From: a bacterium
GTDB taxonomy: Bacteria; Zixibacteria; MSB-5A5; GN15; FEB-12
Reading direction: 5' to 3'
Assembly: GCA_029211095.1 (NCBI GenBank)
Contig: JARGFS010000014.1
Coordinates: forward strand, 1 to 36,914
DNA: 36,914 bases
Translations under genes and position numbers: made by a program
Part shown: one piece after another, positions 1 through 36,914 of the stretch
Numbering within the stretch: position 1 is the stretch's first letter
Layout: the number at the start of each line of letters is the position of its first letter
The notes under the pieces: generated by a model
What the model saw: only the letters and a program-made list of their open reading frames with translations
Databases searched by the model: none
Told to the model about the DNA's origin: nothing

Positions 1-428
1 CATCTGGCCAAAAACTTTATCTGGCTTCGCGTGCCAAGGTTGCTTTTAATACTAATCTGGAGGTTGCCGGTCGCACCGAGATTCCTGAACTGGGCGCAGC
101 GGTAATCTGTAAGAGTTCGCCATACCGGCAAGGAGAGTTGGTGCGTCAGCGGCGAAGCCGGTCGGTTCTTCTGGACCGGTTGAAGGTCCAGATGCCCCTG
201 TCGGTGCGATCCCTTGAGAGTGGAGACAGCTTTGTACCACTGGGGATGGCTGGCTCCAAGAAAGTAGGCGAATATCTAATTAATCGCAAAGTGCCGCGTC
301 CACTCAGGGAGGAGACAGCGGTTGTTTGTGATAGACTTGGTATTGTCTGGCTGATAGGATTTGAAATTGCTGAGCGAGTAAAAATAGACGAAAAGACAGA
401 AGAGGCTTTGAGCATTGAGTACAGTTAA
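1..428 (+). CDS. tilS: tRNA(Ile)-lysidine synthase, C-terminal part (partial at window edge)
   Basis: The reading frame is open from the window edge (first full codon at base 3) to TAA at 426-428, so only the last ~140 residues are present. The catalytic PP-loop domain lies outside the window. The C-terminal substrate-binding domain is recognisable by the run PLGMAGSKKVGEYLI, then KVPRPLRE, IVWLIGFEIAERVKI and a final TEEAL, which match the family pattern LGM.G.KK...F...KVPR..R and ..R..ER.K. TilS converts cytidine-34 of the CAU anticodon of one tRNA-Ile to lysidine, using ATP and lysine, so that it reads AUA codons. It overlaps hpt by 14 nt, as in the common tilS-hpt-ftsH arrangement. The identification rests on this tail only but the motif match is good. 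Confidence 0.85.
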   Translation, partial: SGQKLYLASRAKVAFNTNLEVAGRTEIPELGAAVICKSSPYRQGELVRQRRSRSVLLDRLKVQMPLSVRSLESGDSFVPLGMAGSKKVGEYLINRKVPRPLREETAVVCDRLGIVWLIGFEIAERVKIDEKTEEALSIEYS

Positions 429-966
429 AAACCCCAGTATCCGCCGCGTTCCTTTTGAGATTATGCTGGACCAGAAGACAATCGGAAAGCGCGTGACCGA
501 ACTTGGACGGGAATTGACCCGGGATTACAACGGCCGTCTGCCGATTATGCTTGGCGTCCTCAAAGGCTGCCTGGTCTTTATGGCCGATCTAATCCGAGCT
601 GTTGATATACCTTTGGAGGTGGAGTTTGTTTCGGCCGCCTCATATCGTAAAGGGAGCAAGCCGCAGGATAATGTTGTGCTGCGGGGAGCCTCGACAGTAC
701 CGCTCAAGAACAGGCATGTCCTTCTGATTGAAGGTATTGTGGACTCCGGCAAAACGGTCAGAACTATATTAAAGGAATTGGAACGTCAGGAACCTGCATC
801 GGTTGAGATTGTTACCCTTTTGGACAAACCGGCCAGCCATCGTTCGACCCTTGATATCAAGTACAAGGGGTTCAGCATTGGTAACGAGTTTGTTATTGGA
901 TATGGGCTTGACAATACTCAAAAGTACCGGAACCTTCCGTTCATCGGGCGCGTATTAGAGTCCTAA
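415..966 (+). CDS. hpt: Hypoxanthine(-guanine) phosphoribosyltransferase
   Basis: A 183-residue purine-salvage enzyme that converts hypoxanthine or guanine plus PRPP to IMP or GMP in the cytosol. Family landmarks in order: VLKGCLVFMADL (residues 48-59), the flexible-loop region around VSAASYRKG, the PRPP-binding segment VLLIEGIVDSGKT (102-114), LLDKPASH (135-142), and FVIGYGLDNTQKYRNLPFIG (159-178), where Lys and the aromatic base contacts lie. The TTG start at 415 is chosen because it gives the usual N-terminus and sits some ten bases after an AGAGG-like ribosome site inside tilS. Oddity: the PRPP motif normally reads E-D-I-x-D-[TS]-G, but here it is E106-G107-I-V-D110-S-G, so one of the two ribose-contacting acids is glycine. 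The catalytic Asp110 remains. Confidence 0.9.
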   Translation: MSTVKNPSIRRVPFEIMLDQKTIGKRVTELGRELTRDYNGRLPIMLGVLKGCLVFMADLIRAVDIPLEVEFVSAASYRKGSKPQDNVVLRGASTVPLKNRHVLLIEGIVDSGKTVRTILKELERQEPASVEIVTLLDKPASHRSTLDIKYKGFSIGNEFVIGYGLDNTQKYRNLPFIGRVLES

Positions 967-990
967 GGATCGAGACCGGGTTTTCGGTGA

Positions 991-1020
991 TTGAATATTG
1001 CCCGTCCAGCTGTGTATAAA
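991..1020 (+). promoter_or_regulatory. Putative sigma-70 promoter for ftsH
   Basis: TTGAAT (991-996) and TATAAA (1015-1020) are separated by 18 bp, with four and five of six consensus matches. The predicted start near 1027 leaves a ~30-nt leader containing AGAGGA at 1048-1053 before the TTG start of ftsH. This is pattern matching only. Confidence 0.45.
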
Positions 1021-1058
1021 GATGGAAAGAATGCTTTGAATTGTAATAGAGGATTAAA

Positions 1059-3011
1059 TTGAATAACAGACCGACAAGAAATCGACCCTCCCCGGGAGAC
1101 AAAGACGACAAGCAAAAGGAACCAATGAACTGGCGCAACAATTTCAAGTCTGCTCTTTTCTGGGTAGGCCTGTTTATGGTCATGTTCATAATCTACTCCT
1201 ACTATAATTCCTTCAATCAGGACACGGTGGAAATAACGTATACCGAGTTTTTGGGCCAACTGGACAACAAGAACGTCAGTGAGGTTACTTTTACCGATCA
1301 GGAAATTGAGGGTCGCCTCCACGAAGCACAGACCTTTTCTTCCAGTAACAGCACCACGCCGTATACCAAGTTTAAGACGAGAATCCCATTTCCGGATATC
1401 AATTACGATCTCATAGACCGACTTGAAGAGGCGGGAGTAAAAATTGTGGCCAAGGTCAAAGGACCGGACCTTTTCTCGTATATGATCTCTTTTGCCCCCT
1501 GGATAATTCTCATTCTGATCTGGCTCTTTTTTATCAAGCAGATGCAGGGAGCATCCGGAGCCAAGGGGCTGTTCTCGTTTGGCAAGAGCAAAGCCAAACT
1601 GCTCACCGATGAACGGCCAAAAGTTACGTTCAAGGATGTGGCCGGGGCAGACGAAGCCAAGGAAGAGTTGGGGGAGATTATCGAATTCTTAAAAGAACCC
1701 GGTAAATTCCAGAAGCTGGGGGGAAAGATTCCCAAAGGGGCCCTGCTGCTGGGACCTCCCGGAACGGGCAAAACTTTGCTGGCGCGTGCAATTGCGGGTG
1801 AAGCCGAAGTGCCGTTTTTCTCGATGTCCGGCTCCGATTTTGTGGAGATGTTTGTAGGTGTGGGAGCCAGTCGGGTACGAGACCTGTTTGAGCAAAGTAA
1901 GAAGAACGCTCCCTGTATAATTTTCATAGATGAAATTGACGCGGTCGGTCGTCATCGTGGTACCGGCCTCGGCGGTGGACATGACGAGCGGGAGCAGACC
2001 CTCAACCAGCTGCTGGTTGAGATGGATGGATTTGAGTCTAACGATGGAGTCATTTTGATTGCCGCCACCAACCGTCCGGATGTTCTTGATCCCGCCCTGC
2101 TCCGGCCGGGAAGATTTGACCGCCAGATCGTGGTGCCTACTCCCGATGTTAAGGGGCGTGAAGGGATTCTGAAAGTCCATGTGGGCAAAGTGAAGATGTC
2201 TGAAGACGTAGACCTCAAAGTTTTGGCCCGGGGCACTCCCGGTATGTCCGGTGCTGACCTGGCCAATCTCGTCAACGAAGCAGCGCTACTGGCTGCGCGA
2301 AGAGAGAAAGACTCGGTTGGTAACGATGAGTTTGATGAAGCCAAAGATAAAGTTATGATGGGCTCGGCCCGGAGGTCGCTCGTCATCACGGATGATGAAA
2401 AGAAGATCATCGCTTACCATGAAGCTGGCCATACTTTGGTGGCCAAGTTCCTCCCCAAAGCGGACCCGATCCACAAAGTGACAATCGTCCCACGTGGGAT
2501 GGCCCTCGGGATTACTCAGTCTCTGCCGGTCGATGAACGTCATACTCATTCACTGGAATATCTGGAAGCCACCCTGGCCGTACTCATGGGGGGACGCGTG
2601 GCGGAACTGATCGTGTTCAACCAGCTTGATACTGGGGCCGGAAATGATCTGGACCGTTCGACCCGATTGGCCCGTAAGATGGTCTGCAACTGGGGTATGT
2701 CAGAGAAGCTCGGTCCGGTCACCTTTGGGAAAACGGAAGAACATATATTCCTCGGCAAAGAGATTCAGCAGCGGCACGAGTACTCTGAGAAAACTGCCGA
2801 AAGTATTGACCACGAGGTGAAACGATTTGTCGAGGAAGGCGAGAAAGTCGCCCATGACATACTGAGCAAGCATGTCGATAAGCTCCATTTGCTGGCCGAA
2901 GCGCTGTTGGAGAAAGAGATTGTTGACAGTGCCGAAGTCGATGAAATAATCGGTCGCTCTTCGGGTGATGCTGAAAGAGTAGAGAAACCGGTTCCAACTC
3001 CGGAAGTCTGA
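1059..3011 (+). CDS. ftsH: ATP-dependent zinc metalloprotease FtsH
   Basis: A 650-residue membrane-anchored AAA+ protease that degrades unassembled membrane proteins and regulatory proteins such as LpxC in other diderms. Visible domains: cytoplasmic N-terminus; TM1 (~residues 31-50); a periplasmic FtsH_ext domain (~52-140); TM2 (~143-160); AAA+ domain with Walker A GPPGTGKT (232-239), Walker B IIFIDEID (287-294) and second-region-of-homology [18 protein letters not shown]; then the M41 protease domain with zinc site HEAGH (454-458) and a third ligand Asp in AGNDLDRST (~530). The TTG start at 1059 follows AGAGGA with 5 nt spacing and gives the normal length. The N-terminal extension before TM1 is short, charged and polar. 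A terminator-like hairpin follows at 3039-3076. Nothing catalytic is missing. Confidence 0.97.
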
Positions 3012-3038
3012 TTTCTACCGAAATTCTGCTGATTATGA

Positions 3039-3076
3039 CCCGGCTGTTCGTTCAAAACGGAGCGGCCGGGCTTTTT
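3039..3076 (+). terminator. Rho-independent terminator after ftsH
   Basis: CCCGGCTGTTC (3039-3049) pairs with GAGCGGCCGGG (3060-3070) to form an 11-bp stem with G-U wobbles and a 10-nt loop, followed by C and five T. It lies 28 bp after the ftsH stop and before the folP promoter region. Confidence 0.75.
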
Positions 3077-3110
3077 CTTGGCTCATTCAGTCCTCTCAAA
3101 CGCATTGGGC

Positions 3111-3140
3111 TTGATTTTGTCTGCTTGAACCTCTTATATA
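3111..3140 (+). promoter_or_regulatory. Putative promoter for folP-cdaA
   Basis: TTGATT (3111-3116), 18 bp, TATATA (3135-3140). It is placed directly after the ftsH terminator and ~30 bp before folP, whose ATG is preceded by GGAG at 3162-3165. Moderate consensus match only. Confidence 0.4.
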
Positions 3141-3170
3141 GGAGTAGGTTAAATCGGAGAACGGAGATCG

Positions 3171-4052
3171 ATGACAATCAGGACAGCCAAAAGGACGGAA
3201 TCAGCAACAAAGGGGATTTGCCTCAGTGATGGACGGGTCTTGAGTTTGGCCAAACCGCTGGTTATGGGCATTCTCAACATTACTCCGGACTCTTTTTCTG
3301 ATGGCGGCCGGTTTAATTCGATCGACCGGGCGCTGGAGCAAGCCCTGCTGATGGTATCGGAGGGGGCGGACCTGATTGATGTAGGGGGAGAGTCGAGTCG
3401 ACCCGGAGCCGATCCGGTACCTTTGGAAGTGGAACTGGAGCGGGTTATTCCGCTGGTTGAGTCTATCCGGGCCAAGTCCGACATCCCGATCTCAATTGAT
3501 ACTTACAAAGCCGAAGTAGCCGGCGCGGCACTCAAGGCCGGGGCTGACATTATCAACGATATCTCCGCTATGAGATTTGATCCCGGAATGGTCACTCTGG
3601 TCCAGGCCACAGTCGTACCGGTGATACTCATGCATATGTTGGGCAAGCCCAAAGATATGCAGCAGAACCCGGTCTATACAGACTGCGTGGGGGAGATAGC
3701 TGAATTTTTCCGGGAAAGAATTGAGTTCTGTCAGTCAAGTGGAATAGAGCCTGATCGACTGATAATTGATCCCGGAATCGGCTTTGGCAAGCGACTTCAC
3801 GATAACCTGGCTATTCTTTCAGGCATAGATCAGCTTGCCCGGACAGGATTGCCAATTTTGATTGGGGCTTCGCGAAAATCATTTATCGGTCAGTTGACTC
3901 CTGGTGGGGGGAACGCCTCGGAGCGGTTGGGTGGCTCTATTGCTGCCGCCACTGTGGCAATTCTGGGCGGGGCCGATATTATTAGAGTACATGATGTCCG
4001 GGAAACTGTGGAAGCAATCAGTCTGATTAACGCCCTTAAGGAAACAAAATGA
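3171..4052 (+). CDS. folP: Dihydropteroate synthase
   Basis: A 293-residue TIM-barrel enzyme that condenses 6-hydroxymethyl-dihydropterin pyrophosphate with p-aminobenzoate to dihydropteroate in folate synthesis; it is the sulfonamide target. The DHPS signatures are all present: MGILNITPDSFSDGG near the N-terminus, DVGGESSRPGADPV, SIDTYKAEV, INDISA, LMHMLGKPKDMQ, IIDPGIGFGK and LIGASRKSFIG. About 25 residues precede the first barrel strand, which is usual. The ATG at 3171 has GGAG five bases upstream. The stop codon overlaps the cdaA start in ATGA (4049-4052), so the two are probably translationally coupled, as in many bacteria where folP precedes the diadenylate cyclase gene. Confidence 0.95.
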   Translation: MTIRTAKRTESATKGICLSDGRVLSLAKPLVMGILNITPDSFSDGGRFNSIDRALEQALLMVSEGADLIDVGGESSRPGADPVPLEVELERVIPLVESIRAKSDIPISIDTYKAEVAGAALKAGADIINDISAMRFDPGMVTLVQATVVPVILMHMLGKPKDMQQNPVYTDCVGEIAEFFRERIEFCQSSGIEPDRLIIDPGIGFGKRLHDNLAILSGIDQLARTGLPILIGASRKSFIGQLTPGGGNASERLGGSIAAATVAILGGADIIRVHDVRETVEAISLINALKETK

Positions 4053-4810
4053 CCCTCATTGAATATGATTTTATCAGCTTTGGGCTGAAAGATATTGTCG
4101 ATATCCTGATAGTATCGTTCATATTCTTTCAGTTGCTCAAACTGATGCAGGGTACAAGATCGGCTCAGATCATAATCGGACTTTTTTCTCTGGCACTGGT
4201 TGCTTTTGTTTCTTACTGGTTTCAGTTGGAAGGTTTGGCCTGGCTCTTTTCCAATCTGGCCACATTTGGACTGATTGTGCTTGTCATAGTGTTCCAGCCG
4301 GAACTGCGCGGAATGCTGGCCCAATTTGGACAGAGCCGTATCTTCAATCGCATGTTTGCGGCGGAGCAGCGTCGCTCTATTGAGGAGATATCCAGAGCCG
4401 CCCTCAGGCTGGCCGAACTCAGGTATGGCGGACTGATTGTAATAGAGCGCCAGACAGGACTTCGTAATTTTGCTGAATCCGGCAAAGAATTGAATGCCGA
4501 GTTGTCTTCGGAACTGCTGGTTACCCTCTTCACTCCTTACACCCCGCTCCATGATGGCGCTGTCATAGTCTCTGGAGATCATATTGTGGCGGCGGCGGCA
4601 TCGCTCCCACTGACCATAAACCTCAGATACTCCAAACTGTTTGGAATGCGCCATAAAGCGGCGGTCGGGGTTTCGGAAGTCTCCGACGCGGTCGTGATTG
4701 TGGTCTCAGAAGAGACGAGCCAGTTGTCGATAGCTTATGACGGCATTCTTCACGGCAAAATCAAGACCAACGAATTCCGCGAACATCTGGCCCAGTACCT
4801 GAACCGCTGA
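4049..4810 (+). CDS. cdaA: Membrane diadenylate cyclase CdaA (c-di-AMP synthase)
   Basis: A 253-residue CdaA/DacA-type enzyme that makes cyclic di-AMP from two ATP. Two or three hydrophobic N-terminal helices (about residues 13-31, 38-58 and 70-82) are followed by the DAC domain. The catalytic DGA motif is seen in PLHDGAVIV (169-171). The second motif, usually G-T-R-H-R-A-A, is here G-M-R-H-K-A-A (199-205), so the last Arg of RHR is Lys. VFQPELRGML before the cyclase domain is a family hallmark. It overlaps folP by 4 nt. No cdaR (YbbR) or glmM gene follows, unlike Firmicutes operons; a terminator lies downstream. Confidence 0.93.
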   Translation: MTLIEYDFISFGLKDIVDILIVSFIFFQLLKLMQGTRSAQIIIGLFSLALVAFVSYWFQLEGLAWLFSNLATFGLIVLVIVFQPELRGMLAQFGQSRIFNRMFAAEQRRSIEEISRAALRLAELRYGGLIVIERQTGLRNFAESGKELNAELSSELLVTLFTPYTPLHDGAVIVSGDHIVAAAASLPLTINLRYSKLFGMRHKAAVGVSEVSDAVVIVVSEETSQLSIAYDGILHGKIKTNEFREHLAQYLNR

Positions 4811-4837
4811 GGTCAACCCGACAAAAGCAGATACGAA

Positions 4838-4866
4838 TTGACAAATCCGCCTGAGGGATATATCTT
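4838..4866 (+). promoter_or_regulatory. Putative promoter upstream of lepA leader
   Basis: Perfect TTGACA at 4838-4843, 17-bp spacer, TATCTT at 4861-4866 (four of six). Its predicted transcript would start near 4873 and reach the hairpin at 4902-4936 within ~60 nt, before the lepA start at 4965. Confidence 0.45.
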
Positions 4867-4901
4867 TGCGCTCACCAGTAAAGCAGAAATTATATTATGA
4901 T

Positions 4902-4936
4902 CCGGCGGCTGCGGTTAGGTTTCGCCGGTTTTTTTT
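4902..4936 (+). terminator. Rho-independent terminator between cdaA and lepA (possible lepA attenuator)
   Basis: CCGGCG (4902-4907) pairs with CGCCGG (4923-4928), leaving a 15-nt loop, and is followed directly by eight T (4929-4936). It ends the folP-cdaA unit. Because a promoter-like site lies just upstream at 4838-4866, it could also act on a short leader RNA for lepA. Confidence 0.75.
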
Positions 4937-4964
4937 GACTTAAGATGGACAGGCTTGTTAAGAG

Positions 4965-6767
4965 ATGATTGATCAGAAACAGATTCGCAATTTCTCCATT
5001 ATCGCCCATATCGATCATGGCAAGTCCACGCTGGCTGATCGCTTACTCCAGTCGACCAATACAATCTCGGAGCGGAATATGAAGCATCAGGTCCTGGACT
5101 CTATGGACCTGGAGCGTGAGCGCGGGATTACAATCAAAGCGCATGCTATCCGACTGCTCTACAAAGCAGCGGACCAGAAGGAGTACCAACTCAACCTGAT
5201 TGATACCCCCGGGCATGTTGATTTCACTTATGAAGTGAGCCGATCTCTGGCTGCCTGCGAAGGAGCTATTCTGGTCGTGGATGCCTCACAGGGGATTGAG
5301 GCGCAAACGCTGTCCAACCTCTATCTGGCTATGGACAATAATCTCGAAATATTACCCGTGCTGAACAAGATTGATCTGCCCAATGCAAGACCGGAAGAGA
5401 TTGAAGCAGAGGTGGTTGATCTGCTGGGGTGCAAACCGGAAGAGGTTATCCACTGCTCAGCCAAAGAGGGAATTGGCGTGGACCGGCTGCTGGAAGAGAT
5501 CGTTCGGGTCATTCCATCGCCGACCGGTGATCCTGAGGCGCCCTTGCAGGCTATGATTTTTGACTCCCTTTTTGACAGCTATCGCGGGGCGATGCCGTTT
5601 GTAAAGATTGTGAATGGCCAACTGAACAAAGGGGAAAAGATTAAGCTTCTGTCGAACGGCAAAGAGTACGACGCCGACGAAATCGGCTATATGTGCATGA
5701 CCAAAGTCCCCCAAGCGTCACTGGGAGTGGGGGAAGTGGGCTACCTGTTTGCGTCCATCAAAGAAGTAGCCGACACCAAAATCGGCGACACGGTCACAAC
5801 CGCGTCCAGACCGGCCAAAGAGCCGCTCGGCGGGTTTATTGATGTCAAGCCGATGGTCTATTCCGGCCTCTATCCGGCCGTGGCGGAGAACTTCTCTGAG
5901 TTGAGAGAAGCGCTTGAGAGACTTAAACTGAATGATTCTTCGTTATCTTTCGTTCCGGAGTCCTCGCAGGCGCTCGGGTTCGGTTTCAGAACCGGTTTTC
6001 TCGGCCTGCTGCATATGGAGATCATTACCGAGCGGCTCTCACGAGAGTATAACCAGACAATCATTAACACTGTCCCCAATGTTGAATATTTTGTCTATAC
6101 CATTTCCGGCGAGAAAAAAATTGTCGACAATCCCGCTCACATGCCGAAACCGGCCGACATCGACTATATTGAGGAGCCGTTTGTAAATGCCCAGGTGATT
6201 GTTCCCGATGAGTTTGTGGGGGCAGTTATGAAACTGGCTATGGACCGGCGCGGGGAATACAAGAATACAGAGTATCTGTCACCGACCCGAGCCAGTATCA
6301 GTTACATATTTCCACTCAGTGAGATAATTTTTGACTTTTATGACAAACTGAAATCAGCCACCAGAGGGTACGCATCGTTTGACTATGGCCTCCCGTTCTA
6401 TCGTAGGTCCAGCCTGGTCAAACTGGATATCCTGATAAATACGGAGCCGGTCGATGCTCTTTCCACGATAATTCACCGGGAAAAGGCGTATCATTGGGGG
6501 AAAAACCTCAATGAGAAACTTCGCACCCTGATTCCGCGGCAGATGTTTGAAGTTGTCATTCAGGCAGCTATCGGGAGCAAGATTGTCAGCCGGGCGACCA
6601 TTCGTCCGCTCCGCAAAAACGTGACTGCTCGCTGCTATGGGGGCGATATCACGCGCAAGCGCAAGTTGCTGGAACGGCAGAAAGAGGGGAAAAAGCGGAT
6701 GAAGCAGCTTGGCAGTGTGGAGATTCCGCAGGAAGCTTTCCTGGCCGCTCTGGAAGTAGAACGCTGA
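4965..6767 (+). CDS. lepA: Elongation factor 4 (LepA) GTPase
   Basis: A 600-residue translational GTPase, the usual family length. It acts on the ribosome (back-translocation in vitro; initiation or biogenesis roles in vivo). G-domain motifs: AHIDHGKST (G1), the switch I region [15 protein letters not shown] (G3) and NKIDLPNA (G4), followed by domains II, III and V and the LepA-specific C-terminal domain with [20 protein letters not shown] and a Lys/Arg-rich tail. The ATG at 4965 gives the typical start [19 protein letters not shown]. It lies 28 bp after the terminator T-run, so transcription must come from a promoter in or before the leader. No defects seen. Confidence 0.97.
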
Positions 6768-6869
6768 TCCGCTAACTGCAAGCGCTCGAAAGAGCGGCGG
6801 GACACATTTCCCTTCTGGGGTGTATCAAAGATTGATTGCAATTCAAATGATTTAGTAGATATTTGAGAT

Positions 6870-8132
6870 ATGAAGCAAATTTCAATAGTTGTCGCACTTC
6901 TGATCTTGCTTGCCACCAGTTCCCGGTCGGCTTCGCTGCTGATCCCTATGGATGAGACGCAGACCGATCACCTTAAAGCTTACGGCGTGGTTTTCCAGGC
7001 TTTGGCCAATGGGGAGAAATCCCAGTGGCTGCTGAACTATCGGGGCGGCTCCTTCCTAACTGACATTTCCGAGCGGACCATAAACAAGTGTCTCGTGATG
7101 GGAGTTACCTACGAGCGAGTCAGTGCCGGGCAGGTGGCGGATATTTTCCGGAGGATCGAAGTCGAGAATATGGAGCGGGTGGAATTGGAAAAGGCTCCGG
7201 CTATTGCCGTCTATTCTCCGCCATCCATGCAGCCGTGGGATGATGCGGTCACCCTGGCCCTTACGTATGCCGAGATCAAATACGATGTTATCTGGGATAA
7301 AGAGGTGCTATCGTCTGCGCTTGATGACTATGACTGGCTGCATTGCCATCACGAAGATTTCACCGGGCAGTACGGCAAGTTCTATGCTGCGTTTCGCAAT
7401 CAACTCTGGTACCAGGCGGATGTGAAGACCAACGAAGAGATGGCGGCCAGCCTTGGTTACAACAAAGTCTCCCAGATGAAACGGGATGTAGCGCTCACAA
7501 TTTATGATTTTGTGCGGCGGGGCGGCTTTCTGTTCTCGATGTGTTCGGCGCCGGAAACAATTGATATCGCCCTGGCGGCCAAAGATGTTGATATCGTCCC
7601 GCGGGAGTTCGATGGCGACCCTATTGATCCGGGAGCCCAGCAGGCCCTTGACTATAGTGGGACTTTCGCCTTTGAGAATTTCCATGTCACCACCGACCCC
7701 ATGCTCTACCGGCACAGCGATATCGACACCTACCCGGATCGTCTGGCTCGCTTTCCCGGACAACAGAATGACTTTTTCTACCTCTTCGACTTTGCCGCCA
7801 AGCTTGACCCCGTACCTACCATGTTGACCCAGAACCATGTGAATACGGTCGATGCTTTCATGGGGCAGTCGACCGGGTTTAGAAAATCACTGCTCCGGAA
7901 ATCAGTTATCGCCCTGGGTCAGCCGGACAATTTTGACGAGGTACGCTATATTCATGGAAATATCGGGCGGGGGACTTTCACTTTCCTCTCCGGTCATGAT
8001 CCCGAAGACTACCAGCACATGGTTCACGATCCGCCGACTGATCTCTCTTTGCACAAAAACTCGCCCGGATATCGCCTCTTGCTCAACAATGTGCTCTTTC
8101 CGGCGGCCAAGCGAAAAGAACGTAAGACATGA
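6870..8132 (+). CDS. Secreted protein of unknown function, 'asparagine synthetase B-like' family with GATase-like fold
   Basis: A 420-residue protein with a signal peptide (residues 1 to ~21, hydrophobic VVALLILLAT then SRSAS) and no later membrane segment, so probably periplasmic or exported. The mature start LLIPMDETQTDHLKAYG and WLLNYRGGSFLTD (residues 53-65) match, from memory, a Bacteroidota family often named 'asparagine synthetase B' in databases. I see neither an N-terminal glutaminase Cys nor an ATP-pyrophosphatase motif, so that name should not be taken as function. The middle has DYDWLHCHHEDF (153-164) and GGFLFSMCSAPETID (218-232). Cys225 sits in a strand-turn-helix context like the nucleophile elbow of class-I glutamine-amidotransferase or ThuA-like folds. 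It lies alone between lepA and ruvX. Exported status is a good inference; the reaction is unknown. Confidence 0.75.
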   Translation: MKQISIVVALLILLATSSRSASLLIPMDETQTDHLKAYGVVFQALANGEKSQWLLNYRGGSFLTDISERTINKCLVMGVTYERVSAGQVADIFRRIEVENMERVELEKAPAIAVYSPPSMQPWDDAVTLALTYAEIKYDVIWDKEVLSSALDDYDWLHCHHEDFTGQYGKFYAAFRNQLWYQADVKTNEEMAASLGYNKVSQMKRDVALTIYDFVRRGGFLFSMCSAPETIDIALAAKDVDIVPREFDGDPIDPGAQQALDYSGTFAFENFHVTTDPMLYRHSDIDTYPDRLARFPGQQNDFFYLFDFAAKLDPVPTMLTQNHVNTVDAFMGQSTGFRKSLLRKSVIALGQPDNFDEVRYIHGNIGRGTFTFLSGHDPEDYQHMVHDPPTDLSLHKNSPGYRLLLNNVLFPAAKRKERKT

Positions 8133-8196
8133 CCTAAGCGATCCGCGTAATCGTTTTATGGTTGTGCCTTAAGTAAGCAAATGCGATTTTGATCCG

Positions 8197-8631
8197 GTGA
8201 CAGCATACAATAAGACATTCTTGGGAATTGACTTTGGTGAGCGAAGGATTGGTTTGGCCAAGTCCGACCCTACCGGTATGATTGCGTCTGCTCTCAAGAC
8301 GCTGGAGGTCAAATCAAACGCCAACGCCCTGGCCCAGCTCGAAATAGAATTGAACGAGATTGAGCCGGATGGCATTGTGGTCGGCTACCCATTGAGTGAG
8401 TCCGGTGAAATCAGCAAAATGTGTCTGGCTATCGACCGCTTCATTGAGAGGCTAAGAACGATCTACACCGGCCCGGTTCATAAAATCGATGAACGGTATT
8501 CTTCGCTCGAAGCAGAGAGTATCATCCATGCGCACGGGAAAAAGATAGGGCAGGACAAAAAGCGGGTTGATCGTCTGGCCGCTGTAATCATTCTGCAGCG
8601 ATTCCTGGATGGCCTGGAGAGGTCGATTTGA
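8197..8631 (+). CDS. ruvX: Putative pre-16S rRNA nuclease / Holliday-junction-resolvase-like protein (YqgF/RuvX)
   Basis: A 144-residue RNase H-fold protein. FLGIDFGERRIGLA (8-21) carries the first catalytic Asp12, IVVGYPLSESGE (60-71) is the second strand signature, IDERYSSLEAE (97-107) carries the central acid, and RVDRLAAVIIL (123-133) carries the last Asp125. E. coli YqgF is essential for 16S 5' maturation; the family was first named for resolvase similarity. The GTG start at 8197 is chosen because it gives the usual short lead before the first strand and because the nearby ATG at 8181 is out of frame with an early stop. I see no clear ribosome site. Its stop overlaps the mltG start by 4 nt (TTGA), the widespread ruvX-mltG pairing. 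Confidence 0.92.
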   Translation: MTAYNKTFLGIDFGERRIGLAKSDPTGMIASALKTLEVKSNANALAQLEIELNEIEPDGIVVGYPLSESGEISKMCLAIDRFIERLRTIYTGPVHKIDERYSSLEAESIIHAHGKKIGQDKKRVDRLAAVIILQRFLDGLERSI

Positions 8632-9611
8632 ATCGCCTGATCTACAAAGTGGCGGCCGCACTCCTCATGCTCCTCTCGGTTATCTTTCTGATCGGTCTAA
8701 AACTGTATAACGAGGAAGTAGATTTGGATGGTAGCCAGGTCTCGATTGTCGTACAGCGGGGCGACGGATTTGGGAAGGTTGTCGATCAGCTGGTCTTTGA
8801 AGGAGTCATTGAGTCGCGACTACCAATCAAACTGGTGGCGCGTTTGACCGGTGATGACAAGAAACTGATCCCCGGCCGTTATGACTTTGTCGGGGTCAAT
8901 TCCTGTAAATCAGTTCTAAAACGTCTGGCCGAAGCGGACTTTCTCCGGCTGAAAGTCACCATTCCTGAGGGATCCACCATCTGGAAAACAGCCCAGTTGT
9001 TGAATCGGGCGATGTCCTATGACTCGACCGAAGTGATCCGACTTAGTAGAGACAGCAGTTTCCTTCAACAGCTTGAACTCAGCAATTTGGAAGGGTACCT
9101 CTTTCCGGAGACTTACTTCTTCCCCTGGGGCTATCCGCTGGAAGATGCTCTCGTGGAGATGGTACGCCAATACCGGACCAGCACCGACTCCATATGGCCT
9201 AAAGATATTATTGGCGGCCTGAGCCGGAGCGAAATTGTAGTTCTGGCCTCTATTATAGAAGCGGAGACCGGATTAGGGAGTGAGCGGGAGATGGTTTCTT
9301 CGGTGTACCACAACCGGTTAAGAAAAAAGATGAAGCTGGATGCGGACCCGACCGTTATTTATGGTTTGGGTGGTCTGGACCGGCCACTCTGGACCAAAGA
9401 TCTGAAAATAGAGACGCCTTATAATACTTACCTGAACAAAGGGTTGCCGCCAACGCCGATAAACTCGCCCGGACTGAAAGCGATAAAGGCCGCTTTGTAT
9501 CCGGCCGAGTCAGAATTTCTGTATTTTGTCGCCGATAATTCAGGCGGCCACCGTTTTTCAAAAACGAATGCCGAACACAACCGGGCCATTCGTGAAATTC
9601 GCGGCAGATAG
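8628..9611 (+). CDS. mltG: Endolytic murein transglycosylase MltG
   Basis: A 327-residue inner-membrane enzyme that cleaves nascent glycan strands and helps set their length. One N-terminal TM (~residues 7-24), a LysM-like region, then the YceG catalytic domain: LEGYLFPETYFF (154-165), ASIIEAETG with catalytic Glu211, LDADPTVIYGLG, TPYNTYLNKGLPPTPINSPG, and the terminal YFVADNSGGHRFSKTNAEHN. The TTG start at 8628 overlaps the ruvX stop, indicating translational coupling. Length and all signatures are normal. It converges on the minus-strand GAF gene, with 36 bp between the two stops and no strong terminator seen there. Confidence 0.95.
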   Translation: MNRLIYKVAAALLMLLSVIFLIGLKLYNEEVDLDGSQVSIVVQRGDGFGKVVDQLVFEGVIESRLPIKLVARLTGDDKKLIPGRYDFVGVNSCKSVLKRLAEADFLRLKVTIPEGSTIWKTAQLLNRAMSYDSTEVIRLSRDSSFLQQLELSNLEGYLFPETYFFPWGYPLEDALVEMVRQYRTSTDSIWPKDIIGGLSRSEIVVLASIIEAETGLGSEREMVSSVYHNRLRKKMKLDADPTVIYGLGGLDRPLWTKDLKIETPYNTYLNKGLPPTPINSPGLKAIKAALYPAESEFLYFVADNSGGHRFSKTNAEHNRAIREIRGR

Positions 9612-9647
9612 TCTGCACCGGCTCTTGTGATCCGGCAGCAGTCGTAG

Positions 9648-10199
9648 TCAGTCAATTTTCGATTCTATCAGGCCGGCCAGGGCCGAAGTTTCAGCCAACA
9701 GTTCCTCCCCCACAATCTCCTGAAGGGATTTATTCCGCACGGAGCTGAATCCTATCAGGCCGACTACCTGTTCTCTCGAAGTCAGAGGGATGAGGAGCAT
9801 TGAGGAAGTTGCCTCTTCAAGCAGCAGCTTGCGTTCAAAGAAGTTTCCGGAGAAATTGTTCAGGTTGCCCAGTGTGTAGCGGCGGCCATCTCTGACTACC
9901 TGGTGGAAAAGAGAATTCTCTGACGGAAGGGTCAGGGTTAATCCCGATTTAATTCCACTCTCATCCCAGACCGAGACAACGCCCAGGTCATTGGAACTGT
10001 CGTTTCGAATGACCATAACGCCACGGTTGACCTGGTGCTGATCCGAGAGTCGCCGGGCCAGTTGTTCAAACGAATGCGTTGGATCAATATCTTTAGTGGC
10101 CACCGCACCGGTCGCAGCATCTCCTCCTGGCGATGTATAGCTGGTCTCATTGGCTACGACAGTCTGTCTCGGAAGTTTGCTCATAGATTCGTTGCTCAC
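9648..10199 (-). CDS. Stand-alone GAF-domain protein
   Basis: A 183-residue soluble protein. After a polar, low-complexity N-terminus (~40 residues), a GAF fold follows: HSFEQLARRLSDQH, a strand pair GVMVIRN / LGVVSVWDESG, SLFHQVVRDGRRYTLGNL, SSMLLIPLTSREQVVGLIGFSS, and a final helix ETSALAGLIESKID. GAF domains bind small ligands or mediate protein contacts; no ligand can be assigned. There is no output domain, so it probably acts through a partner. Its start overlaps the stop of the upstream regulator by 4 nt (10196-10199), so it is third in a coupled three-gene unit with a pseudo-kinase and a degenerate enhancer-binding-like protein. I infer an adaptor or sensory role in that set. Confidence 0.8.
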   Translation of the reverse strand: MSNESMSKLPRQTVVANETSYTSPGGDAATGAVATKDIDPTHSFEQLARRLSDQHQVNRGVMVIRNDSSNDLGVVSVWDESGIKSGLTLTLPSENSLFHQVVRDGRRYTLGNLNNFSGNFFERKLLLEEATSSMLLIPLTSREQVVGLIGFSSVRNKSLQEIVGEELLAETSALAGLIESKID

Positions 10200-11593
10200 A
10201 CCGGGCTCTTTTCCGCATCTCTTTTGAGGTTGTATTTTTTGACTTTACGCCAGAGAGTTGTTCGCCCAATCCCCAACTCGTGAGACGTTTGGGTAAAATT
10301 CCAATCATTTTCATCCAGCGCCTTTACAATTAGCTCTTTCTGGCTCTCAGCCAGCTTGCCGCGCGCGATCCCGAGATTGGAATTCTGTCTCTGGCTGACA
10401 AGCTGAGTAACATCAACCGAGGGTGCCAGGGAGCCGAGATCATGAATCTCGATTTGCGAGTTCCGGCAGACGGCTGCGGCCCTGGTAAGAACGGAGATCA
10501 ACTCGCGCACCTGTCCGGGCCAACTGTGATTTCTGAGCGCCTCAATGGCAGCCGGAGAGATGCTTATTGAGGGAGATTCTGATCGAGAGGTTATCCGCCG
10601 CAGGCTGTACTCCACCAGCAGTTCGAGATCATCGATCCTCTCTGAGAGCGAAGGGATAGAGATTGGCAGAACATTGATCTGGTGCCATAACTCCTGACTG
10701 AATGATCCGGATCTGACCGCTTTTTCGAGGTCAATCGTACTTGAAACAAGCAGCCGGAGGTCAATCTTGATCTGGTGGCCGGTTGTTCCCGATGACCAGG
10801 TCATGGTACTCAGAAAGGCAGCCAGTTGCTGTTGCTGCGGAAGACTTAGCAATTCTACATCCTTGATATAGAGCGTTCCACCATCGGCCTGTTCTACGGC
10901 CGATCCGCCGGGAACCGAAGGGCTGGTATCAGAATCAGCTTCGGGCAGCAACGATTGTTCATCATGTTGCGACTTGCAATCATAAGTCACCAACTGTTCA
11001 TGGCGGCGGCGGGAGTGATGATGCAGACTGTGGGCGATCAGGGTCCGCCCGGACCCTTCGGGGCCTTTGAGGAGAATAGTAATTTCTGTTTCGGCCACTT
11101 TGGCGAGGCTGTTTTTTATCTCCTGCATTTTGTCAGTAAGGCCGACGATATTGTCGAATCCAAAAGACATGGCAATCTGGCCTCGGAGCGCAAACAGTTC
11201 GCTTTTCATACTCTGATGCTTTAGAGCCAGTTCTACGGTAGCTTTTAGGTGTGACAAAACCGTCACCACAAACATCAGGTTGCCGATTTGCCCGTCCTGC
11301 CTGCCACTATTTGGAGGAGAACTGTTGGTTGGGAGGAAGTGGACAAATTCCAACTCCGGGTTCTCCTTTCTCAGGATATCAAAGCGCATCAGCAGTTCTT
11401 TGTTTTCGGGCGGGGTGGCCAATACCACCGCAAAATCGCCGGACTTCAGCTTTGTCTCAGCGGCGGAGAGGTCATCACATAGTTCCCATTTGATATTGGT
11501 ATCCTCAAATTGAGTACTGACATTTTTGGCGTTAAGGATGGTTGAGCCGAGAATCAGCACTTTGGTCGCTTTATGATCGGAGGCGGGGTTCAT
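10196..11593 (-). CDS. Degenerate NtrC-like (sigma-54 activator-like) regulator with Fis HTH
   Basis: 465 residues from an ATG at 11593 that overlaps the upstream stop in ATGA; longer in-frame starts would run deep into that gene. Residues ~9-120 resemble a receiver fold, but where the phosphorylatable Asp should be the strand reads DFAVVLATPP. Residues ~145-390 align with the AAA+ domain of NtrC-type activators, starting at FDNIVGLTDKMQEIKNSLAKVA. The P-loop is GPEGSGRT (177-184, Lys to Arg), Walker B is GGTLYIKDVE (Asp-Glu to Lys-Asp), GAFTGA is absent, and the arginine-finger segment is FSQELWHQINV, lacking both Arg of FREDLYYRLNV. WPGQVREL is kept. The C-terminus (~415-455) is an intact Fis-type helix-turn-helix, FTQTSHELGIGRTTLWRKVKKY. 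It should bind DNA but probably cannot drive sigma-54 polymerase by ATP hydrolysis. Confidence 0.85.
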   Translation of the reverse strand: MNPASDHKATKVLILGSTILNAKNVSTQFEDTNIKWELCDDLSAAETKLKSGDFAVVLATPPENKELLMRFDILRKENPELEFVHFLPTNSSPPNSGRQDGQIGNLMFVVTVLSHLKATVELALKHQSMKSELFALRGQIAMSFGFDNIVGLTDKMQEIKNSLAKVAETEITILLKGPEGSGRTLIAHSLHHHSRRRHEQLVTYDCKSQHDEQSLLPEADSDTSPSVPGGSAVEQADGGTLYIKDVELLSLPQQQQLAAFLSTMTWSSGTTGHQIKIDLRLLVSSTIDLEKAVRSGSFSQELWHQINVLPISIPSLSERIDDLELLVEYSLRRITSRSESPSISISPAAIEALRNHSWPGQVRELISVLTRAAAVCRNSQIEIHDLGSLAPSVDVTQLVSQRQNSNLGIARGKLAESQKELIVKALDENDWNFTQTSHELGIGRTTLWRKVKKYNLKRDAEKSPV

Positions 11594-12960
11594 GATGTCG
11601 ATATTTCCTTGAATGTGAGGGTTGTTTCCAATCTGGTCTCTCCATCGGATCGACGGTGTGAGCAGGTACAGATGTGAGTAAAATTCTCCAGCTGTTTGAT
11701 CCATTTCTGGTGGAAGTCAAGCGGCAAGCTGTTTCTGGAGGCTATGGTTGTCATCTTCAGAGAGAGTGGGGAACCGGCGCTAATCTTGATTTCCGTCTGG
11801 AATGGCCGTGTGGGCCGGTCAAGGTGGCCCAAAATGGCTGTTTCCAGAACGGGGAGAATTTCCCCGGTAGTCAACGGTAGAATGAATCCGGAGCCTTCGG
11901 TTTTGATCTGAATCGGGTAGATTGACTCATGGCCGCCAATCAGGTTTCGGACGGCGTTATCTATCGTCACGAGAAGGTTACAGTTCCCTTTGGCCGTCGG
12001 ATATCCGAGCAGTCCGCGTTTGAGACGGGCTAAACAGTGGGAGATTTTCCCGCTCGGTCGAATGACGGTTCTTAGTGAGTCTCTTGTCCCATTGGAGCGG
12101 AGCATGTGCAGAGCGCGCTCAGACTGTTCAATCAGGAACAGTCCGATCTGGTCATCCACCGACTGTTTTTTGGCCGGCAGTTGGATGTTGATGAGGCTGA
12201 TACTCAGATCGTCCTCAGTCAGATTCTCCAGTCGCAGACTCATTCCCTGACTAACGGCCGGGATACTCTCTTTGATCTGGTGGTACTCCCGGTCTAAAAG
12301 CGCATCAACCGGGCAATGGCAGATTTCGGCCGCCCGGTCACTGGCATGGATCACCACTCCTGAGGCACGGTTGATAACTATGACCGCGTCATCCGGTTTT
12401 ATTTTCGTGCTCACCCGTTGGGCAAGAATCTCCGCCGGCCGAAAGGCCTTTCTGAATACATCGACCAGGGAGACAAACAGGTTCTCTCTATAAGGAGGGG
12501 ATATCTCATGGTCCGGTCCCAAAAGACCGAGCGTGAGCGGTTTGTTGCTTCCAGGGTTAATAATTGCAGTTGTAATTTTGTGTCGTTGCTGGCTGCTTCC
12601 CGGTAGTGGCTGGCAGAAGTGGGTGAAGATAGCGCCATTTTGCTGATCGGCAGTCGGGTCGAGAAGGGCCAGGTCAAAGAGGCTGAGATTCTCAGGATGG
12701 AGCCATTTTCCGGATTCAAGGATGAAGGCGATAGAACGGGAAGGGGCCATACGGTCCAGCTGTTCTTTGTCTGGATCGGTAAAGCGACCTCTCAGAAGAT
12801 ATCCCAGCAATAGTGATTCTATTGCGGGTAAACTAATGCTGTTTCTGACCTGAACGCAATCGCTCAAGCGATCATGCCCCAGGACGGTGGTCGAGATTCT
12901 TGATTCAGTTTGAAACTCTGTACTTTTCATCTGTTTACTCGCTGTTTCATTTTGATACAT
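11590..12960 (-). CDS. Histidine-kinase-like sensor (PAS plus degenerate kinase core), probable pseudokinase
   Basis: A 456-residue soluble protein with no signal or TM. Residues ~70-175 look GAF-like by the pattern of strands and the final helix YRENLFVSLVDVFRKAF. Residues ~186-282 are PAS-like (DAVIVINRASGVVIHASDRAAEI). Next comes a helix pair with SGKISHCLARLKRGLLGY (303-320), like a dimerisation/His region with His308, followed by NLLVTIDNAVRNLIGG. The last ~100 residues have the length and strand pattern of a HATPase domain (EILPVLETAILGHL, TEIKIS, RLETTLTF), but the N-box Asn, DxGxG and GxG loops cannot be found. It heads a coupled unit, overlapping the next gene by 4 nt. The start at 12960 is uncertain; ATG at 12930 is an alternative and neither has a clear ribosome site. 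The kinase assignment is by architecture and context, so it is tentative. Confidence 0.65.
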   Translation of the reverse strand: MYQNETASKQMKSTEFQTESRISTTVLGHDRLSDCVQVRNSISLPAIESLLLGYLLRGRFTDPDKEQLDRMAPSRSIAFILESGKWLHPENLSLFDLALLDPTADQQNGAIFTHFCQPLPGSSQQRHKITTAIINPGSNKPLTLGLLGPDHEISPPYRENLFVSLVDVFRKAFRPAEILAQRVSTKIKPDDAVIVINRASGVVIHASDRAAEICHCPVDALLDREYHQIKESIPAVSQGMSLRLENLTEDDLSISLINIQLPAKKQSVDDQIGLFLIEQSERALHMLRSNGTRDSLRTVIRPSGKISHCLARLKRGLLGYPTAKGNCNLLVTIDNAVRNLIGGHESIYPIQIKTEGSGFILPLTTGEILPVLETAILGHLDRPTRPFQTEIKISAGSPLSLKMTTIASRNSLPLDFHQKWIKQLENFTHICTCSHRRSDGETRLETTLTFKEISTS

Positions 12961-13054
12961 CTGATTACTTAATCGGAAGTCGGTCGGATATCTTTAGACG
13001 AATCGGAATAATTGCTGGAATTCCGGTTCCTGACGTGCTCAAATCCCTTTTTGC

Positions 13055-13090
13055 TTGACAGGTAAGCTCAGATGGGATAAGTTTACCTGT
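13055..13090 (+). promoter_or_regulatory. Promoter-like element with 8-bp inverted repeat over the gatC start
   Basis: TTGACA at 13055-13060 is followed by GATAAG at 13076-13081 (15-bp spacer) or TAAGTT at 13078-13083 (17-bp spacer). ACAGGTAA (13058-13065) and TTACCTGT (13083-13090) form a perfect inverted repeat, extendable through G-U to an 11-bp RNA stem with an 11-nt loop. The right arm covers the first two bases of the gatC GTG start (13089). It could be an operator or a start-site hairpin. Confidence 0.5.
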
Positions 13091-13376
13091 GCCGCTCGAA
13101 AAAGATGAAATCAAGCGCATTGCCGCTTTAGCCCGCTTACAACTTAGCGAAAACGACTTAGAGAAGCTGTCTCATGACCTGACGGTCGTGGTGGATTATT
13201 TTGAGCAGATGACAGAAGTGGACACCACAGGTGTCGAGCCTCGCGGCCAGTCTGTCGGCACTTCCGGGGAGCTTAGGGAGGATGTTGTCAAGCCGTCACT
13301 TAGCCAAAAAGAAGCTCTGGCCAATGCTCCGGAGAGCGATGGAGACTTCTTTCTGGTACCAAAGGTGATGGGCTGA
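13089..13376 (+). CDS. gatC: Asp-tRNA(Asn)/Glu-tRNA(Gln) amidotransferase subunit C
   Basis: A 95-residue helical subunit that holds GatA and GatB together in the amidotransferase converting mischarged Glu-tRNA-Gln or Asp-tRNA-Asn. The N-terminal helices EIKRIAALARLQLSENDLEKLSHDLTVVVDYFEQM are typical, as is the mid-protein TTGVEP. The tail LREDVVKPSLSQKEALANAPESDGDFFLVPKVM is the strongly conserved GatC ending that wraps the A subunit. Length is normal. The GTG start at 13089 is the only reasonable start; the nearest ribosome-site-like GGGA lies 11 nt upstream. gatA and gatB are not adjacent: the next gene is kdsB, whose ATG overlaps the gatC stop by 1 nt (TGATG). The amidotransferase genes must therefore be split in this genome. 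Confidence 0.93.
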   Translation: MPLEKDEIKRIAALARLQLSENDLEKLSHDLTVVVDYFEQMTEVDTTGVEPRGQSVGTSGELREDVVKPSLSQKEALANAPESDGDFFLVPKVMG

Positions 13377-14113
13377 TGGCCACGACTGTTGCGGCGATAA
13401 TACCGGCTCGACTTGGTTCGCAGCGGTTTCCCGGAAAGGTGCTTCATCTGTTTCAGGGTAAGCCGCTTCTTTTTTACGTTTGGAAGAGTGTAACGCGCTG
13501 TCGTCAGGTTAGTCGAGTGGCTATCGCTACTGACAGCCGTGAGATAGAGCGTCGGATGGGGGAATTTGGCGCTGAAGTTATTATGACTGGCGCCGGTTAT
13601 CGGACCGGATCGGACAGAGTGGCGGCGGTGGCTGACAAAGTAAGAGCTGATCTGTACCTGAATGTGCAGGCTGATTGTTTTGGCCTGAAAGCGGCTGTGC
13701 TGGATAAACTTGTTCTCAAGTTTATGGCTGACAAAAAAAGCCAGTTTGGAACTCTGGCGCGGAGATTTGAATCGGATGACGAACTGTTCGATCCTAATAT
13801 CGTCAAGGTGATTCTGGACAGAGAGGATCAGGCTCTCTGGTTCTCGCGCTTCCCTCTTCCTTTTGTACAGGATCAGTCGCCAGGGGAGAGATTCCGCCAG
13901 TTTGGTTTTCTAAAGCATATCGGAATATATCTGTTCAGTAAATCAGGCCTCAGAAAATTTGCTGCCTGGCCCCGAGAAAAACTGGAGAAGGCCGAGTCCC
14001 TGGAGCAGCTTCGCATCCTCTGTAATCGGGAGCGAATGGCCGTGTACCGGACCAACATGAAGACGGTTTCTGTGGATCGCCCGGAAGATTTGAAAAAAAT
14101 AGAGAATTTATAA
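13376..14113 (+). CDS. kdsB: 3-deoxy-manno-octulosonate cytidylyltransferase (CMP-Kdo synthetase)
   Basis: A 245-residue nucleotidyltransferase that activates Kdo with CTP for lipid A-core assembly, so it implies an LPS-bearing outer membrane. Signatures: AAIIPARLGSQRFPGKVL (residues 6-23), VAIATDSREI, YRTGSDRVAAV (family H.SGTDR), LNVQAD (95-100), PNIVKVILD, ALWFSRFPLPF, LKHIGIYLFSKSGLRKFAAWP, LEKAESLEQLR and VDRPEDLKKI at the end. The Mg/nucleotide motif, usually N-V-Q-G-D-E-P, reads N-V-Q-A-D-C-F here: the Asp is kept but Glu-Pro is lost. It is coupled to gatC and followed after 12 bp by pyrG, which makes the CTP this enzyme uses. Confidence 0.88.
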   Translation: MATTVAAIIPARLGSQRFPGKVLHLFQGKPLLFYVWKSVTRCRQVSRVAIATDSREIERRMGEFGAEVIMTGAGYRTGSDRVAAVADKVRADLYLNVQADCFGLKAAVLDKLVLKFMADKKSQFGTLARRFESDDELFDPNIVKVILDREDQALWFSRFPLPFVQDQSPGERFRQFGFLKHIGIYLFSKSGLRKFAAWPREKLEKAESLEQLRILCNRERMAVYRTNMKTVSVDRPEDLKKIENL

Positions 14114-14125
14114 TAGAGGTCTCAG

Positions 14126-15781
14126 ATGAGTGAAAAAACCAAGTATATTTTTGTAACCGGCGGCGTGGTTTCTTCGTTAGGCAAGGGAATAGGGGCGTCT
14201 TCGATCGGCCTGCTATTGCAGCGGCGCGGTTTGGCGGTCTGCCATGTGAAATTTGATCCCTACCTCAATGTCGATCCCGGAACGATGAATCCGTTCCAGC
14301 ATGGCGAAGTCTACGTCCTGGACGATGGCTCCGAGACCGACCTCGATCTCGGGCACTACGAGCGCTTCACCGGGGTGCCGATGACGCAGGATAACAATGT
14401 TACCACCGGCCAGATATACAATACTATCATTACCAGAGAGAGACGGGGTGACTACCTGGGGGCGACCGTACAGGTTATCCCGCATGTTACCGAAGAGATC
14501 AAGAATCGTCTTCGGAAACTGCAACGGGTTGACAATCCTCCAGACGTGATCATTGCCGAGATTGGCGGCACCGTAGGTGATATTGAGTCACTCCCCTTCC
14601 TGGAAGCTATCCGGCAGATGGGACAGGAGGAAGGGCCCGGAAATACTATGTTTATTCATGTCACTTTGGTCCCGTATATAGATTCCGCCGGTGAATTCAA
14701 AACTAAACCTACCCAGCACTCGGTGCGAGAGTTGCGGGCGATCGGAATTCAGGCCAACATGCTTCTCTGTCGTTCCGCTCAGCCAATCACCGAGGGACTC
14801 AGGCAGAAAATCAGTCTCTTCTGCTCGGTGCCTACCCGCAGCGTTATCGCCGCCGAAGATGTCTCTACAATCTATGATGTACCGATCAAATTTCACCACC
14901 AGGAAGTGGACGATATCATTTGTGGCCACTTTGGATGGGAACTACCCCAACCGCAATTAGGGGATTGGTCGGAAATGGTCTCAAAAGTTACTGACCCCAA
15001 AAAGAAGATCAAGATTGGTATCTGTGGTAAATACGTGATGCTGAAAGATGCTTACAAATCGATCATTGAGTCATTTGTGCACGCCGGGGTGGCCAACGAT
15101 GCCGAAGTCAAACTGATCTGGGTCAGTTCCGAGGATATCAAGCATCATGGCCCGGAAAAGTTTCTGCATGATATCGATGGCCTTTTGATACCGGGCGGAT
15201 TTGGTGAACGGGGCGTGGAAGGTAAAATTGAAGCGATACGATACGTTCGCGAAAACAACATCCCTTTCTTTGGTATCTGTCTGGGGATGCAGTGTGCCGT
15301 GATTGAGCACGCTCGCAATGTATGCGGCCTCTCCGAAGCCCACTCGTATGAATTCTACCGGGAATTGAAGCATCCGGTTATCCATCTCATGGCCGATCAG
15401 GAAGGGGTCACCGAACTGGGCGGGACTATGCGATTGGGGGCCTATCCCTGTGACCTGAGCAGCGGTTCAAAATCAGAGGCGGCCTACGGGACAACAAGGG
15501 TTTCAGAAAGACACCGGCATCGGTACGAAGTCAACAACGCCTACCGGGAGATGCTTACTGAGAACGGTCTGATTCTGTCCGGTCTTTCCCCGGATGGGCG
15601 TCTGGTAGAGATAGTGGAAATAGCCAATCATCCCTGGTTTGTGGGGGTACAGTTCCATCCGGAGCTAAAATCTCGTCCGACCAATCCGCATCCGCTCTTC
15701 AGAGATTTTGTGGGAGCTTCGGTTGCCTTTCACGAAAAACGTAACAGGAAACTGGAGCCGGAGGCAAGTAACAGAGAATAA
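14126..15781 (+). CDS. pyrG: CTP synthase
   Basis: A 551-residue enzyme that makes CTP from UTP, ATP and glutamine. The synthase domain begins with KYIFVTGGVVSSLGKGI (P-loop, ~6-22) and contains FDPYLNVDPGTMNPFQHGEV and EIGGTVGDIES. The glutaminase domain has PGGFG, FFGICLGMQ with nucleophile Cys385, and QFHPEL with His511 and Glu513. RHRHRYEVNNAY, a conserved late segment, is also present. The ATG at 14126 is preceded by GAGG. The order kdsB-pyrG links Kdo activation with CTP supply and is common in diderm genomes. Length and residues are normal. Confidence 0.97.
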   Translation: MSEKTKYIFVTGGVVSSLGKGIGASSIGLLLQRRGLAVCHVKFDPYLNVDPGTMNPFQHGEVYVLDDGSETDLDLGHYERFTGVPMTQDNNVTTGQIYNTIITRERRGDYLGATVQVIPHVTEEIKNRLRKLQRVDNPPDVIIAEIGGTVGDIESLPFLEAIRQMGQEEGPGNTMFIHVTLVPYIDSAGEFKTKPTQHSVRELRAIGIQANMLLCRSAQPITEGLRQKISLFCSVPTRSVIAAEDVSTIYDVPIKFHHQEVDDIICGHFGWELPQPQLGDWSEMVSKVTDPKKKIKIGICGKYVMLKDAYKSIIESFVHAGVANDAEVKLIWVSSEDIKHHGPEKFLHDIDGLLIPGGFGERGVEGKIEAIRYVRENNIPFFGICLGMQCAVIEHARNVCGLSEAHSYEFYRELKHPVIHLMADQEGVTELGGTMRLGAYPCDLSSGSKSEAAYGTTRVSERHRHRYEVNNAYREMLTENGLILSGLSPDGRLVEIVEIANHPWFVGVQFHPELKSRPTNPHPLFRDFVGASVAFHEKRNRKLEPEASNRE

Positions 15782-15844
15782 TTGACCGGTGGGTTAAATT
15801 ATATTGAACAATCTCTGCTAACCTTCCGTTTTGTGATAAGAATC

Positions 15845-16762
15845 ATGATTACAGACATTTTGCACATTAGGCGGTTCATGATATGCCTGTTGGTGGGCGC
15901 GCTAATCTTTCTCGCGGCCAGCTGTGGTGACGATGACGAAGAGGAATCAATTGTTGCCCCCCCTGATACTACCGATACAATCCCGGAATTACCGGATACG
16001 GGGTTTACTTATGAACCGGATCAGACCCCGGCTCTACTTGCCGATGGCTACAAAGGGGTTCTGAGCTACACACGACCGGATCAGGGTTTTCCCGTTACAA
16101 CTGAGGACACGGTCACACTCCTGATTGAGCCGGACAGTTTCTACCTTTATCATCTCACTCGGTCCAGCAATCTGTGTGACTCACGAGGAAAACTTGATTT
16201 CGGCAAGGGAGACCTGACCGTACTCTTGAGCAGCCAGCCGATTATGGCCCAGTGTGACAGTCTCCGTACTCCCCGGGGGACAATGCAGTCCGTCTATACA
16301 GAGAGCAGTCTGGTTATGGATACGGCCCGAAACGTCTTGCTGCCTTCGGGAGAACTTGAGCGGGCTCAGTATTCCTTTGATCTGGTCGCTTTCAATATTT
16401 ATGACTCACTGGTCGGATTGATGAGAGTGGACCAGTATCTGAACACAGATCACACAGTTATCGAAGACTCAGTGGAGCTGTCTATAACCGACTCACTCTA
16501 TTCATTTGGAGTATTAACCGGAACCGATTTTTGCTCCACTGTCGGTTCAGTTGAGATTGATCCGGTGAACGGAGCGATAAGTTTTGCGGTTGATTCCACC
16601 ATTTCGGACACAACCATTTGCAAGACTTATCTGAACCTCAAAGGGACCTATGAGGCTGATTTCCGATACAATCGAGTTCTGATAACCGGTGCGAAATACA
16701 AGCCGATTGAGGGTAGTTTCCACGACTCTATCATTGTTCGGCTGGAGTTGATGGGCCAGTAG
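15845..16762 (+). CDS. Lipoprotein with two copies of a Cys-pair domain (function unknown)
   Basis: 305 residues from ATG 15845; the frame is also open from TTG 15782, directly after pyrG. The N-terminus MITDILHIRRFMICLLVGALIFLAASC is a lipoprotein signal with Cys27, followed by an acidic, Pro/Thr-rich linker (GDDDEEE, PDTTD). Two ~100-residue beta-rich units follow. Unit 1 has SNLCDSRGKL (Cys111) and AQCDSLRTPRG (Cys137), and unit 2 has FCSTVGSVE (Cys230) and TICKTYLNLKGTYE (Cys259). The spacing suggests one disulfide per unit outside the cytoplasm. The next gene encodes a single-unit paralogue. No known family is recognised. Lys/Asp after the Cys might affect sorting, but rules for this lineage are unknown. 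Confidence 0.75.
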   Translation: MITDILHIRRFMICLLVGALIFLAASCGDDDEEESIVAPPDTTDTIPELPDTGFTYEPDQTPALLADGYKGVLSYTRPDQGFPVTTEDTVTLLIEPDSFYLYHLTRSSNLCDSRGKLDFGKGDLTVLLSSQPIMAQCDSLRTPRGTMQSVYTESSLVMDTARNVLLPSGELERAQYSFDLVAFNIYDSLVGLMRVDQYLNTDHTVIEDSVELSITDSLYSFGVLTGTDFCSTVGSVEIDPVNGAISFAVDSTISDTTICKTYLNLKGTYEADFRYNRVLITGAKYKPIEGSFHDSIIVRLELMGQ

Positions 16763-16815
16763 TTAATCCGTTTGAACAATTAAGCTCACTCTGCCGTTAT
16801 ACTATCGAGTAAACG

Positions 16816-17295
16816 ATGGGAGAGAATTTGCGAATTACCACTGTCATTTTCCTGCTGGTCGGCCTTTGTTTGATTGGCTGTGACGAGGAGGAAACGCCAA
16901 CATCGGCAGCGGATGTTCTGCCAGCCAACCGGTACGAAGGGCATGTTGTAATCAACATGCGCGAATCAGCTCCGCCCTACTACCCTATTGAAAGAACCGA
17001 TTCCGTGACCCTGTCGGTCTCAGGCGATGTTTACGCTCTCACCTTTCAGACAGACAAGAGCCACATTTGCGGTTCTATCGGGAAGATCAGCTACAACACA
17101 GAGGTAGGCTGGATCACCCTTGAGATAGAAAACACAACCGCCGCCCAATGCGATACGCTTCGCACGCCAAGAGGCTCGTTTGAATCCGAGATCAAAGGGA
17201 GAGATCTAAATATGACCGGGGAATACATCATTGGTCTCCCGAATTCAGACAGAGACGACACTATCAAGTACCGCTTTGATTTGACCGCCCCCTGA
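16816..17295 (+). CDS. Single-domain paralogous lipoprotein (function unknown)
   Basis: 159 residues. The signal RITTVIFLLVGLCLIGC ends in a clear lipobox with Cys22, followed by DEEETPTS. The body repeats the first unit of the upstream protein: YEGHVV, RTDSVTLSV, YALTF, HICGSIGKISY (Cys85), AAQCDTLRTPRGSFES (Cys112), and a closing IKYRFDLTA like QYSFDLVA upstream. The shared segment QCD[ST]LRTPRG is almost identical, so the two genes arose by duplication. A TATACT box at 16798-16803 lies ~12 bp before the ATG, without a good -35 at normal spacing. It converges with the minus-strand gene, only 2 bp between the stops. Surface or periplasmic exposure is inferred; the role is unknown. Confidence 0.8.
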   Translation: MGENLRITTVIFLLVGLCLIGCDEEETPTSAADVLPANRYEGHVVINMRESAPPYYPIERTDSVTLSVSGDVYALTFQTDKSHICGSIGKISYNTEVGWITLEIENTTAAQCDTLRTPRGSFESEIKGRDLNMTGEYIIGLPNSDRDDTIKYRFDLTAP

Positions 17296-17297
17296 TC

Positions 17298-18401
17298 CTA
17301 CATCAGCTGTCCAATTTTATACATAGAAAAATAAACAGTCCAGGCCAGGTAGAGTGAGGCCAGCCCGACCGGAATCAGCAGGTATCTGCGCCACCGGGAT
17401 TCAACCGCGCTTCCAATCATAATGTACAGAGGGAAGGCCACAACGATATGCCGGTAGTAGCAGTCGCAGGTCCCCATGGCAGGGGTAAAAAGCAGCACAC
17501 CGATCATGAAAAGCTGCCAGCTGATCGGCAGTTTTCTATTGTACATGAACGGAAGGGTGATCAACAGAAACAGAACCATGATAAAGACAGGACTGCTGCC
17601 GGACATCTCCGTCAACACCCGGTAAAAGGTCATCAGCGGGAACGTGATCTCATGGCTGTAATAGTACTGGGCATGGATGCTGGTGTAGAGCAAGAAATTG
17701 TCGAATGCTATCCAATAGTATGCGAAATAAAGGAACATAGCCGCGCCGATTGCTCCGATAGAGGAAGCCACGTTGATCCGCTCCCTCTGAGTCATTTTCT
17801 TATAGTTGGCCAGCAAGTAGTATAGCAGGGGAAAGCCGATAACTGCGCCGGAGGGATATGTAACGGTCAGGAAACCGGTCAATGGGATCATCATCCAGGA
17901 TCGATCTCTTTCCAGCAGGTATAGAATTGAGACGGCCAGCAAAAGGTAGAGGGCATAAGGAAATGCGGTCAGGAAATAGAATGATGAAGGGAAAATGACC
18001 AGGGCAATCAGGGAAGCAAGGGCAGCCCGTTCCCCCAATCTTTTTTCTGCCATCCGGTAAATCAAGAGCATACCCCCCAACAGGCTCAGCCAGCTAATCC
18101 CGAGAAGGGCGTAACGATGATCGACGCCCAGCCACCCAACAACTTTAGCAGTCATCGGGTAGAATGGGAACCAGCCAACGTTGCCACAGATAGCTTCCGG
18201 ATTCCTGTCGCAGGGAAAGACCTGATAGCCATCGGCCGCAATAGAGAAGTAGTGCTCTGCATCCCAGATAATCATGGCCGGGACGAACGAATCATAGCGC
18301 GATTCGCCGATACGAAGACCAACGATCACGGAAACCATGAGCAGCAGCCAGAGGCCGAACGGGATCAGGAAACTTTTGCTTTTATAGTGACTTTTTATCA
18401 T
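17298..18401 (-). CDS. PIG-V-like GT-C family membrane mannosyltransferase/glycosyltransferase
   Basis: 367 residues from ATG 18401 (TTG 18416 in frame would add five). About nine hydrophobic segments. After the first TM comes IIWDAEHYFSIAADGYQVF with WDAEHY at ~46-51, then NVGWFPFYPMTAK with FPFYP at ~78-82. This matches the PIG-V-like pattern W-D-x-x-x-Y-x-x-I-A-x-x-G-Y...F-F-P-x-Y-P, where the Asp is the presumed GT-C catalytic residue. Such enzymes transfer sugars from polyprenyl-phosphate donors on the outer face of the membrane. It sits at the edge of the polysaccharide locus and is transcribed away from it, divergent from a second large membrane protein. Sugar and acceptor cannot be told from sequence. 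Confidence 0.75.
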   Translation of the reverse strand: MIKSHYKSKSFLIPFGLWLLLMVSVIVGLRIGESRYDSFVPAMIIWDAEHYFSIAADGYQVFPCDRNPEAICGNVGWFPFYPMTAKVVGWLGVDHRYALLGISWLSLLGGMLLIYRMAEKRLGERAALASLIALVIFPSSFYFLTAFPYALYLLLAVSILYLLERDRSWMMIPLTGFLTVTYPSGAVIGFPLLYYLLANYKKMTQRERINVASSIGAIGAAMFLYFAYYWIAFDNFLLYTSIHAQYYYSHEITFPLMTFYRVLTEMSGSSPVFIMVLFLLITLPFMYNRKLPISWQLFMIGVLLFTPAMGTCDCYYRHIVVAFPLYIMIGSAVESRWRRYLLIPVGLASLYLAWTVYFSMYKIGQLM

Positions 18402-18444
18402 TAACTTATCTGTCAATATACAACGACCTAATATAATCGGTGGA

Positions 18445-20154
18445 ATGAAATTTAGAAGTGGTAATCGTGCAGTTGGGGTTTTCTTTGTCGGAATGGCATT
18501 GTTTTACACACTGCCATACTTTTTGGAGTTGCACAATTGGGGCATCAGGGACTGGGACCTCTTTTCTACGATAACGGCGGTGCCGATTGGATCGATTATT
18601 GACTACGGTCAGTTCCCGTTCTGGAATCCATATCTGTTGGGCGGGAATATCCTATTCCATCATCCGGAAGTGGCGGTTTTTTCTCCCTTCATTTTTGTTC
18701 ACTGGCTTTTTGGAGTAATTATCGGGCTCAAGATTCAGGTGGCGGTATGCTACTTGATTGGTTTTTGGGGCAGCTATCGTCTGGCCCAGTCGATAGGAAT
18801 TTCGAGAATCGGGTCGGTATTGGTTTCGTTGAGCTACTTTGGCTCTATCCATTTTGCCCTGCACTTTGCCGAAGGGCATCTTCCATTCACGCATTTCTGC
18901 TTTTTGCCCTGGTTTGTTCTGTTGGTCAAAGAGTCGATTGGCAGACCGTCCAGAGCGGTGCTCGCGGCCGGGATATTGTGCCTGATGATTCTGGGGAATG
19001 GAGCGGCCGTCCCCCTTTTGTACACCACCCTCTTCTCGTCCTTATATTTTCTGGGACTCGCTATTCAGGAGTCGGAATGGAAGTATCTGAGGAATCTCGC
19101 TCTGGCCGGTTTGGGAGGTCTGGCTCTGTCGGCAGTGAAAGCAGTCCCCATGATAGTCTACCTCTATCAAAACCAGTGGGCTGGAAGTCCGCATGAGTCG
19201 ATCCCGTTCAGCGCGCTCGGCAGTATCTTTTTTGGATATAAACATTCGCTTCTGGTACAGAATTTTCCCGAGCAGGTTTGGGCTTGGCATGAGTATGGCG
19301 CCTTTATCTCGCCGCTTCTGGTCCTTCTTGGCTTGGTCGCCCTCTGGCTCGCCTTTCGGAGGAGTATCATCTGGCTTGCCCTGTTGCTCTTTTTCCTCGC
19401 TCTCGGTCTCGGGGATCACGGGGCACTTTCTCCCTGGTCAATTCTGTCACATCTGCCCGGGTTTTCATCGGCTCGGGCCACCGGACGCGCTTTCCAGTTT
19501 GTGATTATGGCCGCCGCGTTTACAGGTGGGATCGGCTTTGATTTGCTGGTGGAACGATTCAAAAGGAGAGGAAGAAACGTTCAGGCCGTTCCAATCATTA
19601 CCGCTGGCATAATTGTGCTAACGAACCTGCTCCTGGCCTGGCCGGTGGCCTCGGAAGCTTTCCGACGGGCTCCCCAATATGTGCACCGTTCTGATCTGTT
19701 TGAGCAGACCATTGAAGGTTCACAAACAGCTTATCGGAACTATCTTCAAAACCGAGGCTCCCTCGTAGCGCCGGTTCTCTCCGCTTATCACCCCAGTCGG
19801 GCACTGGTTGATCAGGCGGGGAACGTGATGTCCGAGTTTGTTCAGGCCGGGGCCGCGACGGTTCTTTTCAAAGAGTACACGCCCAATCGTATAACCTATT
19901 CCATAGATGGGACTCAGCCCGGAGAGATGATTGTCGGAATGGGGTTTGATGTTGGTTGGACGGTCGAAGATGGGCGGCGGTTGACCAGTCGGGATGGTCT
20001 GATTGTGGTTCCATTCGGCCCGGGGACTGAGAAAATCGTTCTGGAATATCGAACGCCATACTTTTATCACGGCCTTCTGATTTCGCTGATCTCTCTTGTC
20101 GGATTTCTCCTGGTTCTGTTTCAGTCCCGCCGCATATCCGCCTTGATCAAGTAA
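18445..20154 (+). CDS. YfhO-like / GT-C-type multispanning membrane protein
   Basis: 569 residues with about ten to twelve TM helices followed by a ~100-residue extracytoplasmic domain and a last TM (~545-562). After TM1 comes NWGIRDWDLFSTITAVPIGSIIDYGQFPFWNPYLLGGN. The WD pair and the 'GQFPFWNPY..GG' turn are hallmarks of YfhO/GT-C-like proteins, implicated elsewhere in glycosylation of teichoic acids or other surface polymers. The extracytoplasmic part, YTPNRITYSI...GEMIVGMGFDVGWTVEDGRR, resembles the beta-rich C-terminal module of YfhO proteins. A GGTGGA ribosome site directly precedes ATG 18445, and TATAAT lies at 18432-18437. Divergent neighbours are 43 bp apart. The acceptor is unknown; assignment to the GT-C superfamily is moderately secure. 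Confidence 0.72.
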   Translation: MKFRSGNRAVGVFFVGMALFYTLPYFLELHNWGIRDWDLFSTITAVPIGSIIDYGQFPFWNPYLLGGNILFHHPEVAVFSPFIFVHWLFGVIIGLKIQVAVCYLIGFWGSYRLAQSIGISRIGSVLVSLSYFGSIHFALHFAEGHLPFTHFCFLPWFVLLVKESIGRPSRAVLAAGILCLMILGNGAAVPLLYTTLFSSLYFLGLAIQESEWKYLRNLALAGLGGLALSAVKAVPMIVYLYQNQWAGSPHESIPFSALGSIFFGYKHSLLVQNFPEQVWAWHEYGAFISPLLVLLGLVALWLAFRRSIIWLALLLFFLALGLGDHGALSPWSILSHLPGFSSARATGRAFQFVIMAAAFTGGIGFDLLVERFKRRGRNVQAVPIITAGIIVLTNLLLAWPVASEAFRRAPQYVHRSDLFEQTIEGSQTAYRNYLQNRGSLVAPVLSAYHPSRALVDQAGNVMSEFVQAGAATVLFKEYTPNRITYSIDGTQPGEMIVGMGFDVGWTVEDGRRLTSRDGLIVVPFGPGTEKIVLEYRTPYFYHGLLISLISLVGFLLVLFQSRRISALIK

Positions 20155-20195
20155 TCTATTAGACGGCAACCCGTTGTCCCCGATCATAATACCGG

Positions 20196-20224
20196 TTGAC
20201 ATCAGGGTCCCATTTGGCTATTGT
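20196..20224 (+). promoter_or_regulatory. Putative promoter for the polysaccharide gene set
   Basis: Perfect TTGACA at 20196-20201, 17-bp spacer, TATTGT at 20219-20224 (four of six). It lies in the 105-bp gap between the YfhO-like gene and the Wzz-like gene, giving a leader of ~60 nt. Confidence 0.45.
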
Positions 20225-20289
20225 TGCCGATTGACAGGTCCTGAACAGTTGAGTGGAGAGTGGGTCACCCAGTTAGTGGAGTAGATTTC

Positions 20290-21477
20290 TTGGAAGATCA
20301 TCACAATAATGTCTGGCTGTTTCTTGAAGCGCTGGCCCGTCGGCGTACTTTTATCGTACTGTTTACTCTGATTACGGTAATCTTGTCCACGGTGATTGTG
20401 GTCCTGTTGCCTGATTGGTATAATTCTTCAGCGCTCCTGTTGCCGCCTGCTGAAGAGACCCAGCCGGTGATCAATGTCAGCGGCGGGGATGGAGCCGGAT
20501 TTGAGCTCAGCTCGTTGACAACTTCGGCCGATGTCCTGGTGCGTATTCTCAACAGCCGTGATATCTCCGACCGCATGGTGCGGAGCTTCTCCCTCATGGA
20601 GCGTCTCAATGCGGAAAGTATGCAGGACGCCGAAAAGAAACTGCAGGATGTGGTTGATATATATAAAACCGAAGAAGGGTTGTTGTATATATCGGTCGAT
20701 GACAAGGACCCGGCCTTCGCGGCCAAGCTGGCCAATGGTTTCATCACCGAGCTTGATTCACTGACTCGGAGTGTTGCCAGTGCTCAGGCCAGAGAAAAGG
20801 TCAACTTTTTCAACGAGCGTCTGGTAATAGCTAATGAGCAGCTGGGTAAAGCGCGGATGGCATTCCAGGAGTTTCAGATTGAGAATCGCGCTCTTGATTT
20901 TGAAGAACAGACCCATCTGGCGATCGAACAGGCGATTCAGTTGCGTATCGAGTTGGCCGAGATTGATATCAATATACAACTGGCTGAACTAAACCTGAGT
21001 GGGGAAACAGGAAATCTATCGGAGATGCGCGGCCGGAAGAAGGCGATTCAGGAAAAACTGAAGACAATAGAATACGGGGGTTCAGAGAAATCTTATCTAA
21101 CGCTGCCGCTCTCTTCAATTCCGGTCCTTCGCGGCAAGTATGACGAACTCTATGGAATGGTGAAAGTTTCCGAAGCTCTGACTTCCATGCTCATTCAACA
21201 AGTGGAGCAGGCAAAAATCCAGGAAGGTGGCCTGGTGGAATATTCCGTACTTGCGTATGCCCGAGAATCTGAGATTCCGGTTCGTCCGAATCGTTTGATG
21301 CTGCTCATTGTGGCCTGTTTCGGATCGCTGGGCATGGCAATATTTCTGGCCCTGCTACTGGAATATTTCAAGGTTCTGGCAGAAAAAAGCCCCCACGACT
21401 ACGATCGGGCCGTCCTTTTTTATAACGCTTATCTGGGCTGGATGCCCGGAATGGGGAAAAAGAGCCGCAGGAAATAA
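20290..21477 (+). CDS. Wzz-type polysaccharide chain-length determinant protein
   Basis: 395 residues from TTG 20290, which has GGAG eight bases upstream; GTG 20260 in frame would add ten residues but its ribosome site is too close. TM1 is at residues ~20-41 (FIVLFTLITVILSTVIVVLLP) and TM2 near the C-terminus (MLLIVACFGSLGMAIFLALLLEYF). Between them is a periplasmic domain of long helices (AREKVNFFNERLVIANEQLGKARMAF...) typical of Wzz/PCP co-polymerases. The Pro-rich segment RESEIPVRPNR just before TM2 is the family signature. The cytoplasmic tail is short and has no Tyr-kinase domain, so it is PCP-1-like. It opens the nucleotide-sugar gene set and probably controls the modal length of the polymer those genes make. 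Confidence 0.85.
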   Translation: MEDHHNNVWLFLEALARRRTFIVLFTLITVILSTVIVVLLPDWYNSSALLLPPAEETQPVINVSGGDGAGFELSSLTTSADVLVRILNSRDISDRMVRSFSLMERLNAESMQDAEKKLQDVVDIYKTEEGLLYISVDDKDPAFAAKLANGFITELDSLTRSVASAQAREKVNFFNERLVIANEQLGKARMAFQEFQIENRALDFEEQTHLAIEQAIQLRIELAEIDINIQLAELNLSGETGNLSEMRGRKKAIQEKLKTIEYGGSEKSYLTLPLSSIPVLRGKYDELYGMVKVSEALTSMLIQQVEQAKIQEGGLVEYSVLAYARESEIPVRPNRLMLLIVACFGSLGMAIFLALLLEYFKVLAEKSPHDYDRAVLFYNAYLGWMPGMGKKSRRK

Positions 21478-21566
21478 AACTCGGTTTGTATTCGTGCGAT
21501 CCAATCGTCGGCACCAGATTGTTTGTATAACAAACTGATGGTCCCGGCTCAGGAGAGAAAAGTTAT

Positions 21567-22337
21567 ATGACAACTTCCATAGTTCACTCCAGTATCAAGA
21601 TTGATGACAGCTCTCACTACGGCGACTTCTGTGTTATCGGGAATAATGTGAAGATCGGACGTGGATGCGCCATCGGTCATCATGTCGTTATCCATGAGGA
21701 TGTAGAGATTGGAGACAATGTCCGCATTGATGATTTCAGCGTGTTGGGTAAACTCCCCATGAAGGCGGCCAGTTCAGCCGTCACCCATATTAAGGAACTG
21801 GCTCCTTGTCGGATTGAGTCGGACTGTATCATCGGAAGTTCGGTAGTTATCTATCGTGGTTGTACAATCGGGCGGAAGGTCTTGGTCGCTGATCTGGCGA
21901 CAATTAGGGAAGACGTAACGGTGGGGGAATACACGATTGTCGGGAGAGGGGTAGCAATAGAGAACAAGTGTACGATTGGCAGACGTGTTAAGCTGGAGAC
22001 TAACTGCTACATTACGGCTATGTCGACACTTGAGGATCGAGTCTTTGTCGCTCCGTGCGTGGCAACGTCCAACGACAATTATCTCGGTCGGACAGAAAAA
22101 AGATTTGAGAAGTTTGGCGGGGTGATAATTAGAAAAGGCGGTCGGGTGGGGCTGAACGCGACTATCCTGCCGGGGAAAACGATCGGGCGCGATGCTGTCG
22201 TTGCGGCCGGCGCACTGGTAACAAAAGATGTACCGGACAAACAGATTGTATCCGGAATTCCGGCCCGGTTTTTCAGGGAAGTTCCTGCCGAGGAGCAGCT
22301 TGAAAATCAGGGTTGGGATGACATAAAGGAGAAATAG
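21567..22337 (+). CDS. WbpD-like left-handed beta-helix N-acetyltransferase
   Basis: A 256-residue hexapeptide-repeat protein. Repeats such as IGNNVKIGRGCAIGHHVVI, IGDNVRIDDFSVLG, IGSSVVIYRGCTIGRKVLV and VGLNATILPGKTIGRDAVVAAGALV form the acetyl-CoA-binding beta helix. The ending GIPARFFREVPAEEQL is the usual LbH tail. NDNYLGRTEKRFEKFGG with nearby Asn residues matches the active region of WbpD/WlbB enzymes, which acetylate the 3-amino group of UDP-GlcNAc(3NH2)A. Directly downstream genes resemble WbpE and WbpI, which supports that role. AGGAGA precedes the ATG. An additional, less regular insertion (LPMKAASSAVTHIKELAP) interrupts the coil early on. Substrate is inferred from context. Confidence 0.8.
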   Translation: MTTSIVHSSIKIDDSSHYGDFCVIGNNVKIGRGCAIGHHVVIHEDVEIGDNVRIDDFSVLGKLPMKAASSAVTHIKELAPCRIESDCIIGSSVVIYRGCTIGRKVLVADLATIREDVTVGEYTIVGRGVAIENKCTIGRRVKLETNCYITAMSTLEDRVFVAPCVATSNDNYLGRTEKRFEKFGGVIIRKGGRVGLNATILPGKTIGRDAVVAAGALVTKDVPDKQIVSGIPARFFREVPAEEQLENQGWDDIKEK

Positions 22338-22338
22338 A

Positions 22339-23457
22339 ATGGGCGTGCCACTACTGGATTTGTCTCGTCAATATGATTATTTGAAAGATGATCTGAATGC
22401 TGCCGTTTGCAGGGTTATGGCCCATTGTGGTTATATCCTCGGACCGGAAGTCAAGGAATTGGAACAGGCTATAGCTGAGTTGTGCAACGTTGGGCACGCG
22501 CGCGGGGTTGCCTCGGGAACCGACGCTCTCTTGCTGGCTCTCAAAGCGGCCGGAATTTGTCCGGGGGACGAAGTCATCACGACGAACTTCTCGTTCTTTG
22601 CAACTGCTGGAGTTGTTTCTCGTTTAGGAGCCAAACCTGTCTTTGTCGACATTGAACCGGACACCTATAACATTGATCCGAATCTGATTGAACAGGCGAT
22701 CACGGCCAAAACAAAAGCGATAGTACCGGTACATCTGTTCGGCCAGTGTGCCGACATGGACCCTATCAACGAAATCGCCTCCAGGCATGGATTGAAAGTT
22801 ATCGAAGATGCCGCTCAGGCAATTGGATCAGAATATAAAGGGAAACAAGCCGGCTCCATGTCTGATTTTGGCTGCTTCTCGTTCTACCCCTCCAAGAACC
22901 TGGGTGCGGCTGGCGATGGCGGCATTGTGGTCTGCGATGACAAAGAGTACGATGATCTGGTGGACATACTTCGCCTGCATGGTTCAAAGCCCAAATACTA
23001 TCATCGCATTGTCGGCTATAACTCCAGACTGGCCACGCTGCAGGCGGCAGTTCTTCTGGTAAAACTCCCCTATCTTGATGGGTGGTCTCGTAAGCGGATT
23101 GAACATGCCGGAATCTACAACGAAGCGTTCGCCGATCTGGACACAGTTCGGACACCGGTCGTGAAAGAGTACACTACTTTTCATATCTACAACCAGTATA
23201 CTATTGCTGTGCCGGAGCGGGATAAAGTCCAGCAGTTTTTAAGGGAGCGTGGCATTGGTAACGAGATTTATTATCCGGTACCGTTCCATATGCAGGACTG
23301 TTTCTCTGACCTTGGCTATGCCGCCGATGATTTCCCCGTCACGAGGAAAGCGGCAGCCGAAGTTCTCTCCATTCCTGTCTACCCAGAGATGACCGAATCC
23401 GAACAGCAGGAAGTTATTGCGGCGGTGCGAGAAGCTGTTGCGGCTGTGGCTGTCTGA
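22339..23457 (+). CDS. WbpE-like DegT/DnrJ/EryC1/StrS sugar aminotransferase
   Basis: A 372-residue fold-type-I PLP enzyme that aminates a keto nucleotide sugar using glutamate. PLDLSRQYDYLKDDL at the start, VASGTDALLLAL (57-68), VIEDAAQAIGSEY with PLP-ring Asp157, and SFYPSKNLGAAGDGG with Schiff-base Lys186 are all family marks. GYNSRLATLQAAVLLVKL and YYPVPFHMQDCF follow. The start FxDLxxQY and neighbours (WbpD-like just upstream with 1 bp between, WbpI-like downstream) suggest the WbpE step, UDP-3-keto-GlcNAcA to the 3-amino sugar. AAGGAG provides the ribosome site. A weak 5-bp hairpin follows the stop. Sugar specificity is inferred. Confidence 0.87.
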   Translation: MGVPLLDLSRQYDYLKDDLNAAVCRVMAHCGYILGPEVKELEQAIAELCNVGHARGVASGTDALLLALKAAGICPGDEVITTNFSFFATAGVVSRLGAKPVFVDIEPDTYNIDPNLIEQAITAKTKAIVPVHLFGQCADMDPINEIASRHGLKVIEDAAQAIGSEYKGKQAGSMSDFGCFSFYPSKNLGAAGDGGIVVCDDKEYDDLVDILRLHGSKPKYYHRIVGYNSRLATLQAAVLLVKLPYLDGWSRKRIEHAGIYNEAFADLDTVRTPVVKEYTTFHIYNQYTIAVPERDKVQQFLRERGIGNEIYYPVPFHMQDCFSDLGYAADDFPVTRKAAAEVLSIPVYPEMTESEQQEVIAAVREAVAAVAV

Positions 23458-23535
23458 TTCTCGGGACAGAGATTGTTTTGGACTTTGTTTCCGGCGGTCA
23501 ACGCATCAGAGAAATGGATTTGGCTTTCATATTAG

Positions 23536-23564
23536 TTGAAAAGAGCAGACTCCGGGGCTATCAT
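23536..23564 (+). promoter_or_regulatory. Strong promoter match immediately upstream of the wecB/wbpI-like gene
   Basis: TTGAAA (23536-23541), exactly 17 bp, TATCAT (23559-23564): five of six matches in each box. The predicted start, ~23571, is within two bases of the ATG at 23573, and no Shine-Dalgarno sequence is visible, so the mRNA may be leaderless. Confidence 0.6.
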
Positions 23565-23572
23565 ACCCAGAT

Positions 23573-24661
23573 ATGAAAACCAAGGGCACAGTCTATTCAA
23601 TAGTGGGAGCAAGACCCCAGTTTATCAAACTGGCCCCTCTTGCCAGGGTTCTTTCAAAAAAGCTGCGGCATGTTATTGTGCATACCGGGCAGCATTATGA
23701 TCATAATATGTCCGGTGTTTTTTTTAGACAACTCGGTATTCCGAAAGCAAATGTGAATCTGAATATCGGTGGCGTAACGCACGGAGCTATGACCGGACGT
23801 ATGCTGGAGGAACTGGAAGCGCTCTTTTTGCAGCGTCGGCCGGATGCGGTGGTCGTCTATGGAGACACCAACAGCACGCTGGCCGGGGCACTGGCTGCTT
23901 CCAAACTATCTATCCCGGTGGCTCATGTGGAATCAGGCCTGCGTTCGTTTGTGCCGGACATGCCGGAAGAAATCAATCGGCGCGTTACTGATCAACTGGC
24001 CCAACTCCTTTTTTGTCCTACCGAGACAGCCATTCGGAATCTCAGGCGCGAAGGAATCAAAGAGGGTGTTGTCCGTTCCGGCGATTTGATGTATGAACTG
24101 CTGCATGACTCCGGGAACGTGATTCGGGGCAACACACGCTTTCTCAAAGCCCAGGGGTTGGAACAGGACCAGTTTGGTCTGCTGACTTTCCATCGGGCTT
24201 GCAATACGGATTCGCGCGAGAACCTGATCCGTTTGTGCGAAATCCTGGATGATGCAAAACTTCCCATCCTGTTCCCACTGCATCCGAGAACCAGAAAATC
24301 GCTGCAAAAAAATCGTCTGTTGAGCCGCCTGAAAAAAAACAAGCAGCTCATGATTTGTGATCCGCTTGGGTATCGTGACCTTTTGACCGCCGCCTGTTTC
24401 GCCAGGTTTGTCATGACCGATTCCGGTGGACTGCAAAAAGAAGCTCTGTTTCTCGGAACGCCGGTCCTCACTCTTAGGAATGAAACAGAGTGGGTGGAGC
24501 TTCTAAAAAAAGGGAACCGTCTGGTTTCACTGGATAAGGCAAAAGTTCTGGCCGCCTGGAAACGACCCGGCAAAGTCTCTGTTATCGACCATCGCATTGG
24601 CAGAAAACGTCCTTCACAGATTATTGCTTCGAGCCTGGTGACCTATCTGAAAGGAGTCTAA
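23573..24661 (+). CDS. UDP-N-acetylglucosamine 2-epimerase family (WecB/WbpI-like)
   Basis: A 362-residue GT-B-fold non-hydrolysing epimerase. Seen in order: SIVGARPQFIKLAPL, HTGQHYDHNMS, VVVYGDTNSTLAGALAA (Asp), VAHVESGLRS (Glu), MPEEINRRVTDQLA (Glu and Arg), LLTFHRACNTDSRENL (His) and MTDSGGLQKEALFLGTPVLTLRNETEW. The residues that act in E. coli WecB are retained, although the usual THR.EN motif is FHRACNTDSREN. The neighbours WbpD- and WbpE-like favour the WbpI reaction, UDP-diacetamido-glucuronate to the manno epimer, over plain UDP-ManNAc synthesis. The ATG is directly under a good promoter and has no ribosome site. The downstream murJ-like gene starts one base after the stop. Confidence 0.85.
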   Translation: MKTKGTVYSIVGARPQFIKLAPLARVLSKKLRHVIVHTGQHYDHNMSGVFFRQLGIPKANVNLNIGGVTHGAMTGRMLEELEALFLQRRPDAVVVYGDTNSTLAGALAASKLSIPVAHVESGLRSFVPDMPEEINRRVTDQLAQLLFCPTETAIRNLRREGIKEGVVRSGDLMYELLHDSGNVIRGNTRFLKAQGLEQDQFGLLTFHRACNTDSRENLIRLCEILDDAKLPILFPLHPRTRKSLQKNRLLSRLKKNKQLMICDPLGYRDLLTAACFARFVMTDSGGLQKEALFLGTPVLTLRNETEWVELLKKGNRLVSLDKAKVLAAWKRPGKVSVIDHRIGRKRPSQIIASSLVTYLKGV

Positions 24662-26242
24662 TTGACTTCTTCGACAATACGAAACGCTATTTTCGGTGTG
24701 GCGGGAGTTACTTTCCTGTCAAAGTTTCTCGGCTTTTTAAGAGAGATGGTTATTGCCGACCGCTTTGGCACTTCGGCTCTGTACGATACTTACCTGATCG
24801 CTATCATGCTTCCCGCTCTGCTGGCTGGCATTTTCAACTACGCCGGGGTCTATCTGCTGGTTCCCTTTTTGTCGCGCAAAATGGCCGTTGTGGAAGAACC
24901 AATGACATTGAAATCAGTCTGGCCGGTAGTCAACAGCTACTTCCTGCTGTCGGTTCTGGCCACGGCGTTGATTTATTTCTTTGCTCCGCTGGCTATGAAA
25001 CTCTGGGCCGGTGAGTACGGTGCCGAAGAGTTTGCGCGCATTGTCTTTTTTGCGCGGTTGACTTCGCTAATGGTTATCCTGATGACTATCGAAGCGATCT
25101 CTCGTGCCTTTCTCAATGTTCGGTCGGTCTTCACTTACACAGCAGCCGGTTATATTGTCTTCAATCTTTTCTCGATTGGCGCCGTCCTGCTGTTTTCTGA
25201 ACAGTTGTCGATTGGAGCGGTTGCGCTGGGGTTGGTGGGCGGACTCGTTTTGCAGAATATCTATTTGTTGGCCCGGGTCTTTGGCCTGATTCCACGATTC
25301 GGTTTTTGCTGGTCACTGTTTGGTGTTGAAGCGCGGACACTGTTGGCTACGGCCTCACTCTTGCTTCTTATTGAAGCTATCAACCGATCCTATTTTCTGA
25401 TAGATCGTTACTTTGCGGCCCCTTTTGGCGAAGGGATTATTTCGGCCCTGAATTATTGCCAGGTTCTGGTCCAGTTACCGGATGCCGTGGTCGGCTTTGC
25501 TATCGGTACGGTTCTGTTTCCGTTTTTTGCTCGTGCTACCATGTCAGACAACCAGGCTCAGTTCGGCAAAATATATAGTCGGGCGATATCGGCGGCTGTG
25601 CTGATCGCCATTCCTCTGGCCGGGTTTGTCTATGTGGGGGCCGAAGAACTCATCAGCCTGGTCTTCCAGCGCGGCCGGTTTGACGCTTACTCGGTGGAGA
25701 TTACTTCCCTCATACTGCGGCCATATGCGCCGACCATTGTCGCCCTGTTCATAATATCAACTTCAATTCGCGCCGCTTATTCCGGCGGCTGGGCCAAACC
25801 GGTTCTCGGTTTGGTGCTGGTGGCGTTTGTCCTGAAATTCACCGGAACAGCCTACCTGCCCGAGTGGCTTGGCTATCCCGGTATCTCAGCGGCAACTTCG
25901 CTGGCCTTTCTGGTGATGGCCCTGCTGTTGGTGTTCCTAATCTCAAGACGGACAGTGGGAGGGGAACGCAAGGTGTTCACCTTCTTTCTCGCCCGCATGT
26001 TTCTGGCCGGACCAATTGCTACCGTGGCCGTATTGTCTCTCAAGGAATATGCTCTGCCTACGCTGGCGCCATCGGTTCCAAACCAATTGCTGATGTTGAC
26101 GGGCGTGTTTGCGGCAGTAGCCCTGCTGTTTCTGGTAGTGCTGGTCCTGCTCGGCGGAGGGGATTCGTTAACAAAGTTAATCGGCGAGGCCCGAAAGCGG
26201 AGTCTCTCCGGAGAATCGACTGCTAACGGAGTGTCGCCATGA
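24662..26242 (+). CDS. MurJ/MviN-type lipid-linked sugar flippase
   Basis: A 526-residue polytopic protein of the MOP/MVF superfamily, with about 14 TM helices. The N-terminal segment RNAIFGVAGVTFLSKFLGFLREMVIADRFGTSALYDTYLIA matches the MurJ start (SKxLGxxRExxxAxxFGxSxxxDAFxVA). The midpoint LPDAVVGFAIGTVLFPFFAR and PLAGFVYVGAEELISLVFQRGRFD match the second half. MurJ moves lipid II across the inner membrane. Because this gene lies between nucleotide-sugar enzymes and a glycosyltransferase, a polysaccharide-repeat flippase role (Wzx-like) is equally possible. The TTG start follows the wecB-like stop directly and has AAGGAG five bases upstream. It overlaps the next gene by 4 nt. I give no symbol because substrate cannot be decided. 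Confidence 0.82.
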   Translation: MTSSTIRNAIFGVAGVTFLSKFLGFLREMVIADRFGTSALYDTYLIAIMLPALLAGIFNYAGVYLLVPFLSRKMAVVEEPMTLKSVWPVVNSYFLLSVLATALIYFFAPLAMKLWAGEYGAEEFARIVFFARLTSLMVILMTIEAISRAFLNVRSVFTYTAAGYIVFNLFSIGAVLLFSEQLSIGAVALGLVGGLVLQNIYLLARVFGLIPRFGFCWSLFGVEARTLLATASLLLLIEAINRSYFLIDRYFAAPFGEGIISALNYCQVLVQLPDAVVGFAIGTVLFPFFARATMSDNQAQFGKIYSRAISAAVLIAIPLAGFVYVGAEELISLVFQRGRFDAYSVEITSLILRPYAPTIVALFIISTSIRAAYSGGWAKPVLGLVLVAFVLKFTGTAYLPEWLGYPGISAATSLAFLVMALLLVFLISRRTVGGERKVFTFFLARMFLAGPIATVAVLSLKEYALPTLAPSVPNQLLMLTGVFAAVALLFLVVLVLLGGGDSLTKLIGEARKRSLSGESTANGVSP

Positions 26243-27363
26243 GTCGTGGACGTGTAGTTGTTTTTGGCTGGGCAGTTTCGGCACACGTTCAGCGCTGGCT
26301 GCCCGCTATGGCCGAAACAGGCTTTGAGATGAAGCTGATCTCTCTGGGTGACGAATCACGTGGTGACGAATCACGTGGTGACGAGTCACGTGGTGCCGCA
26401 TCACGGGCGGATGACCCACTCGAAGGAATCGAGACGGTGTGCCTTCCACGAGCGGGACAGATCAGTTACTATACGCTTAGATCAAGGGCCGCAAAGCTGG
26501 CTCATCGCATGAATCCAGACCTGATCCATGTACACTACGCCGGAGGGTTTGGACTGTGGGCAATAAAAGCCAAACTACATCCAACGCTGGTGTCGGTCTG
26601 GGGTTCCGATGTGGAAAATGCGTACGTTAGTCGTATCAAAAGACACTGGCTGAAACGGACTCTGGATTATGCGGACCGAGTAACCGCCACAAGCAACTAC
26701 CTGGCCAAAGCAGCGGCTGATATTGCTCCGGAAGTATCGGCCAAGCTCTCTGTCATTCCTTTCGGGGTGACGCGTCCGGCGAAAATTGCCCCGCTTCCTC
26801 CCATGCCACCGTTGAGAATCTGCTACCTGAAAGCGCACGAACAGGTATATGGTCCGGATGTCCTGTTGAAAGCCATAAGTCTGGCCAAAGAGAATGGAGT
26901 GGAGATTGCACTTACCATGGCCGGTCAGGGAGCGCTCACGGAGAGTCTCAAAAAACTGGCCGGGGAATTGAAAATCAGGGAGCAGGTTGATTTTGTCGGG
27001 CAGGTCAGTTTGTCGGAAATCTATCCCCTCCTAAACAGACATCATCTTCTGGTTATGCCTTCGCGCAGGGAGTCGTTTGGAGTGGCCGCCCTTGAAAGCG
27101 GGATTTGCGGCCGTCCGGTAATCGCAAGCGATGTTGGCGGCATTTCCGAAATTGTCAGGCATGGGAAAACCGGTCTGTTGGTTGCACCGGACGACCCGCA
27201 AGAGCTTTTCAAAGCTATAATTGAACTGGCTTCCAACTCTGAACTGATGGCGACAATGGGAGAAAGTGGCCGAACCGTTGTGGAGAAAAACTACCTCTGG
27301 GAGCAGTCAGTTGAGAAGATGGCTAACTTATATGAAAGGTTAATCAGTGTCCGGAGAAAATAA
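26239..27363 (+). CDS. GT4-family glycosyltransferase with a 5-residue tandem repeat
   Basis: A 374-residue GT-B enzyme. The C-terminal domain has YLKAHEQVYGPDVLLKAI, ALTMAGQGAL, VDFVGQVSLSEIYPLL, and the donor-binding RRESFGVAALESG (E-x7-E) followed by PVIASDVGGISEIVRHGKTGLLV, all typical of GT4. The N-terminal acceptor-side domain has PDLIHVHYAGGFGLWA and VSVWGSDVE. Residues 37-56 are GDESR three times, then GAASR, encoded by an in-frame 15-bp repeat (26347-26406). They replace the loop after the second strand, near where acceptors bind. The start overlaps the flippase stop (ATGA). It should add a sugar to a lipid-linked glycan; which sugar is unknown. Confidence 0.88.
   Translation: MSRGRVVVFGWAVSAHVQRWLPAMAETGFEMKLISLGDESRGDESRGDESRGAASRADDPLEGIETVCLPRAGQISYYTLRSRAAKLAHRMNPDLIHVHYAGGFGLWAIKAKLHPTLVSVWGSDVENAYVSRIKRHWLKRTLDYADRVTATSNYLAKAAADIAPEVSAKLSVIPFGVTRPAKIAPLPPMPPLRICYLKAHEQVYGPDVLLKAISLAKENGVEIALTMAGQGALTESLKKLAGELKIREQVDFVGQVSLSEIYPLLNRHHLLVMPSRRESFGVAALESGICGRPVIASDVGGISEIVRHGKTGLLVAPDDPQELFKAIIELASNSELMATMGESGRTVVEKNYLWEQSVEKMANLYERLISVRRK
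26347..26406 (+). repeat. 15-bp in-frame tandem repeat, about four units
   Basis: Unit GGTGACGAATCACGT occurs at 26347-26361 and 26362-26376 (identical), at 26377-26391 with one change, and degenerately at 26392-26406. It encodes GDESR x3 then GAASR. Unit junctions contain the palindrome CACGTG. Confidence 0.93.
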
Positions 27364-28516
27364 AAAGCGGATACCGCTCTTTGATCTGGTTCTGGAGCAG
27401 GCTGCTAAAGAGGAAGTACATGCTTGTCTCGATTCCGGCTGGCTCACGAGCGGACCTCGGGTGGAGATGCTCGAAAAGAGAGTAGCAGAGTTTTTGGGGA
27501 TGGAGCATGCCGCCGCCGTCAGTTCCTGCACTACCGGGCTCCAGATAGTCCTCTCAATACTTGGAGCCGGGCGGGGGAAGGAAGTGATAACCTCGCCGTA
27601 CACTTTTGCCGGGACGATTGAGGCAATCATGCATGCCGGAGCCAGACCGGTGCTGGCTGATATCAATCCAAGCACACTTAATGTTGACCCGGATGATATA
27701 GAGCGGAAAATCACCGACAAAACAGCAGCCGTTGTTCCGGTTGATATTGCCGGTTATCCCTGCGACTATGGTAGAATTGGAGCGTTGTGTGAGACGGCTG
27801 GGATTCCGCTGATATCAGATTCGGCGCATGCAATTGCGGCAACATATCAGTCCCAATCCGTGCCACATCATACCGATACCTCAATCTACTCTTTTTACTC
27901 AACCAAAAATCTGACCTGCGGCGAGGGGGGGATGGTCGTCTCAAAGCATAAAGAATTGATCGAAACAATCAAGCTCCTCAGGCGGCATGCCTTGTCAGTC
28001 TCAACCAAAGAGCGCTCCGATTCCGGTCGTGCCGGGTATGATATCCATCATCTTGGATTCAAAGCCAATCTCTCGGACCTGCACGCTGCTGTCGGTCTGG
28101 GGCAGCTGACCGTTCTGGAGAAAAATCAGTGCGAGCGGTCGAGATTGGCCGATCGCTACCGGGAAATTCTGTCTGATCTGGATCAGTTTTGTGAACTACC
28201 TGGTCAGCGGGGCGAGTACGGGCATGGTTGGCATCTGTTCATTATCAAGCTGCACCTTCCCCGCCTGAGAATTGACCGGGATCAACTGCTCAAGGAGATG
28301 CTTGATTACGGGATAGAGTGTGGCGTGCATTTTCAACCGCTATATGAATTCTCTTTCTTCAGAGATACCCTGGCATTGACAGAAGAGCAGTTTCCCCAGA
28401 CTTCGGCCGTAAGCAAAAGAGTTCTCTCGCTTCCATTTTATCCCGGCTTGAGCGACTCCGACCTGGAATATGTTTGTGACACGCTCAGGAATGTTTTGAC
28501 TAAGAATTCCAATTGA
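27347..28516 (+). CDS. DegT/DnrJ/EryC1/StrS aminotransferase (second copy)
   Basis: A 389-residue PLP-dependent sugar aminotransferase, clearly different from the copy at 22339-23457. Marks: IPLFDLVLEQAAKEEVHACLDSGWLTSGPRVEMLE, SSCTTGLQIVL, EVITSPYTFAGTIEAI, LISDSAHAI with the PLP Asp158, and SFYSTKNLTCGEGG with Schiff-base Lys187. The start and the STKNLTCGEGG motif look more like ArnB/PseC-type C4 aminotransferases than WbpE, so it may make a 4-amino sugar. The GTG start at 27347 overlaps the GT4 gene by 17 bp and has GAAAGGT upstream. No matching 4,6-dehydratase is in the window, so its substrate must come from elsewhere. Confidence 0.85.
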   Translation: MSGENKKRIPLFDLVLEQAAKEEVHACLDSGWLTSGPRVEMLEKRVAEFLGMEHAAAVSSCTTGLQIVLSILGAGRGKEVITSPYTFAGTIEAIMHAGARPVLADINPSTLNVDPDDIERKITDKTAAVVPVDIAGYPCDYGRIGALCETAGIPLISDSAHAIAATYQSQSVPHHTDTSIYSFYSTKNLTCGEGGMVVSKHKELIETIKLLRRHALSVSTKERSDSGRAGYDIHHLGFKANLSDLHAAVGLGQLTVLEKNQCERSRLADRYREILSDLDQFCELPGQRGEYGHGWHLFIIKLHLPRLRIDRDQLLKEMLDYGIECGVHFQPLYEFSFFRDTLALTEEQFPQTSAVSKRVLSLPFYPGLSDSDLEYVCDTLRNVLTKNSN

Positions 28517-28561
28517 GTCCGGTTTACGTTTTCCGCTCTTGATTTGTCGCATCAGCATGAC

Positions 28562-28590
28562 TTGTCATATCGATAGAAATTTATTATTAA
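28562..28590 (+). promoter_or_regulatory. Putative promoter of the TGS-GTPase gene
   Basis: TTGTCA (28562-28567), 17 bp, TATTAA (28585-28590), in an AT-rich stretch. The predicted start falls at about the ATG (28597), and no Shine-Dalgarno is visible: a second possible leaderless gene. Weak -10. Confidence 0.35.
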
Positions 28591-28596
28591 TAGAAT

Positions 28597-29592
28597 ATGC
28601 CTGCAAATCTACCGCCACAGTATTATGAGTTAGAGCGCGAGTATAAAGCGGAGCGCGACCCGCGCGAGAGACTTCGCCTGGCCCAGGAACTTCTGAGAAT
28701 GATGCCGAAACATAAGGGGACGGCCAAGCTCCAGGCAGACATGAAGGCCAAGATATCCAAGCATCGTAAAGCCCTCGAAGGAGGAGAGAAATCGCACGGG
28801 GCCAGGCAGGCTCCGGCTCACGATCATGTGGAGAAGGAGGGGGCGGGGCAGGTCATTCTGATTGGGCCGCCGAACAGCGGGAAATCCTCGTTGCTTGAGA
28901 GTCTCAGCCATGCCAAACCACTGGTGGCCGACTATCCCTATGCCACCAGAGAACCGCTGGCCGGGATGATGATGTATGGAACGGTGCAGATTCAGCTGAT
29001 AGATACGCCGCCCATATCTGCCGAGTCGTTTGAAGGTTACCTTTCCAGTCTTATCCGCAATGCCGACATGGTTGTGCTGGTGGCTGATCTGGCTACCGAT
29101 ACAATGGAGAATGATCTGAAAGTCGTCACGGAATTGCTCGATGAAAAGCGGATCATTCTAAAGCCGGAAATTACCGAAGAACCGGAAGACGCGCGATACT
29201 GCTACAAAAAAACAATCATCTGTGCCCACAAGGAATATGATGATGAAGATGGTTCTCGTTACGCCAGACTGAAAGAGAATTTCGACAGTTTTGTGATAGC
29301 GCCAACTTCGATACTGGATGATGACAGTCTCAACGGATTCAGGAAGGCGGTTTTTGACGGTTTGCAGATAATGCGAGTCTTCACCAAACCGGTCGGGCAT
29401 GAAGCTGATTTCCATGATCCGATTATCCTTCCTATAGGCGGGAATGTGGAACAGGCAGCTACTACTCTTCATCGTGACTTCGCTCAAAAACTGAAATTTG
29501 CCAAAATATGGGGGGAAGGGAAGTTTGATGGTCAGCGGGTCCAGGGGGATTTTGTCCTCAGCGATGGTGATATTATCGAATTCCATACATAA
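28597..29592 (+). CDS. DRG/Obg-type GTPase with C-terminal TGS domain
   Basis: 331 residues. An N-terminal helical, charged segment (1-80, PPQYYELEREYKAERDPRERLRLAQELLRMMPKHKGTAKLQADMKAKI) resembles the helical start of DRG proteins. G1 is GPPNSGKSS (90-98), switch I region is YPYATREPLAGMM (113-125, like the Y-[PE]-[FY]-[AT]-T motif of Obg/DRG), and G3 is DTPP (136-139). In place of NKxD, the strand ends in CAHKEYD (209-215), so G4 is degenerate. The TGS domain (~258-331) ends FVLSDGDIIEFHT, matching TGS ends such as L.DGDIVEI. DRG-type proteins act on ribosomes or translation factors in eukaryotes and archaea; the bacterial members are not characterised to my knowledge. Nucleotide specificity is uncertain. 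Confidence 0.85.
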   Translation: MPANLPPQYYELEREYKAERDPRERLRLAQELLRMMPKHKGTAKLQADMKAKISKHRKALEGGEKSHGARQAPAHDHVEKEGAGQVILIGPPNSGKSSLLESLSHAKPLVADYPYATREPLAGMMMYGTVQIQLIDTPPISAESFEGYLSSLIRNADMVVLVADLATDTMENDLKVVTELLDEKRIILKPEITEEPEDARYCYKKTIICAHKEYDDEDGSRYARLKENFDSFVIAPTSILDDDSLNGFRKAVFDGLQIMRVFTKPVGHEADFHDPIILPIGGNVEQAATTLHRDFAQKLKFAKIWGEGKFDGQRVQGDFVLSDGDIIEFHT

Positions 29593-29652
29593 CTTCCGGG
29601 CTAAACCGATGGTGGCTGATTCTCGGCAAGTCATGTTTTACTTCAACAATCC

Positions 29653-29680
29653 GAGCTTCGACCGGCTCAGTATGACTCAG
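29653..29680 (+). repeat. Possible dispersed intergenic repeat fragment
   Basis: CTTCGACCGGCTCAGTATGAC at 29656-29676, inside a GAGC...GCTC hairpin, resembles the 'CTTCGAC..GCTCAG.ATGAC' elements seen scattered in many genomes. One copy only is present in this window, so the repeat status rests on recollection. Confidence 0.35.
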
Positions 29681-29754
29681 TTCTAAATTACTCCGAACAT
29701 ATTTCTGTCTGTATAATGCTTGACAGTAGAAACAAGAACCGCGAGTTTTAGAAA

Positions 29755-30888
29755 ATGAATGACCGTCCAAAATACAATTTTCATGATATTATCTGGGCGC
29801 CGATACAGGCGCTGAAGGCAAAAAAGATTCTCGTGATGACAGTTTCGCTGGTGGCGGCAATGCTGGTTTTTGACCTGTTCGCTTATCTTGCCCCGGCCGC
29901 CGAGGGAGAGAATCTGGAGCAGATCTGGGCCGCTTATGGATTCTTCCCGGTCTACAGTATTAGCTACGCCGGTACTTTTGGACAGGTGATTTACGCCCTT
30001 GGTGCTGTGGCTGCCTTGCTGGTGGTTATGATGGGGATGTTTTGTGTGGCGGCTATTGAGGTCGAGGATGTGCGTGGCAATCCCTTTATGTCGGCTCGCA
30101 AAGCGCTTAAATTTGGTCTGGACCGCTTCAACCAGCTGATTCTCTCGGAACTGGCCATTGGCGCTTTTCTCGGCTTTATTGTTCTACTCTTTGTCATTTT
30201 TGGGCTGATCGGTCGCATTCCGTATCTGGGTGAGTGGATTGTAGCCGCTTTCTTTGTCTTGCCCGGCTTTGTTGTCGCCATCATCACGCTGTTTGTCTTT
30301 GTCGTATTCCAGATATCGCTGTTGCTAATGCCGGCAGTGGCGGCGGCAGACAAAACAGAAGAATCTTTCCAGACAATTCTGCAGACTTTTTCAACGGTTA
30401 TTCGCCAGCCTTTCCGCTGGGGTGGATATACGCTGTACGCACTGGTGGTCGGGAAACTGGCTGCCTTTGTCTACGCCTATTTCTGCTACCGGGCGGTGCA
30501 GTTCTCAACCTGGGCCTCGGCTCTGGGCGGGGGAGACAAGATTGAAGGGCTGGTTCGCTCCGGTCTTTCCCACTTGCCGCTTCATTCTGACCTGGTTGAT
30601 CAGACCATGTCCGCTTTGCCGGGATTGGATTGGTCAATATCTATCAGCAAGTACGCCACCGGCGGGACGGATATGGCGGCTGGCTACCTGATGTCGGTCA
30701 TGCTCTTTTTGGTCTTTGCTTCCATCATTGGATACTTTCTGGCCATTCTGGCTACCGCTCAAGCGCGAACCTATATCGCCATTCGGTATATTTCTGACGG
30801 CTACGAACTTCATACCGAAGACTCCCTTTTCCATCAGGATGAGAACCTCAATCCACCGATAAAAGATGAAGAGTCGCGTGCGTCCTGA
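29755..30888 (+). CDS. Multispanning membrane protein of unknown function
   Basis: 377 residues with six predicted TM helices at about 23-45, 78-101, 133-155, 163-190, 222-245 and 312-340. Between helices 5 and 6 lies a long loop with SGLSHLPLHSDLVDQTMSALPGLDWS. The C-terminus is acidic and cytoplasmic (HTEDSLFHQDENLNPPIKDEES). The first cytoplasmic stretch (NFHDIIWAPIQALKAKKI) and RKALKFGLDRFNQLI before helix 3 look amphipathic. I recognise no catalytic motif or named family; the arrangement recalls uncharacterised DUF975/DUF4013-like integral membrane proteins. A TATAAT lies at 29712-29717 without a good -35. panC follows after 12 bp. Confidence 0.75.
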   Translation: MNDRPKYNFHDIIWAPIQALKAKKILVMTVSLVAAMLVFDLFAYLAPAAEGENLEQIWAAYGFFPVYSISYAGTFGQVIYALGAVAALLVVMMGMFCVAAIEVEDVRGNPFMSARKALKFGLDRFNQLILSELAIGAFLGFIVLLFVIFGLIGRIPYLGEWIVAAFFVLPGFVVAIITLFVFVVFQISLLLMPAVAAADKTEESFQTILQTFSTVIRQPFRWGGYTLYALVVGKLAAFVYAYFCYRAVQFSTWASALGGGDKIEGLVRSGLSHLPLHSDLVDQTMSALPGLDWSISISKYATGGTDMAAGYLMSVMLFLVFASIIGYFLAILATAQARTYIAIRYISDGYELHTEDSLFHQDENLNPPIKDEESRAS

Positions 30889-30900
30889 ACCGACCAATCC

Positions 30901-31746
30901 ATGACCATCATCCGCTCCATATCAAAGATGCAAAAACTCTCAAGGGAGCTGGCGGCCGAAGGAAAAAGAATCGGTCTGGTACCAACCATGGGGTTTTTGC
31001 ATGATGGGCACACTTCGCTGATTAAGAGAGCCGCTCGGAGCTCGGATGTGGTCATCACCACTATCTTTGTCAACCCGACCCAGTTTGCCCCCAATGAAGA
31101 TCTGTCCAGATATCCCCGCGATGAAAAAGGGGATATCGCTAAGATCAAATCCGCCGGAGGTGAAGTTATATTCATCCCCAAAGCGACCGACATTTACCCT
31201 GAAGAATTTCAGACCTATGTGAATGTCGAAAAACTGACCCTGACCCTGGAAGGGAAAGTGCGGCCAACTCATTTCCGAGGTGTGACAACAGTGGTGGCCA
31301 AGCTCTTCAATCTCACGAGGCCTGATCTGGCTGTATTTGGGATGAAAGATTACCAGCAGGCGATAGTTCTCAAGCAGATGACCCGCGATCTGGGCTACCC
31401 GATCAAGTTTGTCATCGCGCCCACTGTCCGGGAGCGTGACGGTTTGGCGATGTCTTCGCGTAATAAATACTTCACCGAAACTCAGCGGCCCGAAGCGCGA
31501 GCGCTGTATTATGCTCTTCGCACGGCCAGGGAGATGGTCAGGTCCGGATGCAAAGAGACCAGTCTCATCCGGCGCGAGATGAAAGCGGTTATCAAGGCTA
31601 CCTGTCGGACGGCACAAGTTGAGTATATAGAGTTTACTCATTTGGAATCGCTCAAGCCGGTCAAGCAGATTGCCAAAGGGACAATCTGCTCGCTTGCGGT
31701 ACGGATGCATGGTGTCCGCTTGATTGATAATATGAAGCTGCTATAG
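30901..31746 (+). CDS. panC: Pantothenate synthetase
   Basis: A 281-residue enzyme that joins pantoate and beta-alanine using ATP. Signatures: VPTMGFLHDGHTSLI (27-41, the HxGH nucleotidyl-transfer motif), TTIFVNPTQFAPNEDLSRYPRD, VFGMKDYQQAIVLKQM, APTVRERDGLAMSSRNKYF (KMSKS-equivalent SSRN) and IDNMKLL at the end. The pantoate-binding segment that normally reads R-P-G-H-F is R-P-T-H-F (121-125), a small deviation at a glycine. The ATG at 30901 has no strong ribosome site and may rely on the upstream membrane-protein gene 12 bp away. panD lies ~1 kb further on, with a Nudix gene between; panB is not in the window. Confidence 0.95.
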   Translation: MTIIRSISKMQKLSRELAAEGKRIGLVPTMGFLHDGHTSLIKRAARSSDVVITTIFVNPTQFAPNEDLSRYPRDEKGDIAKIKSAGGEVIFIPKATDIYPEEFQTYVNVEKLTLTLEGKVRPTHFRGVTTVVAKLFNLTRPDLAVFGMKDYQQAIVLKQMTRDLGYPIKFVIAPTVRERDGLAMSSRNKYFTETQRPEARALYYALRTAREMVRSGCKETSLIRREMKAVIKATCRTAQVEYIEFTHLESLKPVKQIAKGTICSLAVRMHGVRLIDNMKLL

Positions 31747-31937
31747 CCAAGTTGGCCGCATCGCAGGGATGCTGCCCTACATTGGTTCTACCTTCCGAAT
31801 ACTAACCAACCCTTGGCCTATTGAAGTGTGCATTTCGTGCAGGCCGTATCTTTTCCAACAATTGTATTGACCTTTGACAATCCGCATATTTATTGACTCT
31901 CAAATTAATGACAGGAAGTGCAAATTGAGAGCAGAGA

Positions 31938-32414
31938 ATGAGTAAAAAAACCAACATAAAGATAGAATCGCCCGGCGTAAATGTGGCCGTGGTAAAAAAA
32001 GATGATGATGGCTGGAAATTCCTCCTGCTGAAGCGAGCCGAATCTGAATCGTACGGTGGATTCTGGGGCTTTCTGACCGGCGGCAAAGAGGGGGACGAGA
32101 CAGTCGCACAGGTGGTGGTTCGGGAATTGAAGGAGGAGATAGGTCTTGCCCCTCGCGCAATGTGGGCGACCGAGTATCTCATCCAGTTTTATGAACCGGA
32201 ATATGACGCTATCTGGATTCTGCCCTTGATAGTAGCAGTTGTGACCCCGGATACGAAAATCACTCTTTCAGCAGAAAACGATGAGTTCCGCTGGCTTTCG
32301 TCCCGCAAGGCGCGTCACCTGGTCAGTTGGAACAATCTGATGCAGTCGATTGATAGGATCAGCGAGGAGTTGGAGATTTACCCGGCCAAGAATTGGGTAG
32401 AGATAATCGCCTGA
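31938..32414 (+). CDS. Nudix hydrolase
   Basis: A 158-residue single-domain protein. The Nudix box is complete: GGKEGDETVAQVVVRELKEEIGL at 48-70, fitting G-x5-E-x7-R-E-x-x-E-E-x-G-U. Upstream GVNVAVVKKDDDGWKFLLLKRAE is the first strand pair and GFWGFLTGG leads into the box. Nudix enzymes hydrolyse X-linked nucleoside diphosphates. The lay-out (short, box central, KRAES after the first strands) resembles dihydroneopterin-triphosphate/dATP pyrophosphatases, but specificity cannot be read. It has its own 190-bp upstream gap. Its last ten codons (PAKNWVEIIA) are the first part of a 94-bp tandem repeat that continues beyond the stop, so the 3' end has been duplicated. Confidence 0.9.
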   Translation: MSKKTNIKIESPGVNVAVVKKDDDGWKFLLLKRAESESYGGFWGFLTGGKEGDETVAQVVVRELKEEIGLAPRAMWATEYLIQFYEPEYDAIWILPLIVAVVTPDTKITLSAENDEFRWLSSRKARHLVSWNNLMQSIDRISEELEIYPAKNWVEIIA

Positions 32415-32603
32415 GTCCAATAGGAATCCTAGTTTGCGGATGGACTGGGGTCTGTAGTAGAAGGTGGTGTGCCACCCGGCCAAGAATTGGGTAGAGATAA
32501 TCGCCTGAGTCCAATAGGAATCCTGGTTTGCGGATGGACCGGGGTCTGTAGTAAAAGGTGGTGTGCCACCCGGCCAAGAATTGGGTAGGGATAACCGCTT
32601 AGG
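32381..32603 (+). repeat. 94-bp tandem repeat, ~2.4 copies, seeded from the Nudix gene 3' end
   Basis: Copies begin at 32381, 32475 and 32569, each with CCCGGCCAAGAATTGGGTAG; the third is cut off after ~35 bp. Copies 1 and 2 differ at only a few positions. Each unit contains GGTGG-TGTG-CCACC, CCAA-GAA-TTGG and a TAGGA-A-TCCTA-like palindrome bounded by GTCC...GGAC. The first copy includes the last Nudix codons and stop. Confidence 0.93.
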
Positions 32604-32650
32604 GCTGGAAGCAGCCTTCCTTTGTTCTTGTAATGTTAGTCGGAACTAAC
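32601..32650 (+). terminator. Hairpin pair after the repeat, possible weak terminator
   Basis: AGGGCTG-gaag-CAGCCTT (32601-32618) is followed by a T-rich stretch, then GTTAGT-cgga-ACTAAC (32635-32650). The T-run is broken, so termination is uncertain. With the repeat these fill the 344-bp gene-free gap at 32415-32758, apart from the panD promoter region. Confidence 0.4.
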
Positions 32651-32704
32651 TGGCAGAGAGTCTGTTATAAGGGGAGGAGGCTGTGAGCCAAGTGCCTAAA
32701 GCGC

Positions 32705-32732
32705 TTGCGCAGACTCCAGAATTGAGTATATT
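32705..32732 (+). promoter_or_regulatory. Putative panD promoter
   Basis: TTGCGC (32705-32710), 16 bp, TATATT (32727-32732, five of six). The predicted start ~32739 leaves a short leader with GGAG before the panD ATG at 32759. Confidence 0.42.
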
Positions 32733-32758
32733 GTCTGCCCGAATGGAGTAGGTAAGAA

Positions 32759-33112
32759 ATGATGATAACGGTCTGCAAATCGAAAATCCATCGCGCCACT
32801 GTCACCGATTGTGACTTGGAATATGTTGGTTCGATCACTATTGACCGTGACCTGATGGACAAAGCCAATCTGGTGGAGTGGGAAAAAGTGGCCGTGGCTA
32901 ATATTGCCAATGGGCAGCGATTTGAGACATATGTCATTGAGGGGAAGCGGGGTTCCGGGGAGATTGTGGTCAATGGAGCCGCGGCGCGATTGGTCAACAA
33001 AGGGGATCTGGTGATTATTATCGCTTATGGTCATCTGCATACTGACGAAGTCGAAGGTTTCCAGCCAAAAGTAGTTCATGTCGACCAGTCTAATCGTCAA
33101 ATCGATGCTTGA
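32759..33112 (+). CDS. panD: Aspartate 1-decarboxylase (precursor)
   Basis: A 117-residue pyruvoyl enzyme that makes beta-alanine for pantothenate. SKIHRATVTDCDLEYVGSITID includes the Gly-Ser self-cleavage site (GS in YVGSITID), where Ser becomes the pyruvoyl group. Lys in the early CKSKIHRA, NGQRFETYVIEG, RGSGEIVVNGAAARL and GDLVIIIAYGHL follow and match the family almost exactly. The ATG at 32759 (MMITVCKSK) has GGAG upstream; starting one codon later is also possible. It supplies the substrate of PanC, encoded ~1 kb upstream but separated by the Nudix gene and the 94-bp repeat. Confidence 0.97.
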   Translation: MMITVCKSKIHRATVTDCDLEYVGSITIDRDLMDKANLVEWEKVAVANIANGQRFETYVIEGKRGSGEIVVNGAAARLVNKGDLVIIIAYGHLHTDEVEGFQPKVVHVDQSNRQIDA

Positions 33113-33165
33113 ATCCGGGCTTTTTCCACCAAAAGTAAATCATCGCAACCAAGGGAGTATAATCT

Positions 33166-33909
33166 GTGACTGACAAAAGAGCTGCTATTGTCCTGGCCGC
33201 CGGAAAAGGGAAGCGGATGAAATCTGATCTTCCCAAGGTTCTGCACGAGATCAACGGCCAACCGATCATAAAAATTCTGCTGGATACGCTTGTCTCTCTA
33301 AATTTTGACCGGATTGTTGTTGTGGTCGGTTACAAGGGAGAGATGGTCCAGAGGGCTATAGCGGACTACCCGGCCACGGTTGTCTGGCAGCGTAAGCAGT
33401 TGGGAACCGGGCATGCGGTGATGATGGCCGAAGAGGCTATGAAAGGTTTTGACGGGACGACCCTGATTGCCCTGGGAGATGTTCCTTTCCTGTCAGCCTC
33501 GAGTATTGAAAAACTCATGGATACGCACCGGGAGAGCGCGGCCAAAGCAACCTGTTTGTCCGCTATTCTTGACGATCCGACCGGGTATGGTAGAATTGTC
33601 CGGGAACCGGGGACAGATATTCTCAAGAGCATTGTTGAACATAAAGATGCTCCTGAGGAAGTCAGAAAAATTAACGAGATCAACAGCGGCACTTTCTGCT
33701 ATGACAATCTCGCTCTCTTTGAGACACTCAAGGCAATCGGAAATGACAATAGCCAAGCGGAATACTACCTGACCGATACGATTAAGCTGCTGCACGATAA
33801 AGGCTTGCGCGTCTCGGTCGTGGCCAGTGAAAACCCTGATGAACTTCGCGGAGTCAATTCGGCCGAGCAGCTCTCTCAGCTTGGTGAGATTTTTGCCGAC
33901 AGGTTCTAA
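33166..33909 (+). CDS. GlmU-type UDP-GlcNAc pyrophosphorylase, uridylyltransferase domain only
   Basis: 247 residues covering just the N-terminal domain of GlmU: AAIVLAAGKGKRMKSDLPKVLHEING (signature G-x-G-T/K-R-M...P-K-V-L), VVGYKGEMV, WQRKQLGTGHAVMMAEE (GTGHA), IALGDVPFLS (Asp for Mg), PTGYGRIVRE, IVEHKDA, INEINSGTFCYD and QAEYYLTD, all in the right order. The frame stops after SQLGEIFADRF, where GlmU would enter the left-handed beta-helix acetyltransferase; no such sequence follows in any frame I inspected. It would make UDP-GlcNAc from GlcNAc-1-P, with a separate enzyme needed for acetylation. The GTG start has AAGGGAG ten bases upstream. Confidence 0.88.
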   Translation: MTDKRAAIVLAAGKGKRMKSDLPKVLHEINGQPIIKILLDTLVSLNFDRIVVVVGYKGEMVQRAIADYPATVVWQRKQLGTGHAVMMAEEAMKGFDGTTLIALGDVPFLSASSIEKLMDTHRESAAKATCLSAILDDPTGYGRIVREPGTDILKSIVEHKDAPEEVRKINEINSGTFCYDNLALFETLKAIGNDNSQAEYYLTDTIKLLHDKGLRVSVVASENPDELRGVNSAEQLSQLGEIFADRF

Positions 33910-33990
33910 AAGAGTTTGTTTTTTTGATCCTATAGCCCGATCTGTACGTATTAATTAAGAGAAAGACAGGCTTTTGGATTCGTTTTCTGG

Positions 33991-34019
33991 TTGACGACTC
34001 CCAAGCTATTCGGTAGATT
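33991..34019 (+). promoter_or_regulatory. Putative promoter for the small secreted protein
   Basis: TTGACG (33991-33996), 17 bp, TAGATT (34014-34019). A leader of ~16 nt with AAGGA precedes the ATG at 34042. Confidence 0.48.
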
Positions 34020-34041
34020 TGGATCAGCTAAGGAATAACAG

Positions 34042-34491
34042 ATGGTAAAGAAGTTTCTCGCTTTCACATTCATAGCTCTCTTTTTGGTCTCTGCGGTATC
34101 AGCCCAGTTTGTTGATGATGCCTCAACTTCGAGCTATAAGAGTAGCAATCTCGACCTTGCCCCGGCGGTCTCTCCATTTTCTCTGATCGATTTCTCCCGG
34201 GTGCGGTGGTCTAATAGTTACTCGGTTTCCTTTTTCTCTGGTGGAAACAGTTCCGGCTCTTTGGGAATGTGGAATTCGAATGTGTCCTACGATCTTTCTC
34301 GCTCACTTTCAATTGGCCTCAATGTTAATTTGCTGCATAGTCCAAGCGGTCTACTGGGGAACACAAATAGTGATGCGATTATCCTGCCCGGATTTTCGCT
34401 TGATTATCATCCCTCCAGAAATTTCAATCTTCGCATTGATTACAGGACCTTGGATATTCAGCGGAACTCATGGTACAGGAGGGGATACTGA
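34042..34491 (+). CDS. Small secreted, beta-rich protein of unknown function (probable outer-membrane protein)
   Basis: 149 residues with a clear signal peptide (VKKFLAFTFIALFLVSAVSA, cleavage before QF). The mature part is rich in Ser, Asn and aromatic residues in alternating pattern (RVRWSNSYSVSFFSGGNSSGSLGMWNSNVSYDLSRSLSIGLNVNLLHSPSG...LDYHPSRNFNLRIDYRTLDI), as expected for short beta-barrel or beta-sandwich strands. The pattern S..DxSR...SxSxSxxFxSGG is familiar from uncharacterised outer-membrane proteins of FCB-group bacteria, but I cannot name a family. AAGGA precedes the ATG and a promoter match lies just upstream. It precedes a lytR_C/rsfS/rho set on the same strand, with a 77-bp gap. 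Confidence 0.7.
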   Translation: MVKKFLAFTFIALFLVSAVSAQFVDDASTSSYKSSNLDLAPAVSPFSLIDFSRVRWSNSYSVSFFSGGNSSGSLGMWNSNVSYDLSRSLSIGLNVNLLHSPSGLLGNTNSDAIILPGFSLDYHPSRNFNLRIDYRTLDIQRNSWYRRGY

Positions 34492-34568
34492 CGATAGCTC
34501 GATGAATTACAATGACGGTAACATCCGTCTGCCCCTCTTCACTTGATCTCCCGCCCTCTAAGCGTTAA

Positions 34569-35096
34569 ATGCAAAAATCAGATAAGAAAATCAAAACAAA
34601 AAACAAGAACTCCGCGCAAAAAGGTGTCCTCCGCAAGTACAGCCGTTTGTTATTTATGCCTCTGCTTGTGGTCGCATTCTCCGTAGCTGTGGTCTATGCC
34701 ACGGTTGTGGTGGGAAGACTAACCAACGAAGTCTCCTATGAGCTGAAACTTCCGGATAATATCGTACGACTGCAGGTACTCAACGCTTCGTCTGATGCCG
34801 GTGCCATGCGGGAATTGTGCCAGTTTCTCTCTGAGTACAAAAGTGATCAGGTGGAGTTTATGGTGGTAGACAGCTCAAAAGTTAATCGACTCTCCGTATC
34901 TGAGACCATTGTGATCTCCCGGGAGGCGGATTTGACCGCAGCCGTTTTGACTTCGGAACTGGTCGGGTGCGATCCCTCGCTTCTTAAGTTCAAACCGCTG
35001 GAATTCAATACTGATCTTGTCACGGTCTCAATTGTGATTGGTGATGACATAGATATGCAGCAGATAAACGACAATATTATAAAAGAGGACAGATAA
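34569..35096 (+). CDS. LytR_C-domain membrane-anchored protein
   Basis: 175 residues. A Lys-rich N-terminus (QKSDKKIKTKNKNSAQKG), one TM (~28-50, LLFMPLLVVAFSVAVVYATVVVG), then a single extracytoplasmic domain. IVRLQVLNASSDAGAMRELCQFLSEYK (66-92) matches the LytR_C pattern (V.VLN.SG..G.A......L), and ETIVISREADLTAAVLTSELVG fits the second half. There is no LCP catalytic domain, so this is a stand-alone LytR_C protein and not a ligase. Its position right before rsfS is seen in many bacteria, where an LCP or LytR_C gene sits next to rsfS. A role at the cell wall is inferred. No ribosome site is evident; the stop is 8 bp before the rsfS TTG. Confidence 0.72.
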   Translation: MQKSDKKIKTKNKNSAQKGVLRKYSRLLFMPLLVVAFSVAVVYATVVVGRLTNEVSYELKLPDNIVRLQVLNASSDAGAMRELCQFLSEYKSDQVEFMVVDSSKVNRLSVSETIVISREADLTAAVLTSELVGCDPSLLKFKPLEFNTDLVTVSIVIGDDIDMQQINDNIIKEDR

Positions 35097-35104
35097 GCAA
35101 AACT

Positions 35105-35461
35105 TTGGCAGATTTGACCGCACTGGAACTGGCCCGCAAGGCGGGTCAACTCGCCCTCACCCGCAAAGGCTTTGATGTGAGAATTCTCAATGTTAGAGAG
35201 ATATCTTCGGTCTGCGACTATTTTGTGATCGCATCGGGAGATGCCGATGTACAAGTCAAGGCGATTGCAAGGGCTATTGATGATGGCTTGCTGGAGGAAG
35301 GGGTTAAACCGTACCACCGCGAAGGCGCATCCGATGGCAAATGGGTATTGCTGGACTACATTGATGTTGTGGTTCACATCTTCCTTGAACCGATCAGGCA
35401 GTTTTATGCCCTTGAAAAACTCTGGGGGGATGCCCCCGTGGAAGAATTGTCGGATAATTGA
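35105..35461 (+). CDS. rsfS: Ribosome silencing factor RsfS
   Basis: A 118-residue protein that binds L14 on the 50S subunit and blocks subunit joining when nutrients run low. Conserved features: KGFDVRILNVREISSVCDYFVIASGDADVQVKAIARAI, PYHREGASDGKWVLLDYIDVVVHIFLEPIRQFYALEKLWGDAPV, which fit the DUF143/RsfS pattern nearly throughout, including the closing F-Y-x-L-E-x-L-W-x-D-A-P. The TTG start at 35105 gives the standard N-terminus. It lies in a close pair with the LytR_C gene and 43 bp before rho. Confidence 0.96.
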   Translation: MADLTALELARKAGQLALTRKGFDVRILNVREISSVCDYFVIASGDADVQVKAIARAIDDGLLEEGVKPYHREGASDGKWVLLDYIDVVVHIFLEPIRQFYALEKLWGDAPVEELSDN

Positions 35462-35504
35462 TATTTGGTTTGTCATAAACAATATATTCAAATAGGAACT
35501 GAAA

Positions 35505-36752
35505 ATGGAACTGGCTGAACTAAAAACTAAAACGATAGCTGATCTGCTCAAGATTGCCGAAGGGAAGGATATTCCAGGTGTTTCGGGATTGCGCAAGCAG
35601 GAGCTGATATACAAGATTATGGAGAATGCTTCTTCGTCAGAAGGAATCATTCTGGCCGAAGGTGTCCTGGAGATTTTGGAAGAAGGATACGGGTTCCTTC
35701 GCTCTCCCGACTACAACTACCTCCCCGGGCAGGATGACATTTATGTCTCTCCGAGCCAGATCAAACGGTTTGATCTGCGGACCGGTGACATAGTTTCCGG
35801 TCAGGTGCGTCCGCCCAAAGATAACGAACGATATTTCGCGCTTTTGAAAATTGAGGCGGTTAACTATGAAGAGCCCGATGTAGCCAAGCATAAATCACTC
35901 TTTGACAACCTTACTCCTCTTTATCCGCAGGAAGCTTTTAAGCTCGAAGTTAACCCGGATGATGTAACCACGCGCATTATTGATCTGATGTGTCCTATCG
36001 GCAAGGGACAGCGCGCCCTGATAACTTCGCCACCCAAAGCAGGTAAGACCATAATCCTGCAGAAGATCGCTCAGTCGATAGCTACCAATCACCCCGAAGT
36101 CAAGCTGATCGTTTTGCTCATTGATGAGCGGCCCGAAGAAGTTACCGACATGAAACGCTCGGTGCGGGGCGAAGTGGTCTCTTCGACCTTTGACGAACCG
36201 GCCGAGCGCCATGTTCAGGTAGCCAAGATGGTCCTGGAGAAATCCAAGCGACTGGTGGAGCATGGCCATGACGTGGTTATTTTGCTCGATTCCATCACTC
36301 GTCTGGCCCGCGCCCACAACTCGGTGGTACCGCATTCCGGCAAAATCCTCTCCGGTGGTGTTGACTCCAATGCCCTGCACAAACCCAAGCGTTTCTTTGG
36401 CGCTGCCCGGAATATTGAAGAGGGCGGCTCATTGTCAATTATCGCTACGGCCCTGATAGAGACCGGGTCGCGCATGGACGAAGTCATTTTTGAGGAATTC
36501 AAAGGGACCGGTAACATGGAGATGGTTATGGACCGTCGCCTGGCCGACCGGAGAATCTTCCCGGCCATGGATATCAATCGTTCTTCAACACGTAAAGAGG
36601 AACTCTTGATGGAGGCGGACATCCTCACCAAAGTCTGGATTCTGCGTAAGTTCCTGGCTGAAATGAGTCCGGTCGATGCAATGGAGTTCCTGCTGGATCG
36701 CATTAGGAAAACGAAAAACAACGAACGCTTCCTGGCTTCAATGAAAGACTGA
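35505..36752 (+). CDS. rho: Transcription termination factor Rho
   Basis: A 415-residue hexameric RNA helicase. The N-terminal domain starts [20 protein letters not shown] and [14 protein letters not shown] (Rho N-terminal helices), then the OSB-fold cold-shock region [44 protein letters not shown] for primary RNA binding. The ATPase domain has [17 protein letters not shown] (Walker A 175-182), [23 protein letters not shown] (Walker B and Q/R loop area), and [22 protein letters not shown] near the C-terminus. The size is the standard short Rho without inserted domains. AGGAA precedes the ATG. A very strong intrinsic terminator follows. Confidence 0.97.
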
Positions 36753-36773
36753 GGATGTTTAGTTGCAGTGTTT

Positions 36774-36809
36774 AACCTCGTGCTTCTATCAGGAGCGCGA
36801 GGTTTTTTT
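36774..36809 (+). terminator. Strong Rho-independent terminator after rho
   Basis: AACCTCGTGCTTC (36774-36786) pairs over 13 bp, with two G-U pairs, with GGAGCGCGAGGTT (36792-36804) around a 5-nt loop, followed by a run of seven T through 36809. It lies 21 bp after the rho stop. The remaining ~100 bp to the window end contain no recognisable gene, only an isolated T-run at 36847-36855. Confidence 0.93.
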
Positions 36810-36914
36810 ATCGGCTTGGGAAAATGTGGGGGGAGATTGGGATCGGTTTTTTTTTAGCTCATCCTGGCAGTCTACTCTATTTACGCCAGCGCTGCGGCTT
36901 ACTTGAGTGATTTG

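Follow-up and report, generated by a model that had tools for sequence, protein, structure and literature searches.

Three coupled minus-strand genes of a Candidatus Zixiibacteriota MAG, here called A, B, and C, encode a kinase-like protein, an NtrC-like protein, and a GAF protein, respectively. On balance, we favor the view that in this trio a σ54/phosphotransfer system has been turned into a non-catalytic DNA-binding regulator, probably one that represses its own synthesis at a σ28 promoter. More tentatively, the trio and its relatives may form a natural series across the phylum, in which a complete two-component system underwent the same stepwise conversion many times over in separate lineages, becoming a ligand-controlled, catalysis-free repressor of a σ28 promoter whose parts are a pseudokinase, a pseudo-bEBP, and a GAF protein. 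The steps would come in a set order: the kinase ATPase domain, then the σ54 loop and ATP-hydrolysis residues, then the phosphosite, and finally the P-loop.

Organization of the Trio

The genes lie in a 36,914-nucleotide stretch of DNA, the window. The original prediction described three minus-strand genes with 4-nt overlaps, and re-checking the open reading frames gave the same coordinates and ATGA and GTGA junctions, as follows.

9648..10199, minus strand: gene C, a stand-alone GAF protein with a GTG start (Pfam, family alignment)
10196..10199, minus strand: B/C start/stop overlap, GTGA (ORF check)
10196..11593, minus strand: gene B, an NtrC-family protein with AAA lid and Fis-type HTH intact (Pfam, alignment)
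11590..11593, minus strand: A/B start/stop overlap, ATGA (ORF check)
11590..12960, minus strand: gene A, a pseudo-histidine kinase (Pfam, family profile, motif alignment, AlphaFold/Foldseek)

The true start of A is likely the ATG at 12930 (MKSTEFQTES...) rather than that at 12960, as the latter overlaps a conserved dyad, described below, and relatives begin at the homologue of the 12930 codon.

The Three Proteins and Their Missing Motifs

A consists of N-terminal sensor-like, PAS-like, degenerate DHp, and degenerate ATPase-fold regions. A Pfam search with A alone gave no match; a profile search with its family gave PAS and HisKA matches, both weak, and no HATPase_c match. The AlphaFold model of A (mean pLDDT 83) matches the PDB histidine kinases WalK, HK853, ZraS, and DivL in Foldseek, and a search with profile A1 also recovers HK chains, at E ~1e-4. 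Thus, on the question of kinase class, which the original prediction had left to profile searches, A is placed within the histidine kinases by fold, the DHp and ATPase-domain fold being present in the model. The claimed absence of the N-box Asn and G-loops holds in both the window and G044, the genus's other sequenced genome (67% identity), and the alignment shows that the H-box His is missing from both as well. None of the 38 family members that could be scored has the N-box Asn. About 10 members retain the H-box His (F.H.MRNK), most of them with the receiver Asp too, a pattern that would suit a residual phosphotransfer role for A, along the lines of Spo0B/ChpT or of a phosphatase. We consider this highly improbable: the window genus has neither the His nor the receiver Asp, so that the idea is refuted there by sequence.

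B matches Sigma54_activat (PF00158, E 1.2e-24), AAA_lid_14 (3.4e-15), and HTH_8 (PF02954, 3.5e-13) in Pfam; Response_reg is not matched. The last of these matches agrees with the prediction of an intact Fis HTH, which spans residues ~414–454. Motif states were read from an alignment to canonical relatives, and each of the losses originally described in B reappears there. In the receiver, the acid pair DD is replaced by G and S, the phospho-Asp by T, and the Lys by V. The P-loop GxxGxGK reads GPEGSGR, with Arg for the Walker A Lys; Walker B DE is KD; the GAFTGA loop is deleted; and the two arginine fingers are S and Q. The sensor-II Arg is retained and LGIGRTTLWRKV is intact. B therefore keeps the AAA+ and Fis HTH homology of σ54 activators, lacks GAFTGA and these ATPase residues, and fits by sequence the group of GAFTGA-less NtrC proteins, in which the L1 loop is gone and the DNA-binding domain is retained. 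Even if ATPase-dead, its AAA+ domain could form rings or bind other nucleotides.

C is, as predicted, a lone GAF protein, having a single GAF domain; the motif of its family is FSGNFFE[RQK].LLL.

Order and Repetition of the Losses

The trio sits between pyrG-kdsB-gatC and mltG-ruvX across the GTDB family and in other Zixibacteria, a synteny that makes its relatives positional orthologues throughout. The genomes compared are MAGs or one representative per species. At the same locus, outgroups have a HisKA+HATPase_c kinase (HATPase_c in 9/10 outgroup kinases) and a response regulator with intact receiver and ATPase, and B homologues in other Zixibacteria families have full receiver and ATPase motifs. 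These outgroups bear out the proposal that a real two-component system was converted.

Losses were mapped on a species tree built from flanking genes. The N-box of the kinase was lost twice and is gone from the whole family. The GAFTGA loop was lost between 10 (Fitch) and 13 (Dollo) times, the phosphosite 9–11 times, Walker B 9–12 times, and the arginine fingers 8–11 times, with G[AS]FTxA retained in 10 of 48 family members. No member has lost the phosphosite with the loop intact, whereas 39 have lost both and four the loop alone. A test of correlated loss by independent pairs points in the same direction, with pairs too few for significance (loop versus arginine fingers, p 0.06). The conversion of the original prediction stands, but the loss, as read from these sequences, was no single event: it proceeded by degrees and repeatedly within one bacterial family, starting with the kinase domain. 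As rpoN is present in 51 of 55 genomes, the window's included, the change sits in B and not in a loss of σ54. The ancestral-like lineages mostly carry G[AS]FT[SNT]A rather than strict GAFTGA, and so their σ54 competence is only putative.

The P-loop behaves differently, its Lys having been lost only four times, compared with 8–12 times for Walker B and the arginine fingers; it is retained in 56 of 61 trios and absent in the window genus and a few others. This suggests an alternative in which B is an ATP-binding, hydrolysis-deficient AAA+ switch at a σ70-family promoter and the window genus simply has an atypical P-loop. There is precedent in Rhodobacter capsulatus NtrC, which needs ATP binding and not hydrolysis (PMC10274813). 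Set against it are the Lys-to-Arg change, the KD of Walker B, and the loss of both arginine fingers in both species of the window genus, and we judge such a switch to be unlikely.

Selection, Decay, or Error

G044 carries the same substitutions throughout. Assembly or sequencing error as their source is thereby ruled out, and the mutations are not peculiar to one strain. In closely related degenerate trios, dN/dS is 0.09–0.33 where measurable, far below the value near 1 that pseudogene drift would give; pN/pS is ~0.27 for the window genus, dS of the window–G044 pair being saturated. These ratios support purifying selection on related trios. Frames are open and overlaps coupled in nearly all genomes, and so the original argument from intact frames against decay is sustained in the related trios.

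A slow, non-functional decay, with each family member eroding a two-component system it no longer needs, would account for the many independent losses of catalytic motifs and for the rapid divergence of the receiver-like part of B, where the window protein has a mean identity of 12% to other genera. Besides the open, coupled frames and the low dN/dS, the distribution of identity within the genus argues against it: between the window and G044, B is 45% identical in the receiver-like part, 88% in the linker, 82% in the lid, and 89% in the Fis HTH. The promoter and dyad described next are likewise retained nearly everywhere, and decay seems to us improbable.

A σ28-Type Promoter and a Conserved Dyad

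Beyond the observations of the original prediction, a σ28-type promoter and a conserved dyad can be recognized by sequence at the trio. The elements are as follows.

12970..12997, minus strand: predicted σ28/FliA-type promoter of the trio, CTAAAG-N15-CCGATT-A (cross-genome conservation)
12943..12959, minus strand: imperfect conserved dyad TGTATCA-AAA-TGAAACA, a probable operator (conservation; directly downstream of the σ28-type promoter)
13045..13061, plus strand: conserved element, CTGTCAAG in the minus-strand reading and CTTGACAG in the plus-strand reading, probably the −35 of a divergent gatC promoter (conservation)

The family form of the promoter is CTAAAG-N15-CCGATW. It fits the σ28 TAAA-N16-CCGAT type, and flagellin promoters of the same genomes have a like TAAAG-N15-CCGATT architecture. 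FliA is encoded in the genome (264.9 bits in G000, cut-off 189.6); it scores above cut-off in 51 of 55 genomes, and flagellin is found in 53 of 55. A promoter score of at least 11/12 was obtained at 39 of 47 loci and at 0 of 47 after shuffling. The short pattern TAAAG-N14–16-CCGAT occurs 24 times in the trio's own genome versus 25 in the control and is not evidence alone; only position and conservation count.

The dyad, in its family form TGTNTCA-N3-TGAAACA, lies near the predicted transcription start and is present with two or fewer mismatches at 43 of 43 promoter-bearing loci (0.04 expected). It is not a perfect palindrome, as the left arm reads TGTNTCA where full symmetry would require TGTTTCA. 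For this reason only word counting found it; a search for perfect gapped palindromes upstream of A gave none common to the loci above shuffles. A single copy of the promoter–dyad composite is present in each of 45 genomes out of 55, nearly always at the trio (reversed-pattern control, 1). Dyads with one mismatch at seven other places in the trio's own genome have no adjoining σ28-type promoter. Several genomes have matches 460–780 bp ahead of flagellin; these were rejected as operators, as they lie inside an apparent upstream TPR-like coding sequence (C-Y-F-K-M-K-Q codons). No second recurrent target of the dyad is seen across the 55 genomes, which suggests that B would regulate little beyond its own operon, unless weaker sites exist.

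The dyad could instead serve another flagellar regulator or act in the RNA leader, with the targets of B elsewhere and the trio a member of the late flagellar (σ28) gene set. Its near confinement to the trio, within the predicted initially transcribed region, and the conserved left-arm mismatch accord with this idea, as does the absence of a recognizable dyad from G042 and G046, although both retain B. Nevertheless, B is the operon's sole DNA-binding protein, and its HTH is almost unchanging across the phylum, as is the dyad; the fixed dyad bases do not appear to follow a codon pattern, and an Rfam search gave no match. We therefore regard another owner for the dyad as rather unlikely.

Proposed Mechanism

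Returning to autorepression by B, we suggest the following. A vertically inherited Zixibacteria operon would have begun as an ordinary pair of histidine kinase and σ54-activating response regulator with a GAF partner. The family's kinase would first have lost ATP-dependent autophosphorylation. In the response regulator, the σ54-remodelling loop and the residues for ATP hydrolysis would then repeatedly have been lost, and the phosphorylation site at the same time or later; the window's genus would have lost the P-loop Lys as well. Selection would now act on the coupling of the operon, on the kinase-like scaffold and the GAF protein, and, within B, on the linker, lid, and Fis DNA-binding domain. 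A dimer of B may bind through its Fis HTH to TGTNTCA-N3-TGAAACA, overlapping the start region of its own σ28-type promoter, and so block or modulate σ28 RNA polymerase without ATP or σ54. A, through its sensor-like and PAS regions, and C, through its GAF domain, could alter DNA binding by B by direct contact when a ligand or partner is bound. The whole would be a self-limiting regulator linked to the late flagellar program.

Comparison with Known Systems

The GAFTGA-less NtrC proteins of Caulobacter and R. capsulatus are reported to be active at σ70-type promoters (PMC10274813). Like them, B is a kinase-paired NtrC-family protein from which the L1 loop with GAFTGA is deleted. They retain Asp phosphorylation and a working kinase, whereas the trio has lost kinase, phosphosite, and ATPase residues; Caulobacter NtrC needs Walker A/B and R. 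capsulatus NtrC needs ATP binding, and the trio, unlike either, has a GAF protein in its operon. Pseudomonas aeruginosa FleQ acts at some promoters in a σ70-dependent, ATP-independent manner (PMC10723142) and resembles B in its NtrC-like build, phosphorylation-incompetent receiver, and flagellar context. It differs in having an active ATPase, σ54 activation at flagellar promoters, the partner FleN, and no pseudokinase. DivL, among the Foldseek matches of A, is folded like a histidine kinase but has neither kinase nor phosphatase activity and signals by binding, with PAS input (PMC4211667); DivL reads a phosphorylated response regulator, whereas A's partner has no phosphosite. Vibrio cholerae VpsR (PDB 7v2b) has no GAFTGA, regulates σ70 promoters, and does not need ATP (PMC10274813). 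VpsR retains the Asp for phosphate sensing and B does not. To our knowledge, the VpsR operon has no dead kinase and no GAF protein. TyrR is an NtrC-family regulator without σ54 activation, with other sensor domains than B and no kinase partner; by the NF008085 score, the only basis of this comparison, B reaches 109.6 bits, where the cut-off is 576.

Significance

The original prediction spoke of an undescribed system. Since GAFTGA-less or phosphorylation-incompetent relatives with roles outside σ54 activation are known (VpsR, FleQ, and the R. capsulatus and Caulobacter NtrCs), this is too strong. Dead kinases have been described, and so have NtrC proteins without GAFTGA, but each by itself; the trio has both partners dead in one operon. 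Because same-locus relatives preserve the intermediates, they show directly the order in which catalysis was lost, and paired proteins offer a way to test it. If our reading is right, a regulatory circuit can remain under selection after giving up both phosphorylation and ATP hydrolysis. For a regulator in an uncultured flagellated phylum, the trio also supplies a σ28-type promoter and a concrete, testable candidate operator.

Trio Organization and Conservation

The original prediction described three minus-strand genes overlapping by 4 nt. An ORF check bears this out, both junctions being overlaps of exactly 4 nt:

11590–12960, minus strand, gene A (pseudo-histidine kinase)
10196–11593, minus strand, gene B (NtrC-like protein)
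9648–10199, minus strand, gene C (stand-alone GAF protein)

The window corresponds to contig 55 in a 3.06 Mb assembly that is 97% complete; its relatives are recorded in the database as Candidatus Zixiibacteriota. With the window proteins as queries, B is matched in 55/55 genomes of the GTDB family and A in 43/55, and a profile search finds A in several more loci. The A-B-C order is present in nearly all fetched loci. The flanks, pyrG-kdsB-gatC divergent and mltG-ruvX convergent, recur across the family and other Zixibacteria, and the trios are thus considered positional orthologues. In a small clade (loci L083, L095, and L073), gene C is gone and mltG directly follows B, with the promoter and dyad described below kept. 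Locus L102 (genome G042) has B without a recognisable A or C; in L110 (G046), B is accompanied by a weak A, and C is not recognisable. Neither locus has a recognisable dyad. A 420-residue protein without a Pfam match, encoded at 6870–8132 (plus strand) of the window, adjoins ruvX in most family loci.

Motif State of the Three Proteins

A Pfam search of the window's B returns Sigma54_activat, AAA_lid_14, and Fis HTH matches, and no Response_reg match. When B is aligned with relatives at the same locus, the receiver's acid pair reads G,S, its phospho-Asp T, and its Lys V. In the ATPase, the P-loop Lys is R, Walker B DE is KD, the two arginine fingers are S and Q, and the GAFTGA loop is absent, so that the losses predicted for B are all confirmed. 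The sensor-II Arg and LGIGRTTLWRKV are intact. RpoN is present in 51/55 family genomes, including all 30 of the best ones and the window's own; σ54 remains in these genomes, and it is B that has changed.

On its own, A matches no Pfam family, but its family profile weakly matches the sequences of solved histidine kinases. The model of A (mean pLDDT 83) has a histidine kinase fold, i.e., a sensor-like domain, PAS, DHp, and an ATPase-like domain, and its best Foldseek matches are WalK, phytochromes, LOV kinases, HK853, and ZraS, with DivL and RetS also matched. The HisK-like assignment is thus upheld, as is the claimed loss of the N-box Asn and G-loops: in comparison with relatives, the His, N-box Asn, and G-boxes are all missing from A. 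C, described as a lone GAF protein, matches GAF in Pfam, and its structural model shows a compact GAF domain preceded by an unstructured N-terminal stretch. A CdaA-type diadenylate cyclase gene lies in the window at 4049–4810 (plus strand), after ftsH and folP; c-di-AMP is one speculative candidate ligand for C.

The losses are not a local accident. G044, the sole other genome of the genus, has the same losses at 67% identity, and the window strain is therefore not mutated alone. For closely related pairs whose trios are degenerate, dN/dS ranges over 0.21–0.33 for A, 0.12–0.33 for B, and 0.09–0.14 for C, values close to or slightly higher than those of mltG and kdsB; the window–G044 comparison has a saturated dS, with pN 0.20–0.21 against pS 0.74–0.79. 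Between these two genomes, B is conserved unevenly: the Fis HTH (89% identity), linker (88%), and lid (82%) are the most similar, the AAA core (66%) is less so, and the receiver-like part (45%) least. Such a pattern would be expected of a protein retained for DNA binding and assembly rather than for phosphorylation.

Ancestry and Order of Losses

In Zixibacteria beyond the family, 9/10 tested A homologues score for HATPase_c, often for HisKA too, and A homologues carry the H-box, N-box, and G-boxes. B homologues there have DD / D / T / K, GK, DE, both arginine fingers, and a G[AS]FT[SN]A loop, strictly GAFTGA in L167 and L168. Outgroup loci L154–L158, L162, and L165 have one or both of the pyrG/mltG flanks common to the family; L167, L168, L170, and L172 lack them, and their orthology is less certain. 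These comparisons indicate that the trio's ancestor was a working two-component system. Loci L160, L169, L171, L161, and L150, from other Zixibacteria families, are further independent degenerations of the same trio. The outgroup loci L167, L168, and L175 have a stand-alone receiver-like ORF of 122 residues just 3′ of B.

State changes were counted on a 61-locus tree of flanking genes only (pyrG, kdsB, gatC, mltG, and ruvX), as the Fitch minimum and then with regain disallowed. The respective counts, approximate because deep within-family branches are weakly supported, are 2 and 2 for the kinase N-box, 10 and 13 for the H-box His, 10 and 13 for the GAFTGA loop, 9 and 11 for the receiver phosphosite, 9 and 12 for Walker B, 8 and 11 for the arginine fingers, and 4 and 4 for the P-loop Lys. 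The N-box Asn is found in 0/38 scorable family members, the loop is kept in 10/48, the phosphosite in 10/47, and the P-loop Lys in 44/48. Of 60 loci, 17 keep both the loop and the phosphosite and 39 have lost both; four have lost the loop alone, and none the phosphosite alone. Tree counts and co-occurrence together indicate that the kinase domain was lost first and the P-loop last; the σ54 contact disappeared in between, no later than the phosphosite. Independent-pair tests of correlated loss fell short of significance.

Predicted Promoter and Dyad Upstream of A

Two elements not mentioned in the original prediction lie upstream of the trio:

12997–12970, minus strand, predicted σ28-type promoter
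12959–12943, minus strand, conserved dyad, probable operator

In word counts upstream of A, TGAAACA occurs in 24/30 loci and CTAAAG in 20/30, against at most 7–8 in shuffles. The composite element is CTAAAG-N15/16-CCGATW followed by TGTNTCA-N3-TGAAACA, with a gap that is usually 12 nt, counted from CGAT to TGT. Its first part is the σ28/FliA consensus with the usual spacing. Flagellin genes of the same genomes carry T[AT]AAG-N15-CCGATT at an almost constant distance, and FliA and flagellin are present in nearly all family genomes. The promoter scores at least 11/12 in 39/47 loci (0/47 shuffled), and a dyad with at most two mismatches lies downstream in 43/43 promoter-bearing loci (0.04 expected). 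The composite is found in 45/55 genomes, once each (reversed-pattern control, 1); the sites of G042 and G046 are elsewhere than the trio, that of G001 is on another contig, and all others are at the trio. The ATG at 12960, the called start of A, overlaps the dyad; relatives begin at the counterpart of ATG 12930 (MKSTEFQTES).

Relation to Known Systems and Proposed Mechanism

GAFTGA-less NtrC proteins, phosphorylation-incompetent receivers, and dead kinases are already known. Caulobacter and Rhodobacter NtrC lack GAFTGA and work with σ70, and they remain dependent on the phosphosite and on binding or hydrolysis of ATP; VpsR is independent of ATP (PMC10274813). FleQ combines a phosphorylation-incompetent receiver with ATP-independent σ70 roles (PMC10723142), and DivL, a dead kinase, signals through binding (PMC4211667). 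A literature search of limited coverage found no report of an operon in which both partners are dead, and none on Zixibacteria regulators.

The promoter and dyad stand, conserved, at the head of the trio, and B most likely autorepresses this σ28-type promoter. Two observations count against the proposed mechanism: no recurrent second dyad target was found besides the trio in the 55 genomes, and the mismatch in the left dyad arm is conserved. In this mechanism, B would use its Fis HTH to occupy the dyad and would hinder σ28 polymerase at the trio's own promoter independently of ATP and σ54. A and C, as its likely partners, would set the activity of B through contact, in response to ligands.
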